From Muscardinus avellanarius (Eukaryota > Chordata > Mammalia > Rodentia > Gliridae), in contig OY726558.1 in assembly GCA_963383645.1 (NCBI GenBank), positions 181,085,634-181,149,633 on the forward strand: 64,000 nt of DNA, given 5' to 3'. The number at the start of each line of letters is the position of its first letter. Position 1 is the first letter of the stretch. The notes under the pieces were generated by a model. That model was not told the DNA's origin. It was given only the letters and a program-made list of their open reading frames with translations, and did not search any database. Of the stretch, positions 1 to 64,000 are shown in pieces. A program made the translations under genes and the position numbers.

Positions 1-20
1 TATATATATATGTATATATG
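1..20. repeat. TA-rich microsatellite at window edge
   Basis: The window opens in an alternating TA/TG run that presumably continues upstream. Confidence 0.7.
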
Positions 21-217
21 CTGTCGTTTGTTTTGTTTTGCAGAAAAAAGTTCATATATATTTTCTTGTGATAGGTTCATTGATTTAGCTTTAACATTTA
101 ATTTTATAGCCAGAGTTTGGTTATTATATATGGTGAGAAGTTTGAGACAAAGCTTTTATGTGCATAAAATAATTTAGATAGCTAATTGCATCAGTACCTT
201 TTGATGACAGTTTTTTT

Positions 218-416
218 TATTTTTTGGTACTAGAGGTTGAACCTAGAAGTATTTTGTCTCAGAGGTACACCTCCAACCCTATTTTATTTTATATTTTGAA
301 GCAGGATTTTGTTAAGTTTCTGAAGGACCTCACTAAGTTACTGAGGTTGGCCTCAGACCTTTGGAGATCCTTCTGCTTCCTCGCTTCAGCCTTCCAAATA
401 CTGTATCTGGCTCTGG
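218..416 (-). mobile_element. B1-dID-type SINE, old copy
   Basis: Read on the minus strand this is a diverged B1-like left part joined to an ID-like right part. The plus strand shows the usual antisense order: TTTTTTGGTACTAGAGG, a worn 'gctacac' block, a 'tatttgg-aaacaggg'-like linker and a 'ctcactaagttactgaggttgg' block. The many substitutions indicate an old insertion. It lies just upstream of the GC-rich composite element. Confidence 0.75.
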
Positions 417-610
417 TAAAATATTTTTATGCAAATAAATCTATACGCAGTCATAATAATAATTTTTGTTCTGACCCTTTTCTAGACTGCTTTCTTTCAT
501 ATATCTATTGTCTGCCTTGATACATATAATTTGATTTTTTATTACTCAATTCTTGGATTCTCAACATTATTATTTGTCATAGGAGTTTTGGCTATCTAAA
601 GTAACTTATT

Positions 611-909
611 GGGGTGGCCCAGCCCGCGTCCTGGAAGGCCCGGTGCCAGGAGGGGGGCAGGTGGCCTGGAATGGCCCAGTGCTGGGCAGGAGCCCAAGCC
701 AATGTCCCGGGAGGCCCGGTAAAGAGCAGTAGGCCAAGCCACCGGGCATCCTGAGGAACTCAGCCCGCTGTGCTGCACCCGGGCCGTGGTACACTTCGAA
801 CAGCAGATCCTGCTCTGCGCAGTGAGGCTGTGGGACTCCGTTCTTGGAAGGGAGAAAAAATTCATTGCTGCCAAGTGCCTGATCCCACAACCTCTTCAAA
901 CCACACATA
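611..909 (+). repeat. Composite copy 1: GC-rich 5' domain and linker
   Basis: The first part (611-800) repeats blocks such as 'ggaaggcccggtgcc' and 'gggaggcccgg', suggesting degenerate GC-rich monomers. From about 800 ('acagcagatcctgctctgc') to 909 it matches copy 2 at 41423-41535 closely. The linker then runs into the site where the LTR element inserted. Confidence 0.65.
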
Positions 910-914
910 CTGTC

Positions 915-1236
915 TGATAAGTAAAATAAAAAATTAATGCGAGTAAAATAAAAAATAATGTGAGTACAGCGGAGTTGAAAAACACGAGAGGGGTCTGGTA
1001 CACATGGCATGTAAAGTTTTAATGACACGGCTCTCCTGGAGATCAGGGCGAGGCACCGTGGGGCCCGCGCGCCTGTCCAAATCTTGAGGACGCGGGCTCT
1101 CCTTTTCAAGGTATGCATCTCGCGAGATGGGGGTTTACTCCGGGAACGCCCAATTCTCGCGGGGGTTTCAGCCCCTCCCTTGCCCTGTAGAGGTCATGTG
1201 ACACAAAGTCACATGAGTGCAGGACCCAACTTATCA
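915..1236 (-). repeat. 3' LTR of the non-autonomous element
   Basis: It starts TGATAAGT and ends ACTTATCA. By eye it differs from its partner at roughly 17-18 positions (about 94-95% identity), many of them CpG-type transitions, so the insertion is not recent. It carries an ATTAAA-type poly(A) signal in the minus orientation (TCATTAAAACTTTACATG) and a CTCGCGAG palindrome. Confidence 0.88.
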
Positions 1237-3229
1237 TCCCGGCCTTTTGATGGTAGGGATGACAGATGACGATTGGACCCTCTAACTTCTTCCTGCTGTG
1301 AAGGGGCGTCGTCAGGGGCCCCAGGCCGGGAGGAGTTGGGAGTCCAGTCCCCCAGAAGGGGGTGCAGGTGGGTGTATAGCTGCAGTGCGAATTGGAGGTT
1401 ACCCTGGACAGCTTAGTGATGTGTGCTTGAGGAGGCTTGAACAGGCAAGGGCTATTAAAGAAAAAAACAAATCATGAGATTGAGCAGGCGACCAAAAAGG
1501 AGACTGGCTTACTCACTACCTGGAGAGCTACCCTGAGCTTGCAAGGAGGATGGAGGTTGAGGGATCCAGGAGCTGTCAGTCTTCAGCCAGGCTGAGTAGG
1601 GCCAGCGGCAGGGCCTGGTCTGGAAAGGTGCTCCCCCTGTGTTGAAGCACCTGGGGCTCACCCTTTTCCAAGGGCACTGTTCCAGTGGCCCTCCTGGCCA
1701 CACGCTGGGCACAGTCTGATTGGTGGGCGTGGTTTCGCCCCACTTCAGGCAGGCTCCTGGAGGTAGTCATCGTTGCAGTCCTCCACACCTAGGTGGCGCT
1801 CCAGAGGGCAGAGCTGCCACCGCCAGCCGAAGGGCAGCTACCAGGGATCTGCTTTTTGGCAAAGTCGGAGTGTACGCTCCATCTCTGCCTGTTTCTCTCT
1901 GGAATTAAAACTTTAGATGCCATGTTAAGGTTCTGTCAGCTGCGACGGACCTACACTCACACACAAAGAGCGCCTCCCGGGGCGGGTGTCCGGCGAGAAT
2001 GGCAACACAGACTCCCCACGGGCAGAGGGTGTCGCCTCAGCCTCGGCCTGGCATTTCCCGCAGCACCTAGGGCACGCCCACGCGGGCCGGAAAGGGAGCC
2101 AGAAGCCAAGCACATTTAAGACCTTGCGGAGAGGCCGGGCAGCCGCCCAACAAAATTGTAGTCTGGTGGGGGCCAAGATGGCAACTGTGATGTCACCAGG
2201 CAGCGACTGCGCACCATCACAAAATGGCGGCTGGTGGGAAAATAAATGGCAGCTGATAGGGGAGAGCATTTGGAGGGATACCAGACCACTTAGAAAAGTT
2301 CCTAACTATTCCTGGGCCACCGCAACCCATTTCCCAACTCTTATCAAGGCAGACAGGCTCTCAGGGAATCTGCTAGTATAAAGGTTCAACTTCCCATAAT
2401 TGGTTCGTGGGCGGAAACGAAGAACAGGAAATGGGCGTCCCCAATTTCCCTGCTCAATCATTTGGAAACGGAGGTTAAGAGATAGAGAAGAATGTCTTCA
2501 TCCCTTCTCCAAACCGGAGGATGACCTGGTCATCCGGAGGGTGGTCCCAGTGGACCGGGGGACAATGGGTCACCAAGCGCTTGGATTTTGGGGTCCCAGT
2601 GGACCGGAAGACCCAAGTCCGGAACCCGCTAACCAAGGGAAGGAGGCAGTTTACCGGAGTGAAGTGTTGCCGGCCAGCACTGGCTGTGACAGAAGCACTG
2701 AGAAGCTGCTGGGGGTGCAGTGGAGCTGGGGCGCGTGGATGCCGGTGGCTGGTATGGACAGCACTGGAGGCTGGTGCAGGCAGGATCAAATGGTGGCACG
2801 CAGTCGGCATGGCTTGCCGGGCCTGCGGCGTGGAGACAAAATGGCTTCCAGGCACGCGGCAGATGCTGAGGCTGGGCCCCGAGGAGCACCACAAGTGAGC
2901 CTGGCTTGGGCAGGTGGAACGAAGCAGCAGTAGAGAGTAGAGCTATGCCTGGCACGGGTGGCTGTGGCAGATGCCGAGGCCGACTGTGTGCCGCCCAATG
3001 AGCCTGGCTCTGGGCGGGCAGGGCAAACCGGCCAGAGGTCCCAGCGGTGACTGGAGCGATGAGCTGGAACGGCAGTTTTAGGAGGTCCAAGCAGCAGGCA
3101 GAGGTCCTGGCCCGCGCAGGTGGTCGGCGGGCAGAGCAGGTGCCAGCATCACCCAAGGAGCCTGGCTCAGGGCAGGTGGAACTGGCAGCCTGGTGGCCGG
3201 CGGAGCCTGCATGCCCGCGGCCGCGGTAG

Positions 3230-3480
3230 CAGTGGAAGATGGCCACCAGCACTCCGGAAGATAGCACGTGGGTGGGAAAAGATGGCCATCGGCTCTCAGC
3301 AGAGCGCAGGGCCGGAAAGATGGCCGCGGGCTCTCAACAGAGCTCGGGGCCGGAAAGATGGCCACCTGCTTGCAGCAGAGTGCGGGGCTGAAAAGATGGC
3401 CGCAGACTCTCAGCAGAGCCCTGGGCGGGAAGAAGGCTGCCGGCTCTCCCGGAGAGCGCGGGGCTGGGGAAGAAGGCTTA
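3230..3480 (-). repeat. 38-bp minisatellite with GCCATCTT cores
   Basis: Units of about 38 bp (43 bp for the first step) carry AAGATGGCC near 3236, 3279, 3317, 3355 and 3393, followed by a CTCTCAGCAGAGC-like stem. On the element's own strand the core reads GGCCATCTT, a match to the YY1 consensus. The last units (3420-3480) are diverged. Confidence 0.75.
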
Positions 3481-3670
3481 CGGTCCGGGCAGGCACGGGG
3501 CGGCAGCGGTGGCAGTGGTGGGAGCAAAGCCTGCAAGCGGAGTGCTGGTGTGGGACCTCACAGTCGAGCTGCTGGCAGGTCAGAGAGTCCGGGCCTCAAA
3601 AAGAGAGTAAAAATAAAAAGAGAAAAAAAGAAAAAAACAAAGGGGGGGGGAGGGACCCAAGAGTTCTCCC

Positions 3671-3682
3671 AGTTCGGCACCA
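3671..3682 (-). other. Primer-binding site, tRNA-Phe-like
   Basis: On the minus strand TGGTGCCGAACT begins two bases inside the LTR. The first ten bases match the complement of the tRNA-Phe 3' end (TTCGGCACCA), as in IAP elements. The match breaks down after that, so assignment to tRNA-Phe is likely but not certain. Confidence 0.65.
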
Positions 3683-3684
3683 AA

Positions 3685-4007
3685 TGATAAGTAAAATAAA
3701 AAATTAATGCGAGTAAAATAAAAAATAATGTGAGTACAGCGGAATGTGAAAAACACGAGAGAGGTCCGGTACACATGGCATGTAAAGTTTTAATGACACG
3801 GCTATCCCGGGGATCAGGGTGAGGCACCATGGGGCCCGCACGCCTGTCCAAAGCTTGAGGACGCAGGCTCTCCTTTTCAAGGTATGCATCTCGCGAGATG
3901 GGGGTTTACTCCGGGAACGCCCAATTCTCCCGGGGGCTTCAGTCCCTCCCTTTCCCTGCAGAGGTCATGTGACACAAAGTCACATGAGTGCAGGACCCAA
4001 CTTATCA
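3685..4007 (-). repeat. 5' LTR of the non-autonomous element
   Basis: This is the promoter-bearing LTR of the minus-strand element. Visible regulatory-type features are CATCTCGCGAGATG (about 3890-3903), a paired inverted repeat TCATGTGAC...GTCACATGA (about 3965-3988), and an ATTAAA poly(A) signal. Transcription starts and factor binding are not demonstrated. Confidence 0.87.
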
Positions 4008-4064
4008 CTGTCTTTTTTTACTTAAAAAAAAAAAGAAAAGAAAAAAGAAAAAATATTAGTGAAG

Positions 4065-4945
4065 GGGTCAAGATGGCCGCTGCGGCAGCCAGGATTCTGG
4101 AGATTCTGACAAAACAAAGCCAACTGACCTGTAACTTTTGGAAAAATTCCCCATGAAGGGGGACTGCTTCTTCCTTACATGCTGAAGAATTCTGTACATC
4201 ATCTGTAAGGAGGGAGCTCAGTGGAGAACTAGGAGGAAGGCGGTGGCGGCAGCAGCGGCTGAGGTGGCGGTGGAGGCTAGTACTTAGGAGAGGCAGAGAT
4301 CTGATCCAACCCACCCTGATCTTCTGAAGAAATTGCTCCAAAAGTGGAATGCTACCGTCGCACATGCTCAGGAATACTGGACGACATGCAGTGTGGGAAA
4401 GGAGTTTGGGAAAGAATTGAGATGGTGGATGCAGTGGCAATGGCAATGGCCAGAATTCAGGAGAGGCAGAGATCTGATGCAAGACACCTGGATCTTTTGA
4501 AGAAATAGTCCCATAGGTAGAAAGATACCATCGCACATGCTTGGGAAATTGGGACAACATGCTGTGTCAAGAGGGTGCTTGGAAGAGAACTGAGATGGCT
4601 GTGACAGCGGCAGCAGTGGTTAGCATTTGGTAGAGGCAGAGATTCAATCCAATCCACATCATAATTTAAAAAAAAATCCTCAAAGCTATACCACTAATGA
4701 CACACATGCTTGGGAATTCTGGAAAACAAACTGTGTGGGAAGGGTGTTAGGGAGAGAACCAAGACGGCAGTGTCAGCAGTGGTGGTGGTGGTGACCAAAG
4801 ATTGGAGAGGCAGTCAGATCCAGTCCAGTCCACCTTGAACTTCTGAGGAAATCTCCCCAAAAGTAGACTGCTCCTCACACACATGATCGGGATTTCTGGA
4901 CAACATGCTAAGTGGTAAAAGGGTTTGGGTGGTTTCAGAGGGAGC
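4065..4945 (+). repeat. Composite copy 1: ~170-bp monomer array
   Basis: About five tandem units. The landmark 'gcagag(atctgat)' recurs at 4293, 4466, 4636 and 4810, a period of 170-174 bp. Each unit also carries a 'gaactgagatggc...cagcggcagc' block, a 'cttctgaagaaattgctccaaaagt' block and a 'cacatgcttgggaattctgg' block. The first unit has CAAGATGGCCGC, a YY1-type core. The arrangement resembles L1 5'-UTR monomer promoters of mouse, although no sequence homology to them is claimed. Confidence 0.75.
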
Positions 4946-5194
4946 CCTGCATGGTCGGGGTGGGCTGCCACACTGCGGGTTCTGGGAGTCATCAGCCCTC
5001 ATGGCCACAAAGCTCCTCGCGCAGAGTGGGAGGCTAGGGTATGTATGGAGCAGCAGAGTCTACTCTCTGGAGTGAAGGTGTGGACCTCTGCCTTTGGAGG
5101 GAGGACAAAATTTTATGGTCACTTGGTATCTGGGGTCCCAACTTTCGCAAACGACATGTACTGCTCCCTAATATTAAAAAAAAAAATCAAAAAA

Positions 5195-5420
5195 AGCCGG
5201 ACGTGGTGACATATACTTGTAATCCCCTCGATTGGGAGGCGGAGACAGGAGGATTGTGCAGGGGCTCGAGGCCAGCCTTGCTGGCTTGAGAGATCCTGTT
5301 TCCAAATAAAAATATATATAGTAAAAAAAAAAAAAAAAAAAAAAAAAAGGAGGTCCCCGGGAGTAAAGCCCGGAGGTGGAAGGGTTTCCAGGAACCCCAG
5401 TACCAGCAAAAAAAAAAGTG
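5195..5420 (+). mobile_element. B1-dID SINE, short subfamily, expanded internal A-run
   Basis: The left half is B1-like (gccggacgtggtgac...) and the right half ID-like (agtaaagcccggaggtgg... ccccagtacc). The linker between the halves has grown into about 26 consecutive A (5323-5348), which is unusual because poly(A) normally sits only at the 3' end. It is followed by a short (GT)n and a G-run. It is nested in composite copy 1. Confidence 0.88.
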
Positions 5421-5485
5421 TGTGTGTGTGTAGGGGGGGGGGGCATCTCTAGACAACCTGATCATAGTGGCAGAGAACAGAGCCC

Positions 5486-6240
5486 AATGTACAGCAAGAC
5501 AGCAAGGCCAGAGGCGGGGCCTCGGAGTCCAGGATAGGAGTCTTCTGGGCAGCTAAGCCAGTGCCGGGGCTAGTGAGGCTGGGATCGGAGCCTGCCATGA
5601 GGCAAGGCCTGTGTTGGGGCCTCCGAGGCTGGGATCTGAGCTTGCCAAGGGGTGAGCCCAGTGATATGGCCAGCGAGGCAGAGATCAGGGCCTACAGCAA
5701 GGCAAGGCCAGTGCTGCAGCCTCCGAGGCCAGGATTGGAGTCTGCCAAGGGGTGAGGCTGGTGTCGAGGCCAGTGAGGCCAGGATCAGCCTGCCATGAGG
5801 CAAGACCATTGCTGGGACCTCTGAGGCAGAGATAGAGCCTGCCGAGGGGTGAGGTTGGTGCCAAGGCCAGTGAGGCTAGGATCAAAGTCTGCCATGAGGC
5901 GAGGCTGGTGCCGGGCCTTGGAGGCTTAAATCGGAGCCTGCTGAAGAGGGAGGCCGGTGCTGGGGCCTAGGAGGATGAGATCGGAGCCTGCCATGCATCG
6001 AGGCTGGTACTGGGTCAGCAAGGCCAGGATTGGTGCCTGCCATTTGGTGAGGCCATAGCTGATGCTAGCGAGGCCAAGATAGGAGCTAGCCTAAAGACAA
6101 GGCTGGTGCTGAGGCCTCCGAGGCTGGGATCGGAGCCTGCCAGGAGACAAGGCCGGTACTGGAGTTAGTGAGGCCAGGAGCAGAGTCTACTGGGTGGCCA
6201 GGCTGGTGCCAGGGCCTTCAAGAGTGGGATTGGAACTTGC
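5486..6240 (+). repeat. Composite copy 1: GC-rich VNTR, ~50-bp units
   Basis: By length there are about 15 units. They alternate between a 'gcctgccatgaggcaaggc...ggggcctc' type and a 'cctgccaaggggtgaggc...ggccagc' type, giving a dimeric period of about 100 bp. Reading frames across it are repeat artefacts. Confidence 0.8.
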
Positions 6241-6625
6241 AAAGCTGCATACACAAAGAAATATCACAGAAAAAAAAAAAAATCGGATGCTTTCCCTAAT
6301 ATGCAAAACTAGGAAGAAATGGGTAATAGGAGGGAATCTAATGGAAGAAGGGGCATTTGGAGGAGCAATTAAGGTGACCAATCAAAGGGGATGGGATGGG
6401 GGAAGATGGAATCTCTTTAAAGCACATGATGTACGTAAATAAATATATCAATATTAAACACTAAATCAAGCATGGGATTGAGGGACGGGGAGAGAGTGAA
6501 ATGGGAATTGGATAAAGGTTTATTGGATGATGCGTACTTGGATATCCTAACAAGTCTTGTATTCCATTGTGATGTTTGACTACAATGCACCAATAAAAAT
6601 ATATTAAAAAAATAAAAAAATAAAA
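6241..6625 (+). repeat. Composite copy 1: L1-type 3' UTR and tail
   Basis: The block 'ccctaatatgcaaaactagg', the G-rich 'gatgggatgggggagg' and the end 'gactacaatgcaccaataaaaa' align with plain L1 3' ends elsewhere in the window (for example 31095-31503 and 56201-56590). An A-rich tail follows. Confidence 0.8.
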
Positions 6626-6639
6626 TTTCATCTTATACA

Positions 6640-7800
6640 TTAAAAAAATAAATTTTTATTGGAATGGCACTGTCCATAGATAATCTTGAAGAGGATTGAT
6701 ATTAACACTAATCAGTCTTCTGATCAATTAATATAACTCTCAATAAACTTAGCACTTTAAATTTTTTCTTCAGTAGTGTTTTGAATTTTCAGTGGACAAT
6801 TATACTTTTCTTAAAATGTATGTATTCTATTTTTCAAGGTATTTTGAATAATTTACTCATAATTCTTCACTAATATATGAATATACTGTTGATATGTATT
6901 GCTTCTGTACTCCACCTTGCTAAATCCACTAATTCTAGATATTTATACTATATAACAAATGTGTATTAATGTTTTTAATGTGAATACCTTTGTTACATAT
7001 TTCTTGATTAAAGTATTCTGTCTAGAACCTACAATTCGTGATTGATTTTCAGGGAAAGTAGTCCATTTTCAACTTTAAGTTTGATGTTAGCTCTGGGTTT
7101 TTTCACTGAAGTACTATTTTGGGTTGAGAAAGTTTTTTGTTATTCTTTATTCACTTTAAGATTTTCTCATGATCGAATATTGAATTATGCTCAATTCTGT
7201 TTCGGCAATATTTAAATTTTTCCACATTTTTTTTTTAAGTCTGGTTATGTGTTATACTACAGTAATTAATTTTTATATTAATTAAACTTTGGATACCTGA
7301 GATATTTTATTTGATCATATTTTTCATTTTTTTATTTATTCAATTTCAATTGCTATAAATATATATTTATTTATGACATTTAATTATATATTTAGGTAAA
7401 TAGAGGAGATAGATATAGGTCTGTTCATTTGGTAGGTAACTTGGTCTTCTATTTGCTTAGTTTTCTTTCAATGTCTTTTTCTCATTTTGATATTAGAATA
7501 ATATGGCCTTATAGAATATGTGAGAAATTATTTTCTAATATTCAATTTACCAAAAGTATTTTACAGACTTGATACTATTACTTATTTATTTCTTGCCATT
7601 AATGTTAGTTAGAATTTTCCAGTGAGCACATCTGGTTCTTGGTTCCGTGTTTTTGGAGATTTTTTTGATGATTACTTTCATTAAAAATGTGATTATCTCT
7701 AATATATATACATATATATGTTGTTTATGTAGTTCAAGAAATGTGTACATTTTATCTATGTTGCTAAATGTATTGGCGTAACAGTACATTATAAAAATAA
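6640..7800 (-). mobile_element. Old L1 ORF2 fragment
   Basis: The AT-rich sequence carries blocks reminiscent of antisense mammalian L1 ORF2 ('ctgttgatatgtattgcttctg', 'aagtttgatgttagctctgg', 'gagcacatctggttcttgg'). It has many stops and indels. The assignment is by eye and uncertain. Confidence 0.45.
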
Positions 7801-9098
7801 CCAGGTCATCAAATGTGTCATTTGGGGAAAAAAAAGTAAATCCAGCAATGTGTTTTGTGGCTTAAATGTTTTTCATACCTGTTTTAATAAAACATTTTTA
7901 TTTTATAAAATTCAAATATCTTGCCACAATATTAAAACTAAAGGAACTATTAAAGATGTGGACCAGAACTTTAATGTGTAGGAAAAAAGTGCTCTAGTAT
8001 GTGGAAATCATAATATAAAAGTTAGTACTGTACCTGTGAAAGGCCCAGAGAATCTGAGTCTAGATCCCAATTCACCACCCCTGATTCATCTTCATGAAAT
8101 GCCTAAGGCTAATGATGAGCAGGTGACATATGTGTACACACAGAGGTAATCACATTTTAGTGCTTTATTTGCCACGAGTTCAAATTATTATACAATAGCT
8201 ACTTAACTGCCTTATGGCTTTCTCTTTAGAAACATCTGCTCAGGAATGCTTTCTTACATTAATGAACTTAACAGTCCATTAGCAGAGCAATGTCTTGTAG
8301 CTTCCGTACAACTTCCCTGTATTATTTTATATTCCATTTAAACATAAGAACTATTTTCACACAAAATGCTGATTCTTTTCTAAAGCTAGTTTTTAAACAA
8401 TATTTGTTGGAAAGTCTACTGAAAACTAGATAAGCTGTCTTTATGCCCAAAATACCATCATTTGGCTCATGCCATTTATATTGTTTTAATGTAGAAAAAA
8501 GTTAGGATTTTCTAGCAGGCTCCCAAGTAAGTACAATATAAAAACTAAAAATAGTCCTCTGCTGAAAACTAATCAAATATTTATAAACCCTTTAAAGAAG
8601 AAAAGAGCTTAAAACCTTATCTAACAAAAAATAATTGAAGCAAAGCACACAATAAATAGAATATTTTCTTTTACTGAATCTTGCACATTATGGTTTTATT
8701 AATTTCAAATTTTACTTTTTTATTTGCATCTTTCTTCACAAAAAATATGACATGAAACTTATTTTCTTGGGTTTTGATGAATTTATTCCCCCTTATCTAG
8801 ATTTATGCCAACTATAATTGTGTTACCAGTCATCCAGTAAAGGATTATAGATTGACTCATAGTAGAGAAAAGAAATAAACTGCGTCATTAAGGAAATCAG
8901 TCATAATGCAAACTGAGAGGAATTATGGATCTTACACAGAGATGCAGAAAGGCAGAGGCACTTGAGAACTAGAGAAGTATTGTTTATATGTTTTTGAAAC
9001 TTCAGAATATTGAATGCAATAATTTGAGAAAAATTTGAAAAAATTATATGACGATTTGTCTTTATTCATTGTCATTGTGATAACAAATAACACCATCC
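7801..9098. other. AT-rich intergenic stretch, nothing recognised
   Basis: No ORF above background and no repeat I can name. A short non-repetitive piece near 8040-8160 is slightly more complex. Confidence 0.5.
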
Positions 9099-9111
9099 AT
9101 TTTAGCACTTA

Positions 9112-9295
9112 TTTTGGTGGTACTGGGGTTCCTGGAAGCCCTTTTACCTCCAGGCTACACTCCCAGACCTATATTTTACAGTTTTATTTGGAAACAGGGT
9201 CTCTTAAGCCAGCGCTGCTGGCTTTGAACCTATGCGATCCTCCTGTCTTGCCTCCCAAGCGCAGGGATTACAAGCGTGCGCCACCACGCCCGCCT
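9112..9295 (-). mobile_element. B1-dID SINE, short subfamily, with TSD
   Basis: A well-preserved copy reading GGTGGTACTGGGGTTCCTGG on the plus strand, bounded by the 12-bp duplication ATTTTAGCACTT (9099-9110 and 9296-9307). Confidence 0.93.
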
Positions 9296-9309
9296 ATTTT
9301 AGCACTTTT

Positions 9310-10255
9310 GTATTTAATACCAAAATTCCTTTTAGATCACCTGTCTGGCTTTTTCAATGTTAGTTTTCACACAGCATACACACCCATTTTAAAGACCAGA
9401 AACAACATATAACTACATGTCCTTACATCACTGAACAGTACCAAAGACAGTAATTTGCCTTACAAGTTATATAAAAGTCTTTATGGTTTCCATAATATTG
9501 GTGCAGATCTCACATCATGGCTGAATTTGTTCTGCTTTTTCAGTTAGGCCCTGCTTCCTAGTCTCCCCACCACTGCTAACCACACTTCAGCTCCGGGTCA
9601 TTTGACATCACTCTCTTCTCTAGCACCGTCTTCAGTTGCATGCCATGTACTCTTATTTCTTCAAGTCTTTGTTAGAATACTATTCTCCAGAGGGTATTTC
9701 CTGTCTAAAATAGCATTACTCCTCTAATTCTGCCATCATTTAGGAGTCTTGTCTTAATACATTTCATCATCTGAGATAATTCTAAGTATGTGCATTTTCA
9801 TGCAGGCACTCTGAGCACATATGGACTATCCAGTCTGCTCACTGAAGTATCTCCTGCACATAGAATTATACCTGGTAAGTGCTCTGTGAAAACATTTTGA
9901 AAATATGATTGAGAGAAACTGAAAATAAAAGCAACAGAAGCCAGGTTTATTGTCCTTTTCATCATCGTGGTAATCAGTGCATCCACTCAATGACCATGTC
10001 ATAATACATTTTCCTTTACTTTGAGTGTAACCTGTGACTTCTGTTTGGAGAGAACATGGCAATACAATATGGTAAAGCATGTGGAATATCACTCACCACT
10101 TGGTACTTCATTATATGACAAAGGTCAAGGGGATTTTACAGACTTAATTTGAGTCTCTCAGCAGTTTTTAGTGAGATTATCCTGTGAATTGTGTAATATA
10201 TTCAGGTCATCCTTGCAAGGTCTTTTATTTATTTTTTCGATTCTTAGAAAAACTT
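9310..10255. other. Non-coding stretch with MaLR-like right end
   Basis: 9310-10080 has no recognised feature. 10085-10240 has wording typical of an ancient MaLR-type LTR ('tatatgacaaaggtcaagggg', 'gagattatcctgtg'). It may be the left part of the remnant continued at 10872-11160. Confidence 0.35.
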
Positions 10256-10452
10256 ATCCAGGCGTGGTGGCACACACTTGTAATCCCAGCATTCGGGACC
10301 AGAGGATCGCAGTTTGCTGACAGCTTCAGCTACTTAGTGAGGCCCTCTGCAACTTAGTGAGACCCTGTTTCAAAATAAAGAATAAAAAATAGGGCAGGGG
10401 GTGTAGTTCAGAGGTCAATGCCTCTGGGTTTCATCCCCAGACCCTCCAAAAT
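10256..10452 (+). mobile_element. B1-dID SINE, long subfamily
   Basis: The B1-like left part is followed by the 'cttagtgaggccctctgcaa' insert typical of the longer subfamily, a 'ttcaaaataaagaataaaaaa' linker and an ID-like right half ending 'catccccagaccc'. Confidence 0.88.
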
Positions 10453-10489
10453 AATAAACAAAAAAACTTTATTTTTTTAAGTGTGATTT

Positions 10490-10871
10490 ATTTTTTAAAA
10501 TTTATATAGATTTTTTTATTTTTATGTGGATCATATTGACAATGGCATACATTCAGACAGTGCTTGGTGCCCTTTCCCACTCCCTACTTCCCTTCCCCCC
10601 CTTCCAACAATGAGTGTCCAGGTTAACCATGCCATATTCATACATTTACACATATTCAAATGCAGCTCCTCCATTAATCAACCTCAACCTTCTTCGTCTC
10701 CTACCCTTCCATTTTTCTTTTGCTGAGGTTTCCCTCCATTATCTGGAGTTCCTCTGGTATTCCTAATAGTCCCTAGTTTAGGCATATTAGAGAAAACACA
10801 TGTCCCTTCTCTTTCTTTGCTTGGCTGATCTCACTTAACATAATGTTCTCCAGGCCTTTTAGAGATTGGGG
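10490..10871 (-). mobile_element. L1 3' end (antisense)
   Basis: It shares 'tttatgtgga-catattga-aatggcatac', 'aatgagtgtccaggttaacc' and 'gcatattagagaaaac' with the L1 copy at 23215-24690, so both are the same 3'-UTR subfamily. It covers the 3' UTR and the very end of ORF2 only. Confidence 0.75.
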
Positions 10872-11160
10872 TCTTCCTCCCCAGTACTGAGGAATCACAC
10901 CACCATAAATTCTAGAGCTACAAAACAATGAATTCTTCCAGAAACCACATGAGCTTACAAGAAGAACCCTGAACTTCAGAAGAGACTACAGTCCTGGCCA
11001 GCACATCGACTGCAGAACATACCAAAGAAGGAGTTTAGCTGTTCCAAGAATCCTGACTCTCAGACTATACGATCAGAAATGGGTATTGTTTTAAGCTACT
11101 AAAGGCGTAGTGATTTATTTCACAAAATCAAAGGTAATATAATCACTGACAACTAGATGT
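10872..11160 (+). mobile_element. Ancient MaLR-like LTR remnant
   Basis: Near the right end is 'tattgttttaagctactaaagg', reminiscent of the 'ttgttttaagccactaa' motif at MaLR LTR 3' ends. Heavily decayed; identified by motif only. Confidence 0.35.
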
Positions 11161-11517
11161 AATACAGACCTTTTAGTTTGGCATTTAATTTAAATAATTA
11201 CCCAATGTCCCATAAAGAGCAAAAAAAAAAAAAAAAATCAAGACTAAAAAAAATCTCTAATATAATTTAGTTCAATGGTAATTGGAGATACCATAAAGAA
11301 AACTGAATTTATGTAAAAGTCTGTTTTTTACTTATTTAAATTTTTGAAGGTAACTTAGGGTAAATTAACAAATTTTTTCAGTATCTATAAAATAAAAAGT
11401 ATTGCTCAATTTTTGAACAGTAAATATTTAGTTGTAAATATGTATCCTTATTGAGTAGCTAGACTCACTAGAAATAGAAGACATGCTAACAGTATAAAGT
11501 ATAATATAAATACATAT

Positions 11518-11693
11518 GTACTAGAATTGAATCTAGGGGCATTCTATCTCTGAGCTACACCCCGAGCTCTATTTTACTTTTTTATTTGGACACAGTGTCT
11601 CACTAAGTTGCTGAGGCTGGCTTTGAATCTGTAATCCTTCTGTCTCAGCCTCACAAGTACAGGAATTACAAGTTTGTGCCACTATGTCTCTGT
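11518..11693 (-). mobile_element. B1-dID SINE, old copy
   Basis: Antisense pattern: 'gcattctatctctgagctacacc', 'tatttggacacagtgtctcactaagttgctgaggctgg', 'aggaattacaagtttgtgccac'. Confidence 0.85.
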
Positions 11694-11699
11694 TTAGAT

Positions 11700-12224
11700 A
11701 TGTCTTTAAATCAGCTGCCTCCTAGAATTTGATAAAAATTCAGATGCAGTATTGAGATAGAACTTTATTGTGTAAGTCTGGAAACATCTATCATAATACC
11801 CCGATATACTAAATTAAGTAAAAAATACTTAAAAATAGAAATTTAATAATTACAATGCTTGAAGTTTTGAAAATGATATGCTTATTGGTGCATAACTTGA
11901 AGGAAAAAAATAAAGTAAAAAGTTATCTTGTGAAAAGAGCAAAATTAAGGAAATTCAATGAAATTACATTGAATCTAGAATAGAGAAAATAAAGATTTAA
12001 TGAGTATTAAGTGATCATTTATTGGCTATCCTATGAGCTGTAGACTATATTCTAAACTATTTCAGAGGTGTTCTTAATAGAATTGAACATAGGAAAAAAT
12101 AGAAAGAATAAAAATAAGTAATTAAATTTAAAACAAATCTTTAACAACCCTAAAAAATTCTCCCATAAAATAAAAATACAAGTCAATTGCAATTAGTTAG
12201 CAAAACCCAGAAAGATATACAGCA
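11700..12224. other. AT-rich intergenic stretch, nothing recognised
   Basis: Low-complexity A/T-rich sequence without ORFs or nameable repeats. Confidence 0.5.
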
Positions 12225-12980
12225 ATACTTTGCCTAACCTGACAAAATATTACATCTAACAAAGCAATCTGAAAGTAACACTAAGTAATTATACAGACAC
12301 ACACAATTACACTATCTCCATTGTATATGGAACTGAAATACATAATTCCCTGTCCATTGATCCATACACTTACATTCTGTGTATTTCATTCTATGCAAAT
12401 TTTACCTTAAAAATAGAATGAAAATGAGTGTTGCAATCTAGTTGTTGCAGATGTATATAATATCAATTCTTAGGGGATCTCCTCTATTCATTATTTTCCT
12501 GCTTATACTGAGAATGGAAAAAAAAATCCCTTTCTTATCTTGAATATACAGACATAGAAATATGGAAAAGGTAGTCACAAATATTAAAAGGTGAATGATT
12601 ATCATAAGTCCTGGAGGGTTGGATTGTAATTGGGCCTGGCATGAAAACATGTGTTTTATAATATATAGCACATATATATTACCTTTTCCATGTTTGTATG
12701 TGTCTGTTCATCCAAGATGAGAAAGTGGCTCCGCTATTCATTCTCATTCTCACTGCAAACAAGAAAATAATGATCTAGAGAAGATCCCCTATGAATTGGT
12801 ATTATACACATCTGCAAAAACTAGACTGGAACAGTTGTTTTCATTCTAGTTTGAAGGTAAAATTTACATAGAATGAAATGCAAAAAAATTAAATGTACAG
12901 ATCAATAGATCAGAATTATTAGTGTAATTTTGTCTGTATTGTTACTTACTTTTAGTTTAAGTTGCCTTATTTTGTGTGTA
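12225..12980. repeat. Long imperfect inverted repeat
   Basis: The left arm (about 12225-12580) and right arm (about 12678-12980) are reverse complements with moderate divergence. Paired blocks include AATAATGA...GATCCCCTA.GAATT...ACATCTGCA and GGTAAAATTT.CATAGAATGAAAT, and towards the loop TACCTTTTCCAT. The loop is about 100 bp. Either one element was duplicated in inverted orientation or two copies of an unrecognised repeat landed head to head. Confidence 0.7.
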
Positions 12981-13394
12981 TATTCTATATTTTCATATTC
13001 TGTTTACTAAATGACCTTTAAGTCAGCAAATATATGTATCAATGAGGACAATCTGTAACTCCATTTTTTTTATTTTAATTTTTTTATTTTCATGAAACTG
13101 AAACAGGATTTTCTAAATGAACTATTCAACTTAGAGTTGAATGCAGAAAAAGAAAACACGAGCATAAACTAATTTATTGCAATGAAAATTAAAATCATGC
13201 TACAAGAGTGGTAAAAATATATCAAAAGTCACCAGGGTATGAAACATATTATTTGTCTAACTGGAAAAAATGTAAATATGCCAATGAATTTTGATAGTAC
13301 TAGATTATTTATATTGAACTAAATAAAAATTCAAAAGCCTATGGAGATAGAAATACATACAGGAAAATCAAAGTTTTAAAAAATTTTCTCCTCT

Positions 13395-13567
13395 GACTTG
13401 GTGGCACATGCTTGTAATCTCAGAGGTTTCAGATTCAAGGACAGTCTAAGCTATTTAGTGAGGCAACTCAATGAGACCTGGTTTCAAAATAAAGAATAAA
13501 ACATAGGGCTGGAGGTGTAGCTCTGAGGTAGCATGCCCCTGGGTTCCATCCCCAGTACTGCAAAAAA
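13395..13567 (+). mobile_element. B1-dID SINE, long subfamily, internally shortened
   Basis: It starts 'gacttggtggcacatgcttg'. Part of the B1 middle is missing. The ID half 'agggctggaggtgtagctc...ccatccccagtactgc' is intact. Confidence 0.85.
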
Positions 13568-14149
13568 TTTTTTCATAATTTTAGAAGAAATTGTACAATA
13601 AAATTAGTAAATTAGTAGATGTTACAGATAAAGATTGATGTGTGACGTGATACCTTGAAAACAGACAGTCAGTGTTCTTTATTAATAATTGTATTTGTAA
13701 CTGATGTATTTTTATTTTATTTTAAAAATCAGTAATTTTCAACTTTAAAAACCTCTGGTCACACCTACTAGCCTACATGGTATCCCATCTAAATCCAGTA
13801 CAATGGATTTATTCACTACTGATAATACAACACTCAAGACTTGATTATAACAACTCCAAATACCAATTTATGAGCTCTTCATAAGGCCATTCTATACGTA
13901 ATTCTAACCGTGTGTGTCAATATTATAACAAATAACCAAATAAATATAAATCAGAAAACAAAAGAAAAGTTTAATTTAGGAAATTAGCTTGAGAAACTCT
14001 TGTGGCTTTGACCAGAGCATGACTTAGATGTAGATAATCTTCATCGCCATATGACAGCAAATTCACTGAGAATACTATCAGATTGATCTGATTTTTTAAA
14101 TTTTTATTTTCTGTCCATTTTACAAAATAAATAACTGGATCTTTTGTGG

Positions 14150-14358
14150 AGGGGTGAGTTGGGAGTTTAGTCCAGATACATTCTACCTCTGAGGTATACT
14201 CTCAGACATATTGTATTATTTATTTGGAAACAGAGTCTCACTGTGTTTCTGAGAGCCTCACTAAATTTCTGAAGCTGGTCGCAAACCTGGGACCTGTGAT
14301 TCTCTTTTATCAACCTCCCAAAAACTGGGATTACAGACATATATATCACCATGTCTAG
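14150..14358 (-). mobile_element. B1-dID SINE, old copy
   Basis: Antisense SINE with 'cattctacctctgaggtatac', 'tatttggaaacagagtctcac' and 'aaactgggattacag'. A younger SINE is inserted immediately downstream. Confidence 0.8.
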
Positions 14359-14368
14359 GTAAGACCTT

Positions 14369-14375
<7 letters not shown>

Positions 14376-14399
<24 letters not shown>

Positions 14400-14575
14400 G
14401 GTGGTACTGGGGTTCCTGGAAGCCCTTCTACCTCTGGGCTATACTCCTAGACCTATTTTTTATTTTTGGAAACAGGGTCTTTTAAACCAGTGCTGCTGGC
14501 TTTGAACCTGCCCGATCCTCCTGTCTCTGCCTCCCAAGCACGGGGATTACAAGTGTGCGCCACCACGCCCGGCCC
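14376..14575 (-). mobile_element. B1-dID SINE, short subfamily, with TSD
   Basis: A young-looking copy with a run of about 24 T (antisense poly(A) tail), bounded by the 14-bp duplication AGACCTTGTTCTTT (14362-14375 and 14576-14589). Confidence 0.93.
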
Positions 14576-14819
14576 AGACCTTGTTCTTTGACGGAAGAAC
14601 TTACAGGTTTGTTAAGCATATGGAGGTACCAGGAAGAAAATATTTAATTTTCTAATGGCAATTTCAAATAACTATTAATTATTGAAAATTTTTAAGGTTG
14701 AATCATAAGCAATATGTACAAAATATGATTGTAAGTAGTGTGCACAATATCAAATTATCAGTTAAGCACTTTGATAAAATTAAGTGATTGCATTAAAAAT
14801 GTAGGTTGATTTTTCTACT

Positions 14820-15720
14820 TTTGAAGAACAAATTATAATAATCTTAGCAGTTTAAAACATTATTTTATTAATTATCTCATAGTCTATAGATCAAAAATTG
14901 GCATTTAGATATTTTGCTTAGGCTGAAATCAAGACACAGGCTAGCTGCATACTTCTCTGCACTCTTTCAAGCTCATTGCTGTTATGTGAGGAAGTCAGTT
15001 CCCTACTGTTGAGATCTGATTTACTGTTTTCTTCCTGGCTGCTGACTGCAGACAGCTCTCAGCATCTGGATGACACTTTTAGGTACTTGTCTGGTGGTTT
15101 CCTCCTTATCTTCAAGAGAGAATCTTCATTGAACTAACTTTATGTCATTGTTCAAATCTTGTAAAAATCCACTGTTGCACCCAGTTTAAGAAAAGTCTGC
15201 TTTGGAAGAACGCAGTTGACTAGATAAGGTCCACCTAAATAAGTTCTTTTTCTCAAGGTTAACTAAGTCTTGACGTATTTTACATCTACAAAGCATCTGT
15301 TGCCTCTGTCAGATTACAGAAACTTAGAACTGATAGTAGGGGACAAAATCATTAGAATTCTGCCTACCATGGAAAGCATCCTTCCTGAGAAGAACAGAAT
15401 GTTTAATCCGGTGTAGTCTGTGTCTTTGTGAGTGGTTAATTTATAGAGAAGGGAAACTTATTTTCTCAGTGGTCTGGAGCTCCAGAACTCCTCAATGAAG
15501 GCACAGGTTCCTAGTGTCAGCATTCTTGTTGCATAATCTCATAGCAGAAAGTAGAATAGCACAGGAAAGCCTTCAGCATACACTTGAGGAAGAGAAACTC
15601 ACGGGCCTATCACCCTTAAAAAGATCCAACACTTAACACTTTCACACTGGCAATGCCTGAATCTTGGAGAAGACACATTCAAAACACAACAGGGAGATAG
15701 CAAAGGTTTCTGAATGTCCA
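14820..15720 (-). mobile_element. Ancient LTR/MaLR-like remnant, antisense
   Basis: The 'cagtttaaaacattattttattaattatctcatagt' block followed by 'ggctgaaatcaagacacaggc' resembles the reverse complement of a MaLR-type LTR 3' end. The segment around 15590-15690 ('ccttaaaaagatccaacac...gaagacacattc') may belong to it. Low certainty. Confidence 0.35.
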
Positions 15721-15729
15721 TCAGTAAAC

Positions 15730-16857
15730 TATATACCTAAGAAAAATACTGATTTGTTCTTAGAAATGTAACCATTGTTATTTGCATAAGATGTAATTTT
15801 CAAAGACCTCAACAAAATAATGGTAAAAGATTAAATAGTGTAGACAATGGTTATAATCATAATAAATATCTTAAGTTTAAATAATGGAAATGTTTGCACT
15901 TATAACACATTCAACAATTTGCAGCCAGGTACAAATGGAGAATGAAAAAAAAATCATAAAAAGCTGCATAGAGTTGTGATAAAATTTTCTACTTATTTAT
16001 AATATTCTATTTATAATATTCTTATTTGTTGAAGGAAGCATTTATAATTTAAGAAGAGGGAAATTGGGAATAAGTCCATTTGTGTATTTCAAAGTAAAAT
16101 ATATTATTAATTTTATTACATAAGCAGATTAATTTGCTGGGAGGAAAAATTTCCTCTCTTTGGAATTACATTACTTTTTATTTTCCCTTAGGGGAAAACA
16201 TTAAAAACAATTATACTTGTAAATATATAGTAAAACTGAATTAGGGCAGATTAAGTGTACAACTTAAGTAAGCTTTATAGTTACTTAGTAAAGAAAAACT
16301 ATTGCATTAAAAAGAAACTTAATTTTACAAAATAATTCATGAATATAATGAAACATTTTAAAGTAGATTTTATTTATATTTTTAAATTTCTTTACTGAGA
16401 AATAATTTCTTCACTGAAACATAAATTAATATTCCACTTGTTAGTAATTAATTTGGAACTTAGTCATATATTTCATATGTTTAACTTTTCCATTTGTTTT
16501 TATGTTCTTTTTAGAGAATGATTTTCATTTTACTGTACATTATAAACTATAGCTGTAGTAGTATTTCAAGTAAAATATTATAAATTTAATAGATAGTATA
16601 ATATGAAATAAAAATATTCTTATATTTAGTTATAATTTGAGTTGTTGCAGTTATATTACAATGAAAAGTACAATAAAATATAGTAGTCATGCAAGCCCAT
16701 TTCTATCTATTTACTTAAATTTAGCCTTTGAAGTCAGGACCACATGCCTTACAGGTCTACTCTAGAAAGGATCATATTTTATTCACATTGGAAGTAATAA
16801 TTATGCCATTTAACTATAGATGTATACCTATATACACATATACACCCAGGATATAAT
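15730..16857. other. AT-rich intergenic stretch, nothing recognised
   Basis: Very AT-rich with no ORFs and no recognisable mobile element. Confidence 0.5.
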
Positions 16858-17045
16858 GCATGCATATATGTATGTATGTATGTATCTAGATAGATAGATA
16901 GATATGTATGTATAGATACATATGATATGATATCTATGATAGATAGATATATGTATGTATGTATGTATGTATGTATTTATCTATCTAGATAGATAGATAT
17001 GTATGTATAGATACATATGATATGATATCTATGATAGATAGATAG

Positions 17046-17078
<33 letters not shown>

Positions 17079-17112
17079 TGTATCTATCTATCTATCTATC
17101 TACATAGATAGC
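16858..17112. repeat. Compound (GTAT)n/(GATA)n satellite, duplicated block
   Basis: Alternating GTAT and GATA runs, with a larger block of about 100 bp (including 'agatacatatgatatgatat') present twice in tandem, near 16886 and 16985. Confidence 0.88.
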
Positions 17113-17717
17113 TAACAAAAGTCTCAATTGAAATTGGGGCTTTATTTTTATTGCTTAGAAAATCTAGAGACAGCAGCATGAAATCTGCTCAGCTGCCTGA
17201 GGAGAAGCCCCACCACACCCTTTTCTCCCCAGTCATTCTTTCTTTCATCATAAATATTTGCTTTCAAAACTATACTCATATTTTTTACTTGTGTATTCAT
17301 TTCTTCCAATGCTAAAAACTGTACTTAAAGACAAAAATTAAAGGTTTCTGGGTAGACAGCAAAGTGGTAGAGTCGCAGCTCTAAATATCATATGTAGAAC
17401 ACATGAGGGATATTCAGAATCAACTTTGTCAGGACTGTGAAAAACCATAAATGATTAAGAAATGCAAAATAAAAAATAGAGAAAAAGGCAACTTGAAAAA
17501 TGTAGGAGTGATTTTTGCCACTTTTATTGCCCTTGATTTGCTCCTCCACATAACGCAGTCAGACTTGAAATAGTGGCAACCTGCGTTCTGGTGTGAGCCT
17601 GTGGCCCTGAATCTGGACAGACCCCGAACCCTTTTGAATGGTTTATTGAGTATGCCTGTTTTTTCTTCTTATTAAAAAGAATTGTTGTATATATGTAAGG
17701 CATACAAAATGTATTTT

Positions 17718-17892
17718 GTTTTTTCGGCACAGAGAATTGAACCAGGGACATGCTGCCTCCAAGCTACTCCCCAAGTCCTTTTTATTTATGTATTTTTTAA
17801 ATTTTAACACATGTTCTCCATAAGTTACCAGGCATTGGCCTGGAACCTATGATTCTCCTGTCTCAACCTCTTAACCTCAGCCACTGAACCAG
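17718..17892 (-). mobile_element. B1-dID SINE, strongly decayed
   Basis: Antisense order retained: 'agagaattgaaccaggg', 'aagctactccccaagtcc', 'ggcctggaacctatgattctcctgtctcaacctc'. Confidence 0.65.
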
Positions 17893-19189
17893 CTCAACAC
17901 AATGTTATTACATGCATATAGATAGTGAAATGATTTCTAGTTAAGAGAATTAACTTATCCATCATCCCATAGTGTTAGGCACTATTTTCAAACTGCCAGA
18001 ATACTCCAAAACTGCCCTTGTATCAAAGATCCTGAATAGAATTAACTGTTAATAACTAGTCCTTATGCCTAGACTTATTTTAAATAACTTCTAGTTTGTA
18101 TCTTTTAACTTAATCTCCTAATTTCCTCTCACCCTTAACCCCAGGAAACCACTGTGGGCTTTTTTTTTTTTTAATTCTCTATCTATTTAACTTTTTTGAG
18201 AGTTAACCTTTAAGAGAAATCATGCAATTTTCTGTATCTGACTGTCCCTTCATGCATGTTCTTCAAGTTTCATCCATATTGTTGCAAATGACAGGGTTTC
18301 TACTTTTATTAAGACTGAAATATATATTATGTTCTTCTGTTGATGAAGAATTAGGTTGATTCTGAACTTTTCCACTATGCATAATGTTGCAATGAACATG
18401 AGAGTGTAGATACCTGTTGTAGATAGTGGTAGTGTATATACCCAGAAGTGGATTTACTCTACAATGTAATAGCTCTACTTTTAATTTTAGGGTAAATCTT
18501 GCTTCACAGAAGAGCTACACTAATTTACATCCTTATCAGCAGTGTGCGAGAGTTCTCTTTCCTCCACATCCTTACCAATGCTTGTTATCATTTTTTATAA
18601 GAGCTACACATACAATTATGAGGTGATATTGTGATTTTAATTTGCATTTTACTGATGATTACTGACTTAAATTTTTATTTTTCACATACCTGTTGAACCA
18701 TTTGGATTCATTACTTATTTATTAAAATCAGGAAAATTATTTTCTTACTATTAGGTTAAGTTCCTTTTATATTTTGAATGTTAATTCTTTATCAAATGTA
18801 TGGTTTATAAACATTTTACTCTTTTCCTTAGATGTCCCTTCATTCCACTGCTTGCTTTCTTTTCTGTACAAACTTTAAAAAAAATAATATAACCCTATTT
18901 GTCTATGTTTTCCTTTCTTTGATCCCTGTAGGTTAGATTCATATAAAAAAAATGATAACCCAGAATAATATCAAGAAGATTTTTGCCTATTTTTCTCTAG
19001 TAGTTTGTACCTTAAGGTATTAGATTTAAGATTTCAATCTATTTTGAGTTGATTTTTACATAGGGTATGAGATGAGGGCTGAATTTCATTTTTCTGCACA
19101 GAAGAATCCAGTTTTCTCATTAGTTTATATTAAGGAGAATGTGTTTTCTCTGTCTGTTTTCTTGGCAACTGTAAAAAATAAAATAATTT

Positions 19190-19383
19190 GCTGATGTGAT
19201 GATTCACATCTGTACTCCTAGTACTTGGGAGGCTGAGACAGGAGGATTCCAGGCTCAAAACGAGCCTCAGCAACTTAGCCGGATTTTCAGTGACTTAGTG
19301 AGACCCAGTTTCAAAATTAATAAAATAGTGATGGAGTTGCAGATAGAGGTAGAACACTTCTGATTTTAATCCTCAGAACACTG
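19190..19383 (+). mobile_element. B1-dID SINE, long subfamily, old
   Basis: It shows 'agtacttgggaggctgagacaggagg', 'gacttagtgagacccagtttcaaaa' and a worn ID half. Nested in the antisense L1. Confidence 0.8.
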
Positions 19384-19547
19384 AAAAAAGAAAGGTGAAG
19401 TGATGTAATTGCATAGATTTATTTCTGGACTTTTTTCTTCTGTTCCATTATTTTGTATCTCTTCTTTTAAAACAATATGCTCTTTTGCCTACTACAATTT
19501 TGTAGTTACTTTCAGATATGTAGTGTGACATCTCTACCCTTGTTCTT

Positions 19548-19741
19548 TTTTTTTTTTTTTTTTGGTGGTACTGGGGTTCCTGGAAGCCTTTCTACTGCTG
19601 GGCTACACTCCCAGACCTATTTTATATTTTTATTTGGAAACAGGGTCTGTTAAAGCCAGCGCGGCTGGATTCGAACCTGCGCAATCCTTCTGTCTCCACC
19701 TCCCAAGCGCAGGGATTACAAGCATGCGCCACCAAGCCCGA
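19548..19741 (-). mobile_element. B1-dID SINE, short subfamily, with TSD
   Basis: A near-consensus copy. The flanks CTCTACCCTTGTTCTT (19532-19547) and CTCTACCTTTGTTCTT (about 19742-19757) are a 16-bp target duplication with one mismatch. Nested in the old L1. Confidence 0.92.
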
Positions 19742-19790
19742 CTCTACCTTTGTTCTTATTGCTCAAAATTGATTATTAAGTGTGTGTGAT

Positions 19791-19791
<1 letters not shown>

Positions 19792-19825
<34 letters not shown>
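19792..19825. repeat. (TG)n microsatellite
   Basis: Uninterrupted TG dinucleotides of about 34 bp. Confidence 0.95.
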
Positions 19826-19827
<2 letters not shown>

Positions 19828-20596
19828 TTGGCTCCATAATTATTTTATCAAGTGTTTCTAGTTCTGTGAAAGATACCTCTAGAATTATGTAGGGATTTAT
19901 TGCATCTTCAGATTCCATTAGGTAGTAGAAGTACTTTAACAATATTAATTATTCTAATCTGTAAACAGAAAAATTTTTGTTTTGTAATTTCTTCAATTAT
20001 TTAATCCACATTTTATTGTATTTAGAGTATATATCTTTAACATCTATTGGAATTAGTCCTAAGTTGTGTGTGTGTATGTGTGTTCATGTTATTGTAAATG
20101 AGGTTGTTTTCTTGATTTTTCTCTGATAGATTATTATTACATTAAATATTACATAAATGCAATATGTATTTGTGTGTTAATTTTATATTATACTATTTTA
20201 CTAAATTCTCTTATTAGTTCTGACAGTTTTTGGATGGTGTTTTTAAGATTTCTATATGTAAAAATTATGTCATGTGCAAAAATAGACATTTTATGTTCTT
20301 TGAGTTTTACATTCCTTTCTTCCTTTCTTTCTCCCTTCCTTCTTCTTTGCTCTTTCAAAGACACAGCTAATATGAGAAATAAAGATCTGGATACAACAAG
20401 AAGTCATATGGTATTGGTGAGAGAATTAAAAATCATGGGGAAAAAACAGGCTTTTGTTTCTTCTTAGAAGATGGACTATTTCCATACTTTAAACCAATAA
20501 TTTACATATTGCAGAAAAAAAATAAGTTATATAAAAATTTTCTCCAAGATATAAAAAATAAGTTGGTATCATATGTTCTTCTTTTCCTCTGTTCTC

Positions 20597-20725
20597 ATTT
20601 TTTTTAATTTTTATTGGTGATTGTAGTCAAACATCTTAATAGAGTACAAGATGGTAGAGGCATACATGGAAACATAACTTATTTAGCCTTTCCCAATTTT
20701 ACTTTCTAATTAAGGTGTAGTTGTT
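20597..20725 (-). mobile_element. L1 3' end fragment (antisense)
   Basis: The 'tttttattggtgattgtagtcaaacat' end and 'gtacaagatggtagaggcata' match other antisense L1 3' ends (38365 and 59115). Confidence 0.65.
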
Positions 20726-20879
20726 CTTCTGATTTTCATTGTCATCTATCTGATTTTATTCAGATTTAAGCCCTAGGATGCCTATAAATAGATTCATATA
20801 CACTTATAAGAATGTAAAACCATCAAAATACTACAAAAATGAATAAAGGGTGAAATATATTTTTTAAAAATTATATGGG

Positions 20880-22689
20880 GAGAGGTTTTTGAGGTATATT
20901 AAAGTAGACTATTGGTGGAATTTAGCTATTAAATATTCTATAGTAAAATGATATCTTATACTTCTAGCTAAACTTTATATTAGTGATTCAATAACTTATA
21001 TAGGACTTTGCTTAAAATTACTCTATTTTCTCTTGTGTTATAATTTCATTACACATTTTATTCTCAAACAGATTTTCTCTAAGACACAAGTATATGCTGG
21101 TGTGCTGATTCATTTCACCTTCAGTTGTGCATGACAAGGGAATGTAAACTAATCTAAATATGCTCCTAAACAATTTGTATTAGAATGATAATTCTGCTGT
21201 AGAATAAAATTTACATAATAAAGTATAAAATCAAATAGAAATTATTTATGGATTACCTATTCTTTGTGATTCTTTGTGCCACTTTTCTATTAACACAAAT
21301 AAATTTCTTCTTATTTAGCATTTTTAAAAATAATCTTGACTAAGAAATGCACACTGAATTTTGGATACATGACGATTATACCAAGCTTCTCTGGATAGTG
21401 ATTGTCATGCCAATGGAGAACATACTGCTAAAATTTCTCACAAAATTTAGGTGGCTAAAAAGATAGAATTGTAGGAAATAAATTATAAAAGTTTAAGCTG
21501 ATCTAACTGTATGTATTTTCTAGTTTGGAAATTTTATTTGAAAAGGAGAAGACTGTTCATAAAATAATAGATATGATAATATCTGAGGATATGAAGATGC
21601 TAATTATCCTGGATTGCTGATTATACATTGCATATATGTATGAGTTATGATACTGTACCTCATAAATAAGTTGAATACATTATATGTCAATTTAAGAATA
21701 ATAATAAAAAACAATATGTCCATTTAGTATACTTATATTCTTGCTGTGGGCTGACTTTAGAATAATTTTTTATGCTAAACTATTTCACTTTTTGTTCCTA
21801 TTTCAGTTTTTGAGATAAAAACTTCTTGCTTTACATCTCTCTACATATTGAAAGAGCAAGTTTAAGCTAAAACTTCATGCATGAATAAAAGTTAACTTTC
21901 ATAAAGTAAAAAAAAAAAAAACATTTAAATGTCATGTTTGAAAAGTTCACCCAATTTCAAAGATAAGGAGCACAATTTAATAGATAAAGTTGGATACAAT
22001 GAGTAATGACAAAAGATATCATTTTTATTTTTTTTATTCTAAGAATAATGGTTTAAATCTAATTAATAAATGCAAGATAGATTAAGTAAAAGTTTTAATT
22101 TTATGGCTGTGATTTTCTTTTTTACCTTCCTGCATATAAATAAATTTTGTACTTGCTTCAGAATATCCATTTGTCTAAAAAGGTAGTATTGTGGCTTATT
22201 TTTTAGTTTGGTACTGGGGAGGGGTTATGAGGAGAGAAAAATGTATATGCTAATGAAAAACATATAAACAGAAAGATTAATTTATCAGTTTTGACAGACA
22301 CAAACCATCTTTCTCATAACCTCAACAAGCTTAAATTTCAATATATTTTCTTGAGAAAATGTTATCTAAATCATCCATAAGATCATTTAAGCCATATGTA
22401 AGGGATAAAATTGGAAGTCTAGGTGCAAGAATTCTGAATAGTATGAAATAGATTCCCTTTAACTTATGACAGTAAGCCAATAAGGCTTTGTCTGTGGATT
22501 TGGAGTTTGATTCATGTTCCACTCCTTTGCATTGAGAATGAGATGAAAAAGAAAATGCATACATGGGAGTCAATCAGGATTAATGAGAAGAAAAAACAAA
22601 AAAAAAAACAAGGTGTAAAGAAGTTGAACCTCGTTTTACCACATTTTTCTTGTGATACAATAATGTCATCTCCTTAGCTTTCCTTGATC
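20880..22689. other. AT-rich intergenic stretch, nothing recognised
   Basis: No convincing gene or nameable repeat. An 80-codon minus frame at 22331-22573 shows no recognisable motif or start context. Confidence 0.45.
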
Positions 22690-22695
22690 ATAACC

Positions 22696-23109
22696 TGCCG
22701 GAGCCAGCCGGCAAAAGTACGGGTTCCTAAGAGAGGAGTGAGGATGAAATAATATAACTCTTAAGAATTAAATTCCAAATGTTATTTATTCTTAAGCATG
22801 GACGGATCACCAGTCAACTCCAGGGTCATATCTCTACTGGCCGACCCTGGGGCTTCTTATCTTGTGGTATTTATAGTTTTTAGCTTTTAGTTACCCTGGA
22901 GGAAAAAATTCCAAAGTCAGGGCAGGTCAAACACTACCCTGTTGCCACAAACAATACAAACCTAGCCTTAGCTCAGACAGAATAATAGCATCATTAGCAT
23001 TAGTAACCTTGAAGCTTCCATGGCCCCAAACCTAGTTGACTCTGGGCTGAAGACAGTCAGAAGTATGCTTTTAGTAAAGATAAGGGGAAGACTTTAATGG
23101 CTCCCCACA
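22696..23109 (-). mobile_element. Solo LTR, class II (ERVK-like)
   Basis: A 414-bp element, TG...CA at both ends, bounded by the 6-bp duplication ATAACC (22690-22695 and 23110-23115); 6 bp is usual for ERVK-type integration. In sense (minus) it starts TGTGGGGAGCC, has AATAAA near its right side (plus-strand 'tttattcttaag', about 22787) and ends TGCCGGCTGGCTCCGGCA. There is no internal sequence, so it is the product of LTR-LTR recombination. Confidence 0.85.
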
Positions 23110-23905
23110 ATAACCCCACATCTGTTTGTTTATGGAGCACATTCTGTGCTTCAGTTGCTTACTGCCAATTCCTAAAGACATTTTCAATGCATGCTTTCAC
23201 AGGAATTTTAAATTTTCCTATCAATTTTTTAATGTATTTTACATTTATTTTACTTTTTATTTTTATGTGGAACATATTGAAAATGGCATACATTCAGACT
23301 GTGAATGGTACCCTGCCCCCCATTTCCCCTTCCCCCATCTCAACAATGAGTGTCCAGGTTAACCCTGCAATATTTATAATTTTACACAAATTTGGATACA
23401 GCTCCTTCATTAATCAACCTCAGCCTTCTTCCTCTCCTATCTTTCCATCCTAGCTTTGGTGAGGTTTCTTCTCCATTGTCTGGAGTCCCTCTAGTATCCC
23501 TAATACTCCCTAGTTTTGACGAGGTAGAAAGAAAATAGGCAGGTAGGGAAAAGGCCTTGGTAGAAAAAAGTTAATTTCCTGAGTTTCCTGAGGAGTGACA
23601 AATGCCTGAAACTCCAAAGTCTCAGAGATAAGAAGGATCAGAGCTTCACAAAGCCATCTGTTTACTAATCAACAAACCCAGGAACCCAGGAGCCAGCACA
23701 GAACAAGTCGGACACTCATACTGAATGAAAGGAGACCCTTCAAAGGACTTGCAAATACCCTATGCAAATTCTCCTTGGAATCCCAAAAGTCACTCTAACC
23801 AAAAATGGACTTGCAAGCAGTCAGGCCTTGGCCAGTTGGATGGAAAAAGGGGGACTTTCCCGCTCGGGACCCTCTCCCCTTTTGGGGAGCTACTCTCTCT
23901 CTCTA

Positions 23906-24345
23906 TCGCAAGTTGTGTTGGCCCTGAGAGAAGGCAAAGTGCATCTGAGGGCATGTGGCTCGGGCGACTCTCGAGTAGTGACCTGAAGGCCTCTGCTGGA
24001 CATCATGGCTGGCCAAGCCCCTAGGGGTGACCTGTACCTCTTTTCTGGCAGATCGCATGGACTCTGGGAAAAAGTAGTTTGCAACTGATGGGCACTTGGC
24101 TCGGGCGACACTCGGGTAGTGACCCTGAAGGTAGCTACTGGACCCTGGAGTTCCAACCACCTCTATGGGGTGTTCGGCCACTTTTCTCTATTCCCTTCTG
24201 GCAGATTGCGTGGACTCCGGAAGAAAGCAGCCTGCACCTGAAGGCAATTCGGCTTGGGCTACTCTCAAGTATTGTCCTGAAGGCAGCTGCAGGACCCAGA
24301 GTTCCAGCCCCTTTGCGGGTGTTCAGCCACTCTCCCCCAATTCCC
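23906..24345 (+). repeat. Triplicated ~145-bp block inside the ERV1-like LTR
   Basis: GGCT(C/T)GGGC landmarks occur at 23957, 24098 and 24251, with parallel 'tctggcagat.gc.tggact' and 'cctgaaggc.gctgc.gga' blocks. The three units are diverged from each other. Confidence 0.8.
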
Positions 24346-24355
24346 TGCTGCTTCC

Positions 24356-24361
24356 AATAAA
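24356..24361 (+). promoter_or_regulatory. LTR poly(A) signal AATAAA
   Basis: Canonical hexamer in the class I LTR, followed by a T- and C-rich stretch. Confidence 0.75.
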
Positions 24362-25260
24362 CCTTTTACTCCCCTTCCTGAGGTCTGCGGGTGTCATTCT
24401 TCGCTCACCGTAGACAAGAACTCACCAGGTTTTCTCTCAAGAAACCCCTGTTTCAGTTTGAGCATATTAGAGAAAACAGAAGTCCCTTCTCTTTCTGTGT
24501 TTGGCTGATCCCACTTAACATAACATTCTCCATGCCTTCCCATTTTCTTGCAAATGACATGATTTTGTTCTTTCTTATAGCTGAGTAAAATTTCACTGTG
24601 TATATTTCCCATAATTTTGCAATCCATTCATCTGTTGATAGAGACCTGGGTTGGTTCCATATTTTGGCTATTACAAATTGTACTGCTATGAAGACAGGTA
24701 TGCAATTTCGATGAAAATACCAACAACAATCTTTCATAGACCTAGAAAAATCAGTTATGAATTTAATATGTAGAAAGAAAAGACCCAGAATAGTCAAAGC
24801 GATCCTCAAAAGCAATAAAAACCAGGCAGGAGGCATCACAATCCCAGACTTCAAATTATACTACAGAGCAAAAGCAGAAAATGACAGCATGGTATTAGCA
24901 CAACAACAGGGAGACTGACCAGTGGAATAGAATAGAAGATACAGAAACAAATCCACACACCTATCGTCAATTGATCTTTGAAAAAGGGGCCAAACTTGTA
25001 CGCTGGAGGAAAGACAGCCTTTTCAACAAATGGTGCTGGATGAACTGGCTATCCATTTGTAGAATTATGGAACTAAACTCTTACTTCTCACCATGCACAG
25101 GAATCAACTAGAGATGGATCAAAGACTTAGAAATTAGTCAGAGACTGTGAGGTTATTAGAGAAGGGCATAGGCTCAACACTCCAACATATAGGCACAGGC
25201 AGTAACTTGCTCAACAAGACATCCAAAGCACAGGAAATTAAAACAAGAATTTATTTTATA

Positions 25261-25864
25261 TTTTAAAACCAAATATGTATGGGAGAATGTTAAATCTACA
25301 AAGGAGAAACACAATTTTAAAGCATACTTTTTATATCAAATATTATTGGCAAGAAATTCATAATTCAGCATGTTGGCTTGACCAGTTCAATGCAATTCTA
25401 AACATTTTCCCAGCTATAAAGCTAAAACAAATATTTAGCAAGATCAGCTAAGTTGAATTGAGTGAAACTCCTTGGTCTGTACCTTTTTATATCATATACA
25501 AAAATTTTCATTTACATCTCGTCTCATACACAAAGAACAACTGAGATAGTATAATTCTAGTTCTTACGTCCACTTGGCTTGTTTCTATTCAGTAGTTTTT
25601 AAATGTTGGTTTAGATATATTAAATTTTCTGTACATTATGTTGTAAATAATACACAAAACAACTATTTTTAAAATAAAAAAATCTCATTTTTATATAACT
25701 AGCATCTAAGAATATATATAAACACATATAATTTGAGGATCTAATGGTAACAGTAAGAACTTATAAAGTTTACCATGCAAATAAGAAAGGAACAAAAATG
25801 CAGTAAATAAATTCCCTGCTTAATACATTTTTTTCCAAAACAGAAAAAAAGTATTTATTAAAAG
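25261..25864. other. AT-rich stretch, nothing recognised
   Basis: No gene or clear repeat. It lies between the inverted L1 and the next SINE. Confidence 0.5.
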
Positions 25865-25867
25865 AAA

Positions 25868-26107
25868 TGAAGTTAGCCAGGCTTAGTGGCACATGCTTGT
25901 AATCCCAGCATTTGAGAGACTGAGACAGGAGGACTGTGGTTCGAGGACAGCCTCAACTACTTAGTGAGTGAGGCCCTTTGCAACTCAGTGAGACCCAATT
26001 TCAAAATAAAGAAGAAGAAACATAGGGCTGGGAGGGCCTCTCAGAGGTAGAATGCCCCTGGGTTTCAACCCCAGTACAAAAAACAAACAAACAAACAAAC
26101 AAACAAA
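25868..26107 (+). mobile_element. B1-dID SINE, long subfamily, (AAAC)n tail
   Basis: 'gccaggcttagtggcacatgcttg', the 'cttagtgagtgaggccctttgcaactcagtgag' insert and an ID half 'tgcccctgggtttcaaccccagtac'. The tail has become (AAAC)n (26078-26107). Confidence 0.9.
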
Positions 26108-26399
26108 TGAAACAGATGATGTGAAGAGTCTTTATAGAAGAACTTTTTTCTGAATGATCAGTGTAAAGGTGAGGGAGGTGTATCAAAGTTCCCAGTAGTA
26201 TTATAATGGTGTCTGACACTTACTGATAAGTAGTCTTTGCTTTTGTAAGTAGGGCATACTTGTTTACGAGCATTATATCTTCTTATTGGATTGTTCACTA
26301 TATCAATAAAAAGTGAACCTCTTTGTCTCTTTAGATAAGTCTTGGTTTGAAATATGCTTTGACAGACATGAAAGTAGCTATCCCTACTTGCTTTTCTGA

Positions 26400-28030
26400 T
26401 TTTAAATACTAAAGAACTATAATAACAAAAACAGCATAGTACAGGCATAAAAAAGATATATTGACCAATAGAACAGTTTATAAGATACAGAAACAAATCT
26501 TTATACTTTCAGCCAGTCATTTTTGACAAATGGAACAAAAATGTGCTGAAGAAAAGATAGCCTTTTCAACAAATGGTTCTGGAAAAATTAAATATTCATA
26601 TGTAGAAGAATAAAATTAAATCCCCATCTCATACCCTGTATAAAGTTCAACTCTAGATGGAACAAAGACCTAGAAGAAAACAAAAGACAAACTCTCTTAA
26701 ATATAGATGTTGTAGAGACATCTTCAGCAAAGTTCAGAAAGCACAGAATCAATAAATGGGAAGGCATCAAAGTGAAAAGCAAAGGAAGCAATCTAGTATG
26801 AAGAGGAAGACTACAGAACAGGAGTGCATCATTGCCAGCTACTCATTTGATAGAAGATTAATGTCTAGAACATATAAAAATTTTAAGAACAATACTGAAA
26901 CAAATAATCCAACCAAAAAATGGACAATTAAGCCGAATTATATAAAAATAATGCTTTATAATAGAATACATACAAATGCCCAATAAGTATGTAAAAAATT
27001 TTAAGTTTTATTAGCTACCATGGAAATGCAAATTAAAATTACACTGAGGGCAGGGTATGGTGGTGTATACATATAATCATAGGACTTGGGAAGCTGAGAT
27101 AGGGAGGTTGAAGTTTGAGGCCAGCCTCAGCAATTTATCAAGACTCTCAGAACTTAGTGAAACTCTTTTACAAATAAAAGTAAAAAAGGGCTGAAAGTAT
27201 AGCTTGTAGGTATAATACCCCTTGGTCCATCTCCAGTAATAAAAAAAGAAAAAAAAATGCACTGCTACACTGAAACTTCACTAAACTCCAGTTAGAATAG
27301 TAATTTTCATATGTTAAGATACGCAGAAAATAGTAAAAACATACAGAGAGATCGCGGGGAAATAGGAACTCTTACACAATGTTGGTGGTATTTTAAATTA
27401 ATACAATCACTGTGATGATAAGTATGGAGGCTCATCAAAATAGAAATGGAACCACCATTTGACCAAGATATACCTGTTAGGATTATAGAATTAAAAGGAG
27501 AACACTATTGTGATTTTTGCATACCCATGCTTATAGCTACACAATTCACAATAGCCAAATATAAAAACAACCCTAGTATTTGTCAACAGATGAATAGATT
27601 TATAGAGTCATAAAAAGAACAAAATTATGGCATTTGTAGAAAAATAAATGAAACTATAGAATAGTATGCAATAATGAGATCAGGCAGTATCAGAAAATTG
27701 AGGGTTGTATATTTTCTTCCACATGTGGAAGCTAGAGAAAAAATAGAAAAAAAAGTGACTTGAAAAAAATTAGAAGACCAGGAAAGATAGTGGAAGGAGA
27801 CTGGGGGAGGGAGAAGGGGTAGTAAAAAAATGAGAAATGAAAAAAATTTTTTAAATTGCTATATTTATTTTATTGCTATCTCACTGACATGTATAGGGAA
27901 GAGCGGGTAGTGGATGTGATCAGGAGGGAAACACACCCAGCACTGTGTGAACCAACACAGCACCTTGAACATCACTATGATGTATAATTATAAGGAACCA
28001 TAAATGTATATAAAGAAATGATGAACATGA
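26400..28030 (+). mobile_element. Old L1: ORF2 C-terminal part and 3' UTR
   Basis: Sense wording 'ccttttcaacaaatggttctgg', 'agaagattaatgtctagaacatat', 'aatgcccaataagtatg' and 'catttgaccaagatatacctg'. All frames are broken. A SINE is nested at 27046-27250. Confidence 0.78.
27046..27250 (+). mobile_element. B1-dID SINE, old
   Basis: 'gcagggtatggtggtgtatac', 'ggccagcctcagcaatttatcaag', then a worn ID half. Nested in L1. Confidence 0.82.
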
Positions 28031-28186
28031 TTATACCATGATATCTATACTCTGTTATGTCAAATCTCAAACTAAAATACTATTCTGAGCTACAGAAAAT
28101 GTCATTTTAACTTAAAACATTTCTATAAATATTTAGAGAATTTAAAACTTTCATTTAGGATTTGATCAATAATCATCTATGTGATA

Positions 28187-28370
28187 CATTTTTTTTTTTT
28201 TTTTGGTGGTACTGTGGTTCCTAGAAGCCCTTCTTCCTCTGGGCTACACTCCCAGACCTATTTTATATAATATTTGGAAACAGGGTCTCTTAAGCCAGCG
28301 TGGCTGGCTTCAAATCTGTGCGATCCTACTGTCTTTGCCTCCCAAGCATAGAGATTACAAGCGTGCACGA
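28187..28370 (-). mobile_element. B1-dID SINE, short subfamily
   Basis: 'ggtggtactgtggttcctagaagccc', 'tatttggaaacagggtctcttaagccagcgtggctggc'. It ends abruptly at 'gcgtgcacgacca' and runs into (AATA)n. Confidence 0.92.
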
Positions 28371-28414
28371 CCAATAAATAAATAAATAGATAAATAAATA
28401 AATAAATAAATAAA
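28370..28414. repeat. (AATA)n microsatellite
   Basis: About eleven AATA/GATA tetranucleotides, abutting the preceding SINE. Confidence 0.92.
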
Positions 28415-28869
28415 GTATAATATGCTTGGAGAAATAAATTAATTTAGGTGGTAGCTGATGGTTGACCAAGAATAGTTGGTACTGTGTAGTTACCTAAATG
28501 ATGTTCAGTTGTCGCAGTTGCTGCCTGATTTAATGGTCATTTAAATAATAATTTATAGTATTCTTAAACAAATAGGAGGATACTTCTAATCCACTAATTC
28601 ACAATTATCATTCCATCTTTTATCATTTTTATCATACCTGATTATTGGTCTCTGAAATCTGTATATAGTACTTAAACTATGTTAATGTAGTGCTTGCCAA
28701 TGGGAGAAGTCTATTGTACTGTTCATTACAGTCTCAAATGAAAACTTTAACAATTCTACAAGAACAAGTTATAAGAAATAAGATTATATGGTTGCCAAGA
28801 AATAATGAGATACCTGGATCTGAATGGTTTAATGTCAGTGAAAATTGTAAGGAGAAAAAAATTCCCTGA

Positions 28870-29402
28870 GTTCAGAATTGCAGTGCATGCCTCCCCTGAG
28901 AAGCAGGTGGACACGTGGACAGCTGTAGAGCAGGTGAGGTGCTGGAGCTACGTAGTCAACAGCCTGTGGATTGATTACATTAGTGGCCCCTGTTCTGCTT
29001 TGTCATGTGACTTTGCAATCTAACTAAAGATAAGTAGCACTTCTGTTCCATCTCTTAAATTTGAGAAACTCGAATTTAGGAACTTGTTTTAGGCAGTGTT
29101 ATAAAAGCCAATTTCAAATAAGTAGAGGATTTTTGCTTCTGCTTTTGATGCTATTTTTATTACAGATATTACTGCTAATGGGTGAGAAACACAAAGCAAA
29201 ATCACCCTGTCACCAGTGTGACAGCAAACTGGCTGCCAGACAGGAGAGAAAGCCAAACTCAGTATAAGAACTGCACCCCCAAACACAGGACACATTTCTG
29301 ACCTGCACACTTGATGGTAAAGTAAATGTTTATTGTCTTAAGTGTTTATACTTTGAGATTGTTCACTGCACAGCATAATTACAGCAATAGACATCTGATA
29401 CA
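28870..29402 (+). mobile_element. MaLR/MLT1-like solo LTR remnant
   Basis: 'cctcccctgagaagcaggtggac' near the left and 'attgtcttaagtgttta...cagcaatagacatctgatac' at the right are reminiscent of the 3' ends of MaLR LTRs. No coding. Confidence 0.5.
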
Positions 29403-29759
29403 GAATTCAAGGCTCAAATGTAGAGTGCTACTATAAGAAAAATAAAATAAAATGTGCTATGTTGGTTAGCAGAGGCTTTAAAAATGACTATAATACCACT
29501 ATAAATTTGGAAAAGTTAATGACTTGTGCTATGTAGTGATGGATTATTTAATAAAGCTATAATCATCTATAACTTAGAAAAAATTTTATGTGATGAGCTT
29601 TTAGACTATACAAACATCACTTTGGCCTAAACATTGAAAGTGGCTTTTGATTTCTTTTTCAGTAAATATTATAATACTATAAAAAAGAGATATGTTTGAG
29701 AGAAAAAAAATAGAGTTTTCAAGAAAGACAGATTGTTAGCTTAGAAAATTAACTTTCTT

Positions 29760-30170
29760 TTGCCCTGGCCAGTATAATACACTTTTTCATATATTTTTGG
29801 TACATTACAATTATACATCAAAAAATAAAAACAGGTAAGGATGTCCACTATCACCACTCCCATTTAAAATAGTTTCTAAAATCTATGCCAAAAAAAAAAA
29901 CAGACAAGAAAAGAATATTGAAGGGATACAAATAAGGAAAGAAGTGAATCTCTGTTGCATATCGCAATATCTTACACTTAATAGATTCAAATTCAAACAA
30001 ATGATTTCTAAACTAATACAAAAATTTAGCAATGTGACCAGTCACAAAATCAACTTACAAAAATAAAAATAATTTTATATACATACCAAACATGCATCCT
30101 ATGAAAAAGAAATTCTGAATACAATTTTATTTATATTTGTCTCAAAAAATGCAACATTTTATGTAAGCCA
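29760..30170 (+). mobile_element. Old L1 ORF2 fragment (reverse transcriptase region)
   Basis: 'ggtaaggatgtccactatcaccactccc' and 'aagggatacaaataaggaaagaag' correspond to the L1 RT region around the catalytic Asp pair. That pair is not readable here. All frames are broken. Confidence 0.65.
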
Positions 30171-30174
30171 TGTA

Positions 30175-30832
30175 TATAGACAATAGCTCTCATAACCAAT
30201 GATTTGTGGTCCTCTTTGTCAAGACCTTTAAAAAATTAAAGTAATGCTTCCTAGATACTTTTACTGTCTCTGTAAAGGTTTTAAAAAATGTTATGTCAAC
30301 AGAAACCTGATCTCAAAGAGCAGAAAATAGATTCAGAGAAAGAAACATGTTTGGAAAGTAATTATAAATATTAATTCTAATATATAGTTTAGATTATAAT
30401 CACTGAGTAATAAATCTCACAATATTTTTCAGGAAGTAATAATGAAAAAACAAGTTTCTATAGCCTAATCTAAATGGTACCAAGTGTGCTTAACTTATTT
30501 AAAATGATTTGGAGCTTCAAATATTTTACTAAAACCAAAGAAGATTGCACATCATTTTCTAAGATCTTTATGCATCAAAAAGATTATGTGAGAGAGAAGA
30601 TGATTTTTCAAGAGTAAAGAAAGTAAATAAACTGGAGCCACCACAAGGAACATAATCAATGTATTAGTACTTTCACTCTCAGGAGTTAAAAACACCTAAC
30701 CACTAGGATAGAAAGATTGTTGTGAACCCTTCCACACTTTCTGTTCCATTATTCATATATATTTTTAATAAAAGTTTTCAGTGCAGTTATTCTGCCTTAC
30801 TCTTACTACTGCAAGTTTTAAGTTCTGTAAAA
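30175..30832. other. AT-rich intergenic stretch, nothing recognised
   Basis: No ORF or nameable element. Confidence 0.5.
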
Positions 30833-30833
30833 G

Positions 30834-30877
<44 letters not shown>
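30833..30877. repeat. (TG)n microsatellite
   Basis: About 45 bp of TG immediately 5' of an antisense SINE piece. Confidence 0.95.
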
Positions 30878-30878
<1 letters not shown>

Positions 30879-30978
30879 GTAATGAGGAGTGAACCCAGAG
30901 GCATTCTACCTCTAAGCTACACCTCACAGCCTCATTTTATTTTTTATTTGGAAGCAGGGTCATGCTAAGTTGATAATG
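30878..30978 (-). mobile_element. B1-dID SINE, truncated (ID half and linker only)
   Basis: 'gaacccagaggcattctacctctaagctacacc' and 'tatttggaagcagggtcatgctaagttg'; the B1 half is missing. Confidence 0.8.
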
Positions 30979-31094
30979 TGAAAATATATTTGTTTAGTTC
31001 TGTCAAAGAAGTAGTTTAAACATAAGCTACCACTTTTTAATCTTGCAAAAACAAGTTCTTTTGCAAAATAAAATTTTACTCAGTCAAAAAGAAG

Positions 31095-31503
31095 TGCAAA
31101 ATTATGTCTTTTATATGGAAAAAGATGGAACTGGAGAACATTGTGCTAAGTGAGTTTAGTCAGTCACAAAAAGTAAAATATCTGAAGTTCTCCCTAACAT
31201 GTAGAAACTAGGGAGGAAAAGGGTCATAGGAAGAACTCTAAACAAAGAAAGAAAAACCATAGATGAGAAAATAAGAATACCTAACTGAGGAGAATGGGAA
31301 GGAAGAAGAGGAAAAGTCCCTAATATACATGATGTGCATTCACAAACATATCGAAGTCAGTCACTAAGCCAAACATGAGAAGGAGTGGGGAGGAATGGGG
31401 TGTGAATTGAGAAAGGGCTAAATGAATAATGTGCATGTATGCCTCTTCCATCTTGTACCTATTAAGAAGTATGACTACAATGCACCAATAAAAATGTAAA
31501 AAA
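31095..31503 (+). mobile_element. L1 3' end (5'-truncated)
   Basis: 'gatggaactggagaacattgtgctaagtgag', 'gtcagtcacaaaaagtaa', G-rich tract, then 'gactacaatgcaccaataaaaatg'. A clear reference copy of the plain L1 3' UTR for comparison with the composite elements. Confidence 0.85.
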
Positions 31504-32612
31504 TAAAGAGATTGCAGGTATTACACCCTTCCCTCACTCCCATCTTCCCATCTTTCCCTCTATCTCATTGGGAAGAATGTGAATCTGTGACTACCACCAA
31601 TAAGAATTCAGCACAGGAAGATGACAACCAAGGGAAGCAGCACATACCATTCTTGCTGACATCCAATCTCTACTGCCTTAAAAGTAGAGTTCTCTAAAAG
31701 CCAGAAAACACCATTTTACTCAGCCATATAAAAGAACACAATAAGTAAAAATTGAAGCTGGAAACAAGGCTGGAAGAGTTACTAGAGAGTAGAAAAGAAA
31801 CCTGTCCACCTTGCAGCCATGGTGCCACAGTGGCACCATCATGCTTCACTGCACCCGACTCCAGAGATGAACAGAAAAACAACTAAGGACTTGAAGTAAG
31901 TGGCTGCAAATCACCAGAATTGTAAGACTCCTGTGCAAACACCAGCTACAACTTGCAGCAGTGGAGGCCAAGCTCACCATGCCCTCCAGACATCCAGAGC
32001 AGCACTAAACAACACAGTAAGTGAAGCTGCTATTTCCACAGAAGAATGCTCAGCACAGCATTACCAGGAACTAGCACAGATGCAATAAACTCCCTAGCTC
32101 TAAGACTTTGTGGTTCAACTCAGCAAAGGAGAGAGTGGAGTCTGCTGTTGGACATAACAGAGGCTCAGCAAGCTTAAGCTCTGCATCAGTGGAAACTGTG
32201 GGGAGAGACCTACACTTAACATTAGATCCAACTAGTAGGATCTCTAGGATCACCACAGACCACACCATCTTGGTGAATAGGGATAAGTCAGGTCAGACCA
32301 GCCCTAGCTGTGGAGAACAGAGACTCTTACATTGAGTTTGGTCTCAGAGGCATCTGCCACCTACAGAGGCAGGGAGAGATAGAGACTCCACATTGGTGAA
32401 AAGGATGGAGGATGGATTGTACTTAATATGAGATCCAACCCCATTGATACTGGTCATCTCTACAGACTGAGAAAGACTCAGAGAACCAGGCTTGCAGCAG
32501 AAAAACTGCTGATGGCACTAGGTTTCTGCACAGAGAGATTGCAGAGGCCCAGTCTACTGAATATTCATATATTTGTAGGGTTGCATTAGTTTGTTGTTGT
32601 TTTGTTTTTTGT

Positions 32613-32639
32613 TCTGTGTGTGTGTGTGTGTGTGTGTGT
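32613..32639. repeat. (TG)n microsatellite
   Basis: Short TG run within the L1 5' part. Confidence 0.9.
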
Positions 32640-33371
32640 TCTTGTTTATTTACTCTCTTTCGAACCCCTCTCACATGCTTCTTCTCTTGTACATACCTAC
32701 TCTCTTTTTTCTATCCCCTTTTTTCTCTCTTCTTTTCTCTTTTTTTGTCTTGTATTAAATGAACTTTATATCATTATACTAAAAACTCTACATTGGTTAC
32801 TAGAATACAACTACATATTCACTATCTCTAATCTCTACTATATACTTCCTTGCTAAATTCATACTCTCATTCTAGTCAATCCTATCTGTGACTTTAACCT
32901 ATTCTTGTATTTATGACATCACTCCACTCCTCACTCAACCTTCACTGTTGAATACAACACAATTTGCTCTTGGGTATACAAGCTGACACCAGAGATTGAG
33001 AAAAAATTATCAGAAGCAATAGATACAAACTTCTGAAATTATGAGAAAAAATGAATAACAAGGAAGCACTGAGCTCCCACAACACAACAATAACAGAACC
33101 TGACAACACAGACTTGCAGAGATTTCTAGACAGTCAAATCAGGAATGTAACTGTAGAAATAATACAGGACTTCTAAAAGAAATTTAGAGAGAGCCTGAAA
33201 GAAATAAAGGATGCAATCATTGAAGTAAAGGCATCAATTCAAACTATAAATAATTGATTAGGCCATATGGAGAATAGAATCTTGCTCCTAGAAGATGATC
33301 ACTTCCAAAAAAAAATACATAGTATATAACTTAGAAAAAACAATTCAACAGCATAAATTGGACATTGAAGA

Positions 33372-33575
33372 GCTGGGTGTGGTGGTGCATGATTGTAATC
33401 CCAGCATTTGGGAGGCTGAGACCAGAGGATCATGGTTTGCAAACAGCCTCAGCTACTACATACTGAGGCCCCCTGCAACTTAGTGAGACCCTGTTTCAAA
33501 ATAAGGAATAAAAAATAGGTCAGGAGATGTAGCTCAGAGGTTGAATGGCCCTGGGTTTCATCCCAAGACTCGCAA
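33372..33575 (+). mobile_element. B1-dID SINE, long subfamily, with TSD
   Basis: 'gctgggtgtggtggtgcatgattg' ... 'gggtttcatcccaagactcgc', followed by (ATAC)n. Flanking GGACATTGAAG (upstream) and GAACATTGAAG (downstream of the tail) form the duplication. Nested in L1 ORF1. Confidence 0.92.
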
Positions 33576-33622
33576 ATACATACATACATACATACATACA
33601 TACATACATACATACATACATA
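33576..33622. repeat. (ATAC)n microsatellite (SINE tail)
   Basis: About eleven repeats replacing the SINE's poly(A) tail. Confidence 0.93.
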
Positions 33623-34011
33623 AATAGAACATTGAAGAAATATGGGCTTATTTTAAAAGAGATAGCCTAAGTATAATGGCATAGAAAAGGAAATAAAAAG
33701 GTGAAACCAACAGAATTAACAATCTTTTCAAAGAAGTAATAACAGAAAATTTTCCAAACATAGAGCAGGAGGTCGATACACAGGTACAGAAAACTTATTG
33801 AACCACCTTTAAACAAAATCAGAGAAAAGGTTCACTATACCACATAATAGTCAAAATGACCAATGTAGAATCAAAAGAGAGAATCTTAAATGCAACAAAA
33901 TCAAAATACCAAGTGATATTCAGAAACAAGTCAATGAAAACCCCTCCAGAATTCCCAAACCAAGTCATAAAAGTCAGAAGGGCCTAGACTCACATATTAA
34001 AACTGAATGAA

Positions 34012-34228
34012 GCCGGGTGTGGTGGCACACACTTGTAATTCCCAGGCTTGGGAGGCAGAGACAGGAGGATCTTGCAGTTTTGAAGCCAGCCTCACTGGCT
34101 TAAGAGACCCTGTTTCCAAATAAAAATATAAAAAATAGATCTGGGAGTATAGCCCAGAGGTAGAAGGCTCTTGGGGGTTCCATCCGCAGTACCACCAAAA
34201 CAAACAAACAAACAAACAAACAAAAACT
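34012..34228 (+). mobile_element. B1-dID SINE, short subfamily, (AAAC)n tail
   Basis: 'gccgggtgtggtggcacacacttg' ... 'ctcactggcttaagagaccctgtttcc' ... 'tctgggagtatagcccagagg'. Nested in L1. Confidence 0.92.
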
Positions 34229-34695
34229 AAAAGAAAACAACTTATGGTTAAAATTTTTCTACCCAGCAAAGCTTTACTCAAATTACACAGGTAAACAAGA
34301 ATCTTCCATGATAAACAGAAGCTGAAGAAATTTATGTTTTTCAAAGCAGCACTAAAGAAAATACTCAAGGAGAATAACTTCAAAGAAGAAATAAGTAATA
34401 GACATCAGAACCAGAGAAACAAGAATTTCTATTCAGTAAACAACTAAACAAAAAAGAACAAACACTATCTCAAAAAAAGTTAAATCTCAATATGTTAGAA
34501 ATTAAAAATCAGCACTCAATAATCACACTGAACATAAATGGTCTCAACTACCAAATAAAGAAACATAAAGTGGCAAAATGAATTAAAAAGCAAAATTCAT
34601 CTATCTGGATGCTTGCAAGAAACACACCTTACAAGTAAATTTAATAACAAACATAAGGTAAAGGGCTGGATCAAGGTAATCCATGCCAATGCAAA

Positions 34696-34932
34696 TTGAA
34701 GACAAGCAGGAGTAGCAACTATATCAGACAAGTTAGACTTCAAGCCCAAGCTTATTTTTCACTGGTAAAAGGAACAATCCAACAAGAGGAAATAATGATA
34801 ATCAACATTTATGCCTCAAACAAAGATGCAGTTAATTTCATAAAACAAACTCGTTGTGATATTAAGTCACACATGAGTCCCAATAAATTAATACTGGGAG
34901 ACTTCAACACCCCTCTCACACCATTAGACTGA
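34696..34932 (+). pseudogene. L1 ORF2 endonuclease remnant
   Basis: A 78-codon open stretch containing INIYASNKDAVNFIKQ and ILGDFNTPLTPLD, matching the L1 apurinic/apyrimidinic-type endonuclease that nicks target DNA. The catalytic-region GDFN motif is visible. The frame is closed by stops on both sides, and only a small part of the roughly 240-residue domain is open. Confidence 0.85.
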
Positions 34933-35539
34933 TCTTTTAGACAAAAGGTCCATAAAAATAGCTCAGACCTAAATAATACCATCAACCAAATGGACCTATT
35001 AGATGCATATAGAATATTCCACCCAACTACAACAGAGTTCACATTTTTCTCAGCTACTCACAGAACCTTCTCAAAATAGATCACATTCTGGGCCACAAAG
35101 TGAGCACTATCAAATTAAAAAAATGTGATATACTTCCCTTTGTCTTTTTAGACTATAATGGAATGAAACTATAAATCAATGATAAGAAGACCCAGAGAAA
35201 CCATATAAACATGTAGAGATTAAACATCACACTGCTGAATTAACAAAAATGGATCATAGAAGAAATAAGTGGTGAAATCAAGAAATTTGTAGAAACAAAC
35301 AAAAATAGAAATACAACAGATCAAAACTTCTATGACTCTTTGAAGGCAGTTTTAAGAGGAACATTCATAGCACTGTGTGCTGACATAAGTACAGAAAATC
35401 ATCAAATAAATAACTTAATTACATATCTCAAGACACTTGAAAAATAGAAACAATCTAACTCCAAAGTCAGTAGAAGACAAGAAATTATAAAATTCAGAGC
35501 AGAAATCAATGAAGTAAAGAATAAAATAAACAACAACAC

Positions 35540-35722
35540 TTTTTTTTTTTTTGGTGGTACTGGGGTTCCTTCTACCTCTCGGCTACACTCCCAGACCTAT
35601 TTTATATTTTATTTGGAAACAGGGTCTCTTAAGCCAGAGAGACTGGCTTTGAACCTGCAAGATCCTCCTGTCTCTGCCTTCTAAGCATAGGAATTACAAG
35701 CCTGCATTACCATGCCTGGCTG
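35540..35722 (-). mobile_element. B1-dID SINE, short subfamily
   Basis: Poly(T) then 'ggtggtactggggttcc' with a small deletion ('ttcctggaagccc' shortened), 'ttaagccagagagactggc', ending 'ccatgcctggc'. Nested in L1 ORF2. Confidence 0.9.
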
Positions 35723-35745
35723 TATTTGACACTTTTTAACATTCT

Positions 35746-35828
35746 AATGCTATATGAAAAAGAGGAATTTATACCAGTTCAAACTAATGCTGTGTGAAAA
35801 AGAGGAATTTACACCAATTCAAGCAACT
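35746..35828. repeat. Two-copy ~42-bp tandem duplication
   Basis: 'taatgct.t.tgaaaaagaggaattta.acca.ttcaa' occurs twice in succession with a few differences. Confidence 0.85.
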
Positions 35829-36619
35829 ACCCTTGACATCACCTCCATTTATTCCATTTTGGGTACACTGAAATTAAATTTTACTAGAAAATATAAAAAT
35901 ATCTAGAAAAGATAAAATTGATAAAACCTTAACTATGTAAACCAAGAAAAATAGAAGATGAAATAAAATCAGAGATAAAAAAGGTAATATCAAAGTTGGC
36001 ACTGCAGAAATACAAAGAATCATGAGATTATTATAGCACTATTCACCAATATATTTGATAACTTAGACAAAATGGACAAATTCTAGGACACATAAACTTT
36101 TCCAATTGGAAAAAAAAGACATGAGTATTAACAAGTAGTGGGATTAAATAGGTAATGTAAAATATCCCATCTCAGCAAAGCTCAGAATAAAAAAGCTGTG
36201 TTGCTGACTTTTACCCAACAGTCAAGGAATACCAATTATTCTTTAATTACTCAAAAACACGGAAAAGGAGGAAATTCTTTCAAACACATGCTGAGTCTAG
36301 AATTACCTAAATATAACAAACCAAACAAAGACCCAATGAAAACAGAAAGCTACAAGCTGATATTCTTTATGAACCCAGATGAAAAAAAAAATTCAATAAA
36401 ATACCAAGATACTGAATCCAACTACTCATTAAACAGATTACTACTTGCCATTAGCAACTATAATTCATCTCTGGGATGTAAGGATCATTACACATACACA
36501 AATCAGTAAATGTGATGTACCACATAAACAGAATAAAAGACTTTTAAAATCATATAATTATCTCAAAAGATATAAAAATTCCATGTTAAACTCCAACATC
36601 TCTTTATGATAAAAAAATA

Positions 36620-36752
36620 AATAAAACTAAGGCTCTGCACAACTTAACAAGACCTTGTTTTCAAATAAAAAATAAACTACTGCTGGAAGTATAACTCAAA
36701 GGTAGAGTGCCCCTAATTTCAATGTCCAGTACAAAAAAAAAAAAAAAAGAAA
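36620..36752 (+). mobile_element. B1-dID SINE, 5'-truncated
   Basis: Begins 'aaggctctgcacaacttaacaagaccttg' and has the ID half 'ggtagagtgcccctaatttcaatgtccagtac' plus an A-run. Confidence 0.8.
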
Positions 36753-36759
36753 AGAAAAA

Positions 36760-37355
36760 AATACACCTCAACAAAGAAAGGCTGTATATAATGTGTTAGC
36801 CATCTTTGTTTCACTATAGCCAAGTATCCATGAAAAACAACTTAGAAGAAAAAAACTATTTAGGTTCATGATTTCTGAGTTTTTTCTTTTACCATGGTCA
36901 GTTGATGCCATAATCACAAATTAAGACCATTTTCTGCTGCCTTAAATTACAAAGTTTTGACTATATTCTGCTTTAAAAAGTAAATTTAATATACATTCTT
37001 TCCTCTTATAGAAAAGAAATGTAAAAACGGTTTGAATGTTAATTAATAGTGATAAATAGAATGCTACTTGTTAAAAAAAAATTGTTGGTTTGTGTATTAG
37101 CTTCAATCTATTCAGACACGTGAATTCTTCATAGGCATTTAAATTCTATTCTCCCCTTATAAATTCTTTCATCAATAGAAACATCTACTCTAATAATATT
37201 ATTATTCTGAAGTTTATATGTAATAAATAGTATAAATACTTTATATCTTACATTATTTTATTCCAATTTCTTTTGATGGTAATGTAGTATCACAAGTAAA
37301 GCTAGGTGTTAGAGAGTTTAGAATACATTAAACTACTATTATGTTGATGTGTGTA
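36760..37355. other. AT-rich intergenic stretch, nothing recognised
   Basis: No ORF or nameable repeat. Confidence 0.5.
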
Positions 37356-37359
37356 GGAA

Positions 37360-38100
37360 GTAGGCACTTGGAATTGAGACCAAGGACATTCTACCTCCTA
37401 GCTACACCCCCAACTCTATTTTATTTTATGAAATTTTATTTTTAAGGTTTGAAACATGGTGCGATTAAGTTGCAGTGGGCCTCACTAAGTTGCTGAGGTT
37501 GGTTATAAATATAATTCTCTTGTCTTAGCCTCTTAAGTAAAGGGATTAAAAACATATACCCCTTTCCTCCTAGTTTTTGCTAATTAGGGAAAGCATCTGA
37601 TTTTTATTTTCTGTGCTATTTTTCTGTGCATGCTGCATTGCAAGTTCTGATCCCACTCTTGATGGCCCCAGGAGTGGCCTGGCCACCCGGAGGACTCTGA
37701 TCCCGACCTTGCTGGCTCCAGCATTGGCCTTGACACATGGGAGGCCCCAATCCTGGCCTCGCTGGCCCCTGCACTGGCCTAACCCCTCGGCTGGCTCGAG
37801 TTGTAGAAAGGGCCCTATAGAGAAGCAATTAAGGTAACCAATCAGAGGGTATGGAATGGGGGAGGATGGAACCTAGTAAAAACTCAGGAGGTATGTAAAC
37901 AAATGTATCAAAGATAATCACCAATCAAGCATGGGATCGAGGTAGGGGGAAGGAATGGGATGGAGATTGGATGAGGGCTAATTGGATGATGTGTGCTTGT
38001 ATATCTTCTCAAGTCTCGTATTCCAATGTAATATATGATTACAATGCACCAATAAAAATATTTTAAAAAACCCAAAAACATACACCCCCATACCTGACTC
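37360..38100 (-). mobile_element. B1-dID SINE split by composite copy 4
   Basis: The left piece 37360-37562 and the right piece 38074-38100 ('catacacccccatacctgac') join into one antisense SINE. The split point is the target of composite copy 4. Confidence 0.8.
37563..38073 (+). mobile_element. Composite VNTR retroelement, copy 4 (twin-primed)
   Basis: 37563-37796 is antisense (start of the L1-type 3' UTR plus about four VNTR units) and 37803-38073 is sense (rest of the 3' UTR and tail). About 20 bp is lost at the switch. Flanks AAAAACATATACCCC (37548-37562) and AAAAACATACACCCC (38074-38088) are a 15-bp target duplication with one mismatch. This is a 5'-inverted, truncated insertion typical of L1 machinery. 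Confidence 0.85.
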
Positions 38101-38152
38101 TAATTTGCTTTAAATAATTATAATTTTTGTGCAGATTAAGATTTGCTTGCTT

Positions 38153-38358
38153 AGGCTGGGTGTGGTGGTACAAGCTTGTAATCCCCATGCTTGGGAGGCA
38201 GAGACAGGAGGATTGTGAAGGTACAAAGCCAGCCTCGCTGGCTTAAGAGACCCTGTTTCCAAATAAAATAGAAAATAGGTTTGGGAGTGTAGCTTGGAGG
38301 TAGAAGGGTTTCCAGGAACCCCACTACCACCAAAAAAAAAAAAAAAAAAAAAAAAAGT
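38153..38358 (+). mobile_element. B1-dID SINE, short subfamily, with TSD
   Basis: 'ggctgggtgtggtggtacaagcttg' ... 'ggtagaagggtttccaggaacccc' ... A-run of about 23. The flanks 'tttgcttgctta' and 'tttgcttactta' form the target duplication. Confidence 0.93.
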
Positions 38359-38364
38359 TTTGCT

Positions 38365-38800
38365 TACTTATGTTTTTTTTTTAATTTTTATTGGTGCAAT
38401 GTAGTCATGTATCTTAATAGGATACAAGATGGTAAAGACCTAAGATGCATAAATCAATTATTTAGCCCTTTTCTAATTCCCAACCCATTCCTTCCCTCCT
38501 TGTTTCTTCTCATGTTTGTCTTACTGATTGACTTTGAGATGGTTATGAATGTACATCATGTACATTAGAGAATTTCTCTCTTCCTCCCTCCCATTCCCCT
38601 CAGTTAGGTTGCCTTATTTGTTCATCTATGGTTTCTCCTTCTTCATCTAGGGTTCCTACTATGACCCATTTTTTCCACTAGCTTTTGCATATTAGGGAGA
38701 TTTTCTATTTTACTTTTTGTGACTGACTAATCTCACTTAACATAATGTTCTCCAGTTCCATTAACTTCCCCACAAATGACATAATTTTGTTCTTTATGTT
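38365..38800 (-). mobile_element. L1 3' end (antisense)
   Basis: 'tttttattggtgcaatgtagtcatg', 'gagaatttctctcttcctccctcccattcccc', 'aatctcacttaacataatgttctccag'. 3' UTR and the end of ORF2. Confidence 0.82.
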
Positions 38801-39315
38801 TCTTTTCTTTTCAACTTCACTTGAAATAAACTGAGATTCCTATAGTCGACGGCTTTGAGTTAAAATGTACCTTTATATGTAAAAAAAAAAAAATTTATTT
38901 TTCTCTAATTCACTACTTAGGTACAAATACTGGTTTTAAGTCACAATTCCATATCTCTCAAAATAATTCTTATTTTAATTTTGTTGTTTAGTACTAATTT
39001 AAATATCAAATCAATTTTACTATATTTTAAAAATATTCCTAAGTAATCTATGTTCTCCTCATCTGAAACATAAAATTTGATGTAGTATTCAGAATGACAA
39101 GAGATAAAAATAAAACCTTGAAATACCAGTGCATATAAACAAGTAAAGTAATTTCAACTTGTGTATCCAGTTAACATATATGTTGTTTTATGTTTTGAAT
39201 GTATATTTTAAATACCTGCAGTTCATTAGCATGTAAAACAGAAAATTTGCCAGCCTTGTTAAATTTTCAGTCTAATTAGGAGAGAAAATAATACATAGAA
39301 TTATTGTACCAAAGT
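38801..39315. other. AT-rich intergenic stretch, nothing recognised
   Basis: No gene or clear repeat. Confidence 0.5.
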
Positions 39316-39324
39316 TTCATATAG

Positions 39325-39500
39325 CTGGGCATGGGGACACACCACTGTTATCCCAGTACTTGGAAAGCTGAGATAGAAAGATGGCAGGTTTGAAGTTAAC
39401 CTCAGCAATATAGTAAAATCATGTTTCAAAAATAAAAAATACAAAAAGTACTGCGTATATAGTTTAGAGATTGCATGGTTCTCTGTTCAATACCCAGTGT
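39325..39500 (+). mobile_element. B1-dID SINE, old
   Basis: 'gctgggcatggggacacac', 'aacctcagcaatatagtaaaatcatgtttcaaa', then a worn ID half 'gttcaatacccagtg'. Confidence 0.8.
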
Positions 39501-39542
39501 GAATGAATGAATGAATGAATGAATGAATGAATGAATGAATAA
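39500..39542. repeat. (GAAT)n microsatellite (SINE tail)
   Basis: About ten GAAT repeats following the SINE. Confidence 0.93.
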
Positions 39543-39781
39543 ATTGTATGTATGTGATATGTTACAGTGATATATTCTAAAGAAGTGGGATGTGGGGGAT
39601 GGAATTTCTGCTTGAGTAAAAAAAGAGGTGAAGATAATATTTTTAGTAGGGTCCTCTCTAGTGAAGGTGACATTAGAGAAAATAAAAGGCTCATGGTAAA
39701 ACGTTTTGTTCCAATAAACAGCCAGTATAAAACCTCTATGGTGAGAGTCTAACTATCATGCTCAAAAAGTAAAATAACAGC

Positions 39782-39844
39782 ATGGGTATGTACATCAGTG
39801 GTAGAGTACTTGCCTAGAATGTATGAGGCACTGAATTTGGTCTC

Positions 39845-39850
<6 letters not shown>
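39782..39850 (+). mobile_element. Stand-alone ID element
   Basis: A single tRNA-Ala/BC1-type ID unit: 'atgggtatgtacatcagtgg', 'tagagtacttgcctagaatg', 'gaggcactgaatttggtctcc'. It keeps recognisable pol III A-box ('atcagtggtagag') and B-box ('gaatttggtctcc') regions, both degraded, and has no B1 half. Confidence 0.75.

Positions 39851-39898
<48 letters not shown>
39848..39898. repeat. (GA)n microsatellite and purine tract
   Basis: About 25 GA dinucleotides, then an A/G-only stretch to about 39980. It replaces the ID element's tail and is a candidate triplex-forming tract. Confidence 0.92.
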
Positions 39899-39899
<1 letters not shown>

Positions 39900-40135
39900 G
39901 TGAAAGAGAAAGAAAGAGAAAGAAAAAGAATGAGGAGGAAAGGAGAGAGGAGAGAGAGAATGATGAAAGAAAAGGGAAAGCGTAAAATATAAAATTCTAG
40001 TGTATGATTAATAAGTAAATAAGAGAGTACAGAACAATGGGATGAGTGAGAGGAATGACTGACCTATTCACTTGATAAAAATTAAAATCATAGAGTTTTG
40101 AAGTCAACAATTATTGTTTGGCTTGCTTGAGAAAA

Positions 40136-40270
40136 ATGTGTATATGTATATATGTGTGTGTGTGTATATGTGTATATCCATATATGTAAATTATATATAT
40201 TGCATGAATGTATGGTATGTCTTCATGTATACAAACATACTCATATATATCATATATATGTACATATACA
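40136..40270. repeat. TA/TG-rich low-complexity tract
   Basis: Irregular TATG/TGTG/TATA alternation. Confidence 0.75.
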
Positions 40271-40465
40271 TAATCTAGTTCAATATTATGAATAAAAATA
40301 AGGATGGAAAATTGTAATTGAAAAACTATATAGAAGTTTATTTGATCAATTCATTTATGAGAAGATGGTGGCTGGAATAAGGGTATGGAGATGAAGAAAT
40401 TTGAAGCACTTGAATTAGGTCTATGTGCAAGGTAGGCTGGAGCTTCTTGTGTGTGTGTGTGGTAC

Positions 40466-40660
40466 TGGAGATGAAACCTAGGGATATTATACCTTCAAGC
40501 TACACCCCCAGTCTATTTTTTATTCTTTATTTTGAAACAGGGTTTCACCAAGTTGCAAAGGGCCTCACTAAGTAACTGAGGCTGCCTGCCAGCTGAGATC
40601 CTTCCATATCAGCCTTGCAAATACTGAGATTATAGGTGTGCACCACCACACCTGGCTTTT
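40466..40660 (-). mobile_element. B1-dID SINE, long subfamily, old
   Basis: 'ggtactggagatgaaaccta', 'ttgaaacagggtttcaccaagttgcaaagggcctcactaag', 'gtgtgcaccaccacacctggc', preceded by (GT)n. Confidence 0.88.
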
Positions 40661-40745
40661 AGGCTTGAGTTTCTCTATCTTAAGCCTGTAGATTGAATAA
40701 AATGTGCAAACTCAAACAAAATGTAAAAATTATTCCAAATATTTT

Positions 40746-40783
<38 letters not shown>
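40746..40783. repeat. (GT)n microsatellite
   Basis: About 18 GT repeats. Confidence 0.95.
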
Positions 40784-40789
40784 GTTTCA

Positions 40790-41312
40790 GCAACTGAAGG
40801 AATAGAACAAATTAACTGAGACAAGGAAACAGTTGAAGACTTTAGAGAGAAATGTCAAGATTTCAGTTTTGGACATTTAGGTTTTAATGTATGGTAGATG
40901 TCAAAATGGTGCATTAAAATAATTAGACATGTGAGTCTGAAATTGATAGAATAATTCCAGTTAGAGATAAAAATCTGAATGTCAGAATAATGTAAATGTA
41001 AATTATAATCATTAGGTCAAATGAGATCACAAATAAAAAGCATGTGGTGAGGCTGAATCTAGGTCAGTTGATAATTAGAAAATCAGGATGTAAGAGAGAG
41101 TTCATCAAAGGAGACAGAAAAGAAACAAGTAAAGTAGAAGAATAAAGGAGTTGGCTGAGGGAAACAAGGAGGAAATTATGAGTGCATCTATAGAGGAGTG
41201 CCTGATTCCATGAACTGTGGCTCATAGTCAAGTAAATTAAGGACTGAAAAGATCAGCTTCTGTAGTTATTTTTGGGAAGGCCATCCATGACACTGGGCTT
41301 AGAAGAAAATTA
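40790..41312. other. Unique A/G-rich intergenic stretch
   Basis: No gene, no recognised repeat. It flanks the insertion site of composite copy 2. Confidence 0.5.
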
Positions 41313-41621
41313 AAAAGATCATATTGGAGGGGAGCAGCCCTACCTGCTCCCAGGAAGGCCCAGTGCTGGGCTGAGGGCAGGCGGCCCTACCCGCTCCCGG
41401 GAAGGGGCCATGATGTGCTTAGAACAGCAGATCCTGCTCTGCACTGTGAGGCTGTGGGACTCCGCTCTTAAAGGGGAGAAAAAATTCATTGCTACCGAGT
41501 GCCTGATCTCACAACCTTTTTAAACTACACATACTGTCTTCTCTTATTCAAAACAAAACAAAACAAAAAGAAAAGAAAAGAAAAAAGTAAAAAAGAAAAA
41601 AAGATAAAGAAAAAAAAATAT

Positions 41622-42137
41622 TGGAGAGGGGTCAAGATAGCCGTGGCATCAGCCAGGATTCTGGAGATGCAGACAAAACTTACCTGGAACTTTTGGAAAA
41701 ATTTCTCATGAATGGGGAACTGCATCTTTCCTACATGTGTAAGAATCCTGGACATCTTCTGAAAGGAGGGAGCTCAGCTGAGACCTAGGAGGAAGGCGGT
41801 GTTGGCAGTGGCAGCTGCGGTAGTGGTGGAGGCTTGTATTTGAGAGAGGCAGAGATCTGATCCAACCCACCCTGATCTTCTGAAGAAATTGCCCTAAAAG
41901 TGGAATGCTACCATTGCGCATGCTCAGGAATACTGGACAACATGCAGTGTAGGAAAGGAGTTTGTGAAAGAATTGAGATGGTGGAGGCAGTGGCAATGCA
42001 GCAGCCAGTACTTAGGAGAAGCAGAGATCTGATGCAACACATCTGGATCTTTTGAAGAAATAATGCCAGAGGCAGAATGCTACCAACACACATGCTTGGG
42101 AACTTGGGAAAACATGCTCTGTGAAGAGGGTGCTCAG
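41622..42137 (+). repeat. Composite copy 2: ~171-bp monomer array
   Basis: The landmark GCAGAGATCTGAT recurs at 41849 and 42020 (period 171). The first unit has CAAGATAGCC, a mutated YY1-like core. Confidence 0.75.
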
Positions 42138-42890
42138 ATTGAAGTCTGCCAAGAGGTGAGGCCAGTGCTGGGGACAGCGAGGCTGGGATCGGAACCTGCT
42201 GTGAGGCAAGGCCAGTGCAGGGGCCTCCAAGGCCAGGACCCGAGCCTGCCTAGGGGTTAGGCTGGTGCCAGGGCCAGCGAGGTTGGGATTGGGGCCTACC
42301 ATGAGGCAAGGCAGGAGCTGGGGCCTCTGAGGCCAGAATCGGAGCTTGCTCAGGGGTGAGGCCAGTGCCAGGGCCAGCCTGGTTAGAATCCAGGCCTGCC
42401 ATGAGGCAAGGTTGTTTCTGGGGCCTTGGAGGCTGGGAACAGAGCCTGCCAAGGGGTGAAGCCATTGCTGGGGCCACTGAGGCTGGGGTTGGAGCCTGCA
42501 ATGAAGCAAGGCCGGTGCTGGGGCTTCCTAGGCTAGGATCAGAGCCTGCTGAGGGGTTAGGCCTGTGCCGGGACCAGTGAGGCGGGGATCAGACCCTGCC
42601 GTGAGGCTAGGCTGATACTGGGGCCTCTGAGATCAGAGCCTGCCGAGGGGTTAGGCCAGTGTCAGGGCCAGTGAGGCTGGGATCGGAGCCTGCCATGAGG
42701 CAAGGCTGGTGCTGGGGCCTTCGAGGCCGGGATCTGAGCCTGTTGAGGGGTTAGGCCAGTGCCGGGGCCAGCGAGGCCGGGATTGGGTCTTGCCATGAGG
42801 CATGGCCGGTGCTGGAGCCAGAGAGGCTGGGATCAGAGTTCCCTGGGTGGCCAGGCCAGTGCCGGGACCATCAAGAGTGTGATCGGAACT
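42138..42890 (+). repeat. Composite copy 2: GC-rich VNTR, alternating unit types
   Basis: About 15 units of about 50 bp in near-regular alternation: type one contains 'gccatgaggcaaggc...ctggggcctc', type two 'gccgaggggttaggc...ccggggccagc'. Confidence 0.82.
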
Positions 42891-43249
42891 TGAAATGCGG
42901 CATACACAGAGAAATATTACAGAAAATAAAAAACTAGATGTTTTCTCTAATATGCAAAAACTAGGAAGAAATAGGTAATAGGAGGAGATCTAGTTAAAGA
43001 AAGGGCCCTATAAAAAGCAATTAAGGTGACCAATCAGAGGGAATGGGATGGGGGAGGATGGAATCTCTTTAAAATTCATGATGTATGTAAACAAATGTAT
43101 CAAAGTTAATCATCAATCAAGCATGGGATCGAGGAAGGAGGAGGGAATGGGATGGGATTGGATAAAGGCTAATTGGATGATGTATGCTTGTATATCCTCA
43201 CAAGTCTTATATTACATTGTGATGTATGACTACAATGCACCAATAAAAA

Positions 43250-43294
43250 TATATATATATATTAAAAGTTCATATTGGGAGAAAATATTTTAAA

Positions 43295-43330
<36 letters not shown>
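43250..43330. repeat. (TA)n around the composite tail
   Basis: TA runs at 43250-43262 (element tail) and 43299-43326 (flank). Confidence 0.85.
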
Positions 43331-43423
43331 TATATTCATACATATAAATATATATGATGTGTAAATGCACATTTATATACCGTTTAGAATTATATATGTA
43401 TATATACATTTATATACTCACTA

Positions 43424-43463
<40 letters not shown>

Positions 43464-44220
43464 GGGATATATGTGTTCATATATATGTATATATTCATAT
43501 ATATAAATATATACACACTAGTGGGTATATACTGGCATTCCTTACTCAATCCCCAAAAATCTCCTAAGCATATTCTAAAATTAAATATTACTCTTATATT
43601 AAGGTTCATATATGTCAGAAGTTAAGAAAGAAAATTATTGTCAAACAATCATAGAACATAATGGATTATTTTAAAAAGTTGTGACATATTTCACATATAT
43701 TCATTTGTATGACATTCTAATTGTCTTTTTGCAATTTGGTAATTTGTGAATAGATACTCTCCTGCTAAATGTCAAATCTCTAAGGTGGCTTCCAAGATAG
43801 TTTTAAGTTCTCTTATGTTTTAAGTAAAAGTTAAGGAAGAAGAACCTGATAATGCATACCCTGTAACTGGTTCATAAAAGTAAAGTGTTTTTTTAATTAA
43901 TGATAAAGGCTTATTTTTGTTTTATTGAATCATAATTATATGTATTGTTTTCAAGATCTAAGAATATGATTGTAAGCTTTGCTACAAATGTATGCACTTC
44001 TTTTGTAGTGATAATATTGTGACATATGACATTTACATGATCTTAAAAACATTTCTCATGCTTCTGTGCATGGCATCCTCACTTGGGTACTCTATAACTA
44101 CAGTTTTACATTTTTAATTATTTAACAATGTCTTGTAATCAGAATTATGCAGTATGTAATGCTTACTTAGTCAACATAATATTTTTGGGATTCATCTCCT
44201 ACTCTCCCACAGAAACTGCC
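43331..44220. other. AT-rich intergenic stretch with TA microsatellites
   Basis: Irregular TA/CATA repeats to about 43515, then unremarkable AT-rich DNA. Confidence 0.5.
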
Positions 44221-44223
44221 AGA

Positions 44224-44430
44224 CTGGACTGGGCATGGTGGCTCATGCTTGTAATCTCAGTACTTGTGAGGCTGAGACAGGAGGATCATGGTTCATGGGC
44301 AGCCTCAGTTACTTAATGAGGGCCTCTGCAACTTAGTGAGACCTTGTTTTAAAAGAAAGAATAAAACGAAATAGGGCTGGAGGTATATCTCAGAGGAAGA
44401 GTTCCCAGGGTTCCATTCCCAGTACCACTG
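44224..44430 (+). mobile_element. B1-dID SINE, long subfamily
   Basis: 'gactgggcatggtggctcatgcttg', 'cttaatgagggcctctgcaacttagtgagaccttg', 'ggctggaggtatatctcagagg...ccattcccagtacc'. Confidence 0.9.
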
Positions 44431-44589
44431 AAAAAACCCAACAAAACAAACAAAACAAAACAAAAAAAACTGGCAAACAGAGAACAAAGTTCTGTCTTCA
44501 TTAAAACAACAAATGCAGGTGAAAACATGAAAATAGGAAACATTATATTCATTGTTGGGGAAAACGTGAATGGAAATAACTCCTAAGAA

Positions 44590-45240
44590 AAACAATATGA
44601 AGAGTGTTCAAAAACCTAAAATAGAGCTATGATCTAATTCAACAATTCTACTCTCACTTGTCTATCCAAAGGAAACAAAAGCAGTATATAAAAATATATT
44701 GGCACACCCTTATTTATTGTAGGAATATTCACAATAGTTCAGCTCGGGAGTTAACCAAGGTTTCTAAATTTTATAGGTGAAGGGATAAAGAAAATGTGGC
44801 ACATATACACAATGGAATATTATGTACATTCACAAACATCTAAGTCAATCACTAAGCCTAACATGAGAAGGAGGGAGGAAATGAGGTGGGAACTGGGGAA
44901 GGACTAAGCCATTAAGATGTAAGACTACAATGAACTAATAAAAAAAAATCCCAAAAAGAAAGAATAAAATCCTTCATTTGTGGCAACACAGATGGAATTT
45001 GGGGACATTGTGTTAAGTTAAATAAGTCAAACACAGAAAGACACATATTCCATGTTATCCCTCTTTTGTAGAAGCTAAAAAAATAAATTGATAAAAGAAG
45101 AGTGTGGAATAGTGTTCATTAGGCAGTGGAGAATGAAGTGGGGAGGAGAGATGAAGAGCTATTAGATAATGGGTATCTAAAAGACAAGAAGAATTATTTT
45201 TGGGTTTTATATCACAGTAAGGTAACTATGAAATCCAATC
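44590..45240 (+). mobile_element. Old L1 3' part with a younger L1 3' end inside
   Basis: 44590-44820 and 44955-45200 read as an old ORF2 end/3' UTR ('atgtggcacatatacacaatggaatattatg', 'gtggcaacacagatggaatttgg'). 44822-44945 is a separate young-type 3' end ('gtcaatcactaagcctaacatgagaagg' ... 'actacaatgaactaataaaaa'). Confidence 0.7.
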
Positions 45241-45244
45241 ATTT

Positions 45245-46580
45245 ATATTTCAGATTAGCTATAAGACAATAAAGGCTTCTAACATATAGAAAAGATAAGT
45301 GTTTGAGGAGGTGGAAATATCAGTTACGCTGATTTGTTCATTATACACTGTTTACATGTAATAACCTATCATACTGCAACCCATGTAGACAAGTATTATA
45401 TATCATATAAAATAAGATATATTTCTAAAATTCATAAGCAAACTTTGATTTTACATATATTTAATAACTTCATAAAAATCATAATAAGTTATTATAAATA
45501 TGATATACATTGTATAGGGCAGATAGATGTTAGAAAGATAATTTTCCAGGTCTTGAGAGAGATAGTCCTGTGTTACAAAAGAATAGAGTGTTTTAAAAAG
45601 ATTTACATATCCAAAAAAATTAACCAATTTCCTAAAATATAGTAAAAATAATGCCCCAAACAGGAGCTTTGTGATTATGCCACCAGGCTCCAGAAGGGAC
45701 AGGGAGAGAAAAGCTTAGGGACCAAAAGATGACTGTCTAAAGTTTAGTCAAGCAGAAGAAAACATAGTCTTGGGAAGTGTGCATCATCTAAACACCATCT
45801 ACACATTATTACAACAAGTCCTAGGGCATAAAGGTTATTTACTTTCCAGTTCTCAGATGAATCTCAGCTATTTCAAGAAAACTAAAAAACTTTAAAAACC
45901 TATTTCCAATAACTCTAAGAGTCAAACTACATTTTACTAAATGCAGGTTAGATTTCTCCAACCAGATTTTTTTTTTATTATAAAGTATTTCTGTCTGAAT
46001 TTTCGTGCTTAGATTTTCTATTATGTATGTCATCTAAAGCTAAATTAAGAAAGAATCCAGTAAAAAAAAATGGGACATTAATAGACTCTAAAAAGCTGCA
46101 GACATTCGAAGAGAGATTTGAAAGGTTAGGGATCAAAGGCCTGGTGTGTTCAAATTGCACATTATCTATGCCGAATAATTATACTAATGAGTTTCCACTG
46201 CAGAGTTCACAATTATTTTTTTAAAAGGTTTTCTTATTACAAATGTAGAGTCAAATTTTCTTAATGCATTTCCTTTTCCTTCTGCAAGCAGGCTTAACTC
46301 ATAAAGGGCATGAAGATATTATTTTCTAAAGCTGTTGAGCTTTAAATTGATGAGTTTAAAAATTGCCTGGCAGAAAAGTTTAGTTTAAAATCAAACGTTC
46401 ATAACTAACCATAATTTCCCACTGTCATTTTACCTTACCATGGAAGGTGTAATCCACTTGTTGTCTAGTGCTTTCATTTTCCATGTATATAATACTGTCT
46501 CAACAGTGGACTGGGAAGAACTAATGTATTCCTCTCCTTTCACTCTAAGTCTCATCAGATGTCAGTACTGTCTTGTGACT
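45245..46580. other. Intergenic stretch, nothing recognised
   Basis: No conserved domain in any frame; the 102-codon plus frame at 45334 is Ile/Tyr/Lys-rich, as expected of random AT-rich DNA. Around 46030-46230 the sequence is slightly more complex but unassigned. Confidence 0.45.
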
Positions 46581-46755
46581 TTTTTTTTTTGTACTAGGGA
46601 TTATACTTAGAGGCATTGTACTTCCACGCTACACCCCTAGCCATTTTTATTTTTATTTATAAACAGGATCTTGCTAAGTTGCTGAGGGCTGGACTTGAAA
46701 CTATAATTTTCCTGTCTTAGCCTACCAACTACAGGGATTACAGGCTTGCTCCATG
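46580..46755 (-). mobile_element. B1-dID SINE, old
   Basis: 'gtactagggattatacttagaggcattgtac', 'cgctacacccctagcc', 'aaacaggatcttgctaagttgctgagggctgg'. Confidence 0.85.
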
Positions 46756-46759
46756 AAAC

Positions 46760-48598
46760 CCAAATACTTGACACATATTAAAAGGTCATTTATTTGACTA
46801 TGTCCTTGGTTTATCTGGACTTTAAAAATATAAAATATTTTTTATTGGCTGCTTTTCTCACATTAGTGGTTTAGCAACTGACATGAAATATGTACTCAAG
46901 AAAAATTTATTTTATATTGGTTTAATATTAAAACTGTTTTAGATACTCTACATAATGAATATTCTTAATCTCTGATAGTTTTATATGTTTTGGTAGCTGA
47001 ACTTAGTTTGCATTTATTCTTGAAATGCATTTAATTTATTCTAGAATGAAAATATGAGATATAGTGACATATCACAGTAGATTCACTTCTAATTGCATAA
47101 TTTATTAGTATATGTTTATTTATTTACAATTTTTATATGTGCTTTGGTGGCATTTTACTATATAGACCAGAGTTTTCCACAAGAGTGGCCATGAGTCTAA
47201 AAAGATTTCAGATATTTTTTCTGCCCTGTAACATGTTAAATGAAAAGTAGTCTCCTACACTAGAGGCAGAAAGGTCATAAAAAATAATTTTATGATTTCT
47301 CAGAAACTGTAAGTATCAATAATGGTAAAGCATTAAGTAAAAGTGTTAGAACAAATGCCATCTTACTTTTGTAATGACCTTTTCACCCGAGATCCTTTAT
47401 AATTGATTTAGTTTAAATTTAGAATATACATTTTTAAGAGCAAGTTATTAAGCAAAATATTGAATCTTCAGTTCACAATTTGTTGTAATGATTATTTTAA
47501 TTCTGAAGCCCTTTATCAGGGATTAAATGTTAAGAATCAAATCCTCATCACAGCCTCAATATATCATTTACTTTATTGCATATTTTAAGAAATACAAAAG
47601 AGGATATATTTTTGAAGCAGCTTTTTAATATATATTATTTTTGTTTAGCTCCTGAATGCATTGTTTGTATAGTCATTTTTATTTTAATACTTGCTTGTAT
47701 AAATACACAAGTTCTTAGTACTTTATTTTAGATGAACTAAGATATGCTGAACTCTCAGTATGTTAACAAGTATTTCTAGTTACACTATTTTTATAAATAT
47801 CATAATTTTTTTCCAAAAAAATATTGTTTATTCTCAAAAAAATGATCATTCCCGGCACTTGTTTTTACCTAAAACTCTAATGTTTCTTACTCTCTAAAAT
47901 ATAACACTAGATGTTTTGTTTCATCTTCCTCATAGAAAATTCATAGATTTACAATCACTATTAAATGTAATTATTTTGAAAATTTACCTCCATGAGACTG
48001 GTTTAAAGATTGAGTTAAACATGATAGTTTTCCTTCACAGAAGTAATTGTTAAAAATCAACTCCTTTGGTACTCTAAACTTTAGTTGCTAAACTTTAATT
48101 GCTTACATATTTATTACACTGTGCAGCAAATAAGTCCTGAGTAAAATAATTTCGAGTCAGAATTAATTTGAGTAACACAAGAATTGTAAAGGGAATATGC
48201 CACCTTTACTTTTTCTGTTAACTTCCATTTTTTTCTAGTCTAACTTTTCTCTCGTGGTAATGGTATCTATAGGATTAAAAAAACTGAAAGCTTAGCAAAT
48301 GTTTATATACAAAATGCACTTCATTATTTCTGCTAGAGAATAAAAGTCATTAAAAGTACTTCCCATAAACACACACTTAAGAGAAAGTGAACAAATATTA
48401 ATTGATCAGTCCTATTTACTATTTTCCACATATAGAGTTTTATGATTTAATTTAAAAGAATCATAATATTGCTGGTTTCAATAACGTATTAAAATATGGA
48501 AAGCTTTTAGCAGTTTCTAATAGTATATATTCCAACTATTTTTCCTAATATATTTTTTCAAGTAATAAACACATACCTGAATATAATAACTTGTCATT
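46760..48598. other. AT-rich intergenic stretch, nothing recognised
   Basis: No gene or clear mobile element over about 1.8 kb. Confidence 0.5.
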
Positions 48599-48611
48599 TT
48601 TTGAAGATTTG

Positions 48612-48798
48612 CCTTTTTTTTTTTGGTGGTACTGGGGTTCCTGGAAACCCTACCTCCATGCTACACTCCCAGACCTATTTTTATATTTTTATTTGGAGAC
48701 AGTCTCTTAAGCCAGGGCAGCTGGCTTCGAACCTGTGCAATCCTCCTGCCCCCACCTCCCAAGTGCGGGGATTACAAGTGTGCGCCACCATGCCCGGC
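48612..48798 (-). mobile_element. B1-dID SINE, short subfamily, with TSD
   Basis: A near-consensus copy bounded by TTTGAAGATTTG (48600-48611 and 48799-48810). It has a small internal deletion ('cctggaaaccctacctcc'). Confidence 0.94.
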
Positions 48799-49128
48799 TT
48801 TGAAGATTTGTTATTAATATGAATTATTGATATTGATATCTTAAGGATATTACAAAACCTGCCAATTATTAAATAACTAGAAAAATTACTTCATTAATAT
48901 TCTATAACTAACACCCAATGAAAAAAAATAATTTTAGATTGCTTCTTTTGGGAGATGGTATTTCTCTGGATAATTCAAATAACCTAAGAAGAGATTGTGT
49001 TCATCTTATTTTCTTGCAAGAAATAGATGGAACTGGAGATTATTATATATATTATGATCAGATAAATGAGATCAGTAGAAGATCAAAAGGGGTTGTGAAG
49101 GGAGGTGGAGAGGGGGAAGGGAATCTTT

Positions 49129-49685
49129 TTTTTTTAGCTTGGTAAATCTTTTTTTTAATATTTTATTGGTGCATTATATTCATACATCCTATTGGGGTAA
49201 AAAAAACTTGTGTGTACATACATGTACACATCACCAATTTAACCCCTACCCAATTCTCACCCCATTCCCTCCCCATCCCTCCTTCCCTTGCTTGGCTTAG
49301 TGGTTGACTTTGATATGTTTAAGTACACTGCGTGTTTTAGAGAATTTCCTTCTTCCCCCCTCCCATCCCCTCATTTAGTTTGTCTTCTTTGCTCCTCTAT
49401 AGGATTTCCTTTTTCATCTAGAGTTCCTCCTATGACCTATTTCTCCTGAGCTTTCACATATTAGGGAAAGCATCTGATTTCTTATTTTTTGTGACTGAAT
49501 AATCTCACTTAGCATAATGTCCTCCAGTTCTATTCATTTCACTGAAAATTATGTAATTGAGTATTTTTTAATGGCTGAGTAAAATTCCATTGTGTCCATA
49601 TCCCACAGTTTTGTAATCCATTCATCTGTTGATGGACATCTTGGCTGGTTCCATAGTTAGGGTCGGGCCTGACTAGTACTTGGAT
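49129..49685 (-). mobile_element. L1 3' end with antisense 5S rRNA fragment at its 5' junction
   Basis: An antisense L1 3' UTR ('ttttattggtgcattatattcatac' ... 'gatggacatcttggctggttccata') ends at 49658 and is followed by a 5S rRNA fragment, then by the target duplication: GGGAAGGGAATCTTT (49114-49128) versus GGGAAGGGAATTTTT (49686-49700). The 5S piece therefore lies inside the insertion. Confidence 0.8.
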
Positions 49686-49689
49686 GGGA
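49659..49689 (+). pseudogene. 5S rRNA fragment (~31 nt)
   Basis: GGGTCGGGCCTGACTAGTAC and then TTGGATGGGA match roughly nucleotides 58-88 of vertebrate 5S rRNA, with two differences (usual form CCTGGTTAGTAC). It includes part of the internal control region but is far too short to function. Sense strand is plus, opposite to the L1 it is joined to. Its last four bases overlap the target duplication. Confidence 0.8.
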
Positions 49690-49914
49690 AGGGAATTTTT
49701 GAAGGCTAAACTTCAAATACTACTATGTCTATAAAAGAAGGTATCATCAGGATCTCACTATCTTTTTGGAGAGTGGGGGATGGGAAGCAGGGTGGGATCT
49801 GGAGGGAAACACATCAAGTGCTGTGTACATGTATGTTTTCCACATTTTAAACCTCAATATGATGTGTAATATAATGCACCAATGAAAGTATAATAAAACA
49901 AAGCTACTGTGTGA

Positions 49915-52510
49915 ATCCGCTGTCTTCTCTACATAGCCTACATACTCCCACTCCAGCTTCTGATCACTGGTTTGTCTAATCCGTCCTTTCTTTTGTCTTT
50001 TTATTGCACTTGCCTCAGAACGTGAGACTGGCATGGAGCTCATTTTCTCACCCACATAATTGCTCTTCCTGTCTCCATTCATTCTCTTCCCACCCTTCCT
50101 CACAAATACCACACTTTTCTACTGGAACATGCTTATAAATACGCTGTGAATAATTAAAACCTTTCTTTCCCTTGGCCATAAGGCTACATTTTCAACAGCA
50201 TACTCCTAGACCTAACTGATCAGGACTTCATTTACAGTGTGATGGTATTTTACAAGCTTATTTTTTAATATACATTACACTAAACCCCTGCTCCGATCAA
50301 GCTACCTTTTTTTTTACATTTATTCAGATAAAAATAATCCCCCCAAAATAAATACATGAGATAAGCAGCCAATTTTTCTCTAGACAGTTTTTCATCTGAA
50401 ATATGCAGAAGCAAAGAGCCTGAAGAGTTCCTCATTTGTGGAAAAAAAGTTGAGAATCCATGGAAATAATGCAGAAAGAAGAGAACAGTCTACAGAAAAA
50501 TAATCCAGATATGCAGAAATACCTACTAGAATATTTAACATTGTCTGGGAAGGAAATACTTTAGGTTAGAGGAATAAAAAAACATTTTTAACACTCATAC
50601 CTAATTTTCACCAGCCCGGGAGTAAAATTCCTAAATCTAGAAATTGCATAGATTAATCAAAAGAGTCTTGCTGTGGTAGTGAGGTAAATATAAACCTAGA
50701 CTAAAGGTAAACTCCTCCTACTTAACCAATTTTTAGTACGTGACCTGAAAAGATTAAAAAAATAAATAAATAAAACAAGCAATTTGCCTCTGACTCAAAA
50801 TAAAGTTCAAGACTATTTATAAACTTGCAAAAATACTTAGCACACAATAAGTAAAATCGACAAGTTACAGCATACAAGCAAAATTAACATATATATTAAG
50901 AAGCAGTAAATAATGATGCTTAATGTGAAATATCAATCAAACCCTAAAGAAACTACTATAAATATTAGAATTATCAAATAAAGCAAATATACTCAGAAAA
51001 AGAATGTAAACATATGAGTGTTATTCAAATGTTTAACACAGACTGAAATGGCATTAAAATAGAAGTGACTGAGTTAAAATATATACTGAAATGTACTAAC
51101 AGAAAATAGATATACAAGAAAGATTAATACATTTAAAAACATATCAATAGAAATGACCTAAAGTGATGCAAAGAAAAATATTTACAAAATAAAGATAATA
51201 TCAAGGTACTATAGCAGGTGTCAGGTGATCTAATATCTTCTTAGTTGGACATTTCAAAGGAGAATAAAATATAAGTTAATAATATTAAAAAAAAACAATG
51301 CTCTAAAAAAAACAGTTCTCAAAGATTTCCAATGTGATTAAAACCGTTAAGCTGCTGGTCTGAGAAGCTCAACAAAATCAAAGTAGAAAAAACATGAATT
51401 ATATATCACAAGTCACATCACATTCAAATGTCTTAAAACCGGGAAAGGAGAAAACTTCAAGCATTAGAACAAAAATATAATGTTATTTTTAAGGAATATA
51501 AGTCAAGACCATAGTTGATTTCTCACTAGAAAAATGCAACACAGAAGGCAGTGCAGTAACATCTTTAAAATACTGAAGAAAAATAAGTAACACAAACAAA
51601 AAGAAATTGTCAACCTATAAATCAATACACAGTAAAATGTCAAAAACAAAGAAAAACAATTATTATATATGTAAAAGCTCAACAAAATAACAATACTTAC
51701 CTACCATTTAAAATGTTTTAGTTTACCCTATGTATCTATTTACATTTAAAGTGGGTTTTTTGAAGAAAGGAAATATTTGTATTTCTTCTATAATATAATA
51801 GTATGTATCATTTGGATTTTTTAAAAAATTGTGGTAAGGTATAGGTAAAAGTAAGGTGACTGTTTTATGATTAGATTTAAATCTACTAATTAAGTAACTT
51901 TTAATATTTTACTTGGTTATTGTACATTCTTTCTTTTTTGATTTATTAACTTTTTATTTTACTTAACCAGTAAAGTAGCTTAATAGTTACCTCTAAATGT
52001 CTTATATTTTTATACTAAGATAAAAATAGTCATTTATAGTTACCTCTAAATATCTTATATTTTTATACTAAGATAAAAAATAGTCATTTTTTGTCATTTA
52101 ACAATCTATTTAGTTTTTAACCTATGTATATCATATGTGTGGTTTGGAAAATGTAAATGACTCCAAATATCTCAAAGAGAAAGACAACATTGTCATGCAT
52201 CAGGGTCACTGCCGTTCAAATTTTTAAAATATTGATTTAGTTATTTTGCTGGTTATATTAATATATCTAGGTGCATTAAAATTATTTTATTAAATATGTT
52301 ATTTGCAATTTTTAATATTTCTATTAACCATAGAAAAATTTGGATAAATGAAGATTTATCTTTAACTCTCCAATTTCTTCTCTTTTCATAATGTTGTTTT
52401 ATCTCATTGTTCTTAGATTGTCTGGTGAACAGTGAAATATTTAACAGTGGATGAATAAACCTGTATTACTAGTTCTACACAGTGTACTCCCCAAGCCCCT
52501 CCATGTGTCT
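49915..52510. other. AT-rich intergenic stretch
   Basis: No domain-bearing ORF; the 121-codon minus frame at 49747-50112 starts outside and ends in L1 3' UTR sequence. A two-copy tandem duplication lies at 51982-52087. Confidence 0.5.
51982..52087. repeat. Two-copy ~53-bp tandem duplication
   Basis: 'atagttacctctaaat.tctt' through 'actaagataaaa.atagtcattt' is present twice in tandem with about two differences, so it is a recent duplication. Confidence 0.9.
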
Positions 52511-52515
52511 TAGTC

Positions 52516-52712
52516 TTTTTTTCGGGGGGGGGGCTGGTACTGGGGTTCCTGGAAGCCCTTCTACCTCCGAGCTACATTCCCAGACCTATTTTTATATTTT
52601 TATTTGGAAACAGGCTCTCTTAAGCCAGCATGCCTGGCTTTGAACCTTTGTGATCCCCCTGTCTCCACCTTCCAAGCATGGGTATTATAAGTGTGCACCA
52701 CCATGCCCGGCT
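52516..52712 (-). mobile_element. B1-dID SINE, short subfamily
   Basis: 'ggctggtactggggttcctggaagcccttctacctccgagc' preceded by a G-run, ending 'ccaccatgcccggc'. It is adjacent to a second SINE. Confidence 0.92.
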
Positions 52713-52728
52713 AGTCTTAGTACTTTTA

Positions 52729-52737
52729 TTTTATTTT

Positions 52738-52784
<47 letters not shown>

Positions 52785-52977
52785 TTTTGGTGGTACTGGG
52801 GTTCCTGGAAGCCCTTCTACCTCCAGGCTACACTCCCAGACCAATTTTTTTATACTTTTTTATTTGGAAACAGGGTCTCCTAAGCCAGCGCGCACGGCTG
52901 GCTTCGAACCTGCACGATCCTCCTGTCTCCGCCTCCCAAGCGCAGGGATTACAAGCATGCGCCACCATGCCCAGCCT
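52729..52977 (-). mobile_element. B1-dID SINE, short subfamily, (TTTA)n tail, with TSD
   Basis: A near-consensus copy with the perfect 15-bp duplication GTCTTAGTACTTTTA (52714-52728 and 52978-52992). Its tail is a (TTTA)n microsatellite of about 14 units (52735-52788). Confidence 0.95.
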
Positions 52978-53419
52978 GTCTTAGTACTTTTAATGTCACT
53001 CTCAGGTTAATCATTTTATTATTTGCTTTATGTTATAGTTAACATGTAGTAAAAGTACAATTATTTAATTTGTATTTATTATAAATGTTCCCTATATTTT
53101 TACTTTGAAAAACAAATAAGCATGGTGATGCAGAATTTTTTTTATTGGTGCATTGTAATCATACATAACATTGGAATACAAGACTTGAGAGGCTATACAA
53201 GCACAGATCATCCAAATAGCCCTCATCCATTCCCCATCCCATTCCCTCCCCCTCCCTCCATCCCATGCTTGATTGTTGATTATCTTTGATACATGTGTTT
53301 ACATACCTCCTGGGTTTTAAAGAAGTTCCATTCTCCCCCATCCCATACCCTCTGATTGGTCACTAGGTTTTGCTAATTAGGGGAAGCATCTGGTTTTTAT
53401 TTTCTGTGTTATTTCTCTG

Positions 53420-54145
53420 TGCATGCCTCATTGCAAGTTCTGATCCCACTCTTGATGGCCCCAGTAATGGCCTGGCCACCTGGAAGACTCTGATCCCAAC
53501 TTCACTGGCTCCAGCACTGGCCTTGCCTCAAGGGAGGCCCTGATTTTGGCCTCACTGGCCCCCACACCGGCCTAACCCATTGACAGACTCCCATCCTGGC
53601 CTTGGAGGCCCCAGCACCAGCCTTGCCTCACGGCAGGCTCCAATCCCAGCCTCGCTGGCCCCAGCACTGGCCTAAACCCTAGGCAAGCTCCAATCCCAGC
53701 CTCGGAGGCCCCAGCACCGGCCTTTCCTCATGGCAGGCTCCGTTCCCAGCCTTGCTAGCCCCAACGCCAGCCTAACCCCTCCTCAGGCTCCAATCCCAGC
53801 CTCAGAGGCCCCAGCACTAGCCTTGCCTCATGGCAGGCTTTGATCCCAACCTCGCTGGCCCCAGCACCTGCCTAACCACTCAGCAGGCTCCGATCCCAGC
53901 CTTGGAGGTACCAGCACTGGCTTTGCTTCATGGCAGGCTCCAATCGCGGCCTCACTGGCACTGGCTTGGCCTAACCCCTCAGCAGGCTCTGATCCCAGCC
54001 TCGGAGACCCCAGCACCAGCCTTGCCTCACGGCAGGCTTTTATCCTGGTCTTGCTGGCACCAGCACTGTCCCTGCCTCACAGCAGGCTCCAATCCCAGCT
54101 TTGCTGTCCCAGTCACCAGCCTTACCCCTTGGCAGGCTCCGATCT
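53420..54145 (-). repeat. Composite copy 3: GC-rich VNTR, alternating unit types
   Basis: About 14-15 units of about 50 bp, the same two alternating unit types as copies 1 and 2, read in antisense here. Confidence 0.82.
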
Positions 54146-54769
54146 GAGCACCCTCTTCACCCAGCAAGTTGTCCCATGTTCCCGAGGGTGCGTAGTGGTA
54201 GCATTTTGCCTCTGGGGTTATTTCTTCAAAAGTTCCAGGTGTAATGCGTCAGCTCTCTGTGTCCCCTGAGTACTGGCTGCTGCCCTTGCCCCTGCCTCCA
54301 CCATTTCAAATCTTTCCCAAGCTCTTTTTCCACTCTGCATGTTGCGCAGTTTTCCTAAGCATGTGAGATGGCAACATTTGATGTTTGGGGTAATTTCTCC
54401 AGAAGATAAGGTTGGTAGGATCAGATTTCTGCCTCTCTCAAATACAAGTCTCTACCACCATTGCTGCGACCGCTTCCAACACTGCCTTCCTCCTAGGTCT
54501 CCGCTAAACTCTCTCCTTAGAGGTGATGTCCAGGATTCTTAAGGATGTAGAGAAGAAGCAGTCCTCCTTCACGGAGAATTTTTTTCCCAAAAGTTCCAGT
54601 TCAATTGGATAAGTTTTGTCTGCATCTCCAGTATCCTGCCAGCTGCCTCAGCTATCTTGACCCCTCTCTGATATTTTTCTTTTATCTTTTTTTTTTTTTT
54701 TAACAAGAGAAGACAGTATGTGTGGTTTGAGGAGGTTGTGGGATCAGGCACTTGGTAGCACTGCAGCCC

Positions 54770-54991
54770 AGGCCCCGGTTCTTCTGGGGGACCAGCATTC
54801 CCCGTGCAACCCTTGCCTGGGGCCCAGGATCCTGCAGCCCGGGCCCAGTTCTTCCAGGTGTCCGGCGTGCCTTGCACGACCCCGCCAGTGGCCCAGGGTC
54901 CTGCGGCCCGGGCCCCGGTTTTTTCGTGGGTCCAGCGTGCCCCACACGACCCCGCCTGGGGCACAGGGTCCTGCGATCCGGGCCCTGGTTC
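54770..54991 (-). repeat. Composite copy 3: distinct 5' GC-rich monomers (~70 bp)
   Basis: Three full units and one partial, each starting GAA.AAC..GGGCC and containing GCAGGACCCTG and GGGGTCGTG-like blocks. They do not resemble the 5' repeats of copies 1 and 2, although the following linker is the same. Confidence 0.8.
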
Positions 54992-55009
54992 TGGTGATGC
55001 AGAATTTTG

Positions 55010-55215
55010 ACACGTGATTATTTCTTCTAATACATTAAATGTTACTTCATTTTGGGGGCTATATTTTATTTCTGACATAAATGCAGCACTTTTAATCATT
55101 ATCCTCTATTATATGGTGTTTTAAGAATTACTCCTTAATTTTGGTCTCTATAATTATATATTTAAAATATTAGATGCATGTGTGCATGTGTATATCCATA
55201 CCATGTATATGGCTT
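55010..55215. other. Short unique flank of composite copy 3
   Basis: AT-rich, no recognisable feature. Confidence 0.5.
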
Positions 55216-55219
55216 AGAC

Positions 55220-56200
55220 ATTTCTGTCTGTATTGTCAACTATTCCTCCAATAGAGGACTAATATCTAGAATATACAGAGAACTCAAAAAACGCAGTGCT
55301 AAGAAAACAAATACCCAAACAAAAATTGGCAGGTGAACTAAATAGACACTACACAAAAGAAAAAATTCAAATGGCCAATAAATGCATGAAAAAATGATCA
55401 ATATCATTAGCAATCAGAGAGATGCAAATCAAAATTACCTGAGACTTTACCTAACTCCAACTAGAATGGAAATTATCCAAAACACAAACAACAACAAATG
55501 ATGGCTAGGATGTGAAGTGGGAACACTAGTACATTGTTGCTGGAGTTCAATTAGTTCAAACACTTTGAAAAATAATATGGAGGATCCTCAGAAGAATGGG
55601 AATGAACCTACAATATGATCCAGCAATACCACTTCTGTGTATCCACCCAAAAGAATAAAAACCAAACTATCAAACTAATGCATAATATCTATATTCATAG
55701 CTGCACAATTCACAATTGACAAACTATGAAACCAGCTAAGATGTCCATCAACAAATGAATGGATCACAAAATTACGGGATATGTAAACAATGGAATTTTA
55801 CTCAGTCATTAAAAAATTATGTCATTTACAGGGAAATGAATGGAACTGGAGAACATTATGCCAAGTTACTCTCACAAAAAGTAAGAAATCAGATGCACTC
55901 CCACATATATGCAAGCTAGGGAGAAAAAGAGTTATAGGAGGAACTCTAGACAAAGGAGAAGAAAACACAGATGAGCAAATAAGGAGGCCTAACTAGAGGT
56001 TATGGGAGAAAAAAAGAGGGAAAATTCCCAAATGTATATGATGTACATTCACACAAATATCATTCAATCACTAAGCCAAACATGTGAAAGAGGAAGAGGG
56101 AAATAAATAAGGTGGGAATTGGAGAAGGGCTAATTAAGTGATGTGTGTACGTATGCTTCTACCATCTTGTACTCTATTAATATGACTACAACGTACCAAT
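55220..56200 (+). mobile_element. L1 ORF2 C-terminal end and 3' UTR
   Basis: 'aggactaatatctagaatatacagagaactc', 'atgatccagcaataccacttctg', 'atgtccatcaacaaatgaatggatc', 'atgaatggaactggagaacattatgcc', ending 'gactacaacgtaccaata'. All frames broken. Confidence 0.87.
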
Positions 56201-56590
56201 ATAACTGGAGGACATCATGCTAAGTGAGATTAGTCAGTCACAAAAAATAAGAAATCGAATGTTCTCCCTAATATGCGGGAGCTAGGGAGAAAATGGGTCA
56301 TAGGAGGACCTCTAGACAAAAAGAAAATACTTTAGATGAGCAAATAAGGTGACCTAACATTGGGGATGGGAAGGAGGAAGAGGGAAATTCTCTAATGCAC
56401 ATGATGTTCTTTAACAAACATAACAATGTCAATCACTAAGCCAAACATAATAAAGAGGGGAGGAGAGAATATGGTGGGAATTGTGTAAAGGCTAACTAGG
56501 TGATAAGTGCATGTATGTCTCCACCATCTTTTACCCCATTAAGATGTATGACTACAATTCACCAATAAAAATTAAAAATATATATAAAAT
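56201..56590 (+). mobile_element. Second, tandem L1 3' UTR
   Basis: Begins 'actggaggacatcatgctaagtgag' directly after the end of the previous L1 and repeats its 3' UTR to 'gactacaattcaccaataaaaa'. The poly(A) of the first copy is absent at the junction. Confidence 0.85.
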
Positions 56591-56594
56591 AAAT

Positions 56595-56990
56595 TTCTGT
56601 CTGTGTTTCTTAGTTATCATTGGATAGGATAAAGTTATTTTTAATCCCTCCTGTTAACTCTCCAACTGTATTGTCTTTATACCCTACTTTCCTTCTTCTT
56701 GTAGAACTCTGATATTATATATGTTAAAAAGTTTTATATTATAATGTAGCTCTTGAAATTTATATTTCAACTTTTCTTATTCAACTTATTATGGTAACTT
56801 CATTGGCCTAAAATCAGATAAAAAATTCTTTACTCCACTGTCCTGCATGTAGTTATGAGTCTATCAAAGATATTCATTGCTAATATAATTGTTATTTTTT
56901 TCTAGTATATTCATTCTTTTCTTTTTTATATTTTTATTATTTGGTTGAATTCCCTAAACTGTTACATAGTCCACTTATGCTATTGTTTTG
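56595..56990. other. AT-rich intergenic stretch, nothing recognised
   Basis: No gene or nameable repeat. Confidence 0.5.
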
Positions 56991-56993
56991 TGA

Positions 56994-57200
56994 TTTTTTT
57001 TCCCCCACTGTTGATTGAACCCAAAGGTTTCTACCTCTTAGCTACACCCTCAGCCCTATTTTATTTTTTGTTTTTTAACAGGGTCTCACTAAATTGGGGA
57101 AGGCCTAAGTTGCTGAGGCAGGCTGTGAACCTGTGCTCCTCATGTCTTGACATCCCAAGGACTGGGATTATAGGTGTGCATGGCCATACCAGTCTAGTTG
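56994..57200 (-). mobile_element. B1-dID SINE, old
   Basis: 'gttgattgaacccaaagg', 'tagctacaccctcagccc', 'aacagggtctcactaaattgggg', 'actgggattataggtgtgc'. Confidence 0.85.
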
Positions 57201-57204
57201 TCCA

Positions 57205-58040
57205 CTTTTCTATGCTTTCTCCTAATGAATTATTCACTATCATTTCAAAGTTTATGTTTACTAGTTATAAAATCTATTTTATCTGTAAACCTTGCTGTTG
57301 TTTACAATTCATTGTTTTCTGACAATCAAAAATTGACATGTCATCTCATATCATTAGTATAGGAAATTGTTTTATTCACTCTGGACTTGGAATAAACTTG
57401 GATTGTAATGCAGATTTCAAATTCATCTAATGATGACATGTGCTTTTAATAAGTTTCCAGAGTGTTTCCCTCAATGTTTAAGTCCCTAAACTCTATGTTT
57501 CCATATTGTGGTCTGCTGTCTGCATGATGGAATAGCAGACAAAGATTACAGGGGAAGAAAAATTATACTTCCAACTGCCATGTGAAAACAGGTAAAAAAA
57601 AATCTATGAAACAAGTATTGCCAAATCAAATACCACTATTAAAAATATAGTACATAATCATAAATTGATTTTATCCTGAGCATACAAGTCTGGTTTACTC
57701 CTAGCAAATCTATTATGGAATTATACTGTATTAAAAGATTAAATTGAAATACCACTTAATTTTTTCATTAGAATAAAAAGTACACTCAATAAAGTGCAAT
57801 GCTGATTAATCATAAAAGCTCTTAATAAAATAAGGCTAGCAGAGGACTTCTCTATGTTGAATAATGGATACCTACTTCAAACCAAGTGTAATTATTATAT
57901 TTAATGTTGGAATAATATCATAGCCTTATTTTTAAAATCAAGAGCACCAGAAGAAACATACTTTCTTCCATTCGTTTTTTATTGCATGCTAATTTTAGAC
58001 AATATGGTAAGAATATAAAATGTAGTAAGGAGATAAAGAT
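57205..58040. other. AT-rich intergenic stretch, nothing recognised
   Basis: No gene or clear repeat. Confidence 0.5.
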
Positions 58041-58054
58041 TGAAAAGAACTAGA

Positions 58055-58285
58055 GCTGGGCATGGTGGCACACGCTTGTAATCCCTGTGCTTGGGAAGCT
58101 GAGACAGGAAGATCACACAGGTTCGAAGCCAGCCTCAGCTACTTAGTGAGGCTCTCAGCAATTTAGTGAGACCCTGTTTCCAAATAAAATATAAAAGGTC
58201 TGGGAGTATAGCCCGGAGGTAGAAAGCCTCTAGGTTCCACCCCCAGTACCACAAAAAACAAAAACAAACAAACAAACAAAAAACG
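58055..58285 (+). mobile_element. B1-dID SINE, intermediate type, with TSD
   Basis: It has the long-subfamily insert ('ctacttagtgaggctctcagcaa') but the linker and ID half of the short subfamily ('tttccaaataaaatataaaagg', 'gtatagcccggagg'). Flanked by GAAAAGAACTAGA (58042-58054 and 58286-58298). Confidence 0.92.
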
Positions 58286-58465
58286 GAAAAGAACTAGAAA
58301 TGTCATATTGCATTGATGATTAAATAGTTTTCATAAAATAATCAAAATAACCAGGGATGATTAATTTTCTATTTCATTTTTATTCCTTTCACACAGAAAA
58401 AGTAAGTTCAGGTAAGAGATTAAAAGAATAAATGTAAAAGGTAAAGTTTTAAAACATTAGGAAGG

Positions 58466-58662
58466 CCAGGCATGGTGGTACATGCCTATAATCCCAGCAC
58501 CTGGAAGTGTGGGAAGAATCATAAGTTCAAGACTAGTCTCAGAAGTATAGTAAAACTTTCAACAACCTGGCATACCTTATTTCAAAATATAAAATAAAAA
58601 GACTGAGGATGGAGTTCTGAGGTAGAATGCCCAGGTTCAATCCCCAGTACCACAAAAATAAA
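58466..58662 (+). mobile_element. B1-dID SINE, old
   Basis: 'ggccaggcatggtggtacatgcctataatcccagc' ... 'aggtagaatgcccaggttcaatccccagtacc'. Confidence 0.87.
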
Positions 58663-58904
58663 AATGGAAAAGAATGACATACATAGAACAAATTAATCAA
58701 ATAATATTCATAAACCTAATAAGTATTACAAAATGTTAGTTGCTTATACAACTAAAATTTATGTATGTTTTAAATTAGATTTTTAGTTTACCTTAAAGTT
58801 ACTTTAATTTGCTGTGTGTACATTTTAAATTAAAATTGTTATCCTATTCTAATTAAAATTATCTTACATATATGTTAGAAATGCCAATATTTATATTTAA
58901 AAAA

Positions 58905-59112
58905 AATTTTTTTCAGTACTGGGGATGAAACCCAGTAAAATGCCCAGAGAATTTTACCACTGAGGTACATCCCCAGCCCTATTTTTTAGTCTCTTTATTT
59001 TTGAAACAGGGTCTCACTGAGTTGCAAAACACCTTGCCAAGTAGCTGGAGCTGTCCTCCAGTCTCTGCCTCATGAAGGCTGGGATTACAATCATGTGTAC
59101 TACACCTAGCTT
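58905..59112 (-). mobile_element. B1-dID SINE, long subfamily
   Basis: 'cagtactggggatgaaaccc', 'accactgaggtacatccccagccc', 'gaaacagggtctcactgagttgcaaaac', 'gctgggattacaatcatgtg'. A small duplication widens the ID half. Confidence 0.88.
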
Positions 59113-59114
59113 CT

Positions 59115-59258
59115 TTTTTAAAAATTTTTTTATTGGTGCATTGTTGTCATACATATTAATGTCACACAAGATGGTGGAGGCATATATGCACATATTAATC
59201 AATTAGCCCTTACCCAATTTCTGCCTCATTCCCACCCCCTCCATCCTTCTCATCTTTT
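59115..59258 (-). mobile_element. L1 3' end fragment (antisense)
   Basis: 'ttttttattggtgcattgttgtcatacat', 'cacaagatggtggaggcatatatgc', 'caattagcccttacccaatt'. Confidence 0.75.
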
Positions 59259-59259
59259 T

Positions 59260-60480
59260 TTTTTTGTTTCATATAGAATATATTCAGATTCTTGATTATA
59301 TTATCTCTTTTATTTCTAATATATGTGAATACTTATCTAACTCTAAAATAATTTAAGCTTGAAAGAATGCTTATCTTTTAATATTAAAAGTCACAATTTT
59401 AAAACATCAAAATTATATACAAATCTATTAAGTATATTTCTCATGGTGTTGTCTGCCAAATTTTAAAACCTCTAAATATGTACTATATAAATCTTAAAAA
59501 TGTTATCAGTGACTCTTCATTGGAAATCTAGTTATTTATAATGTTTTCCCTTTAGAATTAAATTTTTATTGGCTTAATTTACAGATTAATGTGCAATTGT
59601 AAGACATACTATGAAAAATATATGTGTCTATTCCTAAATTTTCCTTAATGACAAAACTTGCAAAGCTATAGAACAGTATCCCAGTCACAATACTGTTAAT
59701 GAGAAAGTCAAGTAACAGAACATTTCCATCAATACCGAGGAACTCATAGCTAGGCCCATATCCCTCCCATACTTACTTTTTCCTTTCCCTTTGACAGTCA
59801 CTAATTTCATTTCTATATTTGTTGTTTCAAAGCGTCATATAACTGTAATCCTGCACAATTTTACCTAATGTGTAAACTGCAAGGCTGTGGTAGTAATTTA
59901 ATAAAAATATAGAATGAAAGAATCTCATTTAATGGAAAGTGTTAAATCTTATTTATCTGATTTATAATATATTCTAGACAGATACTATAGAGATGAAAAA
60001 TACATAGTTTTTGTTCTTGAAGAGATCACAGTCTGACAGGTATTTTAGGAAGTAACTACTGGCAGATCACAGAAAACTAAATAAATAAACTAGAACAGCC
60101 ATAACATTGCTATAACCGACAATTTTATTTTCACAATCATTGTTAAAGGTAGTGAAACAATGGTGACCAAAAGGGAATCAGTGTCAAGTAAAAGAATGAG
60201 TTTGATAGAGAAGAAATGAGATTTGAATTCTGATATTCTAAAGCAATGTGTTCTCTTTCTCCTTCAGCTTTAATTTTATCTACTGTATTGGAAAATGATA
60301 AGTAGATGTTGAAACTATAACATTCTACCTAATGGTGTCAAAGATTAAATACATGATACTTATTGTTTTTATAGACAATAAGTTTCTTTTATGTAAGCTT
60401 CAAAACCAGCTTATAATTTTAATGTATGTTAAAATAGTCTTCTAAAATATTAGAACTTAAGTTTCTACTTAAAATGCATT
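59260..60480. other. AT-rich intergenic stretch, nothing recognised
   Basis: No gene or clear repeat over about 1.2 kb. Confidence 0.5.
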
Positions 60481-60482
60481 AA

Positions 60483-60692
60483 AGCCAGGGGTGGTGGTGC
60501 ACTCTTGTAATCCCAGCATCTGGGAGGCTGGAACAGGAGGATTGCAGTTTGCAGCCAGCCTCAGCTACTTAGTGAGGCCCTTTGCAACTCAGTGAAACCC
60601 TGTTTCAAAATCAAAACTAAAAAATAGGGCTGGGGTGTCACTCAAAGGTAGAATATCCCTGGGTTCTTTCTTCAGTATTGCAAAACAAAAAA
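60483..60692 (+). mobile_element. B1-dID SINE, long subfamily
   Basis: 'gccaggggtggtggtgcactcttg', 'cagcctcagctacttagtgaggccctttgcaactcagtg', ID half 'agggctggggtgtcactc'. Confidence 0.9.
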
Positions 60693-60828
60693 TGCACCAA
60701 GTCTTAATGATTGTGTATCTTTTGGGTAGTATATATTTTAATTTTAATAGAATCCCCAATTCTAATATCACATGTTTGAAAACATAAAAGTTCCTATGAT
60801 TGCACCCAAAGTAATTTTATAACACCTT

Positions 60829-61035
60829 TTTTTTTTATCACTGGGAAAAGAACCAAGGGCCATTACATCTCTGAGCTACACCACATCCTTATTTTTTTAT
60901 TCTTTATTTTGAAACAAGGTCTCACTAAGTTGCAGAAGGCCTCACTAAAAGCTGAGGCTGTTGGAGAACTGAGATCCTCCTGTCTCAGCCTCTCAAATGC
61001 TGGAATTACAAAGGTGCACCACCACATCCAGCTTA
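60829..61035 (-). mobile_element. B1-dID SINE, long subfamily
   Basis: 'cattacatctctgagctacacc', 'ttgaaacaaggtctcactaagttgcagaaggcctcac', 'ggtgcaccaccacatccagc'. Confidence 0.9.
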
Positions 61036-61479
61036 TTACATTCTTAAAGAGTGCAATGATGTTCAAAATAATAATTAACCATATCTAAAATACATGCTAT
61101 ACGTATATTATATGTATGCTATAGGTATATTTTCTAAAATTATACATGATATTTTTAATATTAAGACTTATTTTCTCCACACATTGTTGTAATGAACCTA
61201 CCTCTATTAGACTGTGTTAGGTTTGGTAGATTGCCATTCAATGCTCTGAAATCCTAAAAGGTGACTGCAGTGAACTTAACAGAAATTTGAAATTTCCTGA
61301 TTAAAATTTCTCATGGAAGCTACCAGAAAATATTACCCTGTTTTGCTTCAATTTTTAGACGATTTTCAGTGTTTTTAGAACACACTAATATGTCAAAAAA
61401 TGAGAAGTTATACTTTGCCATAATATTTGAGACTCTGAAATAAAGTGGTTAATATACAGTGTATTATGTGGCTCATGTT

Positions 61480-62400
61480 ACACAGTTTGCTTGAATAAAG
61501 ATCATTGTATTGGCTCATTGCTTTCATTTGTTGGTTTGAATAAGTTTTCCAATGTCCCTGTTGTGGACCTAGTGTTATCTCTATAGAGTTTTTTTTTCTC
61601 ATTTTGTAGCAGATGAATAAGTGCATGGCTAATTTCCTGTGTCAGTTTCAGCAGCACTAATGGGGCTAGTAGCGGAGGTGTCCGAGGCTGTATTTCCAAT
61701 GAATGATTAGTGAAATGTTCCACTTGTACTTCAGCTTTAATCCACAGAGCTGCTATGCGCCACTTTGTATTTCAGGTGCAGAGTTACACAAATTCATGTA
61801 ACTTACCTTGTTTTTTTCTGCATTATTGTTAGTGTAAAAAAATTGAAAAACATGGAGGATTAATAAAGTGAAGGCTCTGATATGTACATAAGAAGAAAAG
61901 ATACAAATCAATAATTGAATGTTGTTCTTATAGACCTAACTGGATAGTTTTCCTAGTAAAAATTTGATTAATTTTGAAAGAAAAACATGCATACTTCTGC
62001 TTTCATTTTTATTTAACTTGCGTTTAGTGGAGAACTAGGCCTGGAAACATGATTATTTAAGAGAGGCAGCGCTAGTTCTTATTGTAAAAATTATTACTGC
62101 ATGAATTTCATCCATAGGAGACCAGCGCAAGCTTGGAGACTCAGCCTGGCTGCTGTTCTCCAGGGATTCATTATTCATCACATAGCTCAATTGCCCCCAT
62201 TTGGATCATACTAAAAAGAAAGCCTGAAGGAAACATGAGCATTATGCCACAGAAACAGCAGGGGATGGCATAAGCAATGCTAACACAGGGAACTGAAAGG
62301 GAATCCCTACTGAGCCTGGAAACTCTGAGTTACTATGGCAGAACTTCACATCCAGGGAGACTGTGGAAACCTCCGTGGTGGATCTCAAACGTGCAAGACA
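61480..62400. other. Unique, higher-complexity non-coding stretch
   Basis: In contrast to the surrounding AT-rich DNA, 61600-61810 and 62050-62400 have mixed composition, no repeat signature and no sustained ORF ('gctttaatccacagagctgc', 'atgcgccactttgtatttcagg', 'ccagcgcaagcttggagactc'). This is what a conserved non-coding element would look like. Conservation itself cannot be judged from one sequence. Confidence 0.3.
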
Positions 62401-62662
62401 GTCTGTCATTTATGAACAGAAAAATCCATTAAGTAAAATAAAAGTATTTTTTTACTAGATTAAAATCTACAATATTATTATATGTTTATTTCATTAACAT
62501 AGTCACTGAAATTCCATTCTTTGTGTGTGAACTCACACACACAAAAAACAGATTATTTTAGAATGCAGCCCATGGACTTAAAACAGTAAGGGTTTACTTT
62601 ATCTCCAGTAATTGAATACTATACTAGTATAAAAGAAAAATGTATTTAAAAAAAATACATAG

Positions 62663-62855
62663 ATTAGCTAGGCCTGGTAGCATATGCCTGTAATCCCAGG
62701 AATTGGGAGACTGAGAAAAGAGGAACACAGGTTTGTGGCCAACCTCAGCAATTTAGCAAGGGTCCTGTTTTAAAATTTAAAAAATGGGAAAAATTTTGGT
62801 GTATATCTCGAAGTTAGAATGCCCCCGGATTCAATTCCTAGTACAATAAATAGAT
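62663..62855 (+). mobile_element. B1-dID SINE, old
   Basis: 'gctaggcctggtagcatatgcctgtaatcccagg', 'acctcagcaatttagcaagg', worn ID half 'gattcaattcctagtac', then an (ATAC)n tail to about 62895. Confidence 0.85.
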
Positions 62856-63404
62856 ACATACATTTATAATTACATACATACATACATACATACACAAAAA
62901 AGACAGATTAAAGGCAGATTGCTTGAGGCAAATCTAGTGGATAGCTCTGTGAGTATGTAAAAGATAACTGAATTTTTTGCATCTTTTTATATCCTAAATT
63001 ACAGGTAAAATAATAGTGCCACCTTATAATAACGCCAATGAGTAAATGAGTTAATATGCACAAAGTTCTCATACAGATACCTTTCCAATATCAAGTAGTA
63101 GGTAAATATCAGTTGCCACCAGGACTTCTTCCCATATGCTTTTCAGAATTGACTTTTTTCAAGCTACCTTTTACCTCTTGGTAATATTTTGTCATATTTT
63201 AAATGAAAAAGGAAATAGAAGTTTATATTCTTGCAATAATTATTAATATTTTTATGACAAGGTTGTAACAACATTGAATTTATAAAAAAATAAGTTTAAT
63301 TAATGAAGCGTTGCTTAAACTCTTTCCACTCTAAGTCTGAAGCTAACTGTTGCTAGAGAAGGCACCAGAATGCCACTTTATTCCCTAAGTTATTTTATTA
63401 TTTT

Positions 63405-63602
63405 ATTGTTGTGGTACTAGATATTGGACCCAGTGGCATTCTACCTCTGAGCTACACCTTTAGATTTTTCATTTTTTTAAAACAGGGTCTGACTAGTTTG
63501 CTAATAGTCTCACAGCATTGCTGAGACTATCCTTGAACACGCAACCTCTTGTCTCAGTCTACCAAGTACTGGGATTACAGTTGTGTGCCACCATCACTGG
63601 TT
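63405..63602 (-). mobile_element. B1-dID SINE, old
   Basis: 'gtggtactagatattggaccc', 'gcattctacctctgagctacacc', 'actgggattacagttgtgtgccacc'. Confidence 0.87.
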
Positions 63603-63639
63603 TATTTCCTATTTTTATAACATTAAAAAAAATATTAAG

Positions 63640-63862
63640 GTGGGTGTGGTGACACATTCTTGTAATCCTAGAATTTGGGAAGCTGAGACAGACAGGAGGA
63701 TCAGGGTTTGAGGATAGCCTCAGCTACTACTTAGTGAGGCCCTATGCAACTTATTTTGAAACTCTGTTTCAAAATAAAGAATAAAAAATAAAGAATAAAA
63801 AATAAGGCTGGGAGTGATGCTTTGAGGTAGAATGCCCCTGGTTTCCATCCCCAGTACTGTAA
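63640..63862 (+). mobile_element. B1-dID SINE, long subfamily
   Basis: 'ggtgggtgtggtgacacattcttg', 'cagctactacttagtgaggccctatgcaa', a duplicated 'aaagaataaaaaat' linker, ID half 'aatgcccctggtttccatccccagtactg'. Confidence 0.9.
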
Positions 63863-63873
63863 AAAAATAAATA

Positions 63874-63912
<39 letters not shown>
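63863..63912. repeat. (AAT)n microsatellite (SINE tail)
   Basis: About thirteen AAT repeats following the SINE. Confidence 0.93.
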
Positions 63913-63914
<2 letters not shown>

Positions 63915-64000
63915 CTGTATTTAAATTTTGAACAAAGGTGTGTTTGCAGCCCTTTTTTTTTCTGTCCTGGGCACTGTGCTCTCAGAGGGGCCTGGCAGGA

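Follow-up and report, generated by a model that had tools for sequence, protein, structure and literature searches.

The window, a 64,000-nucleotide stretch of the Muscardinus avellanarius genome, contains copies of a repeat family that is very probably a non-coding, non-autonomous composite retrotransposon with multiple subfamilies. From 5′ to 3′, its modules are GC-rich tandem repeats, a linker (LINK), an internal A-tract, monomers of about 170 bp (MON), a VNTR, and the tail of L1 ORF2 followed by an L1 3′UTR. A second linker and a SINE are optional modules between the monomers and the VNTR. Fixed junctions, target site duplications (TSDs), A-rich tails and a family history of its own support the original prediction of a non-autonomous, VNTR-bearing element with the hallmarks of L1 insertion.

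Architecture of the copies in the window

The copy at 41328–43263 (forward strand) is a complete insertion and belongs to subfamily II. Its 5′ TSD, AAAAGATCATATTGG (41313–41327), differs at one position from the 3′ copy, AAAAGTTCATATTGG (43264–43278). Between them lie GC-rich 5′ repeats with a unit of ~47 bp (GC5a, 41328–41404), a 136-bp linker common to the copy at 611–6625 and to loci fetched from the genome (41405–41540), an internal A-rich tract (41547–41625), and about 500 bp of monomers in ~170-bp units (41628–42134). These are followed by a GC-rich VNTR of ~770 bp with a period of 50/100 bp and conserved first and last units (42135–42910). The 3′ module starts with the last ~17 codons of L1 ORF2 and the stop (42911–42964; EISQKIKNQMLSLICKN* in the consensus), which are altered in this copy, one change being itself a stop, and continues with an L1-type 3′UTR, an AATAAA and an A/T-rich tail (42965–43263). 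A known RNA family as the source of parts of this copy was rejected, the only Rfam-type matches being two below threshold.

A second complete insertion, at 53140–54991, lies on the reverse strand. It is flanked by a perfect 17-mer, AAAATTCTGCATCACCA, the 3′ TSD (53123–53139) being identical at 17/17 bases to the 5′ TSD (54992–55008). Its GC-rich 5′ repeats are of another type, with a 70-bp unit (GC70, 54761–54991), and are followed by a shortened linker, of which only the end is retained, with an A-rich tract (54680–54763), a more diverged variant of the monomers (54147–54660), the VNTR (53422–54146), and an ORF2 tail and L1 3′UTR with an internal deletion of about 62 bp (53140–53421). The boundaries given earlier for both copies proved exact to the base, with TSDs abutting each of them.

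Four copies in the window had been said to share one order of parts. This holds for the two complete insertions and for 611–6625, which belongs to another subfamily, but not for 37563–38073, which is truncated and inverted. The 3′ part had been described as an L1 3′UTR; the 3′UTR is present, but the module also holds the last ~17 codons of ORF2. The absence of coding capacity was confirmed with an ORF1 probe and with ORF2 probes that covered the N-terminal 334 residues and the last 165 but not the middle: at the composite loci scanned (all except L080 and L081) matches lay only in the flanks, with none at L077–L079, and just ~17 ORF2 codons are kept. The probe for ORF1-only elements is weak, as its reading is one base out of frame.

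Among the copies measured, VNTR length ranges from 176 to 5,685 bp. Arrays of subfamily II have a period of 50/100 bp and, where measured, a GC content of 0.62–0.68, and units of ~50 bp pair up as 100-bp dimers. By reading, the aligned junction rows show that the first and last units are conserved.

Elsewhere in the window lie a 578-bp near-palindrome with 72.5% identity to its own reverse complement (12342–12919) and a 53-bp tandem duplication with 96% matches (51983–52089).

Subfamilies

Subfamily I comprises the window copy 611–6625 and loci L077–L079, and is characterised by extended monomers, a second linker (LINK2), an A-tract, a SINE at a fixed place (4/4 copies), a spacer and the VNTR. 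The window copy, on the forward strand, consists of GC-rich 5′ repeats and linker (611–914), an internal A-rich tract (4008–4055), an extended monomer array (4062–4929), LINK2, which is ~65% identical to LINK and ends in an A-tract (4930–5165), the embedded SINE, of the same family as 9109–9309 (5172–5417), the VNTR (5470–6251), and the ORF2 tail, L1 3′UTR and A-rich tail (6252–6625). The copy is split between linker and A-tract by an LTR element (915–4007) with LTRs of 322 and 323 bp that are 94.7% identical and run TG...CA, a 5-bp duplication (CTGTC), and a GC-rich interior containing a 38-bp tandem repeat.

A 35-mer from the subfamily-I spacer occurs 399 times in the genome. At least 16 of the 40 best matches to the upstream part of subfamily I have this spacer 252–454 bp downstream, a lower bound taken from the positions of 100 listed spacer matches out of the 399; the distance leaves room for the SINE. 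Part of a window SINE of this family (9192–9294) weakly resembles SRP RNA, scoring 30.4 bits (E 1.6e-6), which falls short of the Rfam cut-off of 70, and the SINE of L078 gave no Rfam match. The weakly 7SL-like SINE is monomeric and, with B1/ID-type SINEs, would point to a squirrel-like rodent. Variants of the spacer (ATAGTGACAGAGACCAGAGCC...) recur, for example at C2:76285513, and may mark a further composite subfamily.

Subfamily II contains 41328–43263 and most of the fetched loci. Its monomers join the VNTR directly, with GGA shared at the joint as judged by reading. The aligned copies, a set selected for good matching, diverge from the consensus at non-CpG positions by a median of 3.6% in MON and 3.7% in the tail. 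At L024 the 70-bp and 47-bp repeats occur in series. In subfamily III (L080 and L081), ~105-bp GC repeats stand directly before the A-tract, followed by monomers, VNTR and tail; no linker was found in either locus, and their monomers are further from the MON 35-mer described below than are other monomers. The three subfamilies differ in their 5′ modules, so that these modules turn over while the VNTR and tail stay.

Fixed junctions and genome-wide counts

Patterns were counted over the whole 2.5-Gb genome, allowing up to three mismatches and using the reversed patterns as controls. An internal 30-mer of the L1 tail occurred 8,753 times, a 35-base pattern across the junction of VNTR and L1 tail 8,411 times, and a pattern across the junction of MON and VNTR 3,425 times; each reversed control gave 0. 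On known composite loci the tail pattern recovered 26/29 and the VNTR–tail pattern 24/29, and the MON–VNTR pattern recovered 22 of 23 (19/20 full copies and all three others that reach the monomers). None of the three matched any of four L1 3′ ends. The tail and VNTR–tail counts, which are nearly equal but not paired locus by locus, would fit a type of tail that is seldom present unless a VNTR accompanies it. Contrary to expectation, a MON 35-mer was rarer than the MON–VNTR junction, with 816 occurrences in the genome. There is no large excess outside composites of the monomer variant that this 35-mer represents; diverged monomers escape it. Two exact patterns gave 0 matches each against viral contigs.

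Individual loci show the same arrangement. All 20 of the best matches after the query copy (L019–L038) have its part order, a shared layout that is partly by construction. In nine loci for which the L1 tail was the sole criterion of choice (L010–L018, the query copy being set aside), the VNTR lies directly upstream in every case. Three of these reach the monomers within the fetched stretch, five stop within the VNTR, and at L012 the VNTR fills the stretch. The aligned copies, whose rows include duplicate fetches of loci, keep the two internal junctions in register; the exceptions are the interrupted row of L030 and, at the MON–VNTR junction, the subfamily-I copy of the window. The alignment of tails omits L028, L032, L035 and L037, that of MON omits 611–6625, and that of LINK omits L025, L028 and 53140–54991.

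Relation to L1

The consensus of the 3′ module starts with the ORF2 end EISQKIKNQMLSLICKN and a stop; the L1 fragment L076 has EISQSQEIRNQMLSLICES. Because the module begins with the last ~17 ORF2 codons, the VNTR precedes the stop of ORF2, and the reading of the VNTR as a repeat of the L1 3′UTR was rejected on this ground. The L1 module of the composites is ~76% identical to the L1 3′ ends of L076 and of window 49161–49494. At three 3′ ends of the lineage of the young L1 L058, similarity of the 3′UTR to the composite tail is confined to the region around the ORF2 end. It had been proposed to check whether L1s of the species carry the same VNTR: four L1 3′ ends were examined, and the VNTR is absent from all three of the L058 lineage and from L076, whose 3′UTR is related (76%). 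The CACCAATAAAAAT-type 3′ end common to the composites points to an L1 lineage other than the youngest one in the genome.

Several L1 3′ ends had further features. The ORF2 reading of L076 skips a stretch before the C-terminal part, which may be a deletion in one copy or mark a shortened family. Of 40 matches to window 49150–49800, the remaining 39 cover about the last 510 bases only, where the window copy seems truncated. At window 55844–56590, an L1 3′ end contains a 366-bp 3′UTR region twice in tandem, with about 75% identity.

At the 5′ side, 38,950 L1 ORF1-family candidates were found, and many of the 150 that were scored have open ORF1 frames of 329 codons. MON, LINK and the GC repeats were found at none of 30 ORF1 loci for which ~1 kb upstream of ORF1 was fetched. 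Twenty-six of the 30, L058 included, align to L058 from within the 5′UTR onward at 93–100%, and the 5′UTR of L058 matches neither MON nor LINK nor the tail significantly. The remaining four are L039, which is 5′-truncated, and the ORF1-only loci L043, L045 and L052. At L039 the VNTR and tail stand beside ORF1, and we read this locus as a young 5′-truncated L1 inserted into a composite tail.

By reading, MON has a CAAGATGGC-type start and is built of tandem ~170-bp units. Tandem monomers with such starts resemble the monomers of rodent L1s, and those of mouse, in the L1 5′UTR, are tandem GC-rich promoter units of ~200 bp. MON is like the mouse monomers in being tandem, but unlike them it is attached to ORF1 at 0/30 loci. 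The monomers are possibly derived from an old L1 5′UTR. Taken further, this likeness and the continuous L1 3′ end that forms the 3′ module would fit a single founder, in which GC repeats, linker, monomers and VNTR together were the 5′UTR of an extinct or unsampled L1 and one deletion extended to ~17 codons before the ORF2 stop. We consider such an origin unlikely. The ~1 kb upstream of the 30 ORF1 loci lacks MON, LINK and GC repeats, both in L1s that are 93–96% identical to the young L1 and in the three ORF1-only loci, the MON 35-mer is rarer than the MON–VNTR junction (816 against 3,425), and the 5′ modules vary by subfamily, one of which holds a SINE.

Insertion hallmarks

A composite assembled from separate modules and spread by retroposition is the reading we prefer, and the borders of individual copies bear on how they were inserted. 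The copy at 37563–38073 is flanked by 15-bp duplications with one mismatch, AAAAACATATACCCC (37548–37562) and AAAAACATACACCCC (38074–38088). Its 5′ part, which holds VNTR and the beginning of the L1 module, is inverted (37563–37797, reverse strand), and its 3′ part, with L1 3′UTR and tail, is direct (37796–38073, forward strand). It is a 5′-truncated twin-priming product, with the inversion that L1 would leave.

With a low-complexity filter, a TSD score of at least 12 was obtained for 9 of 23 copies, compared with 2 of 184 mispaired controls. The other 14 copies, among them 611–6625, for which no firm TSD was found, have no duplication scoring at least 12 under the filter. The filter dropped a 15-bp duplication of L029, and the truncated copy 37563–38073 was outside the 23. 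Further TSDs were found by reading at that twin-primed copy, at L080 and at L081, the last with a short SINE-like stretch between tail and duplication. Eight of the nine scored TSDs have, by eye, at least three A in their first five bases, as expected of L1 endonuclease sites. Target-primed reverse transcription by L1 also fits the A-rich tails, the copies cut short inside the VNTR and the twin-primed copy. A satellite or a product of segmental duplication would spread together with its flanks instead of by retroposition, and the prominent tandem repeats and three copies within 0.2 Mb on C21 (at 10.66, 10.73 and 10.83 Mb) could be taken in that sense; it is nevertheless very improbable in view of the TSDs at the borders, the A-rich tails, the 5′ truncation within the VNTR, the twin-primed inversion, and the spread of the listed matches over 19 contigs.

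Comparison with known elements

The retroposed composite was compared with the VNTR-bearing elements of hominoids. SVA, LAVA, PVA and FVA are described as hominoid-specific elements that have in common a GC-rich VNTR and a 5′ domain of CT repeats and Alu-like sequence (PMC4432496); SVA and LAVA are described elsewhere in the same terms (PMC7353768). In passages of a third source the name 'SVA-like variants' is applied to human and non-human primates only, and SVA is put at roughly 2,700 copies per human genome (PMC4982230). As in the published description of SVA, the family is a non-coding composite with a GC-rich VNTR of 30–50 bp units, TSDs and subfamilies (PMC4432496), and its L1-type insertion parallels the mobilisation of SVA by L1 stated there (PMC4432496). 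Conserved units at both ends of the VNTR in SVA and LAVA, as found here, and an L1 fragment within the 3′ part of LAVA are also reported (PMC4432496); the L1 fragment of the composite extends as far as the L1 3′ end and provides the tail. The features of a hominoid composite found in the family are thus the GC-rich VNTR, the absence of coding sequence by probes, and TSDs with an A-rich tail.

The ends of the element differ from those of SVA. Neither a SINE-R nor a (TCTCCC)n/Alu-like 5′ region was seen, the 5′ part being GC repeats and monomers and the tail an L1 3′ end. The pairing of VNTR units as 100-bp dimers is a further difference from SVA. In place of a 5′ CT hexamer and Alu-like region, the 5′ ends consist of 47-, 70- or ~105-bp GC repeats, most with the linker, and there was no SRP-type match at E ≤ 1 in 41200–43400. 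The CT-repeat/Alu-like 5′ domain common to LAVA, PVA and FVA was likewise not found in the composite. The best reading is that the composite is analogous to SVA and LAVA but lacks their defining 5′ domain, and hence it is not filed as a member. No rodent SVA-like element appears in the titles and abstract openings of the literature matches listed, a scope that leaves aside subscription journals and repeat databases.

As regards L1 itself, the composites have the L1 3′ end, and neither ORF1 nor, with partial probes, ORF2 was found. HAL1 keeps ORF1. The composite is, like HAL1, derived from L1 and non-autonomous, and its L1 tail is of the same type; unlike HAL1, composites have no ORF1 match inside them, and the retention of ORF1 with loss of ORF2 is not seen. 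HAL1-like, ORF1-only derivatives of L1 do occur in the genome, at L043, L045 and L052, where the open frames around ORF1 have 306, 299 and 180 codons. In these a composite-type L1 tail follows the ORF1 domain at a distance of no more than about 1.2 kb, which leaves no room for an ORF2, and L043 is flanked by a short direct repeat near AAAAACACTTTT.

That the parts are the UTRs of a normal L1 family minus ORF1 and ORF2 had been offered as the alternative; in its simple form, many independent internal deletions of L1s whose UTRs carry the composite segments, it has next to no probability and was rejected on the shared junctions, for although both end parts resemble UTR material, the compared copies have the same two internal junctions, the VNTR is 5′ of the ORF2 stop, the L1s examined lack the 5′ modules and the VNTR, and young L1s have a different 5′UTR and 3′UTR.

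Discussion

The following course of events would account for the structure of the composite retrotransposon. Its RNA would start in the GC-rich 5′ repeats, most likely as an RNA polymerase II transcript, and would be polyadenylated at the L1-derived AATAAA. To judge from the insertion hallmarks, L1 proteins would copy this RNA in trans by target-primed reverse transcription. Modules may have been fused or swapped during retroposition or read-through, because several of them end in A-tracts, and the length of the VNTR would shift by slippage or recombination. Activity appears fairly recent but perhaps not current, because the copies that best match the consensus reach 97% (MON) and 98.9% (tail); no copy identical to the consensus was found.

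These composites number several thousand and probably arose separately from the ape SVA elements. Independent evolution is suggested by the differing 5′ and 3′ parts, the distinction from SVA being drawn from published descriptions. It seems likely that VNTR composites arose independently in a rodent lineage. On this view the family grew to more than 8,000 copies, its subfamilies, at least three in number, traded 5′ modules, one of them took up a 7SL-type SINE, and an L1 3′ end served as the tail.

A second, unrelated origin of VNTR composites would be a natural replicate for the role of the VNTR in L1-driven retroposition and silencing. The replicate could show which features are convergent, among them the GC-rich array, with its units of ~50 bp and fixed units at either end, the repetitive GC-rich 5′ end, and modules that can be exchanged. 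As L1s with open ORF1 frames are present in the same genome, dependence on L1 is open to experiment. Such convergence, if true, would point to the GC-rich VNTR itself as a feature that favours retroposition by L1.
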